A DNA stretch of 64,000 nt, from NCBI GenBank assembly GCA_024235615.1, contig JACKMB010000005.1:186001-250000 (forward strand), written 5' to 3'. A program made the translations under genes and the position numbers. The notes under the pieces were generated by a model that saw only the letters and a list, made by a program, of their open reading frames with translations, made no database searches and was not told the origin of the DNA. Positions within the stretch are counted from its first letter, which is position 1. Every line of letters starts with the position of its first letter. Positions 1 through 64,000 of the stretch are shown one piece after another. Source of the stretch: Thauera sp. (lineage in GTDB: Bacteria; Pseudomonadota; Gammaproteobacteria; Burkholderiales; Rhodocyclaceae).

Positions 1-353
1 TCCCGCGCCCAGTCGAGCGCGCGGTCGAGCACCTCGATGCCGCCGGTCACGAAGGGGTGGCGGTGGGCGCCGTACTTGGGGTGGTAGGGGTAGTCGGGGC
101 CGAAGATCCAGTGCCCGATCGGGATGCGCACCGCGTTGAGGCCGCGCGCGGCGATCCAGGCGAAGTCCTCGCGGGTGACGAAGCTGTCCCAGTGCCGGCG
201 CAGGCGCTCGGTGGCGGCGGGGCCGAGCTCGGCGCACCAGGTGGTCTCGTCGGTCGCCTCCAGGCCCTCGAACAGGCTGGGCACCATCCACTTCTCCAGC
301 AGCAGCCAGCTACCCAGGTTTACCCCGCGCAGCTTGGTACGCGTCGTTTCCAC
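1..353 (-). CDS. Glycoside hydrolase family 5 (glucanase), N-terminal part
   Basis: This is the first 117 codons of a gene that runs off the left edge of the window. The GTG start is preceded by a good ribosome binding site (GGGGAGG, 5 bases upstream). Residues 7-25 read RGVNLGSWLLLEKWMVPSL, the N-terminal signature of GH5 exo-1,3-beta-glucanase/cellulase-like enzymes, followed by the family's NAVRIPIGHW strand near residue 68. The protein would hydrolyse beta-glucans. No signal peptide is visible, so it may be cytoplasmic and act on imported oligosaccharides. The catalytic glutamates lie outside the window, so activity and exact subfamily cannot be judged. The family call is secure and the substrate is not. 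Confidence 0.8.
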   Translation of the reverse strand, partial: METTRTKLRGVNLGSWLLLEKWMVPSLFEGLEATDETTWCAELGPAATERLRRHWDSFVTREDFAWIAARGLNAVRIPIGHWIFGPDYPYHPKYGAHRHPFVTGGIEVLDRALDWAR

Positions 354-475
354 GAGAACCTCCCCTGCCCGGATCGGGCGTAATGGACATGGCTCATTCT
401 GGCAGCCAATCGCCCCCGGCGACCGTGAAAAAGCTCGCGCCCCGCCGCACCCCCGCCGAATGCGTCACGGCCCTG

Positions 476-500
476 TTCGCGCCTGCCGGCGCTCCTGCAT
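476..500. repeat. Single REP-like palindrome
   Basis: One copy of the short GC-rich palindrome family (reverse orientation, core TTCGCGCCTGCCGGCGCTC). It lies in the 236-bp region between the divergent GH5 gene and the yejK-like gene. I see no clear promoter in the rest of that region. Confidence 0.8.
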
Positions 501-589
501 AGCACCCACTCGTGGTGTCGGATTGGGGAAGCGACGCCCCCGTGCACGTGGCAGAATCGCGCCCCCGCTTCCCTGCCCGAGTCCGCCCC

Positions 590-1606
590 ATGCGCACCGT
601 CGAACACGTCGTCACCCACCTGATCGTCCACGCCCTGGTGCGCGAGCCCGGCACGCCCTCGCGCCTGGTGCTGCGCGAGGCGCCGTGCGCGCTCGACGCC
701 GCGGCGTTGCGCCTGGCCGAGCGCCTGTGCGCGCAGTACGAGAGCCGCAACGCCAAGGGCTTCGGTCGCTTCGAGGATGACGAGGAGAGCTACCCGCTCG
801 CACGCTGGCTGCGCGAGCACCAGGTCGACGAGACCCTCGACTTCACCACCCTGTCGCGCCAGCTCGCCGAGCGCGTGCAGGCCATCGCCGACGAGGAGGA
901 GCTCGAGGACGGCGGCCACCTGGTGCTCGCGCGCATCCGCGAGGGCGATGGCGACAGCCTGTGGGTGGCCCTGCTCGGCAGCGCCGAGGGCGTCGCGATC
1001 GGCGGCAGCCTGGAGCCGCTCGACTGCACCCACGTGGATTTCTCCGCGCTGCACGCCGCCGGCCGGGTCGACCTCGCCGGCTGGCGGCGCGGCGACGAGC
1101 GCTACCTCGGCTTCCTGCGCGGCCGCGGCAAGGGCGGCGCCTGGTTCAAGCGCGTGCTCGGCTGCAGCGATGTGATGGTGGCGCTGCAGGAGACCAAGAA
1201 GCTGGTTGCCACCCTCGACCGCTTCGTCGACACCGAGCGCCTCGCCCCGGCCACCCGCGACGCCGTGCTCGAACGCGCCCACGACTACCTCGACACCCTC
1301 GGCGAGGCCGGCGCGCCGGTGGTCTTCGAGGAGCTCGCGCGCGAGGTCTTCCCCGAGCAGCCCGAGCGCCTGGACGCGCTGCTCAAGGCCGCGGAGACGA
1401 GGATCGCGCCCGGCTTCGTGCCCAACCGCCGCGCCATCCGCCCGCTGGTGCGCTTCAGCGCCAGCGCGGAGAACTGGAAGCTGGAGTTCGAGCGCAGCGG
1501 CCTGCACTCCGGCGCGGTGCACTACGACCGCGCCACCGACACCCTGGTGCTGTCGGGCGTGCCGGACTACCTCAAGCGCATGCTGGACGAGGAAGACAAG
1601 GGCTGA
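590..1606 (+). CDS. Nucleoid-associated protein, YejK/NdpA family
   Basis: The 338-residue protein matches the 37-kDa nucleoid-associated protein family (YejK/NdpA), whose members are about 335 residues long and bind the nucleoid. Their precise role is unknown. The start is placed at the ATG giving MRTVEHVVTHLIVHAL, because family members begin at this point. An upstream in-frame GTG would add 26 residues of unlikely sequence. Family-like features are the N-terminal VTHLIVHAL helix, a central acidic DEEELEDGGHLVLARI strand and the C-terminal FERSGLHSG segment. The gene stands alone, with REP-like palindromes on both sides. Confidence 0.85.
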   Translation: MRTVEHVVTHLIVHALVREPGTPSRLVLREAPCALDAAALRLAERLCAQYESRNAKGFGRFEDDEESYPLARWLREHQVDETLDFTTLSRQLAERVQAIADEEELEDGGHLVLARIREGDGDSLWVALLGSAEGVAIGGSLEPLDCTHVDFSALHAAGRVDLAGWRRGDERYLGFLRGRGKGGAWFKRVLGCSDVMVALQETKKLVATLDRFVDTERLAPATRDAVLERAHDYLDTLGEAGAPVVFEELAREVFPEQPERLDALLKAAETRIAPGFVPNRRAIRPLVRFSASAENWKLEFERSGLHSGAVHYDRATDTLVLSGVPDYLKRMLDEEDKG

Positions 1607-1687
1607 GAAGACGGCCGCGAGCTCGTCTGCGCCGGCCGGTTGCCACCCTCCGCCGGGCGGAACCGCCTGCGCCGCTTCACCACCGAA

Positions 1688-2056
1688 TTCGCGGCTGCCG
1701 CCGCTCCTGCATCCACCCCCACCCCGGCGACGTTTCTCCTTAGGAGCGCCGGCAGGCGCACCCCCTCCGAAAACGCAACGCCTCATGTAGGAGCGCCGGC
1801 AGGCGCGAACCAACCTCTCCGAAGACGTAACGCTTCATGTAGGAATGCCGGCAGGCGCCAATCGGGCGCTGCAGCCGCCGCCGGCGTGGCCGCATGTCGG
1901 CAAGGCCGCATTCGCGCCTGCCGGCGCTCCTACAGGAACCGGCGCGGCTCCGATCTGCATGCGAAGCGCCGGCAGGCGCGAACTGCAGGAGACCCGCCCC
2001 GCGCGCCCTCCTCCGAAACCGCGACGCCTCATGTAGGAGCGCCGGCAGGCGCGAAC
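1688..2056. repeat. Cluster of eight REP-like palindromes
   Basis: The 467-bp gap between the convergent yejK and chrA genes holds eight copies of the palindrome family. The first is of the GCGGCTGCCGCCGC type (1688-1711). The others carry the GCGCCGGCAGGCGCG core, at 1740-1760, 1787-1810, 1839-1861, 1910-1933, 1961-1981 and 2033-2056, in both orientations. A looser match lies near 1865-1885. Copies are spaced about 25-50 bp apart and differ by a few substitutions. Nothing else is recognisable in the gap. Confidence 0.85.
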
Positions 2057-2073
2057 CGCCCTTCCCGCCCGCG

Positions 2074-3396
2074 CTACACCCCCAGCACCCCGCCCGCCAC
2101 CCCGCACGCGGCCACCACCAGCCAGGGCGGCCACTTCCACGACATCAGCGCGACCAGCGCCACGAGGCCGAGCGCGAAATCCTGCGGGCGGTGGATCGCG
2201 CTGGTCCACACCGGCTGGTACAGCGCCGCCAGCAACAGCCCCACCACCGCCGCGTTGATGCCGGCGAGCGCGGCCTGCATGCGCGCGTCGCCACGCAGGC
2301 GCTCCCAGAACGGCAGCGCACCCGCCACCAGCAGGAAGGACGGCGCGAACACGGCGAGCAGGCACACGACGCCGCCCAGCCAACCCCCGTAGCCCCCCTG
2401 CGCCGCGGCACCGAGGAAGGCGGCGAAGGTGAACAGCGGCCCCGGCACCGCCTGCGCCGCACCATAGCCGGCGAGAAAGGCCTCGCCGTCCACCCAGCCG
2501 GTCGGCACCACCTCGGCCTGCAGCAGCGGCAGCACCACATGGCCGCCGCCGAACACCAGCGCGCCCGAACGGTAGAAGGCATCCACGCGCGCAAGCCAGC
2601 CATCGGGCTGCAGCGCAGCGAGCAGCGGCAGGCCGGCGAGCAGCGCGAAGAAGGCTACGAGCCACAGCCACCCCGAGCGCGGCCCCGGTGCACCCGTATT
2701 CGGCCGCAGGGCCACCGAGTCCGGATCGGATACTCCCGCAGGTGGCACCGACACACTCGAGCGCGGATCGAGCGTGCCCGCACGCGCTCCCGAGGAAGCC
2801 GCGCCCCGCGTCGCCGCCGTGGGTTCGCTGCCCCCGCCCTCCGCCTGCGCGCGGAACAGCACCATCCCGGCCAGCCCCGCGAGCGCGATCACCCCCACCT
2901 GCGACCACGCCGTCGGCAGCGCCAGCACCACGCAGGCCGCGAGCGCCATCAGGCCGATGCGCGCGCGGTCGGTGCACAGCTTGCCCGCCATGCCCCACAC
3001 CGCCTGCGCCACCACCGCCACCGCCACCACCTTGAGCCCGTGCAGCACGCCGGGCGGCAGCGCGTCGCCATGGCGCGCGAGGCCGAGCGCGAAGAGGATC
3101 AGCACGATCGCCGAGGGCAGCGTGAAGCCCGCCCACGCCGCCAGCGCCCCACGATACCCGGCGCGCCGCAGCCCGAGCGCCATGCCCACCTGGCTGCTCG
3201 CCGGCCCGGGCAGGAACTGGCACAGCGCCACCAGGTCGGCATAGGCGCGCTCGTCCAGCCAGCGCCTGCGCGCGACGAACTCGGCGTGGAAATAGCCCAG
3301 GTGCGCCACCGGCCCGCCGAAGGAGGTGAGGCCCAGGCGCAGGAAGATCAGGAACACGGCCCACGGGCTGTGCTCGGTGTGCTTCGCTTCGTTCAT
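2074..3396 (-). CDS. chrA: Chromate transporter, long-chain ChrA family
   Basis: The 440-residue membrane protein has two homologous CHR domains, about residues 14-185 and 245-435. Both carry family signatures: SFGGPVAHLGYF and FLPGPASSQVGMALG in the first half, FGGGHVVLPLLQ and AVPGPLFTFAAFLGA in the second. CHR proteins export chromate or move other anions across the inner membrane. A Pro/Ser/Gly-rich linker of about 60 residues separates the halves. The ATG giving MNEAKHTEHS is chosen because the upstream extension is Arg-rich and unlike the family. No chrB regulator lies next to it, so the substrate is inferred from the family only. Confidence 0.9.
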   Translation of the reverse strand: MNEAKHTEHSPWAVFLIFLRLGLTSFGGPVAHLGYFHAEFVARRRWLDERAYADLVALCQFLPGPASSQVGMALGLRRAGYRGALAAWAGFTLPSAIVLILFALGLARHGDALPPGVLHGLKVVAVAVVAQAVWGMAGKLCTDRARIGLMALAACVVLALPTAWSQVGVIALAGLAGMVLFRAQAEGGGSEPTAATRGAASSGARAGTLDPRSSVSVPPAGVSDPDSVALRPNTGAPGPRSGWLWLVAFFALLAGLPLLAALQPDGWLARVDAFYRSGALVFGGGHVVLPLLQAEVVPTGWVDGEAFLAGYGAAQAVPGPLFTFAAFLGAAAQGGYGGWLGGVVCLLAVFAPSFLLVAGALPFWERLRGDARMQAALAGINAAVVGLLLAALYQPVWTSAIHRPQDFALGLVALVALMSWKWPPWLVVAACGVAGGVLGV

Positions 3397-3541
3397 GTCG
3401 CGTTTCGCAAAAGAGGATCGGGTCGTGCTGGTTGATCGGAATCGACTTCTCCGGGCACGGGCGCATGGCCTGCCCCGTCCGCGCATCGACGAGGCAGGAC
3501 GCAGGATCGACAGCGGCGGGGGCCGCCTCCGGCGATCCCGC

Positions 3542-4483
3542 TCACCTCAGCCGCAGGATCCGCACCGCCCCCGCCAGCACCACCACCGCGATCAGCAGGC
3601 CGATGATCCAGTCCGGCCACGGCGTCCCCAGCCAGGCCACCAGCGCGCCGGCGCCGATCACGCCGAGGTTGGCGATGACGTCGTTGGCCGAGAAGATGTA
3701 GCTCGCCTTCATGTGCACGCCGCCCTCGCGGTGGCGGGCGATCAGCACCAGGCAGGCGACGTTGGCCGCGAGCGCGAGCAGCGCGATGCCCATCATGCCC
3801 ACCGGCTCGGGCATCGCGCCGGCGAGCATGCGGCGCACCACCTCGGCGAGCGCACCGAGCGCCAGCACCAGCTGCAGCACGCCGGCCAGCCGCGCCGCGG
3901 CGAGCTTGTGGCGCGCCGCCCGCCCCACCGCATAGAGCGCCACGCCATACACCGCGGCGTCGGCGAACATGTCCATGGCGTCGGCGATCAGGCCGGCCGA
4001 GCGCGCCCACAGGCCGGCGCCAAGCTCCACCACGAACATCGACGCATTGATCGCGAGCAGGGTCCACAGCACGCGCGCCTCCGCCGCATCGTCGCCGGGC
4101 GCGGCGGACTGCATCTCGCCGGCGGCCAGCGCCCGCGACTCGGCCAGCTCGGCGCCGTAGCCCAGCGGCACAAGGCGGGCGAGGATCGCCTGCGGGTCGC
4201 CGTCGTGATCCACCGTCAGCCGCCGCCCGGCGAGGTCGAACGCCAGCGCCGCCACCGCCGCATCGGCCAGGCGCAGGCGGATCATCTGCTCCTCGGACGG
4301 GCAGTCCATGCCGGGGATGCGGAACACGCTGCGCGTGCGCGCCGCAGCGGAACCCAGGCGCACGGCAGGCCCGGCGCCCGTCGCCAGCCGCTGCAGCCTC
4401 GGCCTGGGCACCGCGCCGCCGCACTGGCCACAACAGCCGCCTGCAGCGTGGTCGTCGCCATTCATCGAGGGCTTGTCGCTCAA
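3542..4483 (-). CDS. Cation diffusion facilitator-like transporter with degenerate HMA domain
   Basis: The 313-residue protein has a Cys-rich N-terminus (CCGQC, residues 17-21), a ferredoxin-fold HMA-like domain (about 52-115) and a six-helix CDF membrane domain (about 137-313). The usual HMA CxxC is reduced to GMDCPSEE with one cysteine. In the membrane part, D168, D171 and D175 (GLIADAMDMFADA) and the later SANDVIANLG motif are the expected metal-site positions. The cytoplasmic C-terminal domain of typical CDF proteins is missing, since the protein ends just after helix six. Metal specificity cannot be read from the sequence. It lies 10 bp downstream of the hemerythrin gene and is probably cotranscribed with it. 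Confidence 0.8.
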   Translation of the reverse strand: MSDKPSMNGDDHAAGGCCGQCGGAVPRPRLQRLATGAGPAVRLGSAAARTRSVFRIPGMDCPSEEQMIRLRLADAAVAALAFDLAGRRLTVDHDGDPQAILARLVPLGYGAELAESRALAAGEMQSAAPGDDAAEARVLWTLLAINASMFVVELGAGLWARSAGLIADAMDMFADAAVYGVALYAVGRAARHKLAAARLAGVLQLVLALGALAEVVRRMLAGAMPEPVGMMGIALLALAANVACLVLIARHREGGVHMKASYIFSANDVIANLGVIGAGALVAWLGTPWPDWIIGLLIAVVVLAGAVRILRLR

Positions 4484-4493
4484 ATCGCCACTC

Positions 4494-4928
4494 CTAACGC
4501 ACGACCGGCTTGCGGAACAGCGGCACGAGCAGCATGTCCGCCTTCATCACGTGATCCACCAGCCACTTGCGCAGGAAGGCGGTGATCTCGCCGCTCTGCG
4601 CCTTGATGCCCTCCACCCCGCCGTCGGGATCCTCGAGGGTGGCATGGATGCGCTGCGCGAGGATGTCGATCTCGGCCAGCAGCGCGCGGTGCTCGCGCTT
4701 GTGCTGGTCGAGATGGAGGTAGCCGTAGGCGATCTGGATGCGCTCCTCGCGCTCGAAGTGGTATTCGGCGTAGCGCCGCAGCTCGATCAGCGCCAGGTCG
4801 ACGTTGCGCGGGTCGTCCGGGAAGCGCAGCACGAGCTCGACCGTGTTGATGAGCAGGATCAGGTAGCGGTGGTCGGCGTCGATGTCGTCTTGGCCGATAC
4901 GGAATTGCGGTCGCCAGAAGATGGGCAT
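4494..4928 (-). CDS. Bacteriohemerythrin-like diiron protein
   Basis: This 144-residue single-domain hemerythrin carries the complete set of diiron ligands in canonical order: H20, H57, E61, H76, H80, H126 and D131. It should bind oxygen reversibly at a non-haem diiron centre. Such proteins serve in oxygen sensing, delivery or iron handling in microaerobic bacteria. Its short distance (10 bp) to the downstream cation transporter suggests a joint transcript and perhaps a link to metal homeostasis, which is an inference. No sensor or signalling domain is fused to it. Confidence 0.9.
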   Translation of the reverse strand: MPIFWRPQFRIGQDDIDADHRYLILLINTVELVLRFPDDPRNVDLALIELRRYAEYHFEREERIQIAYGYLHLDQHKREHRALLAEIDILAQRIHATLEDPDGGVEGIKAQSGEITAFLRKWLVDHVMKADMLLVPLFRKPVVR

Positions 4929-5002
4929 GGGAGTCTCGGGAGCCGTTCAGGGTCGTGGAAAGGCGGCGCGCAGGATTGTCGCCGATGCCGCCGCCGCGGG
5001 CA

Positions 5003-5632
5003 TCACGCGACGGCGTCGCACCCTGCCCCGCGACGGAAGACCAGGCTGAGGTTGTTGGCCGGCATGCCCACCACCTCCTCCAGCACGAAGCCGCAGCGCT
5101 GCGCCTCGGCTTCCACCGTCTCCAGGTCGCGCACCGCGAAGCGCGCATCGATGCTGCGCAGCCACTCGTCGAACTCGGCGTTGCTCGGCGCGGTGTGCGC
5201 GCTGCCCCGGCGGTAGGGGCCGTAGCAGACCACCACGCCGCCCGCGGGCAGGACCTCGGCCGCGCCGGCAAACAGCGCGGGCGTGGTCGGCCAGGGCGAG
5301 TAATGCAGCACGTTGATCGCCACGACGGCATCCGCCGCGGCGACCGGCCAGGGCGTGGCGGCGAGGTCGAAGCACAGCGGCGGCAACACGTTGGGCAGCG
5401 CGGCGTGCACCACCCAGTCGGTGATCGAGGCCAGCGCCGCGGGGTCGGCCTCGCTCGGCTGCCAGCGCAGCGCGGAGAGGTGGCGGGCAAAATGCACCGC
5501 GTGCTCGCCGGTGCCGCTGCCGAGCTCAAGCACCAGCCCTGCGCTCGGCAGCACGCGCTGCAGCACGGCGAGGATGGGGTCGCGGTTACGCGCGGCGGAG
5601 GGCGAGAACTGGCGGCGGTCGAAAGGAGACAT
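5003..5632 (-). CDS. SAM-dependent methyltransferase-like protein, DUF938
   Basis: The 209-residue protein has a Rossmann methyltransferase core with motif I LELGSGTGEHAVHFA (about residues 35-49) and the family-typical N-terminus FSPSAARNRDPILAVLQ. It belongs to the DUF938 family, of unknown substrate. A YGPYRRG segment near residue 140 is also family-typical. It lies divergent from the CoA-transferase gene, with 125 bp between them. It is not obviously linked to the downstream hemerythrin gene (74 bp gap). Confidence 0.85.
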   Translation of the reverse strand: MSPFDRRQFSPSAARNRDPILAVLQRVLPSAGLVLELGSGTGEHAVHFARHLSALRWQPSEADPAALASITDWVVHAALPNVLPPLCFDLAATPWPVAAADAVVAINVLHYSPWPTTPALFAGAAEVLPAGGVVVCYGPYRRGSAHTAPSNAEFDEWLRSIDARFAVRDLETVEAEAQRCGFVLEEVVGMPANNLSLVFRRGAGCDAVA

Positions 5633-5757
5633 GGAGTTCGACGGGCTTGTTGAATGAGGTTTCGATTATCGCCCGCTCCGGCTCGGCGACGCGATGCAAG
5701 GATCTTCCTGCCGACACGGGGATAATGACCCCATTCCTATCACCGCCCCACCCCGCC

Positions 5758-6957
5758 ATGACCACACCCACCAAACCCCTCGCCGGCATCAAGGTCGTCG
5801 AGCTCGGCACGCTCATCGCCGGCCCCTTCGCCGCGCGCATCCTCGCCGAGTTCGGCGCCGAGGTGATCAAGATCGAATCCCCCGACGGCGGCGACCCGTT
5901 GCGCAAGTGGCGCAAGCTCTACGAGGGCACCTCGCTGTGGTGGTACCTGCAGGCGCGCAACAAGAAGTCGGTGACGGTGAACCTGAAGCACCCGGACGGC
6001 GTCGAGGTGGTGCGCCGGCTGGTGGCCGAGGCCGACATCGTGGTGGAGAACTTCCGCCCCGGCGTGCTCGACAAGCTCGGCCTGGGCTGGGAGGCGCTGT
6101 CGAAGATCAACTCCGGCCTGGTCATGGTGCGCCTGTCGGGCTTCGGCCAGAGCGGGCCGATGGCGCAGCAGCCGGGCTTCGGCGCCATCGGCGAGTCGAT
6201 GGGCGGGCTGCGCTACGTGACCGGCTTTCCCGACCGCCCGCCGGTGAAGACCGGGATCTCGATCGGCGACTCGATCGCCGCGCTGTGGGGAGCGCTCGGC
6301 GCGCTGATGGCGCTGCGCCACAAGGAGGTCAATGGCGGCGCGGGCCAGGTGGTGGATGTCGCGCTCTACGAGGCGGTGTTCGCGATGATGGAGTCGCTGG
6401 TGCCGGAGTTCGACGTGTTCGGCTTCGTGCGCGAGCGCACCGGCAACATCATGCCGGGCATCACGCCGTCGAACACCCACACCACCCGCGACGGCCGCCA
6501 CATCACCATCGGTGCCAACGGCGACGCGATCTTCCGCCGCCTGATGCGCGCGATGGGCCGCGAGGACCTCGCCGAGGACCCGACGCTCGCCGACAACGCC
6601 GGCCGCGACGCGCGCCGCGACGAGTTGTACGCGCTCATCGACGCCTGGGTGGCGCAGCACGACGAGGCCGCGGTGCTGGCGACGCTGGCCGCCGCCGAGG
6701 TGCCGGCCTCGCGCATCTACTCGGTGGCCGACATGTTCGCCGATCCGCAATTCCTCGCCCGCGAGATGCTGCACACGGTGACGCTGCCCGACGGCCGCGA
6801 CTGCCGCATGCCGGGCGTGGTGCCCAGGCTGTCGGCCACGCCGGGCGGCAGCGAGTGGATCGGGCCGGCGCTGGGCGAACACACCGACGCGGTGCTGGCG
6901 GGGCTGGGTTACGACGAGGCCCGCATCGCCGCGCTGCGCGCGGCCGGCGCGATCTGA
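5758..6957 (+). CDS. Class III CoA-transferase (CaiB/BaiF family)
   Basis: The 399-residue protein is a family III CoA-transferase, which moves CoA between carboxylic acids through an aspartyl-CoA thioester. Family signatures include GIKVVELGTLIAGPFAARILAEFGAEVIKIE-like sequence at the N-terminus, VVENFRPG near residue 98 and SGFGQSGP near 127. D171 in SIGDSIAAL is the likely catalytic aspartate. The start is the ATG giving MTTPTKPLAG, which matches family starts. The 37-codon upstream extension is non-homologous. The substrate is unknown. The gene is alone on its strand, so context does not help. Confidence 0.9.
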   Translation: MTTPTKPLAGIKVVELGTLIAGPFAARILAEFGAEVIKIESPDGGDPLRKWRKLYEGTSLWWYLQARNKKSVTVNLKHPDGVEVVRRLVAEADIVVENFRPGVLDKLGLGWEALSKINSGLVMVRLSGFGQSGPMAQQPGFGAIGESMGGLRYVTGFPDRPPVKTGISIGDSIAALWGALGALMALRHKEVNGGAGQVVDVALYEAVFAMMESLVPEFDVFGFVRERTGNIMPGITPSNTHTTRDGRHITIGANGDAIFRRLMRAMGREDLAEDPTLADNAGRDARRDELYALIDAWVAQHDEAAVLATLAAAEVPASRIYSVADMFADPQFLAREMLHTVTLPDGRDCRMPGVVPRLSATPGGSEWIGPALGEHTDAVLAGLGYDEARIAALRAAGAI

Positions 6958-6997
6958 TCCGGCGATCTCCAGGCCCGGATCTCCATGCGGGAGGCCC

Positions 6998-7023
6998 ATG
7001 CAGGAGCGCCGGCAGGCGCGAAT
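6998..7023. repeat. Single REP-like palindrome
   Basis: One copy with the GAGCGCCGGCAGGCGCGAA core. It sits in the 130-bp gap between the convergent CoA-transferase and MFS genes. Confidence 0.8.
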
Positions 7024-7087
7024 ACAGCGCTGAAACAAGCGCCGCCCCCATCGGCGCCGCCCGCCTCGCCTCACCCGCCCCACGCAG

Positions 7088-8272
7088 TCAAGCCTGGCGC
7101 GGCACCCGGCCGACCAGCCCCCAGGCCACCGCCGCGGTCGCCACGCTCCAGAACCACACGCCGTGGATCATCGGCAGCGACGTACCGTCCATGCTCGCGC
7201 CCAGCCACTGCCCCATCGCGAAGGCCACCACCATCATCACGAAGCCGCTCATCGCCGAGGCGGCGCCCGCCGCCTTCGGGAAGGGCCCGACCGCGCCCGC
7301 CTGGCCGCAGGGCTGGTGGATGCCATGCCCGAGCATGTAGATCAGCATCGGCAGCAGGATCGGCCACACCCCCTCCAGGCCGGCCATCCCGCCGAGCCCG
7401 AGCAGGCTGCCACCCAGCAGCGAGAACACGCCGCCGATCGCCACCGTGCGCTGCACCCCGAAGCGCACCAGCAGGCGCCGGCACAGCAGGGTCCCGCCCA
7501 CATAGGCCAGGACGATCACGAACATCAGCGCGGCATACTCGATGCGCGACAGCTCCATCAGGCGGATGAACACGAAGGACGAGGCCGCCAGCAGGGTGAA
7601 CAGGCCGCCGTAGGTCGCCGCGGCCAGCAGCGCGAAGGCGAGGAAGGTGGGGTTGCGCAGGATGGCGAGCCAGGTGCGCACCAGCGTGCCCGGGCGCAGC
7701 GCATCCGGATCGGGGCGCTGCAGCGTCTCCTCGAAGCGCAGCGCGATCAGCGCCAGCGTGGCGGCACCGAACAGCGCCGGCGCCGACAGCGCGATGCGCC
7801 AGCCGAAGAACTCCGCGAGCACGCCGCCGAGCGGGATGCTCAGGCAGGCGATCACGCCCAGCCCGGTGAGCCCCTTGCTGATCGCGCGCGCACCGAGCTC
7901 GGGACTGTAGAGGTCGCGCACCAGCGCACGCGCGCACATCACCGAGGCCCCCAGCGCCGCACCCTGGACGATCCGCCACAGCAGCAGCGCCTCCATCGAC
8001 CCAGCGAGCGCGCCGCCCACCGCCCCCACGACATAGGTCGCCAGCCCGAGCAGGAGCACCGGCCGGCGGCCGAAGCGGTCCGAGATCGGCCCCCACACCA
8101 GCTGCGACAGGCCGAAGGCGAGCAGCAGTCCGGACAGCGTGAGCTGCGCCTGGGCCACCGTGGCGCCGAGGTCCTGGGTGAGCGCGGGCAGCGCCGGCAG
8201 GTAGAGATCGGTGGTAACCGGCTGGAGGCCGAGCAGCAGCGACAGGACGAGGACGATGAAGGCGGTCGACAT
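7088..8272 (-). CDS. Bcr/CflA-type MFS drug exporter
   Basis: The 394-residue, twelve-helix major facilitator protein belongs to the DHA1 Bcr/CflA subfamily. It shows TDLYLPALP in helix 1, LVWGPISDRFGRRPVLLLG between helices 2 and 3, and ARALVRDLY after helix 4. It should export drugs or metabolites by proton antiport in the inner membrane. The start chosen (MSTAFIVLVLSLL) places helix 1 at the N-terminus. The longer frame upstream belongs to intergenic DNA. That gap of 166 bp holds an inverted repeat (GGGCGAA at 8324-8330, TTCGCCC at 8342-8348), which could terminate the catabolic operon or act as an operator. Confidence 0.85.
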   Translation of the reverse strand: MSTAFIVLVLSLLLGLQPVTTDLYLPALPALTQDLGATVAQAQLTLSGLLLAFGLSQLVWGPISDRFGRRPVLLLGLATYVVGAVGGALAGSMEALLLWRIVQGAALGASVMCARALVRDLYSPELGARAISKGLTGLGVIACLSIPLGGVLAEFFGWRIALSAPALFGAATLALIALRFEETLQRPDPDALRPGTLVRTWLAILRNPTFLAFALLAAATYGGLFTLLAASSFVFIRLMELSRIEYAALMFVIVLAYVGGTLLCRRLLVRFGVQRTVAIGGVFSLLGGSLLGLGGMAGLEGVWPILLPMLIYMLGHGIHQPCGQAGAVGPFPKAAGAASAMSGFVMMVVAFAMGQWLGASMDGTSLPMIHGVWFWSVATAAVAWGLVGRVPRQA

Positions 8273-8438
8273 CGGGACTCCGACAAGGGGGAAAGCAAGC
8301 CCACGCAACATAGCGCCGGCGGCGGGCGAAAGGGTGAACAGTTCGCCCCCCGGCAACCTCGCGCGCATCAAGCCCGAGCCCCTGCGCCCACCGTTTCCGA
8401 GCCCTCGCCGGCGGCGTCGGAGCGACCGTGCAGGCTGC

Positions 8439-9083
8439 TCACTCGGCGTCGGGCTGGGCCTCGGGCGCGGCGCGGCGGAAGGCCTCCAGGCCGGCGCAGC
8501 GGTCCGCGATGCGCAGCACCGTCGGCATCGCCGACAGCTCGCAGCCGAAGCGGCGGGCGTTGAAGACCTGCGGCACCAGGCAGCAGTCGGCCAGGCCGGG
8601 GGTGTCGCCGTGGCAGAACGCGCCGGTGCGCGCATCGCCGGCGAGCATCGCCTCGACCGCCTGCAGGCCGACGCCGATCCAGTGCCGGTACCAGGCGTTC
8701 TTCTGCGCCTCGCTCGCGCCGAGCTCGCGCGTGAGGTACTGCAGCACGCGCAGGTTGTTCACCGGGTGGATGTCGCAGGCGATCGCCTGCGCGATCGCGC
8801 GCACGCGGGCGCGGTCGAGCGCCGCGGCGGGCAGCAACGCGGGCTGCGGGTGGGTCTCCTCGAGATACTCGACGATCGCCAGCGACTGCGTCAGCACCTG
8901 GCCCGCATCCTCCAGCGCCGGCACCAGCCCGGCGGGGTTGAGCCCGAGGTAGGCCGGCTGGCGGTGCTCGCCGCCGCCGCGCACCAGGTGCACCGGCACG
9001 GCCTCGTAGTCCAGGCCCTTGAGGTGCAACGCGATGCGCACGCGATAGGCGGCGGAGCTGCGGAAATAGGTGTGGAGCTTCAT
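8439..9083 (-). CDS. maiA: Maleylacetoacetate/maleylpyruvate isomerase (zeta-class GST)
   Basis: The 214-residue protein has a thioredoxin-like N-terminal domain with the zeta-GST signature SSAAYRVRIAL (residues 9-19, with the active-site serines) and a helical C-terminal domain. Zeta-class enzymes use glutathione to isomerise the cis double bond of maleylacetoacetate or maleylpyruvate, the product of gentisate/homogentisate-type ring cleavage, to the fumaryl form. It is the last gene of the catabolic operon, 4 bp after the FAH gene, whose product would act next. Which of the two substrates it uses cannot be decided from sequence. Confidence 0.88.
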   Translation of the reverse strand: MKLHTYFRSSAAYRVRIALHLKGLDYEAVPVHLVRGGGEHRQPAYLGLNPAGLVPALEDAGQVLTQSLAIVEYLEETHPQPALLPAAALDRARVRAIAQAIACDIHPVNNLRVLQYLTRELGASEAQKNAWYRHWIGVGLQAVEAMLAGDARTGAFCHGDTPGLADCCLVPQVFNARRFGCELSAMPTVLRIADRCAGLEAFRRAAPEAQPDAE

Positions 9084-9087
9084 CCCC

Positions 9088-10098
9088 TCAGCCCTTGCGC
9101 GCCGCCACCCGGTTCTCGATGGTGCCGAAGACGCTGGCGCCCTGGCGGTCGAACATCTCGATGCGCACGACGTCGCCGTCGCGCATGAAGGGCGTGGCCG
9201 GCTTGCCCTGCTCGATGGTCTCGTAGGTGCGCACCTCGGCGAGGCAGCAGTAGCCGACGCCGCCGTGGTCGATGGACGACCCCCACAGGTCGCCCTGCTT
9301 GTTCGACACCGTGCCCGAGCCGATGATCGAGCCGGCCTCGAGCTCGCGCGTCTTCGCCACGTGGGCGACGAGTTGGCCGAAGTCGAAGGTCATGTCGACG
9401 CCGGCCTCGGGCTTGCCGAAGAGCTTGTCGTTGAGGTGCACCACCAGCGGCAGATGCACCTTGGCGTCCTGCCAGGCGTCGCCGAGTTCGTCGGGCGTGA
9501 CCGCCACCGGGCTGAAGGCCGAGGCCGGCTTGGACTGGAAGAAGCCGAAGCCCTTGGCGAGCTCGTTGGGGATGAGGTTGCGCAGGCTGACGTCGTTCAC
9601 CAGCATCACCAGGCGGATCGCCTTCGCCGCCTCGGCGGGGGTGGCGCCCATCGGCACGTCGCCGGTCACCACGGTGACCTCGGCCTCGAAGTCGATGCCC
9701 CAGGCCTCGTCGGCCACCACCGCGTCGCGCGGGCCGATGAAGCTGTCCGAGCCGCCCTGGTACATCAGCGGGTCGGTGTAGAACGAGGGCGGCATCTCGG
9801 CGTTGCGGGCCTTGCGCACCAGCTCGACGTGGTTGATGTAGGCCGAGCCGTCGGCCCACTGGTAGGCGCGCGGCAGCGGCGAGGCGCAGGCGGCCTGGTC
9901 GAAGGGCTGGGCGTCGACCGCGCCGCTGTTGAGCGCCTCGTACACCTGGCGCAGCTGCGGCTCGCAGGCCTGCCAGTCGTCGAGCGCGGCCTGCAGGCTG
10001 CGGGCGATCGCCGGCACGGCGCGGCAGCGGGCGAGGTCGCGGCTGACGACGACCAGGGTGCCGTCGCGGCCGCCTTGCTTGAGGGTGGCGAGTTTCAC
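9088..10098 (-). CDS. Fumarylacetoacetate hydrolase-family enzyme
   Basis: The 336-residue protein is an FAH-superfamily C-C bond hydrolase. The metal site is recognisable in DFEAEVTVV and VNDVSLRN, and the conserved SKPASAF and GSGTVSN segments follow. In this operon it should hydrolyse a fumaryl- or acylpyruvate-type ring-cleavage product to fumarate (or an analogue) plus a keto acid. Its ATG overlaps the VOC gene's stop codon (ATGA), and the isomerase gene follows after 4 bp. This fits translational coupling of ring cleavage, isomerisation and hydrolysis. The exact substrate is unknown. Confidence 0.88.
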   Translation of the reverse strand: MKLATLKQGGRDGTLVVVSRDLARCRAVPAIARSLQAALDDWQACEPQLRQVYEALNSGAVDAQPFDQAACASPLPRAYQWADGSAYINHVELVRKARNAEMPPSFYTDPLMYQGGSDSFIGPRDAVVADEAWGIDFEAEVTVVTGDVPMGATPAEAAKAIRLVMLVNDVSLRNLIPNELAKGFGFFQSKPASAFSPVAVTPDELGDAWQDAKVHLPLVVHLNDKLFGKPEAGVDMTFDFGQLVAHVAKTRELEAGSIIGSGTVSNKQGDLWGSSIDHGGVGYCCLAEVRTYETIEQGKPATPFMRDGDVVRIEMFDRQGASVFGTIENRVAARKG

Positions 10099-10646
10099 TG
10101 GAACATCTCCTTGTAGCTGCCGTCATGCATCCAGGCGGCGTGCTTGGGGGCCTTCTTCGTCTGCGCCCACTCCTCGAGCATGTCCCACTTGACCTTGTCG
10201 AGCGCCTCCAGCATGCCGGGTCGGTTCGTGTTGCAGGCGAGCTCGAGGCGGTGGCCGTTGGGATCGAAGAAGTAGATCGACTGGAAGAGGGCGTGGTCGG
10301 TGGGGCCGACGACCTGGATGCCCGCGGATTCGAGGCGGGCCTTGGCGGCGAGCAGGGTCTCCATCGAGTCGACCTCCAGCGCCAGGTGCTGGGTCCAGGC
10401 CGGGGTGTTCTCGTCGCGGCCCATCGGCGCGCGCGTGGGCAGCTCGAAGAAGGCGAGCACGTTGCCCATGCCGGCGTCCATGAAGATGTGCATGTAGGGG
10501 TCGGGCTCGCCGGTCGAGGGCACGGCGTCCTCGGCGATCGACAGCACGAGCTTCATGCCGAGGTGCTTCTCGTACCAGCGCGCGGTCTCGAGCGCGTCCT
10601 TGCAGCGGTAGGCGACGTGATGGATCTTCTTCACGATCGGGGTCAT
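10095..10646 (-). CDS. VOC-superfamily protein, candidate ring-cleavage dioxygenase
   Basis: The 183-residue protein has one vicinal-oxygen-chelate module pair. Likely metal ligands are the histidine of IHHVAYR, the histidine of TQHLALEV and the glutamate of HRLELAC. This His/His/Glu pattern suits an iron- or manganese-dependent type I extradiol dioxygenase but also occurs in glyoxalase-like enzymes. No cupin-type gentisate or homogentisate dioxygenase lies in the operon, so this is the only ring-cleavage candidate. PcpA and LinE show that VOC enzymes can cleave hydroquinones, but they are about twice as long. The start is the ATG giving MTPIVKKIHH, because the upstream frame is not homologous. 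Function is inferred from context. Confidence 0.72.
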   Translation of the reverse strand: MTPIVKKIHHVAYRCKDALETARWYEKHLGMKLVLSIAEDAVPSTGEPDPYMHIFMDAGMGNVLAFFELPTRAPMGRDENTPAWTQHLALEVDSMETLLAAKARLESAGIQVVGPTDHALFQSIYFFDPNGHRLELACNTNRPGMLEALDKVKWDMLEEWAQTKKAPKHAAWMHDGSYKEMFQ

Positions 10647-10798
10647 TGCGGTCTCCTCGTCCTTGTTCAGTGCCGTCGCGCCGTGGTGGCATTTCGGCCA
10701 GTTCACCGAGCGATACGGTCCGGGCATCATCATTGCAGCGATCTCGCTCGCTGCACATCCTCTGCGGCACGGCCGCCACGGGCCGGTTCGCGCGGTGC

Positions 10799-11035
10799 TC
10801 AATCCTTGCTCGCCACTCCTGCGCGCGCGATGCTCATCGCCTCGCGCAGCACCGAGATGTCGCCGATATGGTTGGCGAGCAGCAGGATCAGGCGGGCATT
10901 CACCATCTCGCTCTGCTCGTCGCTGAGCTCGCGGTGGGTCTCGATGAGGGCCTCGTAGAAATCGTCGCCGGGCGAGAAGGCGCGGAAGTAGCGCTTGCCG
11001 GGTTCGAACAGGTTGGGTTGGGTGTTCAGGGCCAT
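10799..11035 (-). CDS. DUF2783 small protein
   Basis: This 78-residue soluble protein (MALNTQPNLFEPGKRYFRAF and onward) resembles the DUF2783 family, which I know only as an uncharacterised family found beside FAD-dependent aromatic hydroxylases. It has no cysteine, histidine cluster or membrane segment. It lies 11 bp downstream of the FAD monooxygenase gene, behind the ribosome binding site AAGGAG, so it is probably cotranslated and could be a partner or stability factor of that enzyme. A 152-bp gap without recognisable features separates it from the VOC gene. Confidence 0.75.
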   Translation of the reverse strand: MALNTQPNLFEPGKRYFRAFSPGDDFYEALIETHRELSDEQSEMVNARLILLLANHIGDISVLREAMSIARAGVASKD

Positions 11036-11046
11036 GGCGATCTCCT

Positions 11047-12714
11047 TCAGGCGTTGCAGGTGGCGCGGGCGACTGCGGCGCGCACGCGGGCCGGGTCGAG
11101 GGCGCGCCAGCGCGCGGTGACGTGCTGGTCGGGGCGGACGAGGTAGGTGGTGCCGGGCTGCAGGTCGTAGCGCTCGCGGATGCGACCCTTGGCGTCGGTC
11201 AGGGTGCGCAGGCCGGCCGGGGCCTGGCCGCGCGCGGCGACCACAATCGGCTCGACCGGAATTGCGCCCTCGGCGAGCGACTGCAGCGCCGCCGCGCTCG
11301 CGGCGTCGAGGTCGGCCGCATCGGCGACGTAGTGCAGCACCTGGAAGCGGTCGCCGAGCGCCTGCAGCAGCCAGGACTCGCCGTCGGCGGTGGCGATCGG
11401 GGCGTCGTCCATCGGCGCGCCCGGGACCATGTTGCCGGCAAACACTGCGTCGTCGGCCGTATTGAGGCGCGAATCGACGAGGAAGCTCGGCACCGACAGG
11501 CGCCCGGAGTTGACCAGCGCGCGCGCGAAGGCGTGGTGCTCGGCGAGGCCCAGCACCGCGTTGCGGAAGGTCTTGCTGGTGCGACTCTTGGGGGTGATGA
11601 AGTCGGTCGAGCGCGTCGAGTTCATGATGTTCTCGTCGGCCGCGAAGCCGCGCTCGTCGCCGTAGGTGTCGAGCAGCGTGGCGGGGGCCTTGCCGTCCAT
11701 CACCAGCGCGAGCTTCCACACCAGGTTGTCGGCGTCCTGGATCCCGGAGTTGGCGCCGCGCGCGCCGAAGGGCGAGACCTGGTGCGCCGAGTCGCCGACG
11801 AAGAGCACGCGGCCATGGTTGAAGCGGTTCATGCGGCGGCACTGGAAGGTGTACACGCTGACCCACTCGAGCTCGAACTCGCGGTCGTCGCCGATCATCG
11901 CCTGGATGCGCGGGATCACGTTCTCGGGCTTCTTCTCGTGCTCCGGGTCGGCCTGCCAGCCGAGCTGGAAGTCGATGCGGAAGACGTTGTCGGCCTGGCG
12001 GTGCAGCAGCACCGACTGGTTGGGATGGAAGGGCGGGTCGAACCAGAACCAGCGCTCGGTGGGGAAGTCCGCCTTCATGACCACGTCGGCGATCAGGAAG
12101 CGGTCCATGAAGATCTTGCCGTCGATGTCCAGCCCGAGCATGGTGCGGATCGGGCTGCGCGCGCCGTCGGCGACCACCAGCCAGTCGGTGGTGAGCGTGT
12201 AGGTGCCGTCGGGCGTCTCCACGCGCAGGCTCGCCTGGTCCTCGCCGGGGGTGACCGCGATCACGCTGTTCCTGAAGCGCATCTCGAGGTTCGGGAGCTT
12301 GCGCGCGCGCTGCACCAGGTAGTCCTCGAGGTAGTACTGCTGCAGGTTGATCATGCCCGGGCGGTGGTGGTCGGGCTCGGGGCAGAGGTTGAAGTTGAAC
12401 ACCTCGTCCTCGCGGAAGAAGGTGCGGCCGACGTTCCACGACACGCCCTTCTGCACCATCTCCTCGCCGCAGCCGAGGCGGTCGAGCACCTCGAGCGTGC
12501 GCTTGGCGTAGCACACGCCACGCGAGCCGATGGACACGGTGTCGTCGTTGTCGAGCAGCAGCACCTGCCGGCCCTGGCGGGCGAGGTCGATCGCGGTGCA
12601 CAGGCCGACCGGGCCGGCGCCGACGATCACCACCGGGTAGTGGCCGTCGCGGCCTTCGTCGAGCTCGGGCGGACGGACGTAGTCGAACTTGGGGTATTGA
12701 TACGTGCTCAGCAC
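11047..12714 (-). CDS. FAD-dependent aromatic hydroxylase (MhpA/PheA-like)
   Basis: The 555-residue group A flavoprotein monooxygenase has the FAD dinucleotide motif VGAGPVGL (residues 31-38), the DG motif region VVADGARSP (about 185) and the second FAD motif FVGDSAHQVSPFGARG (about 325). A thioredoxin-like C-terminal extension, usual in MhpA-type enzymes, follows. It should use NAD(P)H and O2 to hydroxylate a phenolic acid, preparing it for ring cleavage. The GTG start (MLSTYQYPKF) is chosen because GGAGGAG lies 6 bases upstream. The longer reading frame adds 43 unlikely residues. The substrate is not deducible. Confidence 0.87.
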   Translation of the reverse strand: MLSTYQYPKFDYVRPPELDEGRDGHYPVVIVGAGPVGLCTAIDLARQGRQVLLLDNDDTVSIGSRGVCYAKRTLEVLDRLGCGEEMVQKGVSWNVGRTFFREDEVFNFNLCPEPDHHRPGMINLQQYYLEDYLVQRARKLPNLEMRFRNSVIAVTPGEDQASLRVETPDGTYTLTTDWLVVADGARSPIRTMLGLDIDGKIFMDRFLIADVVMKADFPTERWFWFDPPFHPNQSVLLHRQADNVFRIDFQLGWQADPEHEKKPENVIPRIQAMIGDDREFELEWVSVYTFQCRRMNRFNHGRVLFVGDSAHQVSPFGARGANSGIQDADNLVWKLALVMDGKAPATLLDTYGDERGFAADENIMNSTRSTDFITPKSRTSKTFRNAVLGLAEHHAFARALVNSGRLSVPSFLVDSRLNTADDAVFAGNMVPGAPMDDAPIATADGESWLLQALGDRFQVLHYVADAADLDAASAAALQSLAEGAIPVEPIVVAARGQAPAGLRTLTDAKGRIRERYDLQPGTTYLVRPDQHVTARWRALDPARVRAAVARATCNA

Positions 12715-12864
12715 GGCGGTCTCCTCCAGGATTGTTCGTGTGCACCGACGCTGCGTCTTGGCGCGCGGGCTACCGGTACGGGGCGCCGCGACGGGCGCCC
12801 GGCTCTGCTGGAAATCAGGGGTGCGAAAGGCGGGGCTCCACACGGGGCCCCGCGGATCGAGCGC

Positions 12865-13830
12865 TCAGCCCTGCTGCAGCGCGTGCCACATCTGCTGGTC
12901 GCGCTCGGCGGTCCAGATGCGCGGGTCGCGGATGCCGCTCGCCTCGTCGTGGGCGCGGGTGACGTCGAAGGGCAGGCAGTGCTCGTAGATGAAGACCTGG
13001 CCGAACTTCGGGTCCATGTTGGCGCGGGTGTGCGCCATCGTCGCCTTGAGGTCCATGCCCTTCGCGACCGCTTCCTGCGCGCTGCGATACAGGGTGGACA
13101 CGAAGTCGCGGGTGTAGGCGAGGCCGGCCTGCACCTTCTCGGGCGTCATCAGTGCCGGGCCGCGGCCGGGCACGAGCTTGGCGAAGTTCATCGCCGCCAG
13201 GTTGTCGAGGGTCTGCGGCCAGTCGGCGAGGTAGGCATCGCCGGTGTAGCAGGCGGCGTCGGCCTCGACCAGGTCGCCCGAGAAGCAGATGTCCTGCGCG
13301 GGCAGATAGACGATGGTGTCGCCCTTGGTGTGGCCGCGGCCGAGCTGCTTGATGCGCACCTCGAGCTTGCCCATCCACACGGTCATCTCGCCGCTGAAGG
13401 TCATGGTCGGCCAGGTCAGCCCGGGCACGCTCTCGACGGCCTGGAAGAGGCGCGGGAAACGGCCGATCTCGGAGTCCATGTCCTGCTGGCCGCGCTCGAC
13501 GATGAGGTCCCAGGTGTCCTTGCTGGCGATGATCTGCTCCAGGCCCTCGCCCTTGTAGCCCGAGGCGCCGAGCACGCGCACCGCGTGGTAGTGGGTCAGC
13601 ACGACGTACTTGATCGGCAGGTCGGTGATCTCGCGCACCTTGGCGATCACGCCCTGCGCGGCCACCGGGGTGGCGGTGGCATCGATGATCATCACGCCGT
13701 CGTCGCCGATGATCACGCCGGTGTTGGGGTCGCCCTCGGCGGTGTAGGCCCAGGCGTTGTCGGACAGCTTCTCCCAGCTGATCTGCTTCTCTTCGAGGTC
13801 GGCCTGGGAGGCGAATTTCTTGGTGCTCAT
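12865..13830 (-). CDS. Metallo-beta-lactamase-fold hydrolase with altered metal motif
   Basis: First gene of the catabolic operon, 321 residues. The MBL fold is clear: VMIIDATATP strand, THYH at 79-82, GRGHTKGDTIVYLP (H167) and FSGD (D186). The hallmark HxHxDH motif is H80-x-H82-x-V84-R85, so the aspartate and histidine of metal site 2 are replaced. The enzyme is probably mononuclear or uses different ligands. It may hydrolyse a thioester, lactone or ester upstream of ring hydroxylation. AGGAG lies 7 bases before the ATG, and a good sigma-70-like promoter lies 34 bp upstream. Fold call is secure and function unknown. Confidence 0.85.
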   Translation of the reverse strand: MSTKKFASQADLEEKQISWEKLSDNAWAYTAEGDPNTGVIIGDDGVMIIDATATPVAAQGVIAKVREITDLPIKYVVLTHYHAVRVLGASGYKGEGLEQIIASKDTWDLIVERGQQDMDSEIGRFPRLFQAVESVPGLTWPTMTFSGEMTVWMGKLEVRIKQLGRGHTKGDTIVYLPAQDICFSGDLVEADAACYTGDAYLADWPQTLDNLAAMNFAKLVPGRGPALMTPEKVQAGLAYTRDFVSTLYRSAQEAVAKGMDLKATMAHTRANMDPKFGQVFIYEHCLPFDVTRAHDEASGIRDPRIWTAERDQQMWHALQQG

Positions 13831-13863
13831 GCGGGGGCTCCTGTGATGTGCGGCGATGGGTGG

Positions 13864-13892
13864 ATACTAGCCAGCGATTTGTTAATCGTCAA
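13864..13892 (-). promoter_or_regulatory. Sigma-70-like promoter of the catabolic operon
   Basis: On the minus strand, TTGACG (13887-13892) and TAGTAT (13864-13869) are separated by exactly 17 bp, and the -10 ends 34 bp before the first operon ATG. The stretch is markedly AT-richer than its surroundings. It overlaps the proposed iclR promoter. Confidence 0.65.
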
Positions 13893-13907
13893 TTCGTTCG
13901 TTATAGC
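13875..13907 (+). promoter_or_regulatory. iclR promoter with overlapping operator candidate
   Basis: On the plus strand, TTGTTA (13879-13884) and TATAGC (13902-13907) are 17 bp apart, about 67 bp upstream of the iclR ATG. The inverted repeat CGATT-TGTT-AATCG (13875-13888) covers this -35 and lies between the -10 and -35 of the divergent promoter. A regulator bound here could control both directions. The operator role is inferred. Confidence 0.45.
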
Positions 13908-13973
13908 TTAATTTTCGGGGCACGCAGCCCGTGCGGTGGACTGTTAAGATGCGCCGCGAATCCGGAGAGCAGC

Positions 13974-14801
13974 ATGCAGGACATCCCTAACCCATCCCCT
14001 TCGACCGTGCGCGACGCGGCCGATTCCGCCGGCGAGCGCCGCGGCATCCAGTCCATCGAGGTGGGCGGCAGCCTGCTGTCCGCCCTCGTGCGCGAGGGCA
14101 AGCCGATGATGCTGAAGGACCTCGCGCGCGAGGCCGGCATGCCGGCAGCCAAGGCGCACCCCTACCTGGTGAGCTTCGGCAAGCTCGGCCTGGTCGAGCA
14201 GGACGCGCTCACCGGCCGCTACGGCCTGGGTCCGTTCGCGCTGCAGATGGGCCTCACCGCGCTGCATGGCCTCGACCCGATCAAGGCGGCCCTGCCCGAG
14301 GCGGCCCGGCTCGCCGACGACATCGATCTCAACGTGGCGATCGCGGTGTGGGGCAACCACGGACCCACCGTTGTGCACATCGCCGAGTGCAGCCGCCAGA
14401 TCCACATCAACATGCGCCCGGGTACGGTGATGACCCCCCTGCTGCTGTCTGCCACCGGGCGCGTGTTCGCGGCCTTCCTGCCGCAGCGCATCGTCGCCCC
14501 CGTGCTCGCCGCCGAGGCGGTGGCGGTGAGCGCGCCGCCGCTGGAGATGTCTCCCGGCGACGTGCACGCGGTGCTCGACGAGATCCGCGCGCACCGCCTC
14601 GCGCGCGCGCTCGGCAATCCCATCCCGGGCATCCACGCGTTCTCCGCGCCGGTCTTCGACGCTGGCGGCCAGCTCGCGCTCGCGCTCACCGCGATGGGAC
14701 CGGTCGGCAGCGTCGATCCGGACTGGACGGGCGCCACCGCCAGCCGGGTGCGCGCGGCGGCGGATGCGATCGAGCGTCAGCTGGGCAAGCCGGCCGGCTG
14801 A
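13974..14801 (+). CDS. IclR-family transcriptional regulator
   Basis: The 275-residue protein has an N-terminal winged helix-turn-helix (about residues 25-85: LLSALVREGKPMMLKDLAREAGMPAAKAHPYLVSF) and a C-terminal IclR effector-binding domain (about 100-270) with LLLSATGRVFAAFLP and a GIHAFSAPVFD strand. IclR regulators often control adjacent aromatic catabolic operons in response to a pathway acid. The gene is divergent from the catabolic operon, sharing a 143-bp AT-rich control region, so local control of that operon and autoregulation are likely. The start is the ATG with GGAGAG 6 bases upstream. The longer frame from 13848 runs through the promoter. Confidence 0.9.
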   Translation: MQDIPNPSPSTVRDAADSAGERRGIQSIEVGGSLLSALVREGKPMMLKDLAREAGMPAAKAHPYLVSFGKLGLVEQDALTGRYGLGPFALQMGLTALHGLDPIKAALPEAARLADDIDLNVAIAVWGNHGPTVVHIAECSRQIHINMRPGTVMTPLLLSATGRVFAAFLPQRIVAPVLAAEAVAVSAPPLEMSPGDVHAVLDEIRAHRLARALGNPIPGIHAFSAPVFDAGGQLALALTAMGPVGSVDPDWTGATASRVRAAADAIERQLGKPAG

Positions 14802-14868
14802 GCCACATCAAGGCGGGTGAGGTCGGCACGGGCGGAGAATCGGCGCTCCCCCACGCCCCGGAGCGAGC

Positions 14869-15483
14869 ATGTCCAGCGAACGTTTCCCCGCCTTCTTCGA
14901 CCAGGTGCCGCGCCTCGTGGTGCGCGATCCGCTCGCCGAATTCCTCGGCGCCGCCGAGGGGGGTGTGCTCGAGTACGGCTACGCCGACGCGGTGCGCCTG
15001 GCCGGTCACTCCTGCCCGACCGTGGCCTCGGCCTACGCCCTCGCCCACCACGCGCTCACCCGGCTCTTCCCGGGCGAACTGCCGGTGCGCGGCATGGTGC
15101 AGGTGAGCTTCCAGCATCCGCTCGACGAAGGCGTGACCGGCGTCATCGCCGCGGTGGTCGGCCTGCTCAGCGGCAGCGCCCAGGACGGCGGCTTCAAGGG
15201 CATCGCCGGTCGTTTCGTGCGCCGCAACCTGCAGCACTTCGGCGAACACCAGCCGCTCGCGCTGCGCTTCGTCCGCAGCGACAGCGGCGCCACGGTGCAC
15301 GCCGCGGCCGAGCTGTCCAAGGTGCAGCCCCACCCCGAGATGGCCGAGCTGATGCGCCGCTGCATGCGCGACGAGGCCGCCCCCCCCGACGCACAGCGCT
15401 TCGCGCAGCTGTGGCAGGACCGCGTGCGGCGCGTGCTCGTCGAACACTGGGACGACCCCGAGGTGTTCCACCTCTCGGCCTGA
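14869..15483 (+). CDS. FmdE-like protein of unknown function
   Basis: The 204-residue soluble protein has a GHSCPTVASAYALAHHAL segment (H47, C49) that resembles the metal-binding GHxCPG motif of the FmdE domain, named after formylmethanofuran dehydrogenase subunit E. FmdE-like proteins are found in bacteria without methanofuran and are of unknown function, perhaps molybdenum- or zinc-linked. Only this one Cys/His motif is clear, and no C-terminal zinc ribbon is present. The gene follows iclR on the same strand (67 bp gap), and its stop codon is about 10 bp from the tandem repeat array. The family call is tentative. Confidence 0.55.
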   Translation: MSSERFPAFFDQVPRLVVRDPLAEFLGAAEGGVLEYGYADAVRLAGHSCPTVASAYALAHHALTRLFPGELPVRGMVQVSFQHPLDEGVTGVIAAVVGLLSGSAQDGGFKGIAGRFVRRNLQHFGEHQPLALRFVRSDSGATVHAAAELSKVQPHPEMAELMRRCMRDEAAPPDAQRFAQLWQDRVRRVLVEHWDDPEVFHLSA

Positions 15484-15492
15484 ATCGCGGGA

Positions 15493-16175
15493 CTGCGCGG
15501 CCCCGTTCGCGGCTGCCGCCGCTCCTACAAGGGCTTGCACAGGCGCGGTTTTCCGTAGGAGCGCCGGCAGGCGCGAATTCGGCGGTGGTCCGCGGCGCCC
15601 GCGTCGATCCCTGCACGGCCGTGTTCGCGGCTGCCGCCGCTCCTACAAGGGCTTGCACAGGCGCGGGTTTGTGTAGGCGCGCCGGCAGGCGCGAATTCGG
15701 CGGTGGTCCGCGGCGCCCGCGTCGATCCCTGCACGGCCCTGTTCGCGGCTGCCGCCGCTCCTACAAGGGCTTGCACAAGCGCGGTTTTCTGTAGGAGCGC
15801 CGGCAAGCGCGAATTCGGCGGTGGTCCGCGGCGCCCGCGGCGATCCCTGCACGGCCCCGTTCGCGGCTGCCGCCGCTCCTACAAGGGCTTGCACAGGCGC
15901 GGGTTCGTGTAGGAGCGCCGGCAGGCGCGAATTCGGCGGTGGTCCGCGGCGCCCGCGGCGATCCCTGCACGGCCGTGTTCGCGGCTGCCGCCGCTCCTAC
16001 AAGGGCTTGCACAGGCGCGGGTTTGTGTAGGAGCGCCGGCAGGCGCGAATTCGGCGGTGGTCCGTGGCGCCCGCGGCGATCCCTGCACGGCCCCGTTCGC
16101 GGCTGCCGCCGCTCCTACAAGGGCTTGCACAGGCGCGGTTTTGTGTAGGCGCGCCGGCAGGCGCGAATTCGGCGG
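15493..16175. repeat. 118-bp tandem repeat array, about 5.7 copies
   Basis: Unit starts at 15505, 15623, 15741, 15859, 15977 and 16095 are exactly 118 bp apart. The last copy is cut at 16175. Each unit holds one palindrome of each REP-like type in opposite orientation (GCGGCTGCCGCCGC then GCGCCGGCAGGCGCG), separated by about 25 bp (AAGGGCTTGCACAGGCGCGG), plus about 45 bp of spacer. Copies differ by only a few substitutions. The array fills the convergent gap between the FmdE-like and diguanylate cyclase genes. Open frames crossing it on both strands are artefacts, since 118 is not a multiple of three. Confidence 0.95.
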
Positions 16176-16197
16176 GCAGGGCCGCCGCGCGTGCGGA

Positions 16198-17946
16198 TCA
16201 GCCCTGCTCGGCGTGGAAGCGGAAGCCGCCGCGGCCGCCGTGCTTGACGGTGTAGAGCGCGGCGTCTGCGCGGCGCTGCAGTTCCTCGGCATCGGCGTCG
16301 TCCTGCGGGCCGAGGGCGATGCCGACCGAGGCGCCGATCTGCGCCACGCCCTCGCCGAGCTCGAAGGGCTCGGCCATGGACGCGCAGATGCGCGCCGCCA
16401 CCTCCACGGCATCCTCGCGACCGCCGACCTCGCCGAGGATCACCGCGAACTCGTCGCCACCGAGACGCGCCACCGTGTCGGAGGCGCGCACGCAGCGCTG
16501 CAGCCTGCGCCCGACCTCGACCAGCAGCGCATCGCCCGCGAGGTGGCCGAAGCGGTCATTGACGCCCTTGAAACGGTCGAGGTCGACCAGCATCAATGCG
16601 AAGCGCTCGCCATGGCGCAGCGCGCTGGCGATCGCGGACTGCAGGCGGTCCTCGAACAGGCGACGGTTGGGCAGGCCGGTGAGGGCGTCGTGGTTGGCAC
16701 GGAAGCGCAGCTTCTCCTCGGTCTGCTTGCGCGAGGTGATGTCGGTCATCGTGGCGACGAAGCCTTCGGGCGCGTCCACCTCGCCGATCCGCACCGCAGA
16801 CATCCACTGCACGTAGAGATCGCCGTCCTTGCGCCGGTTCCACACCTCGCCCTGCCAGCGCCCGGTAGCGAGCAGCGTGGCGAGGAGATCGCCGAAGAAG
16901 GCCGGATCGTGGCGCCCCGAGCCGAGCATGGATGGCGTGCGGCCGACCACTTCTTCCGCCATGTAGCCGGTGATCTCGCTGAAGGCGGGATTGACCTGGA
17001 CGATGCGCAAGTCCGCGTCCAGCAGCATGATGCCCTCGGCCGCGCTGTCGAAGATCGCGCGGTAGCGCGACTCGCTCGCTGCCAGCCTGCGCTCGCTGCG
17101 CCGATGCAGCTCGACCTCGCCGGCGAGCTGGCGATTGGCCTCGGCGAGTTCGCCGGTGCGCCGTTCGATCAGGCGCTCCTGCTCGGCGTTGATGCGCCGT
17201 ACCTGGGCGACGTGGCGCCGGTTGGCGCGCAGCAGCCCGTGCACCAGGCCGGCGGCGAGCAGGCCGGCGAGCACGTAGGCGAAGACCGCGCGCGTGCGCA
17301 ACTGGTCGCGCCGGGCGATCAGTACCTCGGCCGGCATCGTCACCGAGATGCCGCCGCGGATGTCCCCCAACACGTAACCCTGCTCGGCGTGGCATTGCAG
17401 GCAGGGCTCGCGCACCAGCAGCGGCGCCATGTAGCGATGCACCGGGCCCCTGCCCTGCTCGCCGCCCTCCACCAGCGCCAGCACCTCGCGCTCGCCGGCC
17501 TCGAAACGGGCGAGCGCCTCGGCCTCCCAGTCGTCGGCGCGGTTCTCGGGGCGGATCGGCTTCAGGCTGGTGATGTGCAGGCGCGCGCCGTCCGCGTGCA
17601 GGGCGAGGTCGGCGATCTGGCGCGTCATGTAGGCGGGGTTGACCATGGTCAGACGCACGCCGTCGCTGGTCTGCAGGTCGCGCGCGGGGTGCTTCAGCCA
17701 GGGATTGGGCCGGGTCGTCTCGTCCACCACGACATACACGCCGCCGTGCATGGCGTTCCACTCGCGGGTGGTCTCGATCAGCGAGAACAGCGCGGCACCG
17801 CGCTCGCGCGCGATCGCCGCGACCGTGCGGTCGATCAGCCGCCACTCCAGCGCGAGCAGCGTGCCGAACAGCAGCACGCCACAGAGATAGATGAGCGCGA
17901 CGACGCGCGCGGGATGCGCATCGCCGGATGCGCGCTCCGACTCCAT
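16198..17946 (-). CDS. Diguanylate cyclase with haem-type sensor domain and PAS
   Basis: The 582-residue inner-membrane signalling protein has TM helix 1 (about residues 15-36), a periplasmic DUF3365/Tll0287-like domain (about 40-215) with a CLQCH motif (C182, C185, H186) for covalent haem c, and TM helix 2 (about 219-238). A coiled coil, a PAS domain (about 285-400) and a GGDEF domain with intact RLGGDEF (about residue 495) follow. It should make cyclic-di-GMP in response to a periplasmic redox or gas signal. No EAL domain is present. The ATG giving MESERASGD is chosen because GGAGG lies 7 bases upstream, 13 codons inside the longest frame. Confidence 0.9.
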   Translation of the reverse strand: MESERASGDAHPARVVALIYLCGVLLFGTLLALEWRLIDRTVAAIARERGAALFSLIETTREWNAMHGGVYVVVDETTRPNPWLKHPARDLQTSDGVRLTMVNPAYMTRQIADLALHADGARLHITSLKPIRPENRADDWEAEALARFEAGEREVLALVEGGEQGRGPVHRYMAPLLVREPCLQCHAEQGYVLGDIRGGISVTMPAEVLIARRDQLRTRAVFAYVLAGLLAAGLVHGLLRANRRHVAQVRRINAEQERLIERRTGELAEANRQLAGEVELHRRSERRLAASESRYRAIFDSAAEGIMLLDADLRIVQVNPAFSEITGYMAEEVVGRTPSMLGSGRHDPAFFGDLLATLLATGRWQGEVWNRRKDGDLYVQWMSAVRIGEVDAPEGFVATMTDITSRKQTEEKLRFRANHDALTGLPNRRLFEDRLQSAIASALRHGERFALMLVDLDRFKGVNDRFGHLAGDALLVEVGRRLQRCVRASDTVARLGGDEFAVILGEVGGREDAVEVAARICASMAEPFELGEGVAQIGASVGIALGPQDDADAEELQRRADAALYTVKHGGRGGFRFHAEQG

Positions 17947-18013
17947 GTCATCGCCTCCGGTGAGCATGCCCCATTCTATGGACAAAGCATGCGCGGGAGC
18001 GTGATCCGTTTCC

Positions 18014-19894
18014 TCACGCCGGGCAGGCCGGATGCAGCGGCGTGCCGTCCTCGGCTTCCTCGCCGAGGAAACCGCCGCTCTGGTGGGCCCACAGGCGCGC
18101 GTACAAGCCGCCGCGGGCGAGGAGGCTATGGTGGTCGCCCTCCTCGACGATCCTGCCCTTGTCCATCACCACCAGGCGGTCCATCGCCGCGATCGTCGAC
18201 AGCCGGTGCGCGATCGCGACCACGGTCTTGCCCTCCATCAGGCGGTACAGGCTGGCCTGGATCGCCGCCTCGACCTCGGAGTCGAGCGCGCTGGTGGCCT
18301 CGTCGAGGAGCAGGATGGGCGCGTCCTTGAGCATCACGCGCGCGATCGCGATACGCTGGCGCTGGCCGCCGGAGAGCTTCACGCCGCGCTCGCCGACGTG
18401 GGCGTCGTAGCCGCTGCGCCCCTTGGGGTCGGTCAGCCCGAGGACGAACTCGTGCGCCTCGGCCCTTTTCGCGGCGGCGACCATGTCGGCGTCGGTCGCG
18501 TCGGGGCGGCCGTAGAGGATGTTGTCGCGCACCGAACGATGCAGCAGCGAGGTGTCCTGGGTGACCATGCCGATCTGCGCCCGCAGGCTGTCCTGCGTCA
18601 CGCCGGCGATGTCCTGGCCATCGATCAGGATGCGGCCCTGCTCGAGGTCGTAGAAGCGCAGCAGCAGGTTCACCAGCGTCGACTTGCCCGCGCCCGAGCG
18701 CCCGACCACGCCGATCTTCTCGCCCGGGCGGATGGTCAGGGTGAAGTCGTCGATCACCCGTCGCGCCTGGGGCCCGGTGGCGCCGTAAGCGAACACGAGC
18801 CGCTCGAAGCGCAGCTCGCCGCGGCTCACCATCAGGGGCTGCGCGTCGGCGCGGTCGACCACCGCGTGCGGGCGCGCCAGGGTGTTGATGCCGTCCTGCA
18901 CGGTGCCGACGTTCTCGAACAGCGAGGCCATCTCCCACATCACCCAGTGCGACATGCCGTTGAGCCGCAACGCCATCGCGGTCGCCGCCGCCACCGCGCC
19001 GACGCCGACCTGGCCCTGGCTCCATAGCCACAGCGTGGTGCCGCCGGTGGCGAGGATCAGCCCCATCGACAGGGTGTGATTGACGATCTCGATGCCGCTC
19101 ACCAGGCGCATCTGCGCATGCACGGTGGCGAGGAACTCCTGCATCGCACCGCGCGCGTAGCCCGCCTCGCGGCCGGCGTGGGAGAACAGCTTGACGGTGG
19201 CGATGTTGGTGTAGGCATCGGTGATGCGCCCGGTCATCAGCGCGCGCGCGTCGGCCTGGGCGCGCGACACCCTGGACAGGCGCGGCACGAACCAGCGCAG
19301 CGCGGCGAGGTAGAGCGCCAGCCAGCCGAGGAATGGGACGAGCAGCCAGGCGTCGAAGCTCGCCACCACCGCGGTCATGGTGAAGAAATAGATGCTCACG
19401 AAGACCAGGATGTCGGTCAGGATCAGGCAGGTGTCGCGCACCGCGAGCGCGGTCTGCATGACCTTGGCCGACACCCGGCCGGCGAATTCGTCCTGGTAGA
19501 AGCTCATGCTCTGGCCGAGCATCAGGCGGTGGAAGCGCCAGCGCAGCCGCATCGGGAAGTTGCCCGCCAGGCTCTGGTGCTTGAGCATGGTCTGCACCGC
19601 GACCAGCGCGATGCTGCCGACGATGATGGCGGCGAGCAGCAGCAGGGTTCCGCCTTCGTCCGCCCACAGGCGCGCGGGTTCGACCGCGGCCAGCCAGTCG
19701 ACGACACGGCCGAGCATGGCGAACAGCAGGGCCTCGAAGGCGCCGATGGTCGCAGTGAGCAGCATCATGCCGAGGATGAAGGGCCGCATGCCCTCGGTAC
19801 CCGCCCACAGGAAGGCGAAGAAGCCGCGCGGCGCGGGGCCGGGGGCGGCTTCGGGGTAGGGGTCGACGCGGCGTTCAAACCAGCTGAAAGGCAC
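18014..19894 (-). CDS. ABC exporter, fused permease-ATPase
   Basis: The 626-residue half-transporter joins a six-helix exporter membrane domain (about residues 45-340) to an ATPase domain (about 370-610) with Walker A GRSGAGKST, signature LSGGQRQRIAIAR and Walker B ILLLDEATSALD. It resembles MsbA/MdlB-type multidrug or lipid exporters that work as homodimers. The GTG start with GGAG 8 bases upstream gives MPFSWFERR. A 32-residue longer frame is unlikely. It is read in the same direction as ahpF, which lies upstream with a 151-bp gap and a possible terminator, so it is probably a separate unit. Confidence 0.88.
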   Translation of the reverse strand: MPFSWFERRVDPYPEAAPGPAPRGFFAFLWAGTEGMRPFILGMMLLTATIGAFEALLFAMLGRVVDWLAAVEPARLWADEGGTLLLLAAIIVGSIALVAVQTMLKHQSLAGNFPMRLRWRFHRLMLGQSMSFYQDEFAGRVSAKVMQTALAVRDTCLILTDILVFVSIYFFTMTAVVASFDAWLLVPFLGWLALYLAALRWFVPRLSRVSRAQADARALMTGRITDAYTNIATVKLFSHAGREAGYARGAMQEFLATVHAQMRLVSGIEIVNHTLSMGLILATGGTTLWLWSQGQVGVGAVAAATAMALRLNGMSHWVMWEMASLFENVGTVQDGINTLARPHAVVDRADAQPLMVSRGELRFERLVFAYGATGPQARRVIDDFTLTIRPGEKIGVVGRSGAGKSTLVNLLLRFYDLEQGRILIDGQDIAGVTQDSLRAQIGMVTQDTSLLHRSVRDNILYGRPDATDADMVAAAKRAEAHEFVLGLTDPKGRSGYDAHVGERGVKLSGGQRQRIAIARVMLKDAPILLLDEATSALDSEVEAAIQASLYRLMEGKTVVAIAHRLSTIAAMDRLVVMDKGRIVEEGDHHSLLARGGLYARLWAHQSGGFLGEEAEDGTPLHPACPA

Positions 19895-19981
19895 CAGAGA
19901 TCTCCAGAGGAATGCACGAGCCCATGGGACCGGGATCACCCGCGAACATTCCCGGCGGAAGTCGCGCTCGCAAAGCAATGC

Positions 19982-20000
19982 GCCCCGCACGAAGCGGGGC
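19982..20000 (-). terminator. Possible terminator hairpin after ahpF
   Basis: The perfect 7-bp stem GCCCCGC/GCGGGGC with loop ACGAA lies 46 bp downstream of the ahpF stop in the minus-strand transcript. The following sequence has only a weak T content, so termination may be inefficient. Confidence 0.35.
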
Positions 20001-20045
20001 GGGGCTCGCGGCTGCCGCCACCCGGCACGGGGCGGCGGGCAGGAA

Positions 20046-21605
20046 TCAGGCGGCCGGCGCGCTGCTGCGGATCAGGTGATCGAAGGCCGACAGCGAGGCC
20101 TTCGAGCCTTCGCCCATGGCGATGATGATCTGCTTGTAGGGCACCGTGGTGCAGTCGCCGGCGGCGAAGATGCCCGGGACCGAGGTCTGCCCCTTGGCAT
20201 CGACGATGATCTCGCCGAAGCGCGACAGCTCTACCGTGCCCTTGAGGAAATCGGTGTTGGGCAGCAAGCCGATCTGTACGAAGATGCCCTCCAGTTCGAC
20301 GCGGTGCACCTGCTCGGTGTTGCGGTCCTTGTACACCAGGCCGTTGACCTTGTCGGCGCCGGTGACCTCGGTGGTCTGCGCGCTCTTGATCACGGTGACG
20401 TTAGGCAGGCTGTAGAGCTTCTTCTGCAGCACGGCGTCGGCGCGCAGGTCGTCGGCGAACTCGAGCAGGGTCACATGGGCAACCACGCCGGCGAGGTCGA
20501 TCGCGGCCTCGACGCCGGAGTTGCCGCCGCCGATCACCGCCACACGCTTGCCCTTGAACAGGGGGCCGTCGCAGTGCGGGCAGTAGGCCACGCCCTTGCC
20601 GCGGAACTCCTTCTCGCCGGGCACGTTCATCTCGCGCCAGCGCGCACCGGTGGCGACGATCACGGTCTTGGCCTTGAGGCTGGCGCCGTTCTCCATCTTC
20701 ACTTCGTGCAGGTTTTCGCCCGGCACCACGCCGGCGACGCGCTGCAGGTTCATCACGTCGACTTCGTATTCCTTGACGTGCTCCTCAAGGGCTGCGACCA
20801 GCTTGGGGCCTTCGGTGTATTTGACCGAGATGAAGTTCTCGATCGCCATCGTGTCCATGACCTGGCCGCCGAAGCGCTCGGCCACCACGCCGGTGCGGAT
20901 ACCCTTGCGCGCGGCATAGATCGCCGCCGCCGCGCCGGCCGGGCCACCGCCGACGACGAGCACGTCGAACGCAGACTTCTCGGACAGCTTCTTCGCGTCG
21001 CGTGCGGCGGCGCCGGTGTCGACCTTGGCGAGGATCTGGCCGAGCTCGAGGCGGCCCTGGTCGAACTCCTCGCCGTTCAGGTACACCGTCGGCACCGCCA
21101 TGATCTGGCGCTCCTCGACCTCCTTCTGGAACAGTGCGCCGTCGATCATGGTGTGGCGGATCTTCGGGTTGAGCACCGCCATCAGGTTGAGCGCCTGCAC
21201 CACGTCCGGGCAGTTGTGGCAGGACAGCGAGATGTAGGTCTCGAAGTTGAGCTCGACGTCGAGGGCCTTGATCTGCTCGACCACCTCGGCCTCGACCTTG
21301 GGCGGGTAGCCGCCGGCCTGCAGCAGGGCGAGGATCAGCGAAGTGAACTCGTGGCCCATGGGCAGGCCGGCGAAGCGCACGCGCGCCTCACCGCCGCGCG
21401 GGCCGACCGAGAAGGAGGGCTTGCGTTCGTCGTCGTCGCGACGCTCGACCAGGGTGATCAGCTTCGACTGCTCGGCGACGTCGTGCAGCAGCTCGAGCAG
21501 CTCCTTCGACTTCGGACCATCATCCAGCGACGCCACGATCTCGATCGGCTGCGTCACCCGCTCCAGGTAGGCTTTCAGTTGAGTCTTGATGTTGGCGTCC
21601 AGCAT
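20046..21605 (-). CDS. ahpF: Alkyl hydroperoxide reductase subunit F
   Basis: The 519-residue flavoprotein disulfide reductase passes electrons from NAD(P)H to AhpC. Its two-thioredoxin-fold N-terminal domain (about 1-200) has the redox pair SCHNC (about residues 128-131). The thioredoxin reductase-like part has FAD motif [12 protein letters not shown], active site YCPHC (about 343-346), NAD(P) motif [12 protein letters not shown] and C-terminal GIFAAGDCT. Length and domains are those of full AhpF. The ATG giving MLDANIK has GGGAG 8 bases upstream, and a GTG three codons earlier is possible. It follows ahpC with a 131-bp gap containing a strong hairpin. Confidence 0.95.
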
Positions 21606-21663
21606 GATGGTCACTCCCTTTCTGTTTTGCGACCGCCGCTGTTTACGGCAGTCCGGATACGAC

Positions 21664-21686
21664 GCAGCCGGCGCGTGGCCGGCTGC
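21664..21686 (-). other. Stem-loop between ahpC and ahpF
   Basis: A perfect 9-bp stem (GCAGCCGGC/GCCGGCTGC, 5-base loop) is followed by a second GC-rich inverted repeat around 21696-21720. There is no T-run, so it is more likely a processing, mRNA-stability or partial attenuation element than a full terminator. Confidence 0.5.
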
Positions 21687-21736
21687 GGAACTTGCGCCCC
21701 GGGGCCGCGGTGGCCCGGGGGATGTGCAGCGCTACC

Positions 21737-22300
21737 TTAGATCTTGCCGACCAGGTCGATCGACGGGGCCAGCGTGGCTTCGCCTTCCTTCCACTTCGCC
21801 GGGCACACTTCGTTCGGGTGCGAGGCGACGTACTGCGCGGCCTTGAGCTTGCGAACGGTCTCGGTCACGTCACGGGCGATGGCGTTGTCGTGCACTTCCA
21901 TCGTCTTGATGACGCCGTCCGGATCGATCACGAAGGTGCCGCGCAGGGCCAGGCCGGCTTCCTCGATGTGCACGCCGAAGGCGCGGGTCAGCTGGTGCGT
22001 CGGGTCGCCGACGAGCGGGAACTTGGCCTTGCCGACGGCCGGCGAGGTCTCGTGCCACACCTTGTGCGAGAAGTGGGTGTCGGTGGTGACGATGTACACC
22101 TCGGCGCCCGCCTTCTGGAACTCGGCGTAGTGCTCGGCCGCGTCCTCGATCTCGGTCGGGCAGTTGAAGGTGAAGGCGGCCGGCATGAAGATCACCACGG
22201 ACCACTTGCCCTTCATGCTCTCGTCGGAGACTTCGACGAACTTGCCGTTGAGGAAGGCTTGGGCTTTGAACGGTTGAACCTGGGTGTTGATCAGCGACAT
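21737..22300 (-). CDS. ahpC: Peroxiredoxin AhpC
   Basis: This 187-residue typical 2-Cys peroxiredoxin reduces hydrogen peroxide and organic hydroperoxides. The peroxidatic cysteine is in FTFNCPTE (C47) and the resolving cysteine in NEVCPAKW (C166). The length equals that of E. coli AhpC. The start MSLINTQVQPF matches the family, and AGGAGG-like sequence (GGAGGATTAC) precedes it. It is the first gene of the ahpCF pair, so the peroxidase and its dedicated reductase come from one locus. OxyR-type control is usual in the family, but I see only a weak promoter and no convincing OxyR site. Confidence 0.96.
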   Translation of the reverse strand: MSLINTQVQPFKAQAFLNGKFVEVSDESMKGKWSVVIFMPAAFTFNCPTEIEDAAEHYAEFQKAGAEVYIVTTDTHFSHKVWHETSPAVGKAKFPLVGDPTHQLTRAFGVHIEEAGLALRGTFVIDPDGVIKTMEVHDNAIARDVTETVRKLKAAQYVASHPNEVCPAKWKEGEATLAPSIDLVGKI

Positions 22301-22354
22301 CTGTAATCCTCCAGAAGGGTTGTTTGAACGGTGTTGCGAAACTCGATGGACCAA

Positions 22355-22384
22355 AGTTTAGACCCGTTCCTTGAATTGCTCTAA
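22355..22384 (-). promoter_or_regulatory. Weak candidate promoter of ahpC
   Basis: On the minus strand, TTAGAG and TAAACT are 18 bp apart, 55 bp before the ahpC ATG, in an AT-richer stretch. The poor -35 would fit an activator-dependent promoter. The rest of the 233-bp ahpC-ftsX gap shows nothing recognisable. Confidence 0.25.
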
Positions 22385-22533
22385 TTGATTATCGAGATCC
22401 AGACGATTGGAAGTCCCTATGAACTCCCGATTGGCGGAACCTGTTGCCGATCGCGCAGCCACTGCCCCGACGGATGCGGGACGATGAACCACCACGCGGA
22501 GGCACACTGTAAATTGGGGCGGATGACGGAAAT

Positions 22534-23430
22534 TCAAGTCCCGGCGAGATGTCGCCGCACCGAGATCGCCGCGCCCAGCCAGCCGAGGAAGGCAGCGAAG
22601 GCGACGATCGCCAGGCTGGCCTCGAGGTCGGGCCCGCTCAGCGCGAAGACCGCACCGTAGGTCTCGGCTAGCCGCGCCACCGGGGCGGCGAGCGCCTCGA
22701 CCCCGAGCGCCATGGTGCCGAGCGCGACCAGGCCGCCGAGCGCGCCCTGCAGGCTGCCGAACCAGTAGAAGGGGCGGCGGATGAAGGGGTCGGTGGCGCC
22801 GAGCAGCCGGCTCACCGCGATCTCCTGGTGCTGGGTGAGGATCTGCAGGCGGATGGTGTTGAAGGTGACCACCACCAGCGCAAAACCGAGCAGGCCGGCG
22901 AGCATCAGCACCGCCGAGCGCCCGAGGGCGAGCAGCGCGTGCAGGCGCTCGACCCAGGCCGCGTCGAGCTGCACGTGCGCCACCTTGGGCCAGGTGCGCA
23001 TGCGCTCGGCCATGCGCTCGAACAAGGCCGGATCCTCGCGCCGCAGCGCGAGCACGAAGGCGTCGGGCAGCGGGTTGGCCTTGAGCCCGCCGAGCACGTC
23101 GCCCAGGCCGGCGGCCTCGAGCTGGCGCAGGCCCTCGTCGCGCGGCACGAAGCGGTAGCTGGCGAGCTCGTTCTCGCCCTTCAGGCGCTGCTCGATCGCA
23201 GCGATCTCGGCCGCGCCGGCGTCCATGGCCAGGAACAAGCTGATCTCGGGCGTGCCCGAGACGCCGCGCGCAAGCGAGCCGACATTGTCGAGCAGCAGGT
23301 AGCCGCCGCCCGGCAACGACAGCGCGATGCCGACCACCAGCGCCGAAAGCAGGGTGCCGAGCGGCTGCGCCACCAGCCGGCGTAGCGCGTGGGCGAGCGC
23401 GCGCAGGTGCAGGTAGAACCAGTTGCTCAT
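22534..23430 (-). CDS. ftsX: Cell division protein FtsX
   Basis: The 298-residue inner-membrane protein has the FtsX layout: a cytoplasmic N-terminus, TM1 (about 22-48), a periplasmic loop domain (about 50-165) and three C-terminal TM helices (about 170-195, 220-245 and 270-290). It contains the family segment NTIRLQILTQHQEIAVSRLLGATDPFIRRPF. With FtsE it forms the septal complex that activates peptidoglycan amidases through a periplasmic partner such as EnvC. Its ATG overlaps the ftsE stop (ATGA), so the two are translationally coupled. Confidence 0.95.
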   Translation of the reverse strand: MSNWFYLHLRALAHALRRLVAQPLGTLLSALVVGIALSLPGGGYLLLDNVGSLARGVSGTPEISLFLAMDAGAAEIAAIEQRLKGENELASYRFVPRDEGLRQLEAAGLGDVLGGLKANPLPDAFVLALRREDPALFERMAERMRTWPKVAHVQLDAAWVERLHALLALGRSAVLMLAGLLGFALVVVTFNTIRLQILTQHQEIAVSRLLGATDPFIRRPFYWFGSLQGALGGLVALGTMALGVEALAAPVARLAETYGAVFALSGPDLEASLAIVAFAAFLGWLGAAISVRRHLAGT

Positions 23431-24125
23431 GCCGCGGCCTCCTCGTGTGCCGGCCGTCCGCCCGGGCGCGAATCCTCCACCAGCAGCCCCTTGGCCAGCA
23501 CCAGCCGGCGCGGACGGCTGGCCGCGAACAGGCTGGCGTCGTGGGTGGACACGAGCACGGTGACCCCGGCCTGGTTGAAGGAGCGGAACAGCGCCGCGAT
23601 GTCGGCGGCGTAGGCGGGGTCGAGGTGGGCCGTGGGCTCGTCGGCGATCAGGATCGACGGCCGGTTAACGATCGCGCGCGCGATCGCCACGCGCTGCTGC
23701 TCGCCGCCCGACAGGCCTGCCGGCATCTCCTTGCCGCGCCCGTCGAGACCGACGCGCTCGAGCGCCGCCGCCACCCGCTTCGCGGCATCGGCGGCGGGAT
23801 GGCCGGTGATCACCAGCGGCAGCATCACGTTGTCGTACACGTTGCGGTCGAACAGCAGGCGGCTCTCCTGCAGCACCAGGCCGAGGTTGCGGCGCAGGTA
23901 GGGGATGGCCGTGCGCGGCAGGTGCGAGACGTCCTGGCCGTTGATCAGCACGCGCCCGGCGGTGGGGCGCTCGATCACCGGGATGAGCTTGAACAGCGTG
24001 CTCTTGCCCGCGCCGGAATGGCCGGAGAGCACGACCAGCTCGCCATGGCGGATCTCGAAGCTGACCCCCGCCAGCGCCGTGTAGCCGCCCGCATAGCGCT
24101 TGGCCACGTCCTCGAAGACGATCAT
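23427..24125 (-). CDS. ftsE: Cell division ATPase FtsE
   Basis: The 232-residue ABC-type ATPase has Walker A GHSGAGKST (about residues 35-43), Q-loop VLQESRLL, signature LSGGEQQRVAIARA and Walker B ILIADEPTAHLD. It partners FtsX at the division septum. The C-terminal tail (about 215-232, SRPGGRPAHEEAAA) is slightly longer than in E. coli FtsE. Start and stop both overlap neighbours by 4 bp (ATGA with ftsY and with ftsX), giving a tightly coupled ftsY-ftsE-ftsX operon. Confidence 0.95.
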   Translation of the reverse strand: MIVFEDVAKRYAGGYTALAGVSFEIRHGELVVLSGHSGAGKSTLFKLIPVIERPTAGRVLINGQDVSHLPRTAIPYLRRNLGLVLQESRLLFDRNVYDNVMLPLVITGHPAADAAKRVAAALERVGLDGRGKEMPAGLSGGEQQRVAIARAIVNRPSILIADEPTAHLDPAYAADIAALFRSFNQAGVTVLVSTHDASLFAASRPRRLVLAKGLLVEDSRPGGRPAHEEAAA

Positions 24126-25579
24126 CTGCGCGCTTCCGCCCCCGCCTTGACCGCGCCGGCGCCCGGTTCGAACAGCGCATCGACGAACTCGCGCGCCTTG
24201 AAGGGCTGCAGGTCGTCGATGCCCTCGCCGACGCCGATGAAGCGCAGCGGCTTCGGACACTGGCGCGCGATCGCCGCCAGCACGCCGCCCTTGGCGGTGC
24301 CGTCGAGCTTGGTCACCACCAGGCCGGTGACGCCGATCGCCTTGTCGAAGGCCTTCACCTGCGCGAGCGCGTTCTGGCCGATGTTGGCGTCGAGCACCAG
24401 CAGCACCTCGTGCGGCCCGCTCGGGTCGGCCTTGGCGATCACTCGGCGCACCTTGGCGATCTCTTCCATGAGGTGGAGCTGGGTGGGCAGGCGGCCGGCG
24501 GTGTCGGCGAGCACGACGTCGATCTTGCGCGCCCGCGCGGCGTTGATCGCGTCGAAGATCACCGCCGCGGCGTCGCCGCTGTCCTGCGCCACCACGGTGA
24601 CGTTGTTGCGCTCGCCCCAGGTCATCAGCTGCTCGCGCGCGGCGGCGCGGAAGGTGTCGCCGGCGGCGAGCAGCACGCTCTTGCCGTGGGCCTGGAAGTA
24701 CTTCGCCAGCTTGCCGATCGAGGTCGTCTTTCCGGAGCCGTTGACGCCCGCGATCATGATGATGAAGGGGCGATGGCCGGCGACGTCGAGCGGCTCCTCG
24801 AGCGGGGCGATGATCTCGTGCAGGCCGTCGGCGAGCGCCTTCTGGAGCTGGTCGGCGGTCTCCAGGCGGTCGCGCTTCCAGCGCTGGCGCAGGTCGTCGA
24901 TCAGGTGCTGGGTGGCGTCGACACCGCAGTCGGCCATCAGCAGGGTGGACTCGAGCTCCTCGAGCAGATCCTCGTCGATCTTGCGCAGCCCGAACAGGCT
25001 CGCCAGCCCGCCGCCGATCTGGTTGCGGGTGCGCGCGAGGCCGGCCTTGAGGCGCTCGGTCCACGACTTCTTCGCGACCGCAGCGGCGGCCGGCTGCTGC
25101 ACCGCGGGCTCGGGCTCCGCTTCGGTTTCGGGCTCCGCTTCGGCTTCGACCTCGGCTAGGGGCTCTGCTTCAGATTGCCCCCCGGCTGCTCCGGCAGACG
25201 CGGCCTCCGCTGCCAGCTCGGGCTCCGGCTCGGGCTCGGCTTCCCGCAGCGACTCGGACGCCTGCGCGGGCGCGCCCGCGCTCGTCGCCCCGTCCGCGAC
25301 GGGCTCCGCGGCCGATTCCGGCGGCGCCGCAGCCTCGGCCCGCGTCCCGGGTTCATGGGCGGCAGGGAGCACCTCGCCCGCCACGCTCGCCTCGGCAGTC
25401 GCCGTGTCGACCCGCGCCTCCTCGACCGCCGGCATCTCCACCTGCGGCTCGACGGGCGCGTGCGCGCCGGCGAGGTCTTCGGCCGGGACCTCGGCTGCGG
25501 CCTGCTCCTCGGCCGCCTGCTCGACGGGCCTGGCCTCGTCGGCGGACTTGCCGAACTTCTTCTTCAGGAAACCAAACAT
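24122..25579 (-). CDS. ftsY: Signal recognition particle receptor FtsY
   Basis: The 485-residue SRP GTPase docks ribosome-SRP complexes at the membrane. The N-terminal A domain (about 1-170) is unusually acidic and Ala/Glu/Pro-rich. The NG domain follows, with GVNGSGKTTSIGKLA (G1), DTAGRLPT (G3) and TKLDGTAKGG (G4), and ends with the expected GVGEGIDDLQPF. It is the first gene of the ftsYEX operon and is divergent from the M16 peptidase pair, an arrangement common in betaproteobacteria. Nothing is missing from the catalytic core. Confidence 0.96.
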   Translation of the reverse strand: MFGFLKKKFGKSADEARPVEQAAEEQAAAEVPAEDLAGAHAPVEPQVEMPAVEEARVDTATAEASVAGEVLPAAHEPGTRAEAAAPPESAAEPVADGATSAGAPAQASESLREAEPEPEPELAAEAASAGAAGGQSEAEPLAEVEAEAEPETEAEPEPAVQQPAAAAVAKKSWTERLKAGLARTRNQIGGGLASLFGLRKIDEDLLEELESTLLMADCGVDATQHLIDDLRQRWKRDRLETADQLQKALADGLHEIIAPLEEPLDVAGHRPFIIMIAGVNGSGKTTSIGKLAKYFQAHGKSVLLAAGDTFRAAAREQLMTWGERNNVTVVAQDSGDAAAVIFDAINAARARKIDVVLADTAGRLPTQLHLMEEIAKVRRVIAKADPSGPHEVLLVLDANIGQNALAQVKAFDKAIGVTGLVVTKLDGTAKGGVLAAIARQCPKPLRFIGVGEGIDDLQPFKAREFVDALFEPGAGAVKAGAEARR

Positions 25580-25743
25580 GAAACGCTCGGGTCAGAGGGG
25601 ACGTTTTGCGTCGACGCGCGCGGCCCGGCAAGCATGGGCGCGCACCGCCGATCACGCTAAGATGCGGCTCCCCGGCACGGGCTGCGCCACGCGCAGCGGG
25701 CCTTGCGGAGTGCCGCGGATTCTAACAGATGCAGGACAAGTCC

Positions 25744-27143
25744 ATGTTTCGCCACACCCTCGCCAGCCTCCCCGGAAGTCGCCTCGCGCGCAGCCTGCTG
25801 CTCGGCGCGGCGCTCTCCGCCGCGCTCGCCGCACCCGCCCTCGCCAACCCCTTCGAGACCACGCTCGCCAACGGCATGAAGCTGATCGTCAAGGAAGATC
25901 GCCGCGCGCCCTCGGTGGTGCACATGGTGTGGTACCGCGCCGGCGCGATGGACGAGCCGGACGGCGTCTCGGGTGTCGCCCACGTGCTCGAGCACATGAT
26001 GTTCAAGGGTACCAAGGAGGTCGGCCCGGGCGAGTTCAACAGGCGCGTGGCCGCCGTCGGCGGACGCGACAACGCCTTCACCGGCAAGGACTACACCGCC
26101 TACTTCCAGCAGGTGCCGCCGGCGCAGCTGCCGGCGATGATGGCGCTCGAGGCCGACCGCATGAAGAACCTCGTGCTCACCGACGAGGAGTTCGCGCGCG
26201 AGATCGAGGTGGTCAAGGAAGAACGCCGCCTGCGCACCGACGACCAGCCGCGCGCGCTGGTGTTCGAGCAGCTGATGGCCACCGCCTACCAGGCCCACCC
26301 CTATCGCCGCCCGGTGATCGGCTGGATGCCCGACCTCGAGGCCATGCAGCCGGAGGATGCGCGCGCGTGGTACCGGCGCTGGTACGCGCCCAATAACGCC
26401 TACCTGGTGGTGGTGGGCGATGTGGACCACCGCGAGGTGTTCCGCGACGCCGAGCGGACCTACGGCACCATTCCCGCCGCCGAGCTGCCGGCGCGCCGCA
26501 TCTCGCCCGAGCCGGCGCAGCGCGGCCCGCGCACCGCGGTGGTGAAGGCCCCCGCCGAGCTGCCCTACATCGCGATGAGCTGGCACGCGCCCGCGTTGCG
26601 CGACCCCGCGGGCGACCGCGAGGCCTACGCGCTCGATGTGCTCGCCGCGGTGCTCGACGGCTACGACGGCGCCCGCCTCACCCGCAGCCTGGTGCGCGAC
26701 CAGCGCATCGCGGTCAGCGTGGGCGCCGGCTACGACACCGGCAACCGCGGCCCGGCGCTGTTCCACCTGCACGGCGTGCCCGCCGCCGGCACCAGCCCGG
26801 AGGCGCTCGCCGAGGCCTTGCGCGCCGAGGTGCGCCGCATCGCCGACGAAGGCATCAGCGCCGCGGAGCTCGCGCGCGTCAAGACGCAGGCGATCGCCAC
26901 GCAGGTATACAAGCGCGACTCGCTGATGGGCCAGGCGATGGAGATCGGCTATCTCGAATCTGCCGGCCTGTCCTGGCGCGACGAACAACGACTCCTCGAC
27001 GGCCTGCGCGCAGTCACCGCGGAGGAAGTGCAGGCGGTGGCGAAGCGTTACTTCGACGACACCAGCCTCAACACCGCCCGCCTCGATCCGCAGCCGCTCG
27101 CCGAAAAGCGCCCGCGCTCGCCTTTCGCCGCCCCGCGCCACTG

Positions 27144-27144
<1 letters not shown>
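25744..27144 (+). CDS. M16 zinc peptidase (catalytic subunit)
   Basis: The 466-residue exported protein has a signal peptide (MFRHTLASLPGSRLARSLLL... cleaved near PALAN, residues 31-35) and an M16 (pitrilysin-type) peptidase domain. The inverted zinc motif is H80-V-L-E83-H84, with the third ligand in the EIEVVKEERR helix (about residue 160). M16B periplasmic peptidases act as paired subunits on peptides. The second ATG is chosen because AGGA lies 7 bases before it, while the ATG five codons upstream lacks a binding site. Its stop overlaps the start of the partner gene. Confidence 0.9.
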
Positions 27145-29860
<2,716 letters not shown>

Positions 29861-29896
29861 TCGCAGCCGGCGGGAGCCCGTCCCGCCGGACGGAAC

Positions 29897-29926
29897 GACG
29901 GGGGCGGCCTTCGGCGCGCCCCCGTC
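29897..29926. terminator. Bidirectional terminator candidate between fdx and dynamin-like gene
   Basis: A 10-bp stem (GACGGGGGCG/CGCCCCCGTC, 10-base loop) is followed by a second small hairpin (GCATT-TCG-AATGC, 29928-29940). An additional inverted repeat, CGGCGGG/CCCGCCG, lies just upstream. The 99-bp gap separates convergent genes. T-runs are short, so strength is uncertain. Confidence 0.5.
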
Positions 29927-29959
29927 CGCATTTCGAATGCGCGCATGAGCCCGCGCCGC

Positions 29960-31924
29960 TCAGGCGGCCGCGCGCACGCCCATGGCCGGCGCGCTGCCGG
30001 GCACGCCGAGCGTGTCGGCGATCGCCGCCTCGAGGGTGTCGAGCTCGGCCAGCAGCGCGCGCAGCGCCTCCTCGCCCTGCACCAGTTCCTCCACGCGGCT
30101 CTCCAGCGTGTCGGTGGCCTCGTGGATGCGCTTGACGCTCTCGAGCCGGCGCTTGAGCTGGATCTGGTACTCGCGCACCTGGGTCTCGAGCGGCGACATC
30201 ACCGCGCGCAGCCACTGCTCGACGTCGCGGTTGGCGAGTTCGAAGGTCTGGCGCGCCTGTACCGCCACGGTCTCGAAGAACTTCTGCGTGAGCGCGTGCT
30301 TCTCGGTGGTGACCAGGGTCAGCGCGGTGTTGATCTGGCGGTTGAAGGCCGACTCGAGGCGATCGAGCTCCTTCTCGTAGCGCAGCGTCGAGAAGCCTTC
30401 GGGTGCGGTGAGCTTGAGCCCGTGCTCTACGCTGAAGCGCTTGTACATCGCGTCGAGCATGCGGGTGATCTCGGCGATCTCCTCGGTCGAGCGCTGCAGG
30501 TTGCCGCGCAGGCTGCGGAAGTAGCCCTGCATGGCGTTGCGCAGCCCGCGCGTGAAGCTCGATTCGAGCATCGCCTCGCGCGTGCGCCGGGTCTCGTCGC
30601 GCACGGCGTCGAGGCCCATGTGCGCGAACAGGTTGTTGGCGAGGTCGGTGAACACCGTCCGCACCGCGTAGTACTTCTGCAGCCCCTGCTCGAACTCGTC
30701 CTTCTCGCTGCGGATCTTGCGCATCATGTATTCGATGACGCTCTGGTTCTTGCCGCGCAGGTCGGTGAGTTCCTGGAGCTGCTCGCGCAAGCCGGCCAGG
30801 CGCGCCTCGAGCAGGCTGCGCGTCGCGGCGGCGACCTCCGCAGACTCGGCGAGGATGTCCTCGCGCACGATCTCCTGCTTGGCGGGCAGCAGGTCCTCGG
30901 CGAGCGCGCGCTCGAGCTGCGGGATGCGGCTGCGCGCGAGCACGGCCTCGTCGCCCTGGATGCGCGCCACCAAGCCCTTCTGCGCCGATACCGGGAACAC
31001 CGCGGCGGGCTCCACGCCCAGCGTGGCGGCGACCGAGTCGACCTGGCGGCCGATCTCGGCCTCGATGCGGGCCTCGTCGCGCAGCCCGTCCCAGAGGCCG
31101 TCGATCTTGTTGAGCACGACCAGGCGACCGCGCTGACGCTCTGCACCAGCCTGCACGTAGTTGCGCCACACCGCGAGATCGCTCTGGGTGACGCCGGTGT
31201 CGGCGGCGAGGATGAACAGCACCGCGTGCGCGTTGGGCAGCATCGACAGGGTGAGCTCGGGCTCGGCGCCGATCGCGTTGAGGCCCGGCGTGTCGAGCAC
31301 CACCAGGCCCTGCTCGAGCAGGGGGTGCGGGAACTGGATCACCGCATGGCGCCAGCGCGGGATCTCGATGCGGCCCTCGGCGTCGGGGCGGATGCCGTCG
31401 TCCCCGGCGGGATCGACGCGGAAGCCGAGCGCCTGCGCCTCGCCGACCTCGACGCGCTCGATCTCGCCCACGCGCGCGAGCGCGGCCTGCAGGCCGGGCG
31501 CGTCGATCGAGTCGAGCGCGAGCACGGTCCATTCTTCGGGATAGCGCTTGAGCTCGCTCACCGGCGTCTGGCGCGCGCGGCTGCGGATCGGCAGCAGGCG
31601 CAGCTCGGGCTGCGCCCCCTTGTGCCACTGCAGCTCAGTCGGGCACATCGTGGTGCGACCTGCGCTCGAGGGCAGGATGCGGTCGCCATGGTCGGCAAAG
31701 AAGATCGCGTTGATGAGCTCGGACTTGCCGCGCGAGAACTCGGCGACGAAGGCCACGGTGAGCTTGTCGTCGCGCAGGCGGTCGAGCAGGTACTGAAGAC
31801 GCAGATCGGCCTGTGCGTTGCCGACGTCGTTGCGCGCCAGCCACGCACGCAGGCGGGCCACCGCGTCGCTGGCCTGGCCGCGCCAGCGGCCATAGGCGGA
31901 AAACTGTTCGGTGAGATCGGTCAT
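29960..31924 (-). CDS. Bacterial dynamin-like GTPase
   Basis: The 654-residue protein has an N-terminal dynamin-type GTPase domain: P-loop AEFSRGKSELINAI (about 51-64), the switch threonines in SSAGRTTMCP, DTPGLNAIG (about 185) and NKIDGLW (about 245). A long helical stalk region (about 300-640) follows, with coiled-coil-forming stretches. Bacterial dynamins remodel membranes or help in chromosome and cell-envelope maintenance. It has no clear TM paddle, so membrane contact is unresolved. The ATG giving MTDLTEQFSAYG is preferred over a longer start. It has no operon partner. Confidence 0.88.
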   Translation of the reverse strand: MTDLTEQFSAYGRWRGQASDAVARLRAWLARNDVGNAQADLRLQYLLDRLRDDKLTVAFVAEFSRGKSELINAIFFADHGDRILPSSAGRTTMCPTELQWHKGAQPELRLLPIRSRARQTPVSELKRYPEEWTVLALDSIDAPGLQAALARVGEIERVEVGEAQALGFRVDPAGDDGIRPDAEGRIEIPRWRHAVIQFPHPLLEQGLVVLDTPGLNAIGAEPELTLSMLPNAHAVLFILAADTGVTQSDLAVWRNYVQAGAERQRGRLVVLNKIDGLWDGLRDEARIEAEIGRQVDSVAATLGVEPAAVFPVSAQKGLVARIQGDEAVLARSRIPQLERALAEDLLPAKQEIVREDILAESAEVAAATRSLLEARLAGLREQLQELTDLRGKNQSVIEYMMRKIRSEKDEFEQGLQKYYAVRTVFTDLANNLFAHMGLDAVRDETRRTREAMLESSFTRGLRNAMQGYFRSLRGNLQRSTEEIAEITRMLDAMYKRFSVEHGLKLTAPEGFSTLRYEKELDRLESAFNRQINTALTLVTTEKHALTQKFFETVAVQARQTFELANRDVEQWLRAVMSPLETQVREYQIQLKRRLESVKRIHEATDTLESRVEELVQGEEALRALLAELDTLEAAIADTLGVPGSAPAMGVRAAA

Positions 31925-32081
31925 CGGCGTGCTCGTCCGGCAGGCTGGTGGGCTCGGGGCGCGCGCGGGCAGGGCCGCTGCGTCCCGCATCACAATCCAT
32001 TATTCACCATAACCCGCTTCGCGGCGCGCGCGCGTGCCATATTGCACGCCGACTGCATGCGCGCCGGGGATGGCGCTGGTT

Positions 32082-32900
32082 TCAGCCGCGCCGCTGGCAG
32101 CGCGGGCAGTAGAAGCTGGCGCGCTGCGCGCTGACGATGCGCCGCACCGGCGTGCCGCACACCCTGCAGGGCTCGCCATCGCGGCCATAGACGAAATACT
32201 GCTGCTGGAAATAGCCCGGCCGACCGTCGCCGCCGACGAAGTCGCGCAGCGTGCTTCCGCCGGCTGCGATCGCGTCGGCGAGGGTCTCGCGCACGCACGC
32301 CACCAGGCGCGCGCAGCGGCGCGGCCCGAGACTGCCGGCAGGCTCGAGCGGATGGATGCGGGCGCGGAAGAGGCTCTCGGACGCATAGATGTTGCCCACG
32401 CCGACGAGCTTGCGGCCGTCCATCAGCACGTGTTTGATCGGCGCACGCAGCCCGCGCGTGATGCGCAGCAGGTAGGCGGCGTCGAAGCCGTCGCCGAGGG
32501 GCTCGGGCCCCAGGTGGGCGAGCAGCGGATGCGCCGCCGCCTCGCCGGGCTGCCACACCACCATGCCGAAACGGCGCGGATCGCGCAGGCGCAGCGCCTC
32601 CTCACCGAAGACGAAGTCGACGTGATCGTGTCCCCCTGGCGGCTCGGCCGCCGCGACCACCCGCAGGCTGCCCGACATCCCCAGGTGCACGATCACCGTG
32701 CCCGCGGAAAAGCGCAGCAACAGGTATTTGGCCCGCCGCTCCACGGTGTCGAGCCTGGCCCCCTCGATGTGCGCAGGCAGGTCGGCGGCCACTGCCACGC
32801 GCAGGCGCGGATTGCGCACCACCAGCCGGCTCAGGCTGCGGCCTTGAACATGCGGACGGATGCCGCGGCAGGTGGTCTCGACTTCGGGCAGTTCGGGCAT
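32082..32900 (-). CDS. mutM: Formamidopyrimidine-DNA glycosylase
   Basis: The 272-residue DNA repair enzyme removes 8-oxoguanine and formamidopyrimidines. It begins MPELPEVE, with the catalytic proline and glutamate (P2, E3). It has the KYLLLRF lysine segment (about residue 57), the helix-two-turn-helix region KLVGVGNIYASE (about 160-171) and a C-terminal zinc finger with four cysteines (CRVC and CPRC, about 246-268). The start is fixed by the mechanism, because P2 must follow the initiator methionine. It is divergent from the TPR protein-lolB-ispE operon, with 194 bp between. Confidence 0.96.
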   Translation of the reverse strand: MPELPEVETTCRGIRPHVQGRSLSRLVVRNPRLRVAVAADLPAHIEGARLDTVERRAKYLLLRFSAGTVIVHLGMSGSLRVVAAAEPPGGHDHVDFVFGEEALRLRDPRRFGMVVWQPGEAAAHPLLAHLGPEPLGDGFDAAYLLRITRGLRAPIKHVLMDGRKLVGVGNIYASESLFRARIHPLEPAGSLGPRRCARLVACVRETLADAIAAGGSTLRDFVGGDGRPGYFQQQYFVYGRDGEPCRVCGTPVRRIVSAQRASFYCPRCQRRG

Positions 32901-33094
32901 TGGAGCGGAACCTGGAAACGCTCTGCACGCAGGCGCACGCGGAGGACGGGTTGCGGCAGGGGCAGCGATCTGCCTACCATGGCATGAACCGAATTGTAGC
33001 CGAGCACTCGAAGCGTTCGCGGCGCCCAGCGGGCGCCTGGCGGTCGCTGCGCTCCGGCTCTGCCGCAACCCACCGAAGCTCCGGAATGCCTCCC

Positions 33095-34810
33095 ATGAAA
33101 ACCCAGCTCGCCCGCATCGCCCGCTCCCTCTGCCTGGCCTTCGCGCTCGGCACCGGCGGCGTCGCGACGGCGGCCAGCGGCGACGCCGCCGAGGGCAACC
33201 TGCCTGCGCAGGAGCTCACCCCGCGCACGCTCTATCACTTCCTGCTCGCCGAAATCGCAGGCGCGCGCGGGCAGATCGGCCTGTCGGCCCAGCTCTACCT
33301 GGACCTCGCCCGCAGCACGCGCGACCCGCGCATCGCCCGCCGCGCCACCGAGATCGCGATGTACTCGCGCAACCTGGTCATGGCGCGCGGCGCGGCGGAG
33401 ATCTGGATGGAGGTCGCACCCGACTCGGAGGAGGCGCGCCGCGTGCTCGCCGGCCTGAGCGGCGCCGGCCGCGCCGAGGACATCAACCTCGACGCCATCC
33501 AGTTCCAGCTCGCGCGCGTGCTGGCGCAGTCGAACGGCCGCCTGCCGCAGAACCTGCTGAGCCTCGGCCACACGCTCGCCCGCGTGCCGGACAAGCAGGC
33601 CGTGCGCAGCATCGTGATGCGCCTGACCGAGCCCTACGTCGAGGTCCCCGAGGCGCACATCGCCCGCGCACAGGCGGCGCAGGCGGTGGAGGACAGGATG
33701 GGCGCGCTCGCCGCGGTGGATCGTGCGCTCGAGCTGCGCAACGGCTGGGAACCAGCGGTGCTGCTGAAGGTGCAGATCCTCCAGCAGGCCGGCGCGCATG
33801 CGGAGGCCTTGCGCGTGCTCGAGGCCGAGGTGGCGCGCGCACCGGCGAGCCGGCCGCTGCGCCTGGCGAAGGCGCGCGCACTGGTGAGCGCACAGCGCTT
33901 CGCCGAGGCGCGCGCGGCCTTCAACCAGTTGCTCGAGGCCTCGCCGCAGGACCCGGAGCTGCTCTACGCGGTGGGGCTGCTGTCCCTACAGCTCGACGAC
34001 CCCGGCGCGGCCGAGCTGCACTTCGCGCGCGCGCTCGCCGCCGGCCATCCACAACCCGACCTGGTCCGCCTGCACCTCGGCCAGATCGCCGCCGACCGTG
34101 GCGAGGGCGAGAGTGCGCGCAAATGGTTCGGCGAGATCGAGAGCGAGGAACTGCGTCCCGAGGCCGATATCCGCAGCGCCTTGAGCCTGGCGCGCGAAAA
34201 CCGTATCGACGAGGCGCGCGCCCTGCTGCAGAGGGACATCGAGGACCCCGACCTGGCCCGCCGCTACCTGCTCGCCGAGACCCAGATCCTGCGCGACGCC
34301 GAGCGCCCTGCCGAAGCGCTCGCGCTGCTGGATGCCGCCCTGCGCGAGAGCCCCGAAGACACCGGCCTGCTCTACGAGGCCGCCATGCTGGCCGAACGCC
34401 TCGACCGCATGGACCTGCTCGAATCCCGCCTGCGCCGGGTGCTGGAGCTGCAGCCCGACCATGCGCATGCGCTCAACGCGCTCGGCTACTCGCTCGCCGA
34501 CCGCGGCCTGCGCCTGGAGGAAGCCGAGGCGCTGATCGCACGCGCGCACGAGCTCATGCCGCAAGACCCCTTCATCCTCGACAGCCTCGGCTGGGTGCGC
34601 TTCCGCCGCGGCGACCACGACGGCGCACTCGCCCACCTGCAGCGCGCCTACGGCATGCGCCAGGACGCCGAGATCGCCGCGCACCTCGGCGAGGTGCTGT
34701 GGACGCTCGGGCGCCGGGACGAGGCGCGGCGCATCTTCGCCGACGCCCTCGCCGCACACCCCGACAATCGCCTGCTGAGCGACACCGGCCGCCGGCTGGG
34801 CATCCAGTGA
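33095..34810 (+). CDS. Exported tetratricopeptide-repeat protein
   Basis: The 571-residue protein has a signal peptide (MKTQLARIARSLCLAFALGTGGVATAA, cleaved near residue 29) and a chain of tetratricopeptide-like helical repeats filling the rest. Clear TPR units lie near the C-terminus (HALNALGYSLADRG, FILDSLGWVRFRRGD and AEIAAHLGEVLWTLGR). It sits directly before lolB, a place where betaproteobacteria usually carry such a TPR protein. It probably acts as a periplasmic or outer-membrane-associated scaffold. Its stop overlaps the lolB GTG. Another ATG three codons upstream is possible. Confidence 0.85.
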   Translation: MKTQLARIARSLCLAFALGTGGVATAASGDAAEGNLPAQELTPRTLYHFLLAEIAGARGQIGLSAQLYLDLARSTRDPRIARRATEIAMYSRNLVMARGAAEIWMEVAPDSEEARRVLAGLSGAGRAEDINLDAIQFQLARVLAQSNGRLPQNLLSLGHTLARVPDKQAVRSIVMRLTEPYVEVPEAHIARAQAAQAVEDRMGALAAVDRALELRNGWEPAVLLKVQILQQAGAHAEALRVLEAEVARAPASRPLRLAKARALVSAQRFAEARAAFNQLLEASPQDPELLYAVGLLSLQLDDPGAAELHFARALAAGHPQPDLVRLHLGQIAADRGEGESARKWFGEIESEELRPEADIRSALSLARENRIDEARALLQRDIEDPDLARRYLLAETQILRDAERPAEALALLDAALRESPEDTGLLYEAAMLAERLDRMDLLESRLRRVLELQPDHAHALNALGYSLADRGLRLEEAEALIARAHELMPQDPFILDSLGWVRFRRGDHDGALAHLQRAYGMRQDAEIAAHLGEVLWTLGRRDEARRIFADALAAHPDNRLLSDTGRRLGIQ

Positions 34811-35409
34811 GCAGGCGGGCTTCGCATCGCGCACCGGACCTGAGCCGGGTTCTGCTGGGCGCCGCCAGTGCACTGCTGCTCGGGGCCTGCACGCCGACGC
34901 TGGTGCGCGAAGGCTCGCAGCCTGCCGCACGCCCCTTCCTGCAGGCCTTCACGGCCGAAGGACGGCTATCGGCGACCGACGGCCGCGAGGCGGCGAGCGG
35001 ACGCTTCGAATGGGTGCACGCCGCCCAACATGACCGCCTTACGCTCTTCAGCCCGCTCGGCCAGGTCGTCGCCCTGCTCGAAGGCGGCCCGGCGAGCGCG
35101 AGCCTGGAGTCCGCCGACGGCAACCGGCGCGAGGCTGCCGACGTGAACGCGTTGCTGCCCGAGTTGCTCGGCGTCGAGCTGCCCGCCGCACGGCTTCCGC
35201 GCTGGATCCAGGCCGCGCCCGCCGCAGACGCAGAGGTCCGCGACCTCGATACCGCCGGCCGGCCGCAGCAGGTCTTCGACCAAGGCTGGCGCATCGACTA
35301 CACCGGCTATGCCGACGACACCGCCGCGGCCTTGCCGCGTCGCCTGGAAATCTCGCGCGGCGACGCCCGCGTGCGGCTGATCATCGACTCATGGACTGCC
35401 CTGCCCTGA
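34807..35409 (+). CDS. lolB: Outer-membrane lipoprotein receptor LolB
   Basis: The 200-residue lipoprotein has a signal peptide ending in the lipobox LLLGAC (C28) and a LolB core with [22 protein letters not shown] (about 65-86) and WRIDYTGY (about 163-170). It receives lipoproteins from LolA and inserts them into the outer membrane. The GTG start overlaps the TPR gene's stop. The 3' end overlaps ispE by 19 bp, an unusually long overlap but a conserved lolB-ispE adjacency. Sequence divergence in this family is high, so the call rests on lipobox, length and context together. Confidence 0.9.
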
Positions 35410-36278
35410 ACATCCTGCGCACGCCGGACTGCAGCGACCCGACGCGGCTCTTCGGCTGCCCCGCCCCGGCCAAGCTCAACCTCTTCCTCCACGTCGTCGG
35501 CCGTCGCGCCGACGGCTATCACCTGCTGCAGACCGCTTTCCGCCTGCTCGACTGGGGTGACACGATCGACTTCGCCGTGCGCGACGACGGCACGATCCGC
35601 CGCGTCAACGCGGTGCCCGGCGTCCCCGAGGCCGACGACCTCGTCGTGCGCGCCGCCCGCCTGTTGCAGTCGCACACCGGCTGTACGCTCGGCGCCGACA
35701 TCACGGTGAACAAGGTGCTGCCGATGGGCGGCGGGCTCGGCGGCGGCAGCTCGGACGCGGCGACCACGCTGATCGCACTGAACCGCCTGTGGGGCTGCGG
35801 ATTGTCGCGCGAGCGGCTGCAGGCGCTCGGGCTGCAGCTTGGCGCCGACGTACCGGTGTTCGTGTTCGGCCGCGACGCCTTCGCCGAGGGCGTGGGCGAG
35901 GCGCTGCAGCCGCTCGAGCTTGCGCCAGCGTGGTACGTGGTGATCTCGCCCGGAGTCGAAGTCCCGACCGCCGAAATTTTTTCGGCGCAGGACTTGACGA
36001 GGAATACACCGCCCTTAATAATAGCGGACTTCGCAGCAAGCACTACCCGAAACGATCTGCAGCCGGTGGCGTGCAGCCGTTACCCGGAAGTCTTGCGCGT
36101 GATCGAGTGGCTGGATGTGCATGCACCGGCCCGCATGACAGGCTCGGGCGCCTGCGTTTTCGCGGAAGTCTCGTCGGAAGATGAGGCTGAGCGCATTACG
36201 AAAGATTGTCCGCCACCCTGGAAGGCATGGAAGGCACGCAGCACCGCTCGCCATCCGCTTTACGAGTGGTTACAATAG
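35391..36278 (+). CDS. ispE: 4-diphosphocytidyl-2-C-methyl-D-erythritol kinase
   Basis: The 295-residue GHMP kinase of the MEP isoprenoid pathway phosphorylates CDP-methylerythritol at the 2-hydroxyl. The start of the fold, [22 protein letters not shown] (about 23-44), and the ATP-binding glycine loop [16 protein letters not shown] (about 104-119) are intact, as is the C-terminal [11 protein letters not shown]. It begins inside the 3' end of lolB. Its last codons carry the likely promoter of the downstream tRNA gene. Confidence 0.96.
36248..36276 (+). promoter_or_regulatory. Likely promoter of tRNA-Gln
   Basis: TCGCCA (36248-36253) and TACAAT (36271-36276) are 17 bp apart. They lie in the last codons of ispE and end 40 bp before the tRNA 5' end. 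Confidence 0.45.
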
Positions 36279-36316
36279 CGCCCGCGCAGCGCTCGACGCG
36301 CAGCGAAAAGGTTTCT

Positions 36317-36393
36317 TGGGGAGTCGCCAAGTCGGTTAAGGCACCGGATTTTGATTCCGGCATTCGAGGGTTCGAATCCTTCCTCCCCAGCCA
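36317..36393 (+). tRNA. tRNA-Gln (anticodon TTG)
   Basis: The 77-nt gene has the acceptor stem TGGGGAG/CTCCCCA, a D arm (GCCAAGTCGGTTAAGGC), an anticodon arm with loop TTTTGAT giving TTG, a T arm with GGTTCGAATCC and an encoded CCA end. It reads CAA and probably CAG codons. A tRNA-Gln between ispE and prs is the usual proteobacterial position. Confidence 0.97.
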
Positions 36394-36484
36394 TACAACG
36401 ACGGGCAGACCATGGGTCTGCCCGAGTCGTTTTTACGCACCGAATATTCGCGCGTCGTTCCTTACGGCAATCGGAGTAGCAGAA

Positions 36485-37435
36485 ATGCCCCACGGCAGCC
36501 TGATGGTCTTCACCGGCAACGCCAACCCCAAACTTGGCGCCGACGTGACGCGACGCCTGGGGATCTCCCTCGGCTCGGCCACCGTCGGCCGCTTCTCGGA
36601 CGGCGAGGTCAACGTCGAACTGCTCGAGAACGTGCGCGGCAAGGATGTCTTCGTCCTGCAGCCCACCTGCTCTCCGACCAACGACAACCTGATGGAACTG
36701 CTGGTGCTGGTCGACGCCCTGAAGCGCGCCTCCGCCGGCCGCATCACCGCCGCCATCCCCTACTTCGGCTACGCCCGCCAGGACCGCCGCCCGCGCTCGG
36801 CGCGCGTGCCGATCACGGCCAAGGTGGTCGCCAACATGCTGCAGGCGGTGGGTGTGCAGCGCCTGCTGACCATGGACCTGCACGCCGACCAGATCCAGGG
36901 CTTCTTCGACATCGCGGTCGATAACGTCTATGCCGCCCCGGTGCTGCTCGCCGACCTCGACAAGCAGAAGTACGACGACCTGCTCGTCGTGTCGCCCGAC
37001 GTCGGTGGCGTGGTGCGCGCGCGCGCCTTCGCCAAGCGCATGGAGTGCGACCTGGCGATCATCGACAAGCGCCGCCCCAAGGCCAACGTGTCGGAAGTCA
37101 TGAACATCATCGGCGAGGTCGAGGGTCGCACCTGCGTGATCATGGACGACATCGTCGACACCGCCGGCACCCTGTGCAAGGCCGCCGCTGCGCTCAAGAA
37201 GCACGGCGCCAAGCGCGTGCTGTCCTACTGCACCCACGCGGTGCTGTCGGGCGCGGCCGTGTCGCGCATCAACGAGTCCGAGCTCGACGAGCTGGTGGTC
37301 ACCGACACCATCCCGCTGCGCGACGACGCCAAGGCCTGCCCGCGCATCCGCCAGATCTCGGTGGCCTCGCTGCTCGCCGACACCATCCTGCGCATCAGCA
37401 ACGAGGAGTCGGTCTCCTCGCTGTTCATGGAATAA
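36485..37435 (+). CDS. prs: Ribose-phosphate pyrophosphokinase
   Basis: The 316-residue enzyme makes PRPP from ribose 5-phosphate and ATP for purine, pyrimidine, NAD, histidine and tryptophan synthesis. Family features are [22 protein letters not shown], the flexible loop [18 protein letters not shown] (about 99-116), [13 protein letters not shown] (about 170) and the PRPP-binding [12 protein letters not shown] (about 219-230). The length equals the usual class I enzyme. The start [12 protein letters not shown] fits the family consensus. It follows the tRNA gene after 91 bp without a recognisable promoter. Confidence 0.97.
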
Positions 37436-37442
37436 GGCTTTC

Positions 37443-37469
37443 GCCCGTCCGGCCTCGCGCCGGGCGGGC
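37443..37469 (+). other. Stem-loop between prs and rplY
   Basis: An 11-bp stem (GCCCGTCCGGC/GCCGGGCGGGC, one G-T pair, 5-base loop) starts 8 bp after the prs stop. It lacks a T-run and may reduce read-through into rplY or stabilise the prs 3' end. Confidence 0.45.
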
Positions 37470-37522
37470 ATCCACCGTCTCCGCCTGGTCGCGGGCGGGG
37501 ACAACCCACTCAGGAGCATCAC

Positions 37523-38128
37523 ATGCAAATCGAATTCAAGGCCACCAAGCGTGACGCGCAGGGTACGGGTGCGAGCCGCCGCCTGCGTCGCGCCGGCCAG
37601 ATCCCGGGCATCATCTACGGCGGCGCGGGCGAAGCCCAGCCGGTGTCGATGGACCACAACGAGCTCTTCCACCTGCTGCGCAAGGAGGCCTTCCACGCCT
37701 CCGTGCTGTCGATCGAGGTCGATGGCGCGAAGCAGAACGCCGTGCTGCGCGACGTGCAATGGCACCCGTTCAAGCAGCAGGTGCTGCACCTCGACTTCCA
37801 GCGCATCGCCGCGGGCGAGAAGATGCACCTGAAGGTGCCGCTGCACTTCGTCGGCGCCGACGTGGCTCCGGCCGTCAAGCTCGGCGGCTGCATGATCTCG
37901 CACACCATCAACGAACTCGACGTGCAGTGCCTGCCCAAGGACCTGCCCGAGTTCATCGAGGTCGACCTGTCGACGATGGAAGCCGGCCAGTCGGTGCACA
38001 TCTCGCAGATCAAGCTGCCGGCCGGCGTCGAGCTGGTCCAGCACGGCGAAGGCGACCCGGTGGTCGCGACCGCGCTGCTGGTGAAGGGCGCGGCGGAAGC
38101 CGAAGGCGAAGGCGAGCAGCAGGCCTGA
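37523..38128 (+). CDS. rplY: 50S ribosomal protein bL25 (Ctc form)
   Basis: The 201-residue protein has an N-terminal 5S-rRNA-binding bL25 domain (about 1-95) and the C-terminal TL5/Ctc beta domain (about 100-185), ending in an acidic tail (AEAEGEGEQQA). This is the long, general-stress Ctc form, not the short E. coli L25. Characteristic segments are GASRRLRRAGQIPGIIYGG and VLRDVQWHPFKQQVLHLDF. AGGAG precedes the ATG. The gene lies between prs and pth, its usual place. Confidence 0.96.
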   Translation: MQIEFKATKRDAQGTGASRRLRRAGQIPGIIYGGAGEAQPVSMDHNELFHLLRKEAFHASVLSIEVDGAKQNAVLRDVQWHPFKQQVLHLDFQRIAAGEKMHLKVPLHFVGADVAPAVKLGGCMISHTINELDVQCLPKDLPEFIEVDLSTMEAGQSVHISQIKLPAGVELVQHGEGDPVVATALLVKGAAEAEGEGEQQA

Positions 38129-38161
38129 TCGCCCGACCCGGATGCAGGAGACCGACGACCG

Positions 38162-38845
38162 ATGAGCAACGCCGCCGCGCGTCCGCCCCGTCTGATCGTC
38201 GGCCTCGGCAATCCGGGCGCCGAATACTCCGAAACCCGGCACAACGCCGGGTTTTGGTTTTGCGAGCGCCTCGCCGACCAGCTCGGCGTGCGCTTCTCGC
38301 ACGAATCCCGCTTTCATGGCCTGGTGGCCAACGCGCGTGAAGCCGGCATGTGGCTGCTGATGCCGCAGACCTTCATGAACCGCTCCGGCCAGGCGATCGG
38401 CGCGCTTGCGCGCTTCTACCGCATCGAACCGGCCGAGATCCTCGTCGTGCACGACGAGCTCGACATCCCTCCCGGCCAATTGCGCCTCAAGTTCGGCGGC
38501 GGCCTCGGTGGCCACAACGGCCTCAAGGACACCTCCGCCCACCTCGGCACCAACGATTACTGGCGCCTGCGCATCGGCATCGGCCATCCCGGCGACCGCA
38601 ACGAGGTGGTGAACTTCGTCCTCAAGCCGGCGCGGCGCGAGGAGCAGCAACAGATCGACGAGGCCATCGACAAGGCGCTCGCGCTCTGGCCGCAGATCGT
38701 GCGCGGCGAGCTCAACGCCGCCGCCACCAAGCTCAACGTCCGCCCTGCGCCGCCCAAGCCGCCGAAGCCTCCCAAGGCGCCCAGGCCCGTGCCGCCAGAC
38801 GCCGGCGCCGAGGCGCCGCCCACGACGGACGGCTCCGCCGCCTGA
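38162..38845 (+). CDS. pth: Peptidyl-tRNA hydrolase
   Basis: The 227-residue enzyme frees tRNA from peptidyl-tRNA that has dropped off ribosomes. The catalytic histidine is in ETRHNAGFWF (about residue 27), the aspartate in VVHDELDIPPG (about 100), and GGGLGGHNGLKD (about 112-123) binds the substrate. The core ends near residue 193. A Pro/Lys/Ala-rich tail of about 30 residues (PPKPPKPPKAPRPVPP and more) is an addition to the normal form. It follows rplY after 33 bp. Confidence 0.96.
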   Translation: MSNAAARPPRLIVGLGNPGAEYSETRHNAGFWFCERLADQLGVRFSHESRFHGLVANAREAGMWLLMPQTFMNRSGQAIGALARFYRIEPAEILVVHDELDIPPGQLRLKFGGGLGGHNGLKDTSAHLGTNDYWRLRIGIGHPGDRNEVVNFVLKPARREEQQQIDEAIDKALALWPQIVRGELNAAATKLNVRPAPPKPPKPPKAPRPVPPDAGAEAPPTTDGSAA

Positions 38846-38851
38846 GCCCGC

Positions 38852-39835
38852 TCAGTAGCCCACCGCCGCCAGCGCGCGCAGCGGGCCGACCGCGCGGATC
38901 GCCTCGATCTGCTCGCGGTGGCGGGTGTACAGCGTGCCGCCAAAGCACACCGCGCTCATCGAGATGCCTTCGAAGTGCTCCCGCCTGCGCGGAATCGCCA
39001 GCAGCCAGCCCTCGCCCGCGAGCAGGTTGAAGGGCGGCAGCAGCCCATCCTCCCCCGCCTCCAGGCCCAGCTCGGCGCGCGCGCGCTCGAAGCCCGCGTG
39101 CAGGCTGTCGGCCGCGTCCTCCACCGCCTCGCCGCGACCGCAGCGCACGCGCACAAAGCAATGCCGCATCGACAGCGCCGCATGCGTCGCCACGCCCTGC
39201 TCCGCCAGCCCCGCCGGCAGCCCGGGCACGAACAGCCGCAGGCTGGCGTTGCCGGCGTCGTCCGGCATCCACTGCACATGCTTGTGGCGCTGGCTCGCCC
39301 CCGCGGCGGTGCCGCCGTTGTAGAGCCCGATCCCGCCCGCCTCGACCATCAGCGCGGCGAGCGCGGCGAAGTCGCTGCGCGCCAGCGGCAGCAGCTGCTC
39401 CTCGAACGCCCGCCGCGCCAGCACCAGGTGGCGCGCGCACAGCGGGAACTTGTTCAGGATCGCAACGTGGGCATCGCCCACCGGCCCGACCGTGAGCTCC
39501 GGGTCGGGATTGAGGAAAGGGTTGAAATTCGGATCGCGCGGCCCGCCGGGGATCGCCACCGTCTTGGCGTCCCTGGCAGCCTCTGCGCCGGCGCCCTCGG
39601 CCCGCGCCGCAGCACCTTGCACGCCTCCGCCCTTGCCCGCCATTTCTGCCGCCCCTCCGGCGGCCGCGGCGCTCCGGCTCGCATCCTTGGCCGCGAGCGA
39701 GGACACCCAGCGCACGATGAAGCGCATGCCCGCGTCGTCCATCTCGACCTGTTCGGCCTCCACCGGCACCAGCGCCCCCGACGCCAACGCCGCCGCGCTG
39801 CGCGCATCGATCGCCTCGATCCAGTTGGTCCTCAT
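38852..39835 (-). CDS. ATP adenylyltransferase / Ap4A phosphorylase
   Basis: The 327-residue HIT-superfamily enzyme resembles Ap4A phosphorylase/ATP adenylyltransferase, which splits Ap4A with phosphate into ATP and ADP. It has the N-terminal FIVRWVSSLAAKD segment, the NKFPLCARHLVLARR strand and the catalytic histidine motif ASQRHKHVQWMP (about residues 190-201). A disordered Ala/Gly-rich insert of about 45 residues (about 48-92) interrupts the N-terminal domain. GGAGGAG lies 6 bases before the ATG. It converges on pth with only 6 bp between. The substrate is inferred from the family. Confidence 0.85.
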   Translation of the reverse strand: MRTNWIEAIDARSAAALASGALVPVEAEQVEMDDAGMRFIVRWVSSLAAKDASRSAAAAGGAAEMAGKGGGVQGAAARAEGAGAEAARDAKTVAIPGGPRDPNFNPFLNPDPELTVGPVGDAHVAILNKFPLCARHLVLARRAFEEQLLPLARSDFAALAALMVEAGGIGLYNGGTAAGASQRHKHVQWMPDDAGNASLRLFVPGLPAGLAEQGVATHAALSMRHCFVRVRCGRGEAVEDAADSLHAGFERARAELGLEAGEDGLLPPFNLLAGEGWLLAIPRRREHFEGISMSAVCFGGTLYTRHREQIEAIRAVGPLRALAAVGY

Positions 39836-39972
39836 GCCTTCTCCTCCGGTATATTTTTGGGCAAATGCAGGACAGGGAATTGTAGGCCGACCGCGACACG
39901 AATGGGCCGGCAACGACCATGACGGGAGGCGCCAAAGCCTCGCGGCACAGAAGGCAGGGCGCGCAACGGTTC

Positions 39973-40112
39973 TGTAGGAGCGCCGGCAGGCGCGAAAGCG
40001 GCGGCGGGGCCCTGCACGCGCGCCTGCCCGATCGCCCGGTTCGCAGCTGCCGCAGTTCCTGCAGGCCGGCGGGAAACGCCGTGCTTTCTGTAGGAGCGCC
40101 GGCAGGCGCGAA
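39973..40112. repeat. Three REP-like palindromes
   Basis: Copies at 39973-39996 and 40090-40112 have the GCGCCGGCAGGCGCG core. A diverged reverse copy lies at 40040-40063 (GCAGCTGCCGCAGTTCC). They occupy the 476-bp gap between the divergent Ap4A phosphorylase and ychF genes. The rest of the gap holds only the candidate ychF promoter. Confidence 0.8.
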
Positions 40113-40204
40113 GGCGGCGCTTGCATGGCGGCGCCGGCGCCATTTCCGCAAGCTTCACCGCAGCCATCCCCACCGCCCGAGCGCGACCACCCCCGCGCCC
40201 GCTT

Positions 40205-40234
40205 TTGGAGCCCTACCCCGCGACACGGTACAAT
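40205..40234 (+). promoter_or_regulatory. Candidate ychF promoter
   Basis: TTGGAG (40205-40210) and a good -10 TACAAT (40229-40234) are 18 bp apart, ending 77 bp before the ychF ATG. Confidence 0.45.
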
Positions 40235-40311
40235 CCCGCGTTTTCCACACCGGATCAAGGCCGTAGCCCCACGACGCGGCGACGCAGCCACCGGAACGAT
40301 CAAGGATTCAC

Positions 40312-41403
40312 ATGAGCCTGAAATGCGGAATCGTCGGCCTGCCCAACGTCGGCAAGTCGACCCTCTTCAACGCGCTGACCAAGGCCGGCATCCAGGCCGA
40401 GAACTACCCCTTCTGCACCATCGAGCCCAACGTCGGCATCGTCGAGGTCCCCGACCCGCGCCTGGCTGCGCTGTCCGAGATCGTCAAGCCGCAGAAGATC
40501 CAGCCCGCCATCGTCGAGTTCGTCGACATCGCCGGCCTGGTCGCCGGTGCCTCCAAGGGCGAGGGCCTGGGCAACCAGTTCCTCGCCAACATCCGCGAGA
40601 CCGACGCCATCGTGCACGTGGTGCGCTGCTTCGCCGACGACAACGTGATCCACGTCTCCGGCAGCGTCGACCCGATCCGCGACATCGAGGTCATCGACAC
40701 CGAGCTCGCGCTCGCCGACATGGCCACGGTCGAGAAGGCGCTCAACCGCTACAAGCGCCCCGCAGCCGCGGGCGACAAGGAAGCCAAGATCCTCGTCGCG
40801 GTGCTCGAGAAGTGCTTCGCCCAGCTCGACCAGGGCAAGGCCGTGCGCGCGCTCGACCTTTCGAAGGAGGAATGGGCCAGCCTCAAGCCCTTCTGCCTGA
40901 TCACCGCCAAGCCGGTGCTGTACGCCGCCAACGTCGCCGAGGACGGCTTCGAGGGCAACCCGCACCTGGACGCCGTGCGCGCCCACGCCGCGGCCGAGGG
41001 TGCCGAGGTGGTCGCCCTGTGCGCGGCGATCGAGGCCGAGATCGCCGACCTCGAGGACGCCGACAAGAAGGAATTCCTCGAGACCATGGGCCTCGAGGAG
41101 CCCGGCCTCGACCGCCTGATCCGTGCCGGCTACAAGCTGCTCGGCCTGCAGACCTACTTCACCGCCGGCGTGAAGGAAGTGCGCGCCTGGACCATCCATG
41201 TCGGCGACACCGCGCCGCAGGCCGCCGGCGTCATCCACACCGACTTCGAGCGCGGCTTCATCCGCGCCCAGACCATCGCCTTCGACGACTTCATCCAGTA
41301 CAAGGGCGAGGCCGGCGCCAAGGAGGCGGGCAAGATGCGCGCCGAAGGCAAGGAGTACGTGGTCAAGGACGGTGACGTGCTGAACTTCCTGTTCAACGTC
41401 TGA
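40312..41403 (+). CDS. ychF: Obg-like ATPase YchF
   Basis: The 363-residue P-loop protein of the Obg family prefers ATP, and binds ribosomes with roles in translation and stress. It has P-loop [16 protein letters not shown] (about 8-23), switch [22 protein letters not shown] (about 77-96), the altered G4 region ([11 protein letters not shown]) and a C-terminal TGS domain (about 277-360) with [19 protein letters not shown]. Length and motifs are complete. It ends at a terminator-like hairpin shared with the convergent def gene. Confidence 0.97.
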
Positions 41404-41440
41404 CACGCCGGGCGCAAGCGCGCCCAGCCTGCCTATCCAG

Positions 41441-41476
41441 ACCCCGTCCTGGCAAGCCTGCGCGACGGGGTTTCTC
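41441..41476 (+). terminator. Terminator downstream of ychF
   Basis: The stem ACCCCGTC/GACGGGGT with a 15-base loop is followed by TTCTCTTCT. A second perfect hairpin (GGGCGC-AAGC-GCGCCC, 41410-41425) directly follows the ychF stop. The genes here are convergent. Confidence 0.55.
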
Positions 41477-41511
41477 TTCTGCGCTCGCCCCCGGGCACGG
41501 ACAGCTTGGGG

Positions 41512-42036
41512 CTACCCCGATAGCTCAGGAAACAGCACGTCCGTAAACCCGAAGCGACGGAAATCCCGCACCCGCATCGGATAGAGCACGCCGTCGAGGT
41601 GGTCGCACTCGTGCTGCACCACGCGCGCATGGAAGCCCTCGGCGAAGCGCTCGATCGGCTCGCCCGCGGGGGTGGAGCCGGTGTAATGGATGCGCGTGGC
41701 GCGCGGCACCATGCCGCGCAGGCCGGGCACCGACAGGCAGCCCTCCCAGCCCTCCTCGCGGTCCTCGGTGAGCGGCGTGATCACCGGGTTCACCAGGATG
41801 GTGCGCGGCACCGGCGCGGCGTCCGGGTAGCGCTCGCTGTGCTCGAAGCCGAAGATCACCACCTGCAGGCCGACGCCGATCTGCGGCGCGGCCAGGCCCA
41901 CGCCGCCGTGCGCGGCCATGGTGTCGAACATATCCTCGACCAGCCCCGCGAGTTCGGGCGTGCCGAACTCGCCGACCGGCGCGGCAGGCTGCAGCAGTCG
42001 CGCATCGCCCATGCGCAGAAGGGTACGGACAGTCAT
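41512..42036 (-). CDS. def: Peptide deformylase
   Basis: The 174-residue metalloenzyme removes the N-formyl group from nascent proteins. The three motifs are intact: [10 protein letters not shown] (about 45-54), EGCLSVPG with the metal cysteine (about 97-104) and QHECDHLDG with the two histidines and the catalytic glutamate (about 140-148). The usual def-fmt pairing is absent, which suggests a second deformylase elsewhere in the genome (inference). It lies 21 bp downstream of no other gene on its strand except the EamA transporter operon, which ends just before lower coordinates begin. Confidence 0.93.
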
Positions 42037-42057
42037 CGGCTCTCTCTCCTCGTTCGT

Positions 42058-42963
42058 TCAGCCGCGCCCGCCGAAGAGGCCGCGGAGCCACGCCCAGCGG
42101 CTCACCACCAGGGCGAGGAAGATCAGCCCGCAGCCGGCGAGCTGCAGCGCGCTCATGGTCTCGGCGAACCACCACGCCGCAGCGAGCGCGGTCCACACCG
42201 GCTCGAGCATCATGATCAGCGCCGCGTGGCTGGGCGTGGTCAGGCTCTGGCCATGGAGCTGGAGCAGGAAGCGCAGCGTGGTGGCGAGCAGCGCGCTGGC
42301 GAGCAGCCAGCCGAACATCGGCGCGCCCCAGGTCTCGGGCCAGGGCTCGATCAGCAAGGCCGGTGGCAGCACCAGCACGCCGACGGCGAGCATCTGCACC
42401 ACGCTGAGCGCGCGCACCGGCACGTTGCGCACGACGTGCGAGTTGACGTTGAACATCAGCGCGAACACCAGCGCGGCGCCGAGGAAGAACAGCTGGCCGG
42501 GCTCGACCTCGAAGCCGCCGTCGAGCGACAGGCAGGCGAAGCCGGCGAGCGCGAGCGGCAGCGCGACCCAGGTGCTCGCCGGCGGACGGTCGCCGAAGAA
42601 CAGGCGCGCGAACACCGGCACCATGACGATGCCCATGCTGGAGATGAACGAGGCTTCGCCGAGGTGGCTGCTGTGCGACAGGCCGAGGATCCACAGCACC
42701 ATGCCGCCGGCGAACAGGGCGCCGACGAGCAGGCTGTTGCGCAGCGCGCGCCGATCGAGCGCGCGCAGCTGCGGCAGCGAGAACATTGCCAGCACCAGCC
42801 CGGCGATCGTGAAGCGCAGGCCGATGAAGATCAGCGGCGGGATGCCTGCGAGCGCCTCCTTGGAGAAGATCCAGCCCGCCGCCGCGATCAACGTGGTGAG
42901 GGTGAGCAGGAGGTCGGCCTCGAGCCGATTCGGCGCCGCGCCGCCGGGGCCCTGCACGCTCAT
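42058..42963 (-). CDS. EamA/DMT-family transporter
   Basis: The 301-residue protein has ten predicted TM helices in two EamA repeats (about 15-150 and 155-290). Segments such as AAAGWIFSKEAL, FIGLRFTIAGLVL and a C-terminal MMLEPVWTALAAAWWFAE match drug/metabolite transporters. Family members export metabolites, and ArnE/ArnF-type relatives flip lipid-linked sugars. It is the last gene of a four-gene overlapping operon (GT2, GT39, GtrA, EamA), with its ATG in the GtrA stop. The operon position hints at a lipid-sugar role, but standard metabolite export is equally possible. The def gene follows after 21 bp. Confidence 0.82.
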   Translation of the reverse strand: MSVQGPGGAAPNRLEADLLLTLTTLIAAAGWIFSKEALAGIPPLIFIGLRFTIAGLVLAMFSLPQLRALDRRALRNSLLVGALFAGGMVLWILGLSHSSHLGEASFISSMGIVMVPVFARLFFGDRPPASTWVALPLALAGFACLSLDGGFEVEPGQLFFLGAALVFALMFNVNSHVVRNVPVRALSVVQMLAVGVLVLPPALLIEPWPETWGAPMFGWLLASALLATTLRFLLQLHGQSLTTPSHAALIMMLEPVWTALAAAWWFAETMSALQLAGCGLIFLALVVSRWAWLRGLFGGRG

Positions 42964-43370
42964 CGCACCTCCACGTCGCGGCGACGGCTGCGGAAGGTCC
43001 ACAGGGCGTTGCCGGCGTAATGCCAGAGCAGCAGCAGCGCGGTGGTCAGCACCTGGGCGAGCAGGTAGTGCAGGCCGAGCAGTTCCATGAACAGGCTCAT
43101 CAGCAGCGCCGTCCACGCCAGCCCGGCCAGCGCCACGGCGAAGAAGCGCGGCAGCGCCTGGGCGTGGCTGCGGGTGGAGGCGAACACCAGCCGGCGCGCG
43201 AGCGCATAGTTGACCAGCGCGCCGAGCACGAAGCCGGCGGTCGCGCCCGCCAGCGGCGGCGCGCCCGCGCCCTCCACGAGCGCGACCAGCAAGGCGTAGT
43301 GGGCGAGCGTGCCCACCGCCCCGACCGCGGCAAAGCGCAGGAAGCGCGCCAGCCCCCCGGATGCGCTCAT
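42960..43370 (-). CDS. GtrA-like membrane protein
   Basis: The 136-residue protein has four TM helices and the GtrA fold: FLRFAAVGAVGTLAHYALLVAL at the N-terminus, GFVLGALVNYALARRLVF in the middle and GNALWTF near the C-terminus. GtrA proteins are thought to flip undecaprenyl-phosphate-linked sugars across the inner membrane for glycan modification. Both ends overlap neighbours by 4 bp (ATGA), placing it between the GT39 and EamA genes in one coupled operon. Confidence 0.88.
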   Translation of the reverse strand: MSASGGLARFLRFAAVGAVGTLAHYALLVALVEGAGAPPLAGATAGFVLGALVNYALARRLVFASTRSHAQALPRFFAVALAGLAWTALLMSLFMELLGLHYLLAQVLTTALLLLWHYAGNALWTFRSRRRDVEVR

Positions 43371-45028
43371 CGCGGCCTCCTGTCCTCGCCGACCAGCGCG
43401 CGGCGATCCTTGACGACCGCCAGCACCCGCCCCGCGCGCTCCACCTGCGCCACCACGCGCCCCTGCAGCGCCTGCTCACAACCCATGTGGGTGGGCGAGA
43501 GGTAGAAGTCCGCGCCCCACCAGTCGCGCGTCGCGCGCAGCCCGGGCGCGAGCCAGACCTGCGCCTGCAACGGCTCGGCGCACACCGCCACGGCGTAGCC
43601 CTGCGCCGGCACGCCCTCGCGCGCGACCAGGGCGTTGAGCGCAAGCACCGCCTCGCGCAGGCTGCTCGCCCAGTAGTCCTGCTCCCAGCCCCCGGCCGCT
43701 CCCGGCACACCGCCGACGAGTTGGTTGTAGGCGAGATATCCGTAAGGATGCAGGCGGGCGAGCAGGCCCGCCTGGCCGAGCACCGCCAGCGCGCACGCGA
43801 GCAGCACGGCGCGGCGCAGCAGCGGCGGACGGGCCCGCAGGCCCTGCCAGGCATGGACCAGCCCCGCGCCCGCCAGCACCGCGAGCGGCGGCAGCACGAA
43901 GCTGAAATGGCGCAGGCCGTTGTACAGCGGCGGCGCTGCGACCAGGGTGTAGGCGAGCGGGAACAGCGCCGCCAGCACCACCGGCAGCCAGGGCAGGGCC
44001 GATCGTCGGCCCGGCGCCGTGGCGAGCGCCGCCAGGGCGCGCACACCGGCGAGCAGCGCCAGCGCGACCCCGGCGAGGAACAGCTCCGGCAGGCGCACCA
44101 GCAGGTAGGCCGCGAGGTAATGGCCCGGCACCTCGCCGACGTTCATCACGCGCCCGGCCAGCACCGTGTCGAGGTCGAAACTGAAATGCGAGAACGCGCT
44201 CATCGCGGTGAACACATTGCCCGGCGCCATCGCCGCCCACGGCCAGAACAGCGCGCCGAGGGCCAGCGCGATCGCCGCCGCCGGCAGCAGCGCGAGTACG
44301 CCGCGCAGGAGGAAGCGCAGGCGCCCGTGCGCCTGCAGGGCCGCAGCCGCGAGCATGCCGACGCCGAGGTAGAAGACCGCAAACACCGCTCCGATGCGCA
44401 GCCCGAAGGCGCAGCCGAGCGCGACGCCCAGCCCCGCCAGTACGCGCCAGGGCGGCGCGGGCAGGGTGTCGAGCACGCGCACGCTGAAGTACAGGGCCCA
44501 CAGCATCGTGGTGGCGAAGGGGATGTCCTTGGTGTGGGTGAACATCGCCCCCGACCACGAACCGGTGATCAGCAGCAGCACGAGCGCCGCCAGCCCCGCC
44601 CACTCGCCGGCCAGCCGACGCGCGAGCAGCCAGGTACCGGCCAGCCCGAGAAGGCCGAAGCCGGCCGAGATCAGGTGGCGCAGGTCCCACAGCGCCGGCC
44701 CCTCGGCCGCGCCGGCGCGCTCCAGGGCAGCCGCGACGAGGTCGAAGAAGCCGCCATACAGATAGAGGTTCTTGTATTCGAAGGCCTGGCGGTCGGCAAA
44801 CCCCGACAGGTAGAAGTCGAGCAGCAGGCGGCCGTAGACATGCTGGACCTCCTCGTCGTTGCTGATGCCGTGCCGGTCGAAGGTGAGCAGCACGAACATC
44901 CCGGCCAGCGCCAGCACGGCGAGCGCGATCCGGCGTGCGAGCGCGCCATGCGTTGCGGCCTCAAGGGTCACGGCCGGTGCCTCCCCCGCCGCGGCCGGCG
45001 CCCGCGCCGCCGCGCGCGGCGGGATCAT
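43367..45028 (-). CDS. GT39-type membrane glycosyltransferase
   Basis: The 553-residue polytopic membrane protein has about eleven TM helices. An acidic DRHGISNDEEVQHVYG loop follows TM1 (about 50-65), typical of GT-C fold enzymes such as ArnT/PMT, which use lipid-phosphate sugars. A HTKDIPFATTM segment near residue 165 is a second conserved loop. A soluble C-terminal region (about 440-553) lies outside the membrane. It should transfer a sugar from the lipid donor made by the GT2 product to an envelope acceptor. Its start overlaps the GT2 stop. Donor and acceptor are unknown. Confidence 0.82.
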   Translation of the reverse strand: MIPPRAAARAPAAAGEAPAVTLEAATHGALARRIALAVLALAGMFVLLTFDRHGISNDEEVQHVYGRLLLDFYLSGFADRQAFEYKNLYLYGGFFDLVAAALERAGAAEGPALWDLRHLISAGFGLLGLAGTWLLARRLAGEWAGLAALVLLLITGSWSGAMFTHTKDIPFATTMLWALYFSVRVLDTLPAPPWRVLAGLGVALGCAFGLRIGAVFAVFYLGVGMLAAAALQAHGRLRFLLRGVLALLPAAAIALALGALFWPWAAMAPGNVFTAMSAFSHFSFDLDTVLAGRVMNVGEVPGHYLAAYLLVRLPELFLAGVALALLAGVRALAALATAPGRRSALPWLPVVLAALFPLAYTLVAAPPLYNGLRHFSFVLPPLAVLAGAGLVHAWQGLRARPPLLRRAVLLACALAVLGQAGLLARLHPYGYLAYNQLVGGVPGAAGGWEQDYWASSLREAVLALNALVAREGVPAQGYAVAVCAEPLQAQVWLAPGLRATRDWWGADFYLSPTHMGCEQALQGRVVAQVERAGRVLAVVKDRRALVGEDRRPR

Positions 45029-46035
45029 CGATCGCGCTCCGGCCTGCGCTCGAAGCCGAGCCGCTCCGAAACCAGAAACAGCGGACGGCCCTTCACCTCG
45101 GTGAAGATCCGCCCCACGTACTCGCCGAGCACGCCGAGGCTGATGAGCTGGATCCCGGACAGGAACAGCCCCGACACCATCAGCGACACGTAGCCCGGCA
45201 GGTCGATGCCGAACAGCATCGTGCGCAGCACGAGAAACACGCCGTACAGGCCGGACAGCCCCGCCATCATCAGGCCGATCACCGACCACACCCGCAGCGG
45301 CAGGGTGCTGAAGGCGGACAGCCCGTCGATCGCGTAGCGCAGCAGGCGCAGCATCGACCATCCGGACACACCGCCGGCGCGCTGCGCGGGCTCGAACTCG
45401 ACGACCTCCTGGCGGAAGCCCACCCAGCTCGTGATGCCCTTCATGAAGCGGGTGCGCTCGGGCAGGCTGTTGATCGCATCGACCACCGCACGGTCGAACA
45501 CACGAAAGTCGCCGCCGCCCTCGGCGAGCTCGACCTCGGAGACCTTGCTGAAGAAGGCGTAGAAACCGCGGGTGAGCTTGCGTCGCAGCCAGGGGTCGGT
45601 GACGCGCGAGCGCCGCACCGCGGTCACCATCATCGCGCCGCCGCGCCAGCGCGCGAGCATCTCGGGGATCAGCTCGGGCGGATGCTGCAGGTCGCCGTCC
45701 ATCAGCACGATCACGTCGCCCGTCGCCGCCTGGAGGCCAGCGGCCATCGCGGCTTCCTTGCCGAAGTTGCGCGCGAAGCGGATCGCCTTGAGGTGGCGGT
45801 CACCGGCGCACAACGTGGCGACGCGCGCATACGTGTCGTCGCGGCTACCGTCGTCCACGCAGACAATGTCCCAGCCCGACAGCTCCAGGCCCGCGAGCAC
45901 CTGCGACAGGCGCCGATGCAGCGCCTCCACCGTTTCGCCCTCGTTGTAGAGCGGGACCACGACCGAGAGTCGGGGGTGTGCCGAGGAGGCGGGCGGCACA
46001 TGGGGGTGGGCGTCGAGCGAGTCGGAGTGCGACAC
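45025..46035 (-). CDS. GT2 polyprenyl-phosphate glycosyltransferase (GtrB/ArnC-like)
   Basis: The protein of about 336 residues has an N-terminal GT-A domain with VVPLYNEGETVEALH, VDDGSRDDT and MDGDLQHPPELIPEM, the GtrB/DPM1-like signatures. Two C-terminal TM helices (about 240-265 and 275-300) are typical of ArnC/GtrB enzymes. It should load a sugar onto undecaprenyl phosphate. It is first in the overlapping operon, supplying the donor for the GT39 protein. The GTG start is uncertain, since no clear ribosome binding site precedes it and a GTG 13 codons later is possible. Confidence 0.85.
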   Translation of the reverse strand: MSHSDSLDAHPHVPPASSAHPRLSVVVPLYNEGETVEALHRRLSQVLAGLELSGWDIVCVDDGSRDDTYARVATLCAGDRHLKAIRFARNFGKEAAMAAGLQAATGDVIVLMDGDLQHPPELIPEMLARWRGGAMMVTAVRRSRVTDPWLRRKLTRGFYAFFSKVSEVELAEGGGDFRVFDRAVVDAINSLPERTRFMKGITSWVGFRQEVVEFEPAQRAGGVSGWSMLRLLRYAIDGLSAFSTLPLRVWSVIGLMMAGLSGLYGVFLVLRTMLFGIDLPGYVSLMVSGLFLSGIQLISLGVLGEYVGRIFTEVKGRPLFLVSERLGFERRPERDR

Positions 46036-46170
46036 GATGAAACTACCGGCGAGTGGGCTCCGCAGCCGGAGCGAAGGCGTGCACGATAAACCATTCGTGC
46101 CCTGCCCGGCGTGCCCCGCGCGGGCCAGGGTGCGCGATACTTCGGACTTTCCGCCCGCAGCCCCGATCGC

Positions 46171-47085
46171 ATGCAAGCCCCTTCCCGCCCTGGCGCGCCG
46201 GCCACCCGTCCGGTGGTGGTGTGCGCCGACGACTACGGCCTCGCCCCCGGGGTCAGCGAGGCGATCGCCGCACTCGTCGCGACCGGCCGGCTGTCGGCCA
46301 CCAGCTGCATGAGCGCGCTGCCCGACTGGCACCGCGCTGCGCCCCCCCTGCGCGCACTGATGGCAAGCGCGCCGGCCGACGTCGGCCTGCACCTGACCCT
46401 GACCGACCAGCCCCCGCTCAGCGCCGCGGCGCGCCGGGCCTGGGGCGAGCGCCTGCCCCCGCTCGGCCGCCTGCTCGCCGCCGCCCTCGCCCGCCGCCTG
46501 CCGGCGCAGGCCGTGGCGGACGAGATCCGCGCCCAGCTCGACGCCTTCGAGGACGCCTGGGGGGACGCGCCCGACCACGTCGACGGCCACCAGCACGTGC
46601 ATGTGCTGCCCGGCGTGCGCGAGCGCCTCGTCGCCGAGCTGCTGCGCCGCCACCCGCGCGGCCGCGTGTGGGTGCGCGACTGCGTCGAGCCGCCGCTGCG
46701 CAGCCTGCAGCGGCGGGAGGCGGCGGGCAAGGCCTGGTTCATCTCCGCCCTCGCGCGCGGACTGCACCGCCAGTTGCGCGAGGCCGGCCTGCCCTGCAAC
46801 GAGGGCTTCAGCGGCCTGCACGACTTCTCCGTCGAGCGTCCCTTCGCAGCGAAGATGCGCCGCTTCCTCGCCGGCACCGGCCCACGCCCGCTGGTGCATG
46901 TGCATCCCGGCCGGGTGGACGCCGCCCTGCGCGCCTGCGATCCGCTGACCACCCCGCGCGAGGCCGAGCTCGCCTACCTCGCCTCCGCCGAATACCTCGC
47001 CGATCTCGCCGCTGCCGGCCTGCGCCCTGCTCGCTTCGCAGCGTTCGATGCCCCCGAGGTCGGGACGACCGCTCCGTCCTGCTAG
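46171..47085 (+). CDS. YdjC/ChbG/HpnK-type carbohydrate deacetylase
   Basis: The 304-residue protein belongs to the YdjC family of metal-dependent carbohydrate deacetylases. It has CADDYGLAPGVSEAI (residues 18-32, D20/D21 as metal and catalytic residues), HVDGHQHVHVLPGVRE (about 134-149) and HVHPGRVD (about 243-250). ChbG removes acetyl from chitooligosaccharides, and HpnK acts on hopanoid sugars. The divergent GT2 operon 135 bp away suggests a lipid-linked amino sugar as substrate, which is an inference. A 144-bp gap follows, without recognisable features. Confidence 0.87.
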   Translation: MQAPSRPGAPATRPVVVCADDYGLAPGVSEAIAALVATGRLSATSCMSALPDWHRAAPPLRALMASAPADVGLHLTLTDQPPLSAAARRAWGERLPPLGRLLAAALARRLPAQAVADEIRAQLDAFEDAWGDAPDHVDGHQHVHVLPGVRERLVAELLRRHPRGRVWVRDCVEPPLRSLQRREAAGKAWFISALARGLHRQLREAGLPCNEGFSGLHDFSVERPFAAKMRRFLAGTGPRPLVHVHPGRVDAALRACDPLTTPREAELAYLASAEYLADLAAAGLRPARFAAFDAPEVGTTAPSC

Positions 47086-47229
47086 CGCGATGCGGCGCGG
47101 CCGGGGCTGCGGCTACGGACGCGCCCGCGCAGCATCCCTTGGCGCAAGATTCGGCCTGACGGGTCGGTAGCCACGCATGTGGCACGCGCGAATTGCACAA
47201 GCGTCCGCCCGGTCGATAGGATCCCCGCC

Positions 47230-48186
47230 ATGCAGCCGTCCATCCCTTCCCCCGACCCCGATGCGGGTCTCCTCGCCAGCCCCTGCGCAAACCCCTACGT
47301 CGGCCGCTTCGCCCCCTCGCCCAGCGGCGCGCTGCACTTCGGCTCGCTGGTCGCCGCCGTGGGCAGCTTCCTGGATGCGCGCGCGCACGGCGGACGCTGG
47401 CTGCTGCGCATCGAGGACGTGGACACCCCGCGCACGGTGCCCGGCGCCGCCGCAGGCATCCTCGCCACGCTGGAACGCTTCGGCTTCGAATGGGACGGCG
47501 CGATCGTGCGCCAGAGCGAACGCGGCGAAGCCTATGCGGCCGCGCTCGAGCGCCTGCGCGCGGCCGGCCTCGCCTATCCCTGTGCGTGCACCCGGCGCGA
47601 GCTCGCCGGCCAGCCGCTCGCGCGCGACGGCTCGCGCCGCTATCCCGGCACCTGCCGCGACGGCCTGCCGCCGGGACGGACCGGCCGCGCCTGGCGGGTG
47701 CGCGCCGAGGGCGTGGTGCGCTTTTGCGACGCGGTGCAGGGCGAGCAGGAGATCGACCTCGCCGCCGACGCCGGCGACTACGTGGTCAAGCGCGCCGACG
47801 GCCTCTTCGCCTATCAGCTCGCGGTGGTGGTGGACGACGCCGAAGCGGGGGTGACCCACGTCGTGCGCGGCGCCGACCTGCTCGACTCGACCGCGCGCCA
47901 GATCCACCTCCTCGGCCTGCTCGGTCATCCGGTGCCCGCCTACGCCCACCTGCCGCTGGCCACCAACCCCGCGGGCGAGAAGCTCTCCAAGCAGACGCTG
48001 GCGCGCGCGATCGACGAGCATCCGCCGCAGGCCGCCTTGCTGGCCGCGCTGCGCTTTCTCGGCCACAATCCACCCGACATGCTCACCGCCGCGCCGCTCG
48101 TCGAAACGTGGGCGTGGGCGCGCGCCCACTGGTCGCTCGCCGCCGTGCCGCGCCGCCGCCAGGCCGTGGCCGACGGCTTCTTTTGA
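47230..48186 (+). CDS. gluQ: Glutamyl-Q tRNA(Asp) synthetase
   Basis: The 318-residue protein is a truncated glutamyl-tRNA synthetase homologue that glutamylates queuosine in tRNA-Asp. The HIGH-like site is FAPSPSGALHFGSL (about 23-36), the KMSKS-like site GEKLSKQT (about 252-259), and a zinc-site region CACTRREL...YPGTC (about 120-145) is present. The anticodon-binding domain of a full GltX is missing, as expected for GluQ-RS. The ATG giving MQPSIPSPD is preferred over a 17-codon longer start, because only non-homologous sequence precedes it. Confidence 0.93.
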   Translation: MQPSIPSPDPDAGLLASPCANPYVGRFAPSPSGALHFGSLVAAVGSFLDARAHGGRWLLRIEDVDTPRTVPGAAAGILATLERFGFEWDGAIVRQSERGEAYAAALERLRAAGLAYPCACTRRELAGQPLARDGSRRYPGTCRDGLPPGRTGRAWRVRAEGVVRFCDAVQGEQEIDLAADAGDYVVKRADGLFAYQLAVVVDDAEAGVTHVVRGADLLDSTARQIHLLGLLGHPVPAYAHLPLATNPAGEKLSKQTLARAIDEHPPQAALLAALRFLGHNPPDMLTAAPLVETWAWARAHWSLAAVPRRRQAVADGFF

Positions 48187-48195
48187 GGAAACTCC

Positions 48196-48618
48196 ATGCA
48201 CCCGAACGACATCAGCACCCAGCCCGAAGCCATCCGCAGCCTGCTGCAGCAGGCGCGCACGATCGCCGTGGTCGGCATCTCGGCCAGGCACGACCGCCCC
48301 AGCCACGAGGTCGCGCACTACCTGCAGCGTGCCGGCTACACCATCATCCCGGTCAACCCGGCCTACGAGGAGGTGCTGGGGCAGAAGTGCTACCCCAACC
48401 TGCACGAGGTGCCGGTAAAGATCGACCTCGTCGACGTGTTCCGCAAGCCGGCGGAAGTGATGGCGGTGGTGGACGAGGCCATCGCCGTGGGCGCCGGCAG
48501 TGTGTGGCTGCAGCTCGGGGTGATCGCGCCCGACGCCGCGGACAAGGCCGCCGCCGCCGGGTTGAAGGTGGTGAGCGACCGCTGCACCAAGATCGAGCAC
48601 CGCCGCCTGATCGGCTGA
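48196..48618 (+). CDS. CoA-binding domain protein, YccU type
   Basis: This 140-residue Rossmann-fold protein matches the CoA_binding_2 (YccU) family. It has RTIAVVGISARHDRPSHEVAHYL (about 21-43), IIPVNPAYEEVLGQKCYP (about 49-66) and a C-terminal DRCTKIEHRRL. Cellular role unknown. It follows gluQ after 9 bp with a GAGGAA ribosome binding site, so it is probably in the same transcript. Confidence 0.88.
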   Translation: MHPNDISTQPEAIRSLLQQARTIAVVGISARHDRPSHEVAHYLQRAGYTIIPVNPAYEEVLGQKCYPNLHEVPVKIDLVDVFRKPAEVMAVVDEAIAVGAGSVWLQLGVIAPDAADKAAAAGLKVVSDRCTKIEHRRLIG

Positions 48619-48629
48619 AACCGTGGATG

Positions 48630-48845
48630 CGGCGCATGGAATACGCGCCGGCGCCGCTCGAGCGCATTATTCGCACCTTCCGGCGCTCCCGCAGAAACCA
48701 TCGCAACCGCCTGTAGGAGCGGCGGCAGCCGCGAATCCGGCGCATGGAATACGCGCCGACGCCGCTCCAGCGCACTATTCGCGCCTTCCGGCGCTCCTAC
48801 AAGAACCCTCGCACCCCCGTAGGAGCGGCGGCAGCCGCGAATTCG
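48630..48845. repeat. Direct 108-bp repeat, two copies, with REP-like palindromes
   Basis: Two diverged copies of a 108-bp unit (starts 48630 and 48738) each hold one reverse copy with core TTCCGGCGCTCC and one forward copy with core GAGCGGCGGCAGCCGCGAA (48711-48737, 48819-48844). The 292-bp gap separates the convergent YccU and clsB genes. It is a smaller counterpart of the 118-bp array, with different flanking bases. Confidence 0.85.
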
Positions 48846-48910
48846 GCGCGGCCCGGCCCGACTCGGCCCGCGTTGCCCGCGTCGGCGCAGGGGTCGGCAT
48901 CGGCGTGGTG

Positions 48911-50065
48911 TCAGTGCGCGCCGCCATAGCCGGCGATGCCGATCGCCAGGCGCACGAGCTGGTAGGCAAGCCAGCTCAGACCGCGGCGCAGCAAGGGCAG
49001 GCGCCGCCAGTCCGAACGCCGGAGCTCGCGCGCACCGGCGCACAAGGCGGTCTCCAGGCTCGCGCGCAGCTCCGCCGCGAAGCCGCGATCGTCCACGAAG
49101 ACGTTGGCCTCGCGCGCGAGCAGCAGGCTGAAGGCGTCGATGTTGCTCGAGCCGACGGTGGCCCATTGGTGGTCGATCACCGCCACCTTGGCGTGCAGGT
49201 GGCTGCGGTGGTACTCGAACAGGCGGATGCCGGCGTCGAGGAAGATCGGATACAGCGCGCGCGTCGCATACACCTGCATCGGGTGGTCCGACACGCCCTG
49301 CAGCAGCAGAGTCACCCGCACGCCGCGCCGGGCGGCATCGATCAGCGCCTGGCGGAAACGCCGACCCGGGAAGAAGTAGGCGTTGGCGAGCACGATCTCC
49401 TCGCGCGCGCCGGCGATCGCCTCGAGGTAGGCCTCCTCGATGGCGTGGCGGTGGCGCAGGTTGTCGCGCACCACGAAGGTGGCGCGGATCGAGCCCGCGG
49501 CCTCGGTGCGCGGCGGCGCCAGCAGCGGCTGCGCGGCGCGCCTGCGAAAGCTCGCCCACGCCACCAGCCGCCACAGCCGCTGCGCCGAGGCCACCACGGG
49601 CGCGAGCACCGGCCCCTCGACGCGCACCGCGTAGTCGTAGCGCGGGTTCGCCAGCGCGCCGGCGTCGAAGTCGTCCACCACGTTGATGCCACCGACGAAG
49701 GCCACGCGGCCGTCGATCGCCACCACCTTGCGGTGCAGCCGGCGCAGGCGGTGGCGGCGCAGCGAGAGCGGGCGCAGCTCGCGGCGGTAGATCAGCACCT
49801 GCACGCCGGCCTCGCGCAGGCGCGGCATCAGCGTGGGGACGAAGTTGCGCCCGCCGAAGCCGTCCACCATCACCCGCACCGCCACCCCGCGCCCTGCCGC
49901 GCGCGCGAGCGCCGCGGCGATGCGCGCGCCGGTGCCGTCGTCCTCGAAGATGTAGCTCTGCAGGAAGATCTCGCGCTCGGCACGGTCGATCTCGGCTTCC
50001 AGCGCCGGGAAGTACTGCCCGCCGTTCTCCAGCAACGCGACCGCGTTGCCCGCGAGGAACTGCAT
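48911..50065 (-). CDS. clsB: Cardiolipin synthase B
   Basis: The 384-residue phospholipase D-superfamily protein has two HKD motifs: HRKVVAIDGRVAFVGG (about 110-125) and HLHAKVAVIDHQWATVGSSN (about 292-311). ClsB makes cardiolipin from phosphatidylglycerol, or phosphatidylglycerol from other lipids, at the inner membrane. Length and lack of N-terminal TM helices fit ClsB and not ClsA. A hydrophobic C-terminus (WLAYQLVRLAIGIAGYGG) may anchor it. Its ATG shares one base with the upstream EEP gene's stop (TGATG), as in the conserved ybhP-clsB pair. Confidence 0.93.
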   Translation of the reverse strand: MQFLAGNAVALLENGGQYFPALEAEIDRAEREIFLQSYIFEDDGTGARIAAALARAAGRGVAVRVMVDGFGGRNFVPTLMPRLREAGVQVLIYRRELRPLSLRRHRLRRLHRKVVAIDGRVAFVGGINVVDDFDAGALANPRYDYAVRVEGPVLAPVVASAQRLWRLVAWASFRRRAAQPLLAPPRTEAAGSIRATFVVRDNLRHRHAIEEAYLEAIAGAREEIVLANAYFFPGRRFRQALIDAARRGVRVTLLLQGVSDHPMQVYATRALYPIFLDAGIRLFEYHRSHLHAKVAVIDHQWATVGSSNIDAFSLLLAREANVFVDDRGFAAELRASLETALCAGARELRRSDWRRLPLLRRGLSWLAYQLVRLAIGIAGYGGAH

Positions 50066-50814
50066 CAGCCGATGGGCTCCAGGTCGGCGGTCAGCGCCGC
50101 GTGGTCGGAGATCTGCGCCCACGGCGCGCCGTAATGCACCTGCGCCTGGCGCACGCGGAAGCCGCGCACGTAGATGCGGTCGAGGCGGAAGAAGGGCAGC
50201 GTGCTCGGATAGCTGCGCGCCGGCCGCCCGCGTCCGCTGCCGAAGGCCTCGGCAAGCCCGAGCCGGCGCCCGAGCAGGTCGTCGGCGCGGTTGCGCCAGT
50301 CGTTGAAGTCGCCGGCGATGATCAGCGGCGCGTCGCCCGGGGCGAGCTCTTCCATGCGCTCGGCGAGCGCCTCCATCTGCCGCCGCCGACTGCCCGCCAT
50401 CAGGCCCAGATGCACGCACACGCAATGCACCGGCACGTCGAACTCGGGCAGCCTCACCTCGCAGTGCAACAGGCCGCGGCGCTCGAAGCGATGGTCGGAG
50501 ACGTCCTGGTTGGCGGTGCTGAGGATGAGGTGGCGGCTGAGGATGGCGTTGCCGTGATGGCCGTGGTCGTAGATCGCGTTGCCGCCATACGCGATCTCCT
50601 GCCAGGCGTCCTCGGCGAGGAACTCGTGCTGCGGCAGCGCGGGCCAGTCGGGATGGCGAGCCGGATGACGCAGGTGCAGTCCCTGCACCTCCTGCAGGAA
50701 GACGAGGTCGGCATCCAGGCTGCGCAGGCGGTCGCGCAGCTCATGCACCACCATGCGGCGGTTGAACTGCGAGAAGCCCTTGTGGATGTTGTAGCTGCAG
50801 ATCCTCAGCGCCAT
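50065..50814 (-). CDS. Endonuclease/exonuclease/phosphatase family protein, YbhP-like
   Basis: The 249-residue EEP-fold hydrolase has the motifs YNIHKGF (about 7-13), LQEVQG (the metal glutamate, about 40), CVHLGL (about 135), AGDFNDW (about 167) and SDHAALTADL (about 234). Pairing with clsB suggests a role in phospholipid metabolism, for example acting on a lipid head group, and this arrangement matches E. coli ybhP-clsB. Catalytic residues look complete. It is separated from nadA by 25 bp, so all three may share a transcript. Confidence 0.9.
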   Translation of the reverse strand: MALRICSYNIHKGFSQFNRRMVVHELRDRLRSLDADLVFLQEVQGLHLRHPARHPDWPALPQHEFLAEDAWQEIAYGGNAIYDHGHHGNAILSRHLILSTANQDVSDHRFERRGLLHCEVRLPEFDVPVHCVCVHLGLMAGSRRRQMEALAERMEELAPGDAPLIIAGDFNDWRNRADDLLGRRLGLAEAFGSGRGRPARSYPSTLPFFRLDRIYVRGFRVRQAQVHYGAPWAQISDHAALTADLEPIG

Positions 50815-50839
50815 GGCCGTCGGACCTCGTGCGCGTCGG

Positions 50840-51940
50840 TCAGGAGACGGCCAGCATGCGGTCGAGCGCGATGCGGGCGAGCTCGGCCTCGTGCGCGGGG
50901 ACCTTGATCTGGTTCACCACCTTGCCCTCGGCGAGGTTCTCCAGCGTCCACGCCAGGTGCTGCGGGTCGATGCGCTGCATGGTCGAGCACATGCACACGG
51001 TCGGCGCCATGAACTGCACCACCTTGCCCTGCGGCTTCATCTCCTCGGCGAGGCGGCTCACCAGGTTGAGCTCGGTGCCCACCAGCCAGTGGGTGTTGGG
51101 CGGCGCCTGGGTGATGGTGTTGAGGATGAATTCGGTGGAGCCGACGTAGTCGGACTTCTGGCACACCTCGAGCATGCTCTCGGGGTGGGAGATCACGAAG
51201 CCGTGCGGGTGCTTCTCGCGCCAGCGGTCGATATGCACCGGCTGGAACATCTGGTGCACCGAGCAGTGTCCCTTCCAAAGCAGGATCTTCGCCTTGCGGA
51301 TCTGCTCGGCGGTGAGGCCGCCGTACTCGAGGTCGGGGTCCCACACCACCATCTCGTCGAGCGGGATGCCCTTCTTGAAGCCGGTCCAGCGCCCGAGGTG
51401 CTGGTCGGGGAAGAACAGCACCTTCTCGCGCTTGGCGAACGCCCAGTCGAGGATGGTCGGGGCGTTGGTCGAGGTGCACACGATGCCGCCATGCTCGCCG
51501 CAGAAGGCCTTGAGATCGGCCGCCGAGTTGATGTAGGTCACCGGCGTGATGATTTCGTCGGGCTTGTCGAGCACCTCGGCGAGCTCGCGCCAGCAGCGCT
51601 CGACCTTGGCCAGGCTCGCCATGTCGGCCATCGAGCAGCCGGCGGCGAGGTCGGGCAGGATGGCGATCTGGCTGGGCTTGGACAGGATGTCGGCGACCTC
51701 GGCCATGAAGTGCACGCCGCAGAACACGATGAACTCGGCGTCGGTCTGCGAGGCCAGGCGGGCGAGCTTGAGCGAGTCGCCGGTGAGGTCGGCGTGCTGA
51801 TAGACGTCGGCGCGCTGGTAGTGGTGGCAGAGCAGCACCGCCCGCTCGCCGAGGCGTGCACGGGCGGCGCGGATGCGCTCCTGCGCCTCGTTGTCGGCGA
51901 GCACGTTGAAGCGGTCGAAGCTGATGGTGGAGACTTGCAT
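50840..51940 (-). CDS. nadA: Quinolinate synthase
   Basis: The 366-residue [4Fe-4S] enzyme condenses iminoaspartate and dihydroxyacetone phosphate to quinolinate in NAD synthesis. Family segments include LLCHHYQRADVYQHAD, FCGVHFMAEVA, LAAGCSMADM, IVCTSTNAP and HCSVHQMFQP. The cluster cysteines are expected in GCSMAD, GGIVCTS and PTVCMCST. The start MQVSTISFDRF lacks a strong ribosome binding site. An upstream in-frame start would add a Pro-rich stretch, which is less likely. nadB and nadC are not in the window. Confidence 0.95.
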   Translation of the reverse strand: MQVSTISFDRFNVLADNEAQERIRAARARLGERAVLLCHHYQRADVYQHADLTGDSLKLARLASQTDAEFIVFCGVHFMAEVADILSKPSQIAILPDLAAGCSMADMASLAKVERCWRELAEVLDKPDEIITPVTYINSAADLKAFCGEHGGIVCTSTNAPTILDWAFAKREKVLFFPDQHLGRWTGFKKGIPLDEMVVWDPDLEYGGLTAEQIRKAKILLWKGHCSVHQMFQPVHIDRWREKHPHGFVISHPESMLEVCQKSDYVGSTEFILNTITQAPPNTHWLVGTELNLVSRLAEEMKPQGKVVQFMAPTVCMCSTMQRIDPQHLAWTLENLAEGKVVNQIKVPAHEAELARIALDRMLAVS

Positions 51941-52056
51941 TGTTTCGGTATCCGGATCCGTGGGAGGGGGCAATCCCGGGGTTACGGGCATCGGACCCCG
52001 CGTGCGGCCGCAGGTTCGACCGCGGCAGGCGGGGCCGGGTAAGGATTTGTTGCCGC

Positions 52057-52509
52057 TCAGCCCTGGTACCAGGGCAGGCCGGCGAGGCGCCAGCCGCCGA
52101 TGCGGTTGCGCTGGTTGTTGGCGTCCTTGTCGCCTTCGAAGCCTTCCAGCACGTTGTAGCAGTTGGCGTAGCCGTTGGCGCTGGCGAGCCGCGCCGCGGA
52201 GTCGGAGCGCACGGCGGAACGGCACAGGAACAGCACCAGCGCCTCGGGATCCACCTGATGCTTCAGCTGGGCGAGGAAGTTCGGGTTCTCCTGCATCGAG
52301 GGATAGCTCTTCCACTCGATCTCGATCGCGCCGGGCACGCGCCCCACCCAGTCGAGCTCGGCGCGCGTGCGCACATCGACCAGCTTGGCACCGGGGGCGA
52401 GCTGCATCACCTGCCAGGTTTCGGCGGGGGTGAGCGCGCCCTGGTAGGGCAGCCCAAGGCTTTCGGCGCGCTCGTGGGCGAGCGTCAACAGTTCCGACAG
52501 GGTTCCCAT
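52057..52509 (-). CDS. Rhodanese-like sulfurtransferase
   Basis: The 150-residue single-domain rhodanese has the catalytic cysteine in LFLCRSAVRSDSAA (about 93-106) and the LVDVRTRAELDWVGRVPGAIEIEW segment (about 44-67). It should transfer sulfur, with the physiological acceptor unknown. The ATG giving MGTLSELL is used, and a GTG two codons upstream is possible. It lies upstream of nadA with a 116-bp gap. A link to the NadA iron-sulfur cluster is only speculation. Confidence 0.88.
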   Translation of the reverse strand: MGTLSELLTLAHERAESLGLPYQGALTPAETWQVMQLAPGAKLVDVRTRAELDWVGRVPGAIEIEWKSYPSMQENPNFLAQLKHQVDPEALVLFLCRSAVRSDSAARLASANGYANCYNVLEGFEGDKDANNQRNRIGGWRLAGLPWYQG

Positions 52510-52568
52510 GCGCACATCCGTCTAAAATGAAAGCGGTCGAAGTATAGCGCGTCCGCCGCGCCCCCCTC

Positions 52569-53756
52569 ATGCCCTCCCGCCAAGCCCATTCCCCGGTCCC
52601 GGCCGCCCCTGCGGCCACGGACGAACTCGCCCGCAGCCGCGGCATCCAGCGCGCCACCCTGGTGGCGATCCTGACCAACTCGCTGCTCACCATCGGCCAG
52701 GTGGTCATCGGCCTGTTCGCCGGCGCCTTCAGCCTCGTGGCCGACGCGGCCCACACCCTGTCCGACCTGGTCACCGACCTGCTGGTCCTGCTCGCCGGCC
52801 GTCACAGCGCCGATCCGGCCGATACCAACCACCCCTACGGCCACGGCCGCATCGAGACCGTCACCACCCTGGTGCTGGGGGCGGTGCTGGGGGCGGTGGG
52901 CGTCGGCTTCCTGTGGAGCTCGGGGATCCGCCTGCAGGACATCGAGGCCTTGCCGGTGCTGCACCCGGCGGCCCTGGTCATGGCGCTGCTGACCCTCGCC
53001 GCCAAGGAGGGCCTGTTCCGCTACACGCTGGCCGCCGCACGCCGGCTCAACGCCCCCATGCTCGAGGCCAACGCCTGGCATGCACGCTCCGACGCTGCGT
53101 CATCGCTGGTGGTGGCCGCCGGCATCGGCGGCAGCCTGGCCGGCTACCCCTTCCTCGAGCCGCTCGCTGCGGCCGTGGTCGGCTTCCTGATCCTGCACAT
53201 GGGCCTGCGCCTGGCGTGGAAATCGATCGGCGAGCTGATCGACACCGGTCTGCCGGAGGAAGAGCTCGAGCGCCTGCGCGCGACGATCCGCGAGACCCCG
53301 GGCGTGATCGGGCTGCACGACATGCGCACCCGGCGGATGGCCGATCGCGTGCTGTGCGACGCCCACGTCCAGGTCGACCCGCGGCTGACCGTCTCCGAGG
53401 GCCACCGCGTCTCGGACGCGGTATACCTGCGCGTACGCGCCGCCCACCCCGAGGTGCGCGACGTGCTGGTGCACATCGACCCCGAGGACGACGGCGAGCT
53501 GCAGGTCGTCCCCCCCGGCCCGCTCCCCGAGCGCGTCGAGATCCTCGCGCGCATGCGCGAACTCCTTGGCCCCGCGTTCGCCGAGCCCCGGCGGGTTCAG
53601 ATCCACTACCTCGGCCAGCGCGTGGAGGTGGAGATCATCCTGCCCTCGGCCCCCGCGGCCGAAGCGCTCGAGATGCTGCAATCGCGGCGCAAGGCGTGGC
53701 TCGCGGAGCATCCCCATTACCGCAACATCCGCGTCTTCGTGGAGACAGCACCATAA
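52569..53756 (+). CDS. Cation diffusion facilitator transporter
   Basis: The 395-residue CDF protein has six TM helices (about 25-230). Metal-site motifs are VADAAHTLSDLVTD (about 57-70) and HARSDAASSL (about 172-181). A cytoplasmic domain (about 235-320) has conserved HVQVDPRLTVSEGHRVSD, and a C-terminal extension (about 325-395) goes beyond usual CDF length. It probably exports Zn, Fe or Mn, and the metal is not assignable. Unlike the shorter transporter at the left of the window, this copy has the full cytoplasmic domain. It runs towards the glnA control region. Confidence 0.9.
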   Translation: MPSRQAHSPVPAAPAATDELARSRGIQRATLVAILTNSLLTIGQVVIGLFAGAFSLVADAAHTLSDLVTDLLVLLAGRHSADPADTNHPYGHGRIETVTTLVLGAVLGAVGVGFLWSSGIRLQDIEALPVLHPAALVMALLTLAAKEGLFRYTLAAARRLNAPMLEANAWHARSDAASSLVVAAGIGGSLAGYPFLEPLAAAVVGFLILHMGLRLAWKSIGELIDTGLPEEELERLRATIRETPGVIGLHDMRTRRMADRVLCDAHVQVDPRLTVSEGHRVSDAVYLRVRAAHPEVRDVLVHIDPEDDGELQVVPPGPLPERVEILARMRELLGPAFAEPRRVQIHYLGQRVEVEIILPSAPAAEALEMLQSRRKAWLAEHPHYRNIRVFVETAP

Positions 53757-53778
53757 CAGTGCATTACGCGACCAACGA

Positions 53779-53795
53779 CGCACCACTCTGGTGCA
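53779..53795. promoter_or_regulatory. NtrC-binding site upstream of glnA
   Basis: The sequence CGCACC-N5-GGTGCA fits the NtrC consensus TGCACC-N5-GGTGCA at 11 of 12 positions. It lies 74 bp upstream of the sigma-54 promoter. A weaker half-match (AGCACC-N5-CGGGCT) follows at 53811-53827. Confidence 0.75.
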
Positions 53796-53868
53796 TTGAA
53801 GTCGGACCGGAGCACCGATTTCGGGCTCGCGCCCTTGTGGCACAATGCCCTGCGCGCTGAAACCGGGC

Positions 53869-53884
53869 TGGCACGCTAAGTGCT
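53869..53884 (+). promoter_or_regulatory. Sigma-54 promoter of glnA
   Basis: TGGCACGCTAAGTGCT matches the -24/-12 consensus TGGCACG-N4-TTGCW at all but one conserved position, with the GG and GC doublets 12 bp apart. Transcription would start near 53895, giving an 80-nt leader before the glnA ATG. Confidence 0.85.
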
Positions 53885-53974
53885 TAGCCCTGCTCACACG
53901 AATCCGGCGCATCGACCCCAGGCCGCTGCACCACCCGCTCAACGCAACAACGCCTCATCTCACCAGGAGTGAAA

Positions 53975-55384
53975 ATGAACGCCCAAGACGTCATGAAGAT
54001 GATCCAGGAAAACGAAGTGCGCTTCGTGGACCTGCGCTTCACGGATATTCGCGGCAAGGAGCACCACGTCGGCCTGCCGGTGTCGGCCTTCGAGGAAGAG
54101 CACTTCGAGCACGGCCACCCCTTCGACGGCTCCTCGCTGGCGGGCTGGAAGGGCATCCAGGCCTCGGACATGATCCTCATGCCGGAGCCCTCGACCGCCT
54201 ACATCGACCCCTTCTTCGACGAGACCACGCTGGTCATCACCTGCGACGTCATCGAGCCCTCCGACGGCAAGGGCTACGATCGCGATCCGCGCTCGATCGC
54301 CAAGCGCGCCGAGGCCTACCTGAAGAGCACCGGTATCGGCGACACCGCCTTCTTCGGCCCCGAGCCCGAATTCTTCATCTTCGACTCGGTCGAGTGGTCG
54401 GTCGACATGTCGGGCGTGTATAGCAAGATCATCTCGGAAGAGGCCGCCTGGTCCACTGCCGACAAGTTCGAAGGCGGCAACACCGGCCACCGTCCGCGCG
54501 TCAAGGGCGGCTACTTCCCGGTCCCGCCGGTCGACAGCCTCAACGACGTGCGCGCCGCCATGGTGCTCGCGCTCGAGGCCTGCGGCGTGCCGGTCGAGGT
54601 GCACCACCACGAGGTGGCCAACGCCGGCCAGTGCGAGATCGGCACCAAGTTCAGCACGCTGACCCAGCGCGCCGACTGGACCCAGGTGCTCAAGTACATC
54701 GTGCATAACGTCGCCCACCAGTACGGCAAGACCGCCACCTTCATGCCCAAGCCCATCGTCGGCGACAACGGCTCCGGCATGCACGTGCACCAGTCGATCT
54801 GGAAGGACGGCAAGAACCTGTTCGCGGGCAACGGCTACGCCGGCCTGTCCGAGACCGCGCTGTACTACATCGGCGGCATCATCAAGCACGCCCGCGCGCT
54901 CAACGCCATCACCAACCCGGGCACGAACTCGTACAAGCGCCTGGTGCCGCACTACGAGGCCCCGACCAAGCTTGCCTACTCGGCACGCAACCGCTCGGCT
55001 TCGATCCGCATCCCCTACACCGCCAACCCGAAGGGCCGTCGCATCGAGTCGCGCTTCCCGGACCCCCTGGCCAACCCGTACATGTGCTTCGCCGCGCTGA
55101 TGATGGCGGGCCTGGACGGCATCCAGAACAAGATCCACCCGGGCGACCCGGCCGACAAGAACCTCTACGACCTGCCGCCGGAAGAGGACGCGCTGATCCC
55201 GACCGTGTGCACCAGCCTCGACCAGGCGCTGGAGTACCTGGACAAGGATCGCGAGTTCCTGACCCGTGGCGGTGTGTTCTCCAACGACTTCATCGACGCC
55301 TACATCGCGCTGAAGATGGAAGAGGTCGACCGCATGCGCATCACCACCCACCCGGTGGAATTCGACATGTACTACAGCCTGTAA
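53975..55384 (+). CDS. glnA: Glutamine synthetase, type I
   Basis: The 469-residue dodecameric enzyme assimilates ammonia into glutamine with ATP. It has the N-terminal beta-grasp domain ([15 protein letters not shown], about 16-30), the [17 protein letters not shown] segment (about 170-186), the [10 protein letters not shown] histidine site (about 265-274) and the adenylylation tyrosine in NLYDLPPEE (about residue 398), so it is the GlnE-regulated class I-beta form. The ATG with AGGAG 6 bases upstream is used. Sigma-54 and NtrC elements lie upstream, and a strong terminator follows, before the ntrBC genes. Confidence 0.98.
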
Positions 55385-55408
55385 GCCGGGAGATCCTGCG
55401 CAGGACGG

Positions 55409-55437
55409 AAGGGACGGGCGTTGCCCGTCCCTTTTTT
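55409..55437 (+). terminator. Rho-independent terminator after glnA
   Basis: An 11-bp perfect stem (AAGGGACGGGC/GCCCGTCCCTT) with a GTT loop ends in a T-run (CCCTTTTTT). It should separate most glnA transcripts from DUF4124-ntrBC. Confidence 0.9.
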
Positions 55438-55514
55438 CTGGGGTCTAATCGGGCCTGACCCGCAAGGATGACGGCATTGCAGCCCGCTCCCGCCGTCCCC
55501 GCGACCCTCCGGAC

Positions 55515-56006
55515 ATGCGCATGCGAACGTATCGAATCCTTCCGCTGCTCCTGCTCGCCGGCCTTGCCTCGCCGGCCCTTGCCGAAATCTACAAGTGCAC
55601 CGACGCCGCCGGTCGGGTGACCTATACCAACGACCGATCCCTGGCGCGTGGCTGCGTGCGCCTGCAATCCGACCAGCCGGTATCCTCGGTGCCGGCACCG
55701 GTGCGCCGTCCTGCCGCACCGGCGGCCCGCGACACTGCGCAATCGGCCGACTTCCCGCGCGTGAGCCCGAACGAGCAGCGCGGCCGCGACGACGCCCGCC
55801 GCCAGGTGTTGCAGGAAGAGCTGCGCACCGAGGAGCAGAAGCTGGCCGAAGCCGAGAAGGCGCTCGCCGAGCAGGAGTCCATCCGCCTCGGTGACGAGCG
55901 CAACTACCAGAAGGTGCTCGACCGCGTGCAGCCCTTCAAGGACCGCGTCGAACTGCACAAGCGCAACGTCGAGGCGCTGCGCCGGGAGATCTCCGGCCTG
56001 CGATGA
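55515..56006 (+). CDS. Exported DUF4124 protein
   Basis: The 163-residue protein has a signal peptide (cleaved near ASPALA, residues 19-24) and a short DUF4124 domain (EIYKCTDAAGRVTYTNDRSLARGC, starting at residue 25), followed by a Pro/Ala-rich linker and a charged coiled coil (about 95-160). Its role is unknown, though proteins of this family commonly lie beside glnA-ntrBC in betaproteobacteria. The stop overlaps the ntrB ATG (ATGA), so it is coupled to ntrB translation. Confidence 0.85.
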   Translation: MRMRTYRILPLLLLAGLASPALAEIYKCTDAAGRVTYTNDRSLARGCVRLQSDQPVSSVPAPVRRPAAPAARDTAQSADFPRVSPNEQRGRDDARRQVLQEELRTEEQKLAEAEKALAEQESIRLGDERNYQKVLDRVQPFKDRVELHKRNVEALRREISGLR

Positions 56007-57136
56007 CCCGGACCTGGCGCGCATCTTGCATGTCCTCCGCCAAACAACAGGACGCGCCCATGCCATCGCAACCCACCCACGCCACAAGCGACCCCGGCAG
56101 CCCTTTCGCCGGGCTCGATCTGCTGTCCTCGGCGGTCGTGCTCGTCGACGCCGGGCTGGCGATCCGCTACCTCAACGCGGGCGCGGAGAACCTGTTCGCG
56201 ATCAGCCAGCGCAAGCTGCTCGGCCAGCCGCTCGAGCGCCTGCTCGGCAGCCCTCCCGGCCTGGGCGCGGCGCTCGACAACGCGCTGCGCACCAACTGGA
56301 GCTACACCGGCCAGGACATCAGCGTGCAGCGCGGCGACGCCGAACCGCTGCGGCTCGACTGCACGGTGACCCCGGTCGACACCGCCGGCGTGCGCCTGCT
56401 GCTCGAGTTCCGCCCGATCGACGCCCAACTGCGCGTGGCGCGCGAGGAGCAGCTGCTGCACCAGCAGCAGGCCAACCGCGAACTCATCCGCAACCTCGCG
56501 CACGAGATCAAGAACCCGCTCGGCGGCATCCGCGGCTCGGCGCAGCTGCTGCAGCACGAGCTCGACGATCCGCAGCTACGCGAATTCACCGACGTCATCA
56601 TCGCCGAGGCCGACCGCCTGCAGGATCTGATGAACCGACTGCTGAGCTCGCACTGCATGATGCGACCGGCGACGATCAACCTCCACGACGTGCTCGAGCG
56701 CGTGCGGCGCCTGATCCTCGCCGAGTTCCCGTCGATCCGGATCGTCCCCGACTACGACCTCAGCCTGCCCGAGCTCACCGCCGACCGCGAGCAGCTCATC
56801 CAGGCGGTGCTCAACATCGTGCGCAATGCCGCGCAGGCGCTCGGCGGCCGCGGCGAAATCCTGCTGCGCACCCGCATCGCGCGCCAGGTGACGCTCGCCA
56901 AGCGCCGCCACAAGCTGGCACTCGAATTGCAAGTGATCGACGACGGCCCCGGCATCCCCGAGGAGATCCGCGACCGGATCTTCTATCCGCTGGTGTCGGG
57001 ACGCGAGGGCGGCAGCGGGCTGGGCCTGTCGCTCGCGCAGAGCTTCATCGAGCAACACCAGGGCATGATCGAGGTGGAAAGCCGTCCCGGGCGCACCTGC
57101 TTCACGATCCTGCTGCCGATTACCGAGCGCAACTGA
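56003..57136 (+). CDS. ntrB: Nitrogen regulation sensor kinase NtrB
   Basis: The 377-residue soluble histidine kinase/phosphatase sets NtrC phosphorylation, normally with PII (GlnB) input. It has a PAS domain (about 35-140), the H box RNLAHEIKNPLGGIRGSAQLL (about 160-180), N box IVRNAAQAL and G boxes DDGPGIP and GGSGLGLSLAQ. It has no TM helices, consistent with NtrB. The start overlapping the DUF4124 stop is chosen, with later ATGs (56030, 56060) possible. It is followed by ntrC after 65 bp. Confidence 0.94.
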   Translation: MTRTWRASCMSSAKQQDAPMPSQPTHATSDPGSPFAGLDLLSSAVVLVDAGLAIRYLNAGAENLFAISQRKLLGQPLERLLGSPPGLGAALDNALRTNWSYTGQDISVQRGDAEPLRLDCTVTPVDTAGVRLLLEFRPIDAQLRVAREEQLLHQQQANRELIRNLAHEIKNPLGGIRGSAQLLQHELDDPQLREFTDVIIAEADRLQDLMNRLLSSHCMMRPATINLHDVLERVRRLILAEFPSIRIVPDYDLSLPELTADREQLIQAVLNIVRNAAQALGGRGEILLRTRIARQVTLAKRRHKLALELQVIDDGPGIPEEIRDRIFYPLVSGREGGSGLGLSLAQSFIEQHQGMIEVESRPGRTCFTILLPITERN

Positions 57137-57178
57137 GCGCATCCGGCGTCCCTCCCGCGGAACGCCGGGCGAGCAGCG

Positions 57179-57195
57179 CGCACCAGAATAGTGCA
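57179..57195. promoter_or_regulatory. NtrC-like box in front of ntrC
   Basis: CGCACC-N5-AGTGCA fits the NtrC consensus at 10 of 12 half-site positions and ends 6 bp before the ntrC ATG, overlapping its ribosome binding region. It could serve for autorepression. No sigma-54 promoter is visible here. Confidence 0.55.
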
Positions 57196-57201
57196 TACGA
57201 T

Positions 57202-58626
<1,425 letters not shown>

Positions 58627-58713
58627 GCGTTCCCCGATCGCATCCATGCCGCGGGAGGCACATCCGCCGCGGTCTTGGCGGATAATGCGGTTTTCGGTCC
58701 GCCGCTCCCGCAC

Positions 58714-59547
58714 TTGTCCTCCATCCCTCCATCCACGCCTTCGACGCGCGCCTGCGCGACCGAACTGGCCTCCCTCCTCGGCGCACGCGCGCACGATTTC
58801 GCCATCGAATGGGTGGCGTGCTGCGACTCGACCAACGCCCTCCTGGTCGACGCCCCGCCCGCCGACGACGGCCGCGTGCATGTGCTCGTGACCGACCGCC
58901 AGACCGCCGGGCGCGGGCGACGCGGGCGGCAGTGGCTGTCCTGGGAGGGCGCCAGCCTCACCTTCTCGCTGCTGTGGCGCTTCGCCCCGGGGACGCCGGC
59001 CCCGGCCGGGCTCTCGCTCGCTGCCGGGCTCGCGCTCGCGCGCGCGCTCGAGCAGCTCGGCGTCGAGGGCGTGCAGCTCAAGTGGCCCAACGACGTGCTG
59101 GTGCATGGCGACAAGCTCGCCGGCATCCTGGTCGAGCTCCTCCCCATGCGCGGCCGCCCGCCCGCGGCGGTGATCGGCATCGGCCTGAACCTGCGCCTGC
59201 CGGCCGACGCCGTCGTCCCCGACCAGGCGGGCGTCGCCGACCTCGCCGGTGCGCTCGGCGGCGAACCGCCCTCGCGTCCGGCGCTGCTGGCGGCCATCCT
59301 CGGCGAGTTCCACCGCCTCTTCGAGACCTACGCCGCCGCCGGCTTCCCCGCCCTGCGCGGGGCCTGGGAGCAGCGCAACGCCTTCGCCGACCTGCCGGTG
59401 GCGGTCCGCGGCGAGTCGGCCACGCTGTACGGCACCTGCATCGGAGTGGACGACGACGGCGCCCTGCTGCTGCGCGGAGAGGACGGCATCCAGCGCGTGC
59501 TGGCGGGCGACGTCTCGCTGCGCCCGCTGATGGACGGCCCGCGATGA
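58714..59547 (+). CDS. birA: Biotin-[acetyl-CoA carboxylase] ligase (no HTH)
   Basis: The ligase of about 277 residues attaches biotin to BCCP. It has TDRQTAGRGRRGRQWLSW (biotinyl-AMP loop), SLTFSLLWRF, KWPNDVLVHGDKLAGILVE and a small C-terminal domain. The N-terminal winged HTH of E. coli BirA is absent, so it is a ligase only. No ATG suits the start. TTG at 58714 is a guess, with TTG at 58675 as alternative. Its stop overlaps the coaX ATG (ATGA). The 87-bp upstream region has GATAAT at 58681 as a possible -10 box. Confidence 0.9.
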   Translation: MSSIPPSTPSTRACATELASLLGARAHDFAIEWVACCDSTNALLVDAPPADDGRVHVLVTDRQTAGRGRRGRQWLSWEGASLTFSLLWRFAPGTPAPAGLSLAAGLALARALEQLGVEGVQLKWPNDVLVHGDKLAGILVELLPMRGRPPAAVIGIGLNLRLPADAVVPDQAGVADLAGALGGEPPSRPALLAAILGEFHRLFETYAAAGFPALRGAWEQRNAFADLPVAVRGESATLYGTCIGVDDDGALLLRGEDGIQRVLAGDVSLRPLMDGPR

Positions 59548-60281
59548 TCCTGCTCGTCGATGCCGGCAACACCCGCGTGAAATGGCGCGTGGTCTCCATG
59601 GATTCCCCCGCCCGTGCGCTCGCCGAGGGCGCGGTGGGCCACGCCGAGATCGACATGCTCGCCGCCGCATGCCGCGCCTGGCCCGGGCTGGTGCGCGTGC
59701 TCGGCTGCAACGTCGCCGGCACCAGCGTCGCTGCGCGCGTCGCCGCCGCCTGCGCACCGCTGCGGGTGGACTGGCTGCTGCCCACCGCGGCCTGCGCCGG
59801 CGTGCGCAACCTCTACGACAACCCCGAGCGCCTCGGCGCCGATCGCTGGGCGGCGCTGATCGGCGCCCGCCACAGCCACGCCGGTGCCTGCCTGGTGGTC
59901 ACCGCAGGCACCGCCACCACGGTGGACCTGCTGTCCGCGGCGGGCGACTTCCTCGGTGGCCTGATCCTGCCCGGGGTCGAGCTGATGCAGCAGGCGCTCG
60001 CCCGCGGCACCGCGCAGCTGCCGCTCGCCGAGGGCCGCTTCGCATGGCAGCCGCGGCGCACGGTGGATGCGATCCGCTCGGGATGCCTGCAGGCCCAGAC
60101 CGGCGCGGTCGAGCGCATGTTCCGCCAGATCGCGGCGCAGCCCGATGCGCTCTGCCTGCTCGGCGGCGGCGCCGCCGACAGCTTCGCCGACCTGCTCGAG
60201 ATTCCGCTGCGACGGATCGACAATCTGGTGCTGACCGGCCTGGGCACGGTCGCCACCCTGCCCGCCCCGCCCACACGCTGA
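59544..60281 (+). CDS. coaX: Type III pantothenate kinase
   Basis: The 245-residue ASKHA-fold kinase phosphorylates pantothenate, the first step of CoA synthesis. Its motifs are [10 protein letters not shown] (about 6-15), [16 protein letters not shown] (about 93-108) and [12 protein letters not shown] (about 118-129). It belongs to the CoaX/Baf type that is not inhibited by CoA. The ATG overlaps the birA stop. The birA-coaX pair is a betaproteobacterial hallmark (Bvg accessory factor). Confidence 0.95.
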
Positions 60282-60306
60282 CAATACCGAAAGGGAGAAA
60301 ACAACG

Positions 60307-61671
60307 ATGGAAGCCACCCGCATCCTGCTCGACGCCGCCGACATCCCGACGCACTGGTACAACGTCGCCGCCGACCTGCCGACCCCGCTCGCGCCGCCGC
60401 TCGGCCCCGACGGCAAGCCGGCCACGCCCGAGCAGATGGGGGCCATCTTCCCGCCTGCGATCCTCGAGCAGGAGATGAGCGCGGAGCGCTGGATCGCCAT
60501 CCCGCAGGAGGTGCGCGAGATCTACCGCCTGTGGCGGCCCAGCCCGCTGTGTCGCGCAGTGCGCTTGGAGCAGGCGCTCGGCACCCCGGCGAAGATCTTC
60601 TTCAAGTACGAGGGCGTCTCGCCCGCCGGCTCGCACAAGCCCAACTCGGCGGTGCCGCAGGCCTTCTACAACAAGCAGGCCGGCATCAAGCGCCTGACCA
60701 CCGAGACCGGCGCCGGACAGTGGGGCTCGTCGATCGCCTTCGCCGGGCAGATGTTCGGGCTGGAGGTGCGCATCTACATGGTCAAGGTGAGCTACGACCA
60801 GAAGCCCTACCGTCGCCTGATGATGCAGACCTGGGGCGGAGAGGTCTTCGCCAGCCCCTCGCCGCACACCGAGACCGGCCGCCGCCTGCTCGCCGAGGAC
60901 TCGAACAACCCCGGCTCGCTCGGGATCGCCATCTCCGAGGCAGTGGAAGAGGCCGCCGGCCGCGCCGACACCAACTACACCCTCGGCTCGGTGCTCAACC
61001 ACGTGGTGCTGCACCAGAGCATCATCGGCCTGGAAGCAAAGAAGCAGCTCGACAAGGTCGGCCTTTACCCCGACGTCGTCATCGGCCCCTGCGGCGGCGG
61101 CTCCAGCTTCGCCGGCATCGCCTTCCCCTTCCTCGCCGACAAGGCCGCGGGCGACAAGCGCGCCGACAAGCTGCGCTGCGTGGCGGTGGAGCCGAGCTCC
61201 TGCCCGACGCTGACCAAGGGGCAGTACGCCTACGACTACGGCGACGCCTCCGGCTTCACCCCGCTGATGAAGATGTATACGCTGGGCCACGACTTCATGC
61301 CGCCCGGCATCCACGCCGGCGGACTGCGCTACCATGGCGACTCGCCGCTGGTGTCGAACCTGCTGCACGCCGGCCTCATCGAGGCCGCCGCCGTGCCGCA
61401 GCTGGCGACCTTCGATGCGGGCGTGCAGTTCGCGCGTGCCGAGGGCATCATCCCGGCGCCCGAGTCCTGCCACGCGATCCGCCAGGCCATCGACGAGGCG
61501 CTGGCCTGCAAGGCGAGCGGCGAGGCCAAGACCATCCTGTTCAACCTCACCGGCCACGGCCACTTCGACATGAGTTCGTACGAGCGCTATTTCTCGGGCA
61601 AGCTCGAGGACTTCGACTATCCGGCCGATGCGGTGGCGGCCTCGCTCGCCCACCTGCCCAAGGTCGGCTGA
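60307..61671 (+). CDS. TrpB2-type tryptophan synthase beta chain
   Basis: The 454-residue PLP enzyme matches the TrpB2 (TrpB-like) family, longer than the roughly 400-residue TrpB1. Its PLP lysine is K111 in AGSHKPNSA, and the phosphate-binding loop is [11 protein letters not shown] (about 258-268). It begins with the TrpB2-type [14 protein letters not shown] and carries the ETGAGQWG segment. No trpA or other trp gene is adjacent. It may act on free indole or salvage indole, as suggested for TrpB2. GGGAG precedes the ATG, 25 bp after coaX. Confidence 0.9.
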
Positions 61672-61732
61672 GCGACCCGCGGCCGCCGGCTCGTCCGGCG
61701 GCCTCACTGACCCCCCTGGCACGCGCCTCGGC

Positions 61733-62650
61733 ATGACGATCCTGCGCCTCCTGCTCATCCTGCTGCTGATCCTCAACGCCCTCGCCTTCGCGGCGATCGG
61801 CGGCTGGCTGGGTGGCGAGCCGGCGACGGGCGAGGCGGCGCGCATCGCCACCCAGCTGCACCCGGAACGCATCCGCCTGGCGAACGAGACCGGTGCCACC
61901 GGACTCGCGCCCGTCGCTGCCGAGCCGTCCTTGTCCTCCGCAGTCGTCACCCGCGCAGCCTCCGCGCCGGATACCCCGGCACCCGCGACAGCGGACGCCG
62001 CGACGGAAGACGCCCCCGCCCCGTCCACCGCACAGGACGCCACGCTGCCCGCGGCCCGCGTCGACGCCGAGTCGTCCCCACTCCCGGCGCCCGAGATCGC
62101 GCCCCCGGTCGAGCCTGCCCCTGCCGAGCCCGCCCCCACCGAGCCTGCCCCTGCCGAGCCCCCACCCGCCGAGCCGGCCGTGGTTCCCGCCCCCTCGCCG
62201 GCGCCGCCCGCACTCTGCCATGCGTGGGCCGACCTCAGCGCCAGCGAGGCCGACCGCCTCGTCCAGCGCCTGCGCCGCATCGGCATCACCGCGGCGCGCA
62301 GCCGCAGCGAGACGCCCGAGGCCTGGTGGGTGCGCATCCCGCCGCAACGCAACCGCGGCGAGGCCGAGCGTCGCGTCGTCGAACTCAACCTGCTCGGCGT
62401 CAGCGACACCTTCATCGTTCAGGAGTCCGGCCCCAACCAGAACGCGGTCTCGCTCGGCCTCTTCAAGACCGAGAACCGCGCCCGCATCCTGCTCGGCCAG
62501 CTACGCGCCAAGGGCGTCGAGAATGCGGGCATCGAGCCGCGCATGAGCACGAGCTACCGCATCCAGGCCAACGTCCCGGCCAACGAGCTGCGCATCGTCG
62601 AGTCGGCCGCGCCCGGGCTGCGCGCCAAGCGCCAGGCCTGCACGCGCTGA
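61733..62650 (+). CDS. SPOR-domain cell-envelope protein
   Basis: The 305-residue protein has an N-terminal TM helix (about 4-25, ILRLLLILLLILNALAFAAIGG), a long Ala/Pro/Glu-rich periplasmic linker (about 60-165, with repeated PAPAEPAP units) and a C-terminal SPOR-like domain (about 205-285). SPOR domains bind denuded peptidoglycan strands at the division septum. Such SPOR proteins often lie next to birA-coaX in betaproteobacteria. The start is placed at MTILRLLL, before the membrane helix. The longer frame is not coding. Confidence 0.82.
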   Translation: MTILRLLLILLLILNALAFAAIGGWLGGEPATGEAARIATQLHPERIRLANETGATGLAPVAAEPSLSSAVVTRAASAPDTPAPATADAATEDAPAPSTAQDATLPAARVDAESSPLPAPEIAPPVEPAPAEPAPTEPAPAEPPPAEPAVVPAPSPAPPALCHAWADLSASEADRLVQRLRRIGITAARSRSETPEAWWVRIPPQRNRGEAERRVVELNLLGVSDTFIVQESGPNQNAVSLGLFKTENRARILLGQLRAKGVENAGIEPRMSTSYRIQANVPANELRIVESAAPGLRAKRQACTR

Positions 62651-62663
62651 AGCGGAGAAGGGC

Positions 62664-63278
62664 ATGAGCGTGAAGCGTCCCTACATCGTCGGCCTCACCG
62701 GCGGCATCGGTAGCGGCAAGAGCGCCGCCACCGACCGCTTCGCCGCGCTCGGCGCGAGCGTGGTCGACACCGACCGCATCGCCCACGAACTCACCGCCCC
62801 CGGGGGCGGCGCCATCGAGGCCATCCACACAGCCTTCGGCGACGCCATGATCGCTCCAGACGGCAGCCTCGACCGCACCGCGATGCGCGCGCTCGCCTTC
62901 CGCGAGCCGGATGCGCGCCGCCGCCTCGAGGCCATCCTGCACCCGATGATCCGCGCCGAGAGCGCCCGCCAGTGCGTGGCAGCCGGCGGCCCCTACGTGA
63001 TCCTCGCCGTACCCTTGCTGGTGGAGTCGGGCGGCTACCGCGAGCGCTGCGACCGCATCTGCGTGGTCGACTGCCCCGAGGCGCTGCAGCTCGAGCGCGT
63101 GCGCGCGCGCAACGGCCTCGCCGACGAACAGATCCGCGCCATCATGGCCGCACAGGCCAGCCGAGCGCAGCGCCTGGCCGCTGCCGACGACGTGATCGAC
63201 AACGCCGGCACGCTCGCCTCCCTGCACGCGCAGGTCGATCGCCTGCACGCCGCCTACCTCGCCGCCACGACGCACTGA
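62664..63278 (+). CDS. coaE: Dephospho-CoA kinase
   Basis: The 204-residue kinase catalyses the last CoA step, phosphorylating dephospho-CoA at the 3' hydroxyl. It has Walker A GLTGGIGSGKSAATDRF (about 10-26), DTDRIAHELTAPGGGA (about 36-51), the ILAVPLLVESG segment (about 113-123) and the RNGLADEQIRAIMAAQ lid (about 150-165). Length is normal. It lies 14 bp after the SPOR gene and 86 bp before zapD, as is common in betaproteobacteria. Confidence 0.96.
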   Translation: MSVKRPYIVGLTGGIGSGKSAATDRFAALGASVVDTDRIAHELTAPGGGAIEAIHTAFGDAMIAPDGSLDRTAMRALAFREPDARRRLEAILHPMIRAESARQCVAAGGPYVILAVPLLVESGGYRERCDRICVVDCPEALQLERVRARNGLADEQIRAIMAAQASRAQRLAAADDVIDNAGTLASLHAQVDRLHAAYLAATTH

Positions 63279-63363
63279 AACCGTGCCTCGCCGTGGCGGC
63301 AAGGGGGCCTGTGCTATCATCGGCGCGAATCAGAACAGGTGCGATACAGGCGGACACGCTGCG

Positions 63364-64000
63364 GTGATTAGCTACGAATATCCTCTCAACGAGCGCATCC
63401 GCACCCTGTTGCGCCTGGAGGACCTGTTCCTCAAGATCGCCCATTTCACCGCAGGCGCCGCGCCGCAGGATCACCACGTCGCGCTGCTGACCATCTTCGA
63501 GACGCTCGAGGTCGCCAGCCGCGCCGACCTCAAGGTCGACCTGGTGCAGGAACTTGAACGCCAGCGTCAGATCCTGATGTCCTTCCGCAACAACCCCGAG
63601 ATCTCCGAAGAGGCGCTCGCGGGCGCGCTCTACGAGATCGAGCAGGCCTCCACCGGGCTGCTCGCGATGGCGGGGAAGATCGGCCACTACCTGCGCGAGA
63701 ACGAGTGGCTGATGAGCATCCGCAGCCGCGCGGCGATCCCCGGCGGGGTGTGCCAGTTCGACCTGCCCTCCTACCACTACTGGCTCAACCGCGACCCGGC
63801 CGTGCGCCGCGGCGACCTCGGCACCTGGATCCAGCCGATGGCGCCGATCCGCGACGGCATCGAGATCGTGCTGCGCCTGCTGCGCGCCAGCGGCCACCCC
63901 GAGCCGCTGCATGCGCGCGCCGGCGCCTTCCAGCTGACCATGGCGGGACGCACCGCGCAGATGCTGCGCGTGCGCCTGGCGCAGTCCGAGACCGTGGTGC
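63364..64000 (+). CDS. zapD: Cell division protein ZapD, N-terminal part
   Basis: This is the first 212 codons of ZapD, an FtsZ-bundling protein of the Z ring. The frame begins with GTG, as MISYEYPLNERIRTLLRLEDLF, the family start, followed by DLVQELERQRQILMSF and the long helical bundle. The AT-richer upstream region contains TATCAT (63315-63320) as a possible -10 box. The gene is cut by the right edge of the window. Confidence 0.93.
   Translation, partial: MISYEYPLNERIRTLLRLEDLFLKIAHFTAGAAPQDHHVALLTIFETLEVASRADLKVDLVQELERQRQILMSFRNNPEISEEALAGALYEIEQASTGLLAMAGKIGHYLRENEWLMSIRSRAAIPGGVCQFDLPSYHYWLNRDPAVRRGDLGTWIQPMAPIRDGIEIVLRLLRASGHPEPLHARAGAFQLTMAGRTAQMLRVRLAQSETVV

Follow-up and report, generated by a model that had tools for sequence, protein, structure and literature searches.

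An operon on the minus strand of the window (the whole 64,000-nucleotide stretch of Thauera sp. DNA that was analyzed) raises the question of which enzyme opens the aromatic ring in its predicted pathway. The original prediction placed six genes here, and all six were present at the positions it gave. They encode an MBL-fold protein (12865–13830; PF00753) with an altered metal motif, an FAD aromatic hydroxylase or monooxygenase of 555 aa (11047–12714; PF01494), a DUF2783 protein of 78 aa (10799–11035; PF10932, 103.6 bits), a VOC protein of 183 aa (10095–10646; PF00903), a fumarylacetoacetate hydrolase (FAH) of the short two-domain form (9088–10098; PF18288 and PF01557), and a maleylacetoacetate isomerase (MAI, zeta GST; 8439–9083). 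The order hydroxylate, cleave, isomerize, hydrolyze that had been read from these genes holds for the operon. The hydroxylase gene has a GTG start preceded by GGAGGAG, lies 11 bp from the DUF2783 gene, and was assigned to the PRK08132 subfamily (NF006002, 865.5 bits; cut-off, 416). The FAH gene overlaps the VOC gene by 4 bp, and the MAI gene begins 4 bp past FAH. MAI matched TIGR01262 (maiA) with 304.5 bits (cut-off, 171), and FAH fell below the long-form fumarylacetoacetase model TIGR01266 (19.5 bits; cut-off, 375.3). Divergent from the operon, an IclR-family protein (13974–14801, plus strand; PF01614 and PF09339) that scored below the TIGR02431 cut-off (70.2 vs. 284.75 bits) is likely the regulator of the operon; its position resembles that of HmgR of P. 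putida U, which the available text of PMC3053370 describes as IclR-type and divergent.

Homogentisate cleavage is the step that is lost in alkaptonuria and in pyomelanin-producing bacteria, and the responsible enzyme is usually taken to be HmgA, which has a cupin fold. Neither this enzyme (TIGR01015) nor gentisate 1,2-dioxygenase (TIGR02272) was matched anywhere in the Thauera genome, and the absence of both cupin enzymes that had been noted for the operon thus extends genome-wide. The VOC protein remains the sole ring-cleavage candidate within the operon, but not in the genome, which contains further VOC genes (nine PF00903 matches in all); some of the matches lie on contig C2, in frames of roughly 330 aa, and may be two-domain dioxygenases. 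4-Hydroxyphenylpyruvate dioxygenase (HPPD) was not found in this genome, and its acetoacetate-CoA ligase gene is on a contig other than that of the operon.

We infer that the VOC protein cleaves homogentisate within the known homogentisate pathway, with a probability of approximately 0.87. This reading draws on the title of a 60% identical solved structure, the exchange of VOC and hmgA in the same gene slot, their complementarity across genomes, and published mutant genetics; homogentisate as the substrate is further indicated by hppD neighbors and by acetoacetate-CoA ligase genes. The VOC protein would thus be a non-orthologous replacement of the cupin HmgA, with which it shares the gene slot and, presumably, the reaction, although the two belong to different families. 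The evidence therefore points away from the earlier suggestion of an unknown substrate and a possibly undescribed pathway.

The nearest solved structure to the VOC protein is PDB 9U42, an Acinetobacter protein that is 60% identical to it along almost the full length (Foldseek E 1.3e-24; phmmer E 1.3e-69, residues 2–176). The two proteins share the same single-domain fold (TM 0.81/0.88). The title of 9U42, “Homogentisate 1,2-Dioxygenase from Acinetobacter”, was given by the depositors; the entry names the molecule simply “Glyoxalase”, the metal in the structure is Zn, and a literature search on the code 9U42 found no paper. Residues H11, H88, and E136 (P0001 numbering) were invariant across 32 aligned VOC homologues (alignment A2, excluding L109, which has a stop inside its stated frame), and they are presumed to be the metal ligands of a 2-His-1-Glu site. 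VOC-fold enzymes that cleave aromatic rings include the hydroquinone dioxygenases PcpA and LinE. The single-domain L-DOPA dioxygenase (6ON1/6ON3), likewise VOC-fold and ring-cleaving, was among the Foldseek hits of the VOC protein, but it is only 19–22% identical to it. A VOC extradiol dioxygenase group of unknown function, possibly distinct from the Thauera VOC family, includes an A. baylyi member according to the available portion of PMC7118221.

The neighborhoods of related genes were examined in the best 80 of at least 585 confirmed VOC relatives, a selection that leans to close relatives; because several loci have short flanks, the neighbor counts, which used phmmer bit thresholds chosen by the analyst, are lower bounds. 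FAH was found near VOC in 54 loci and MAI in 30; an FAD monooxygenase was on the VOC strand in 38 and an MBL gene in 25. DUF2783 occurred in 31 of the 38 monooxygenase loci, and a protein of 62–66 aa, searched by a pattern composed after some had been seen, in the other seven, so that a small partner was present in all 38. Co-occurrence of the VOC, DUF2783, and FAD genes, proposed earlier as a check, thus recurs across genomes, and the recurrence of the arrangement with FAH and MAI argues against chance. Close VOC relatives share tyrosine clusters with hppD, which was found in nine of the 80 loci and also in A. baumannii and Ideonella clusters, whereas hmgA was not found in the flanks of any of the 80. 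An acetoacetate-CoA ligase gene was found in eight of these loci, and of 17 Thauera genomes with VOC, 6 carry it within 10 kb of VOC on the same strand; it is not in the Thauera operon of this window. Where it accompanies such operons, an acetoacetyl product would be expected. Bcr/CflA homologues were near VOC in four of the 80 loci (L051, L055, L066, and L074); the queries for this family and for the ligase came from L066, itself among the counted loci. A Bcr/CflA-type MFS transporter gene (7088–8272, minus strand; PF07690), located 166 bp after MAI, is possibly part of the Thauera operon. In a plasmid collection, 38 records had a match, of which 10 were inspected.

An exchange of the two enzymes was observed in L171, where the gene order is IclR, MBL, FAD monooxygenase, DUF2783, cupin hmgA, and FahA, with hmgA occupying the VOC slot. 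The earlier proposal that the VOC protein stands in for the absent cupin dioxygenase is upheld. Over 553 aa, the Thauera hydroxylase shares 60% identity with the one next to hmgA in L171, and an FAD monooxygenase was present in 5 of 20 hmgA regions (L161, L162, L164, L168, and L171), which were hand-picked from 49 genomes rather than drawn at random. In L154, VOC and hmgA occur together in one cluster.

The distribution across genomes is consistent with this exchange. Among 51 genomes chosen as VOC-positive (42 from the 80 best loci, mostly on longer contigs; eight class hits, excluding the weak G110 and G207; and the Thauera genome itself), HPPD was over the cut-off in 39 and hmgA in four; the coexistence of VOC and hmgA in these four, like that in the L154 cluster, counts against the preferred reading. 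A sample of 250 genomes from the order, partly overlapping the former set (G320 and G454 represent the same hmgA place), had HPPD over the cut-off in 77 and hmgA in 48. VOC (E 5.1e-70 or better) was present in 22 of the 38 HPPD genomes without hmgA vs. 6 of the 39 with it, counting a partial, below-cut-off hmgA in G527 (Fisher p 1.3e-4, with kinship ignored, although related genomes are not independent). Also against the reading, sixteen of the 77 HPPD genomes had neither gene at these thresholds, and four of the 16 carried a weaker VOC match. Within Thauera, HPPD was over the cut-off in 6 of 29 genomes, all six with VOC and none with hmgA; the only hmgA-bearing genome among the 29 lacked VOC.

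Published genetics point in the same direction. In a pyomelanin-producing strain, the available text of PMC9431530 reports a gene called “hmgA” that was interrupted by Tn2006 at the target site CATTTTTTT, and supplied hmgA abolished the pigment. In L036, the fahA-hppD stretch of A. baumannii has a single match to this 9-mer, which falls within the VOC gene and suggests that the interrupted “hmgA” may be the VOC gene; the motif is short, with three matches in 15.5 kb against 1.64 expected, and at least three in 42 of 200 shuffles. The Acinetobacter homologue in L036 lies beside maiA and fahA, as the Thauera VOC gene lies beside MAI and FAH. On the other hand, the A. baumannii cluster includes hppD, whereas the Thauera VOC gene follows an FAD hydroxylase and DUF2783 in a genome without HPPD. 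The Acinetobacter version has been described in print as probably lacking dioxygenase activity (PMC7646211). A literature search by enzyme names found nothing on the Thauera operon.

In the proposed route, the operon would act on a monohydroxyphenylacetate, with 3-hydroxyphenylacetate (3-HPA) somewhat favored and the 4- or 2-isomer possible. The FAD hydroxylase and its DUF2783 partner would add a second hydroxyl group to give homogentisate, which the VOC protein would convert with O2 to maleylacetoacetate, presumably by means of Fe(II) bound to H11/H88/E136. MAI would then form fumarylacetoacetate, and FAH would release fumarate and acetoacetate; the reactions of MAI and FAH are established for their families.

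According to the accessible part of PMC3053370, MhaAB of P. putida U, a flavoprotein of about 560 aa with the 60-aa MhaB, converts 3-HPA to homogentisate, and the LB400 cluster has the order mhaA-mhaB-hmgA1-hmgB1-hmgC1. Comparison with these characterized clusters, as had been recommended, revealed a matching order in one mhaAB-hmgABC cluster apart from the ring cleaver: P. xenovorans LB400 BxeA2727-2723 shares the succession of flavin hydroxylase, small partner, ring-cleaving dioxygenase, FAH, and MAI in the portions available of PMC3053370 and PMC10983741, and the dioxygenase is HmgA in P. putida U and LB400 but VOC in Thauera. A flavoprotein-plus-small-protein pairing of this type is present in the Thauera operon, and the DUF2783 protein may be an MhaB-like coupling partner, although it is longer than MhaB and the operon has an added MBL gene. 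The likeness to MhaA and MhaB is one of gene order and published lengths; two LB400 hmgA1 primers had no match in 173 loci. Profile comparison of DUF2783 with the 61–66 aa partner gave a probability of 7% with the main DUF2783 set and 72% with a shorter one, a result that is suggestive at most, and a Pfam search assigned the 61-aa protein of L031 to no family. The one paper found to contain the term DUF2783 is about NnrR in Bradyrhizobium.

Within the homogentisate pathway, the hydroxylase could instead be specific for 4-hydroxyphenylacetate (4-HPA), as a 1-hydroxylase with side-chain shift. This assignment is the less likely one. In its favor, the accessible part of PMC3053370 mentions 4-HPA 1-hydroxylation to homogentisate in Azoarcus evansii and Pseudomonas acidovorans, and the Thauera hydroxylase falls in a group apart from the hydroxylases with the 62–66 aa partner, whose size is nearer that of MhaB. 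The formation of homogentisate from 3-HPA by MhaAB and the LB400 cluster in the same order argue against it. As a rival to homogentisate, a different para-diol is improbable. The VOC protein would then cleave gentisate or another substituted hydroquinone made by the FAD hydroxylase, in a parallel undescribed pathway. In its favor, the Thauera genome lacks HPPD, and more distant VOC relatives (41–49% identity) lie near alpha/beta hydrolases (L038, also L033 and L037), which leaves room for other substrates in the wider family; in L038, an FAD monooxygenase and DUF2783 accompany such a relative without FAH or MAI. However, in the tree of the close family the hppD contexts are interspersed with the hydroxylase contexts: the 11 rows with hppD require 9 changes (mean of shuffles, 10.6), and the hydroxylase rows are more clustered than shuffles (19 vs. 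29.8 changes). Cupin hmgA, too, is found together with the hydroxylase module. A gentisate pathway would yield pyruvate, whereas the ligase genes suggest an acetoacetyl product. An undescribed gentisate-like pathway was set aside as the main reading on the basis of this ligase and the hmgA slot exchange.

A role of the VOC protein as a glyoxalase-type isomerase or in detoxification, with another, unrecognized enzyme opening the ring, is most improbable. In alignment with the E. coli glyoxalase I sequence, H11, E69, H88, and E136 fall on all four metal-ligand positions, with E69 at the fourth, and all four are conserved; the Zn in 9U42 and the other VOC genes in the genome also suit this reading. 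The score against the glyoxalase I family model TIGR00068 was far below the cut-off (21.7 vs. 120 bits), MAI already covers the cis-trans isomerase step, and neither hmgA nor gentisate dioxygenase was matched in the genome. Among HPPD genomes, VOC presence accompanies hmgA absence, and, provided that the interrupted “hmgA” is the VOC gene, the resulting pyomelanin formation fits lost ring cleavage. A plain glyoxalase appears unlikely; E69 is the reason for keeping it as a weak alternative.

The MBL-fold protein carries the motifs HYHAVR and PGRG, whereas the usual MBL motifs are HxHxDH and PGHG; HxHxDH was not found in the Thauera protein, and HYHAVR was present in 25 of 27 homologues (first-match pattern). 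A broader proposal would be that the VOC-type dioxygenase is a major, largely unrecognized alternative to HmgA in beta- and gammaproteobacteria that explains most homogentisate-making genomes seemingly without a dioxygenase, and that the MBL-linked hydroxylase with DUF2783 is a 4-HPA 1-hydroxylase, with the HYHAVR protein performing a new step such as opening a lactone of homogentisate or of its precursor. Taken jointly, these claims are unlikely to hold.

With homogentisate cleavage by the VOC protein as the preferred reading, the pathway itself is not new; the ring-cleaving enzyme in it differs from the usual HmgA. If this holds, DUF2783 would probably acquire a function as the partner of a hydroxylase, and the printed statement on the Acinetobacter version would need revision. 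Furthermore, if the VOC protein performs the function of HmgA, many genomes that seem defective in the breakdown of tyrosine or hydroxyphenylacetate would be complete.

The original prediction of six minus-strand genes was borne out in presence, strand and order. The VOC gene (10095-10646) overlaps the FAH gene by 4 bp, the FAH and MAI genes are spaced by 4 bp, and 11 bp lie between the FAD monooxygenase and DUF2783 genes. Wider spacers, each about 150 bp long, follow the MBL gene (before the FAD monooxygenase) and the DUF2783 gene (before VOC). The operon is flanked by a Bcr/CflA-type MFS gene downstream of MAI (7088-8272) and a divergent IclR regulator (13974-14801), which adjoins a gene for an FmdE-family protein (14869-15483; PF02663, 25.5 bits). 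Just past the FmdE-like gene, a 118 bp unit is repeated in tandem (15493-16175; 5.8 copies, 95% matches).

The best solved relative of the VOC protein was 9U42 (phmmer E 1.3e-69; profile E 1.1e-87), which also ranked first, at 60% identity, when a structure model built with 32 homologues (mean pLDDT 84.6) was compared with the PDB; the remaining 49 matches listed showed 18-27% identity. This entry was released on 2025-07-23 with the depositors' title "Crystal Structure of Homogentisate 1,2-Dioxygenase from Acinetobacter in Complex with Zn ion", and no paper was found in a literature search for its code. The suggestion that the pathway may be undescribed is not supported: the homogentisate pathway is already known, and the VOC-type enzyme already has one titled structure. 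A literature search that covered few subscription papers found neither a hydroxylase-DUF2783 operon with a VOC-type enzyme, nor a wide occurrence of this enzyme, nor its complementarity with the cupin gene hmgA.

The VOC protein held as the only ring-cleavage candidate within the operon, but it is not the only VOC-family gene product of the genome, in which PF00903 has nine matches. Paired PF00903 matches on one contig of this genome (C2, near 61139-61915 and 77654-78430) fall within open frames, 328 and 332 aa long, that may encode two-domain extradiol dioxygenases. Family searches across the genome, which spans 4.0 Mb and is 99.97% complete, gave no match for hmgA (TIGR01015), gentisate dioxygenase (TIGR02272) or, at E 0.001, HPPD (TIGR01263). 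The lack of an HPPD match indicates that tyrosine does not enter the pathway via HPPD here.

Fumarylacetoacetate yields acetoacetate and fumarylpyruvate does not, so that acetoacetate-CoA ligase neighbors favor homogentisate over gentisate as the substrate, which had been regarded as unknown. Of 80 loci, the best among 585 confirmed, 8 had such a ligase gene on the same strand as VOC (for L061 and L066, TIGR01217 exceeded its cut-off; the others were detected by phmmer), and four of these 8 also carried the hydroxylase module (L053, L057, L066, and L074). In Thauera, 6 of the 17 VOC genomes (G002, G004, G009, G014, G020, and G028) have it no more than 10 kb from VOC and on the VOC strand; in the genome studied here, it is on a different contig from the operon. 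A pigmented A. baumannii strain has a Tn2006 insertion in "hmgA", and supplying hmgA abolished the pigment, according to PMC9431530, where the target site is stated as 11 bp and printed as CATTTTTTT, nine letters. In another A. baumannii (L036), CATTTTTTT has three matches in 15.5 kb (1.64 expected), and the single match in the fahA-hppD stretch (6067-6075) is inside the VOC gene (5992-6540). We infer that the "hmgA" of that paper would be the VOC gene. In other reports, no hmgA homologue was found and the gene in the VOC place was considered only distantly homologous and unlikely to have dioxygenase activity (PMC7646211), the glyoxalase/dioxygenase A1S_3416 was entered as hmgA (PMC7273844), and pigment was linked to the presence of an IS element that lies upstream of the gene for fumarylacetoacetase (PMC11945678).

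Among the same best 80 of 585 loci, in which the nearest named ones were from Thauera (the basis for assigning the present genome to that genus) and neighbor counts refer to the flanking sequence available, the FAD monooxygenase was on the VOC strand in 38, FAH was present in 54, MAI in 30, and hppD in 9 (8 on the VOC strand); cupin hmgA was found in none within these flanks. Plasmid-collection records contained fahA-maiA-VOC-IclR with hppD on the opposite strand and an amino acid permease nearby (A. baumannii L036), and hppD-VOC-fahA (Ideonella L034). In Variovorax (L038, 8959-12512), a distant VOC gene (49%) accompanies an alpha/beta hydrolase, FAD monooxygenase, and DUF2783; neither FAH nor MAI was found at this locus, which appears to be a related operon whose lower pathway differs.

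Metallo-beta-lactamase-fold enzymes usually carry HxHxDH. The MBL protein of the window (12865-13830) has HYHAVR at this position and PGRG near the last ligand, and HYHAVR was seen in 25 of 27 homologues by first-match pattern. Of the 38 hydroxylase loci (best 80 of 585), 24 also have MBL, with both genes on the strand of VOC. DUF2783 was present at 31 of these 38 loci; a 62-66 aa protein replaces it at the other 7, and the protein in this position in Acinetobacter L031 has 61 aa. Profile comparison of DUF2783 with the 61-66 aa proteins (probability 7% and 72%) is only suggestive of related small families. The FAD monooxygenase and DUF2783 pair shares its layout with MhaAB: in P. putida U, a 566 aa flavoprotein and a 60 aa coupling protein convert 3-hydroxyphenylacetate to homogentisate, and the LB400 cluster has the order mhaA-mhaB-hmgA1-hmgB1-hmgC1 (PMC3053370). 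The same paper cites 4-hydroxyphenylacetate 1-hydroxylation in Azoarcus evansii. In LB400, MhaA was reported to be raised during growth on 3-HPA and 4-HPA, although the increase was not statistically significant (PMC10983741). The hydroxylase may thus act on 3-, 4- or 2-hydroxyphenylacetate.

The same module also occurs beside cupin hmgA. Among 20 hmgA regions chosen out of 49 genomes, five contained the FAD monooxygenase (L161, L162, L164, L168, and L171), four of them with DUF2783 (phmmer) and three with the MBL gene; the other 15 had no hydroxylase module at the thresholds used. The order in L171 (IclR, MBL, FAD monooxygenase, DUF2783, cupin hmgA, FahA) is that of the window with hmgA replacing VOC; compared with the window proteins, the L171 hydroxylase shows 60% identity and the L171 DUF2783 protein 56%. 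In L161, hmgA directly follows DUF2783, in L162 and L168 the distance exceeds 1 kb, and in L164 the DUF2783 match shares one open frame with the FAD monooxygenase. One cluster (L154, G591 contig 44) harbors both VOC and cupin hmgA, approximately 1.5 kb apart; replacement is thus not always complete, and L154 is possibly an intermediate state.

In 51 genomes picked for having VOC, HPPD was over cut-off in 39 and hmgA in 4, and hmgA was missing from 36 of the 39. An evenly drawn order sample of 250 genomes (overlapping with the former set, G320 and G454 being one hmgA place) had 77 with HPPD and 48 with hmgA over cut-off, plus 1 partial hmgA match. The 77 HPPD genomes comprised 33 with hmgA only, 22 with VOC only, 6 with both, and 16 with neither (Fisher p 1.3e-4 for complementarity, kinship ignored); by genus (45), these classes numbered 19, 10, 5, and 8, with 3 mixed. 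The 16 genomes with neither possibly have a third homogentisate dioxygenase or form pyomelanin; 4 of them carry a weaker VOC (42-46%). In Thauera, a close VOC (at least 87% identity) was present in 17 of 29 genomes and hmgA in one, which had no close VOC; all 6 genomes with HPPD over cut-off had VOC and lacked hmgA. Among 281 genomes sampled across the class, 11 were matched by the VOC search with E set at 1e-30, our own counted.

In a quickly built VOC tree with 90 rows, of whose 87 inner branches only 10 were well supported, hydroxylase rows were clustered beyond chance (19 changes vs. 29.8 shuffled; 0 of 500 as low). The 11 hppD rows were scattered among the others, given 9 changes vs. a shuffled mean of 10.6 (39 of 500 as low). 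The distribution of both contexts fits a single VOC activity that serves the hppD and hydroxylase routes alike.
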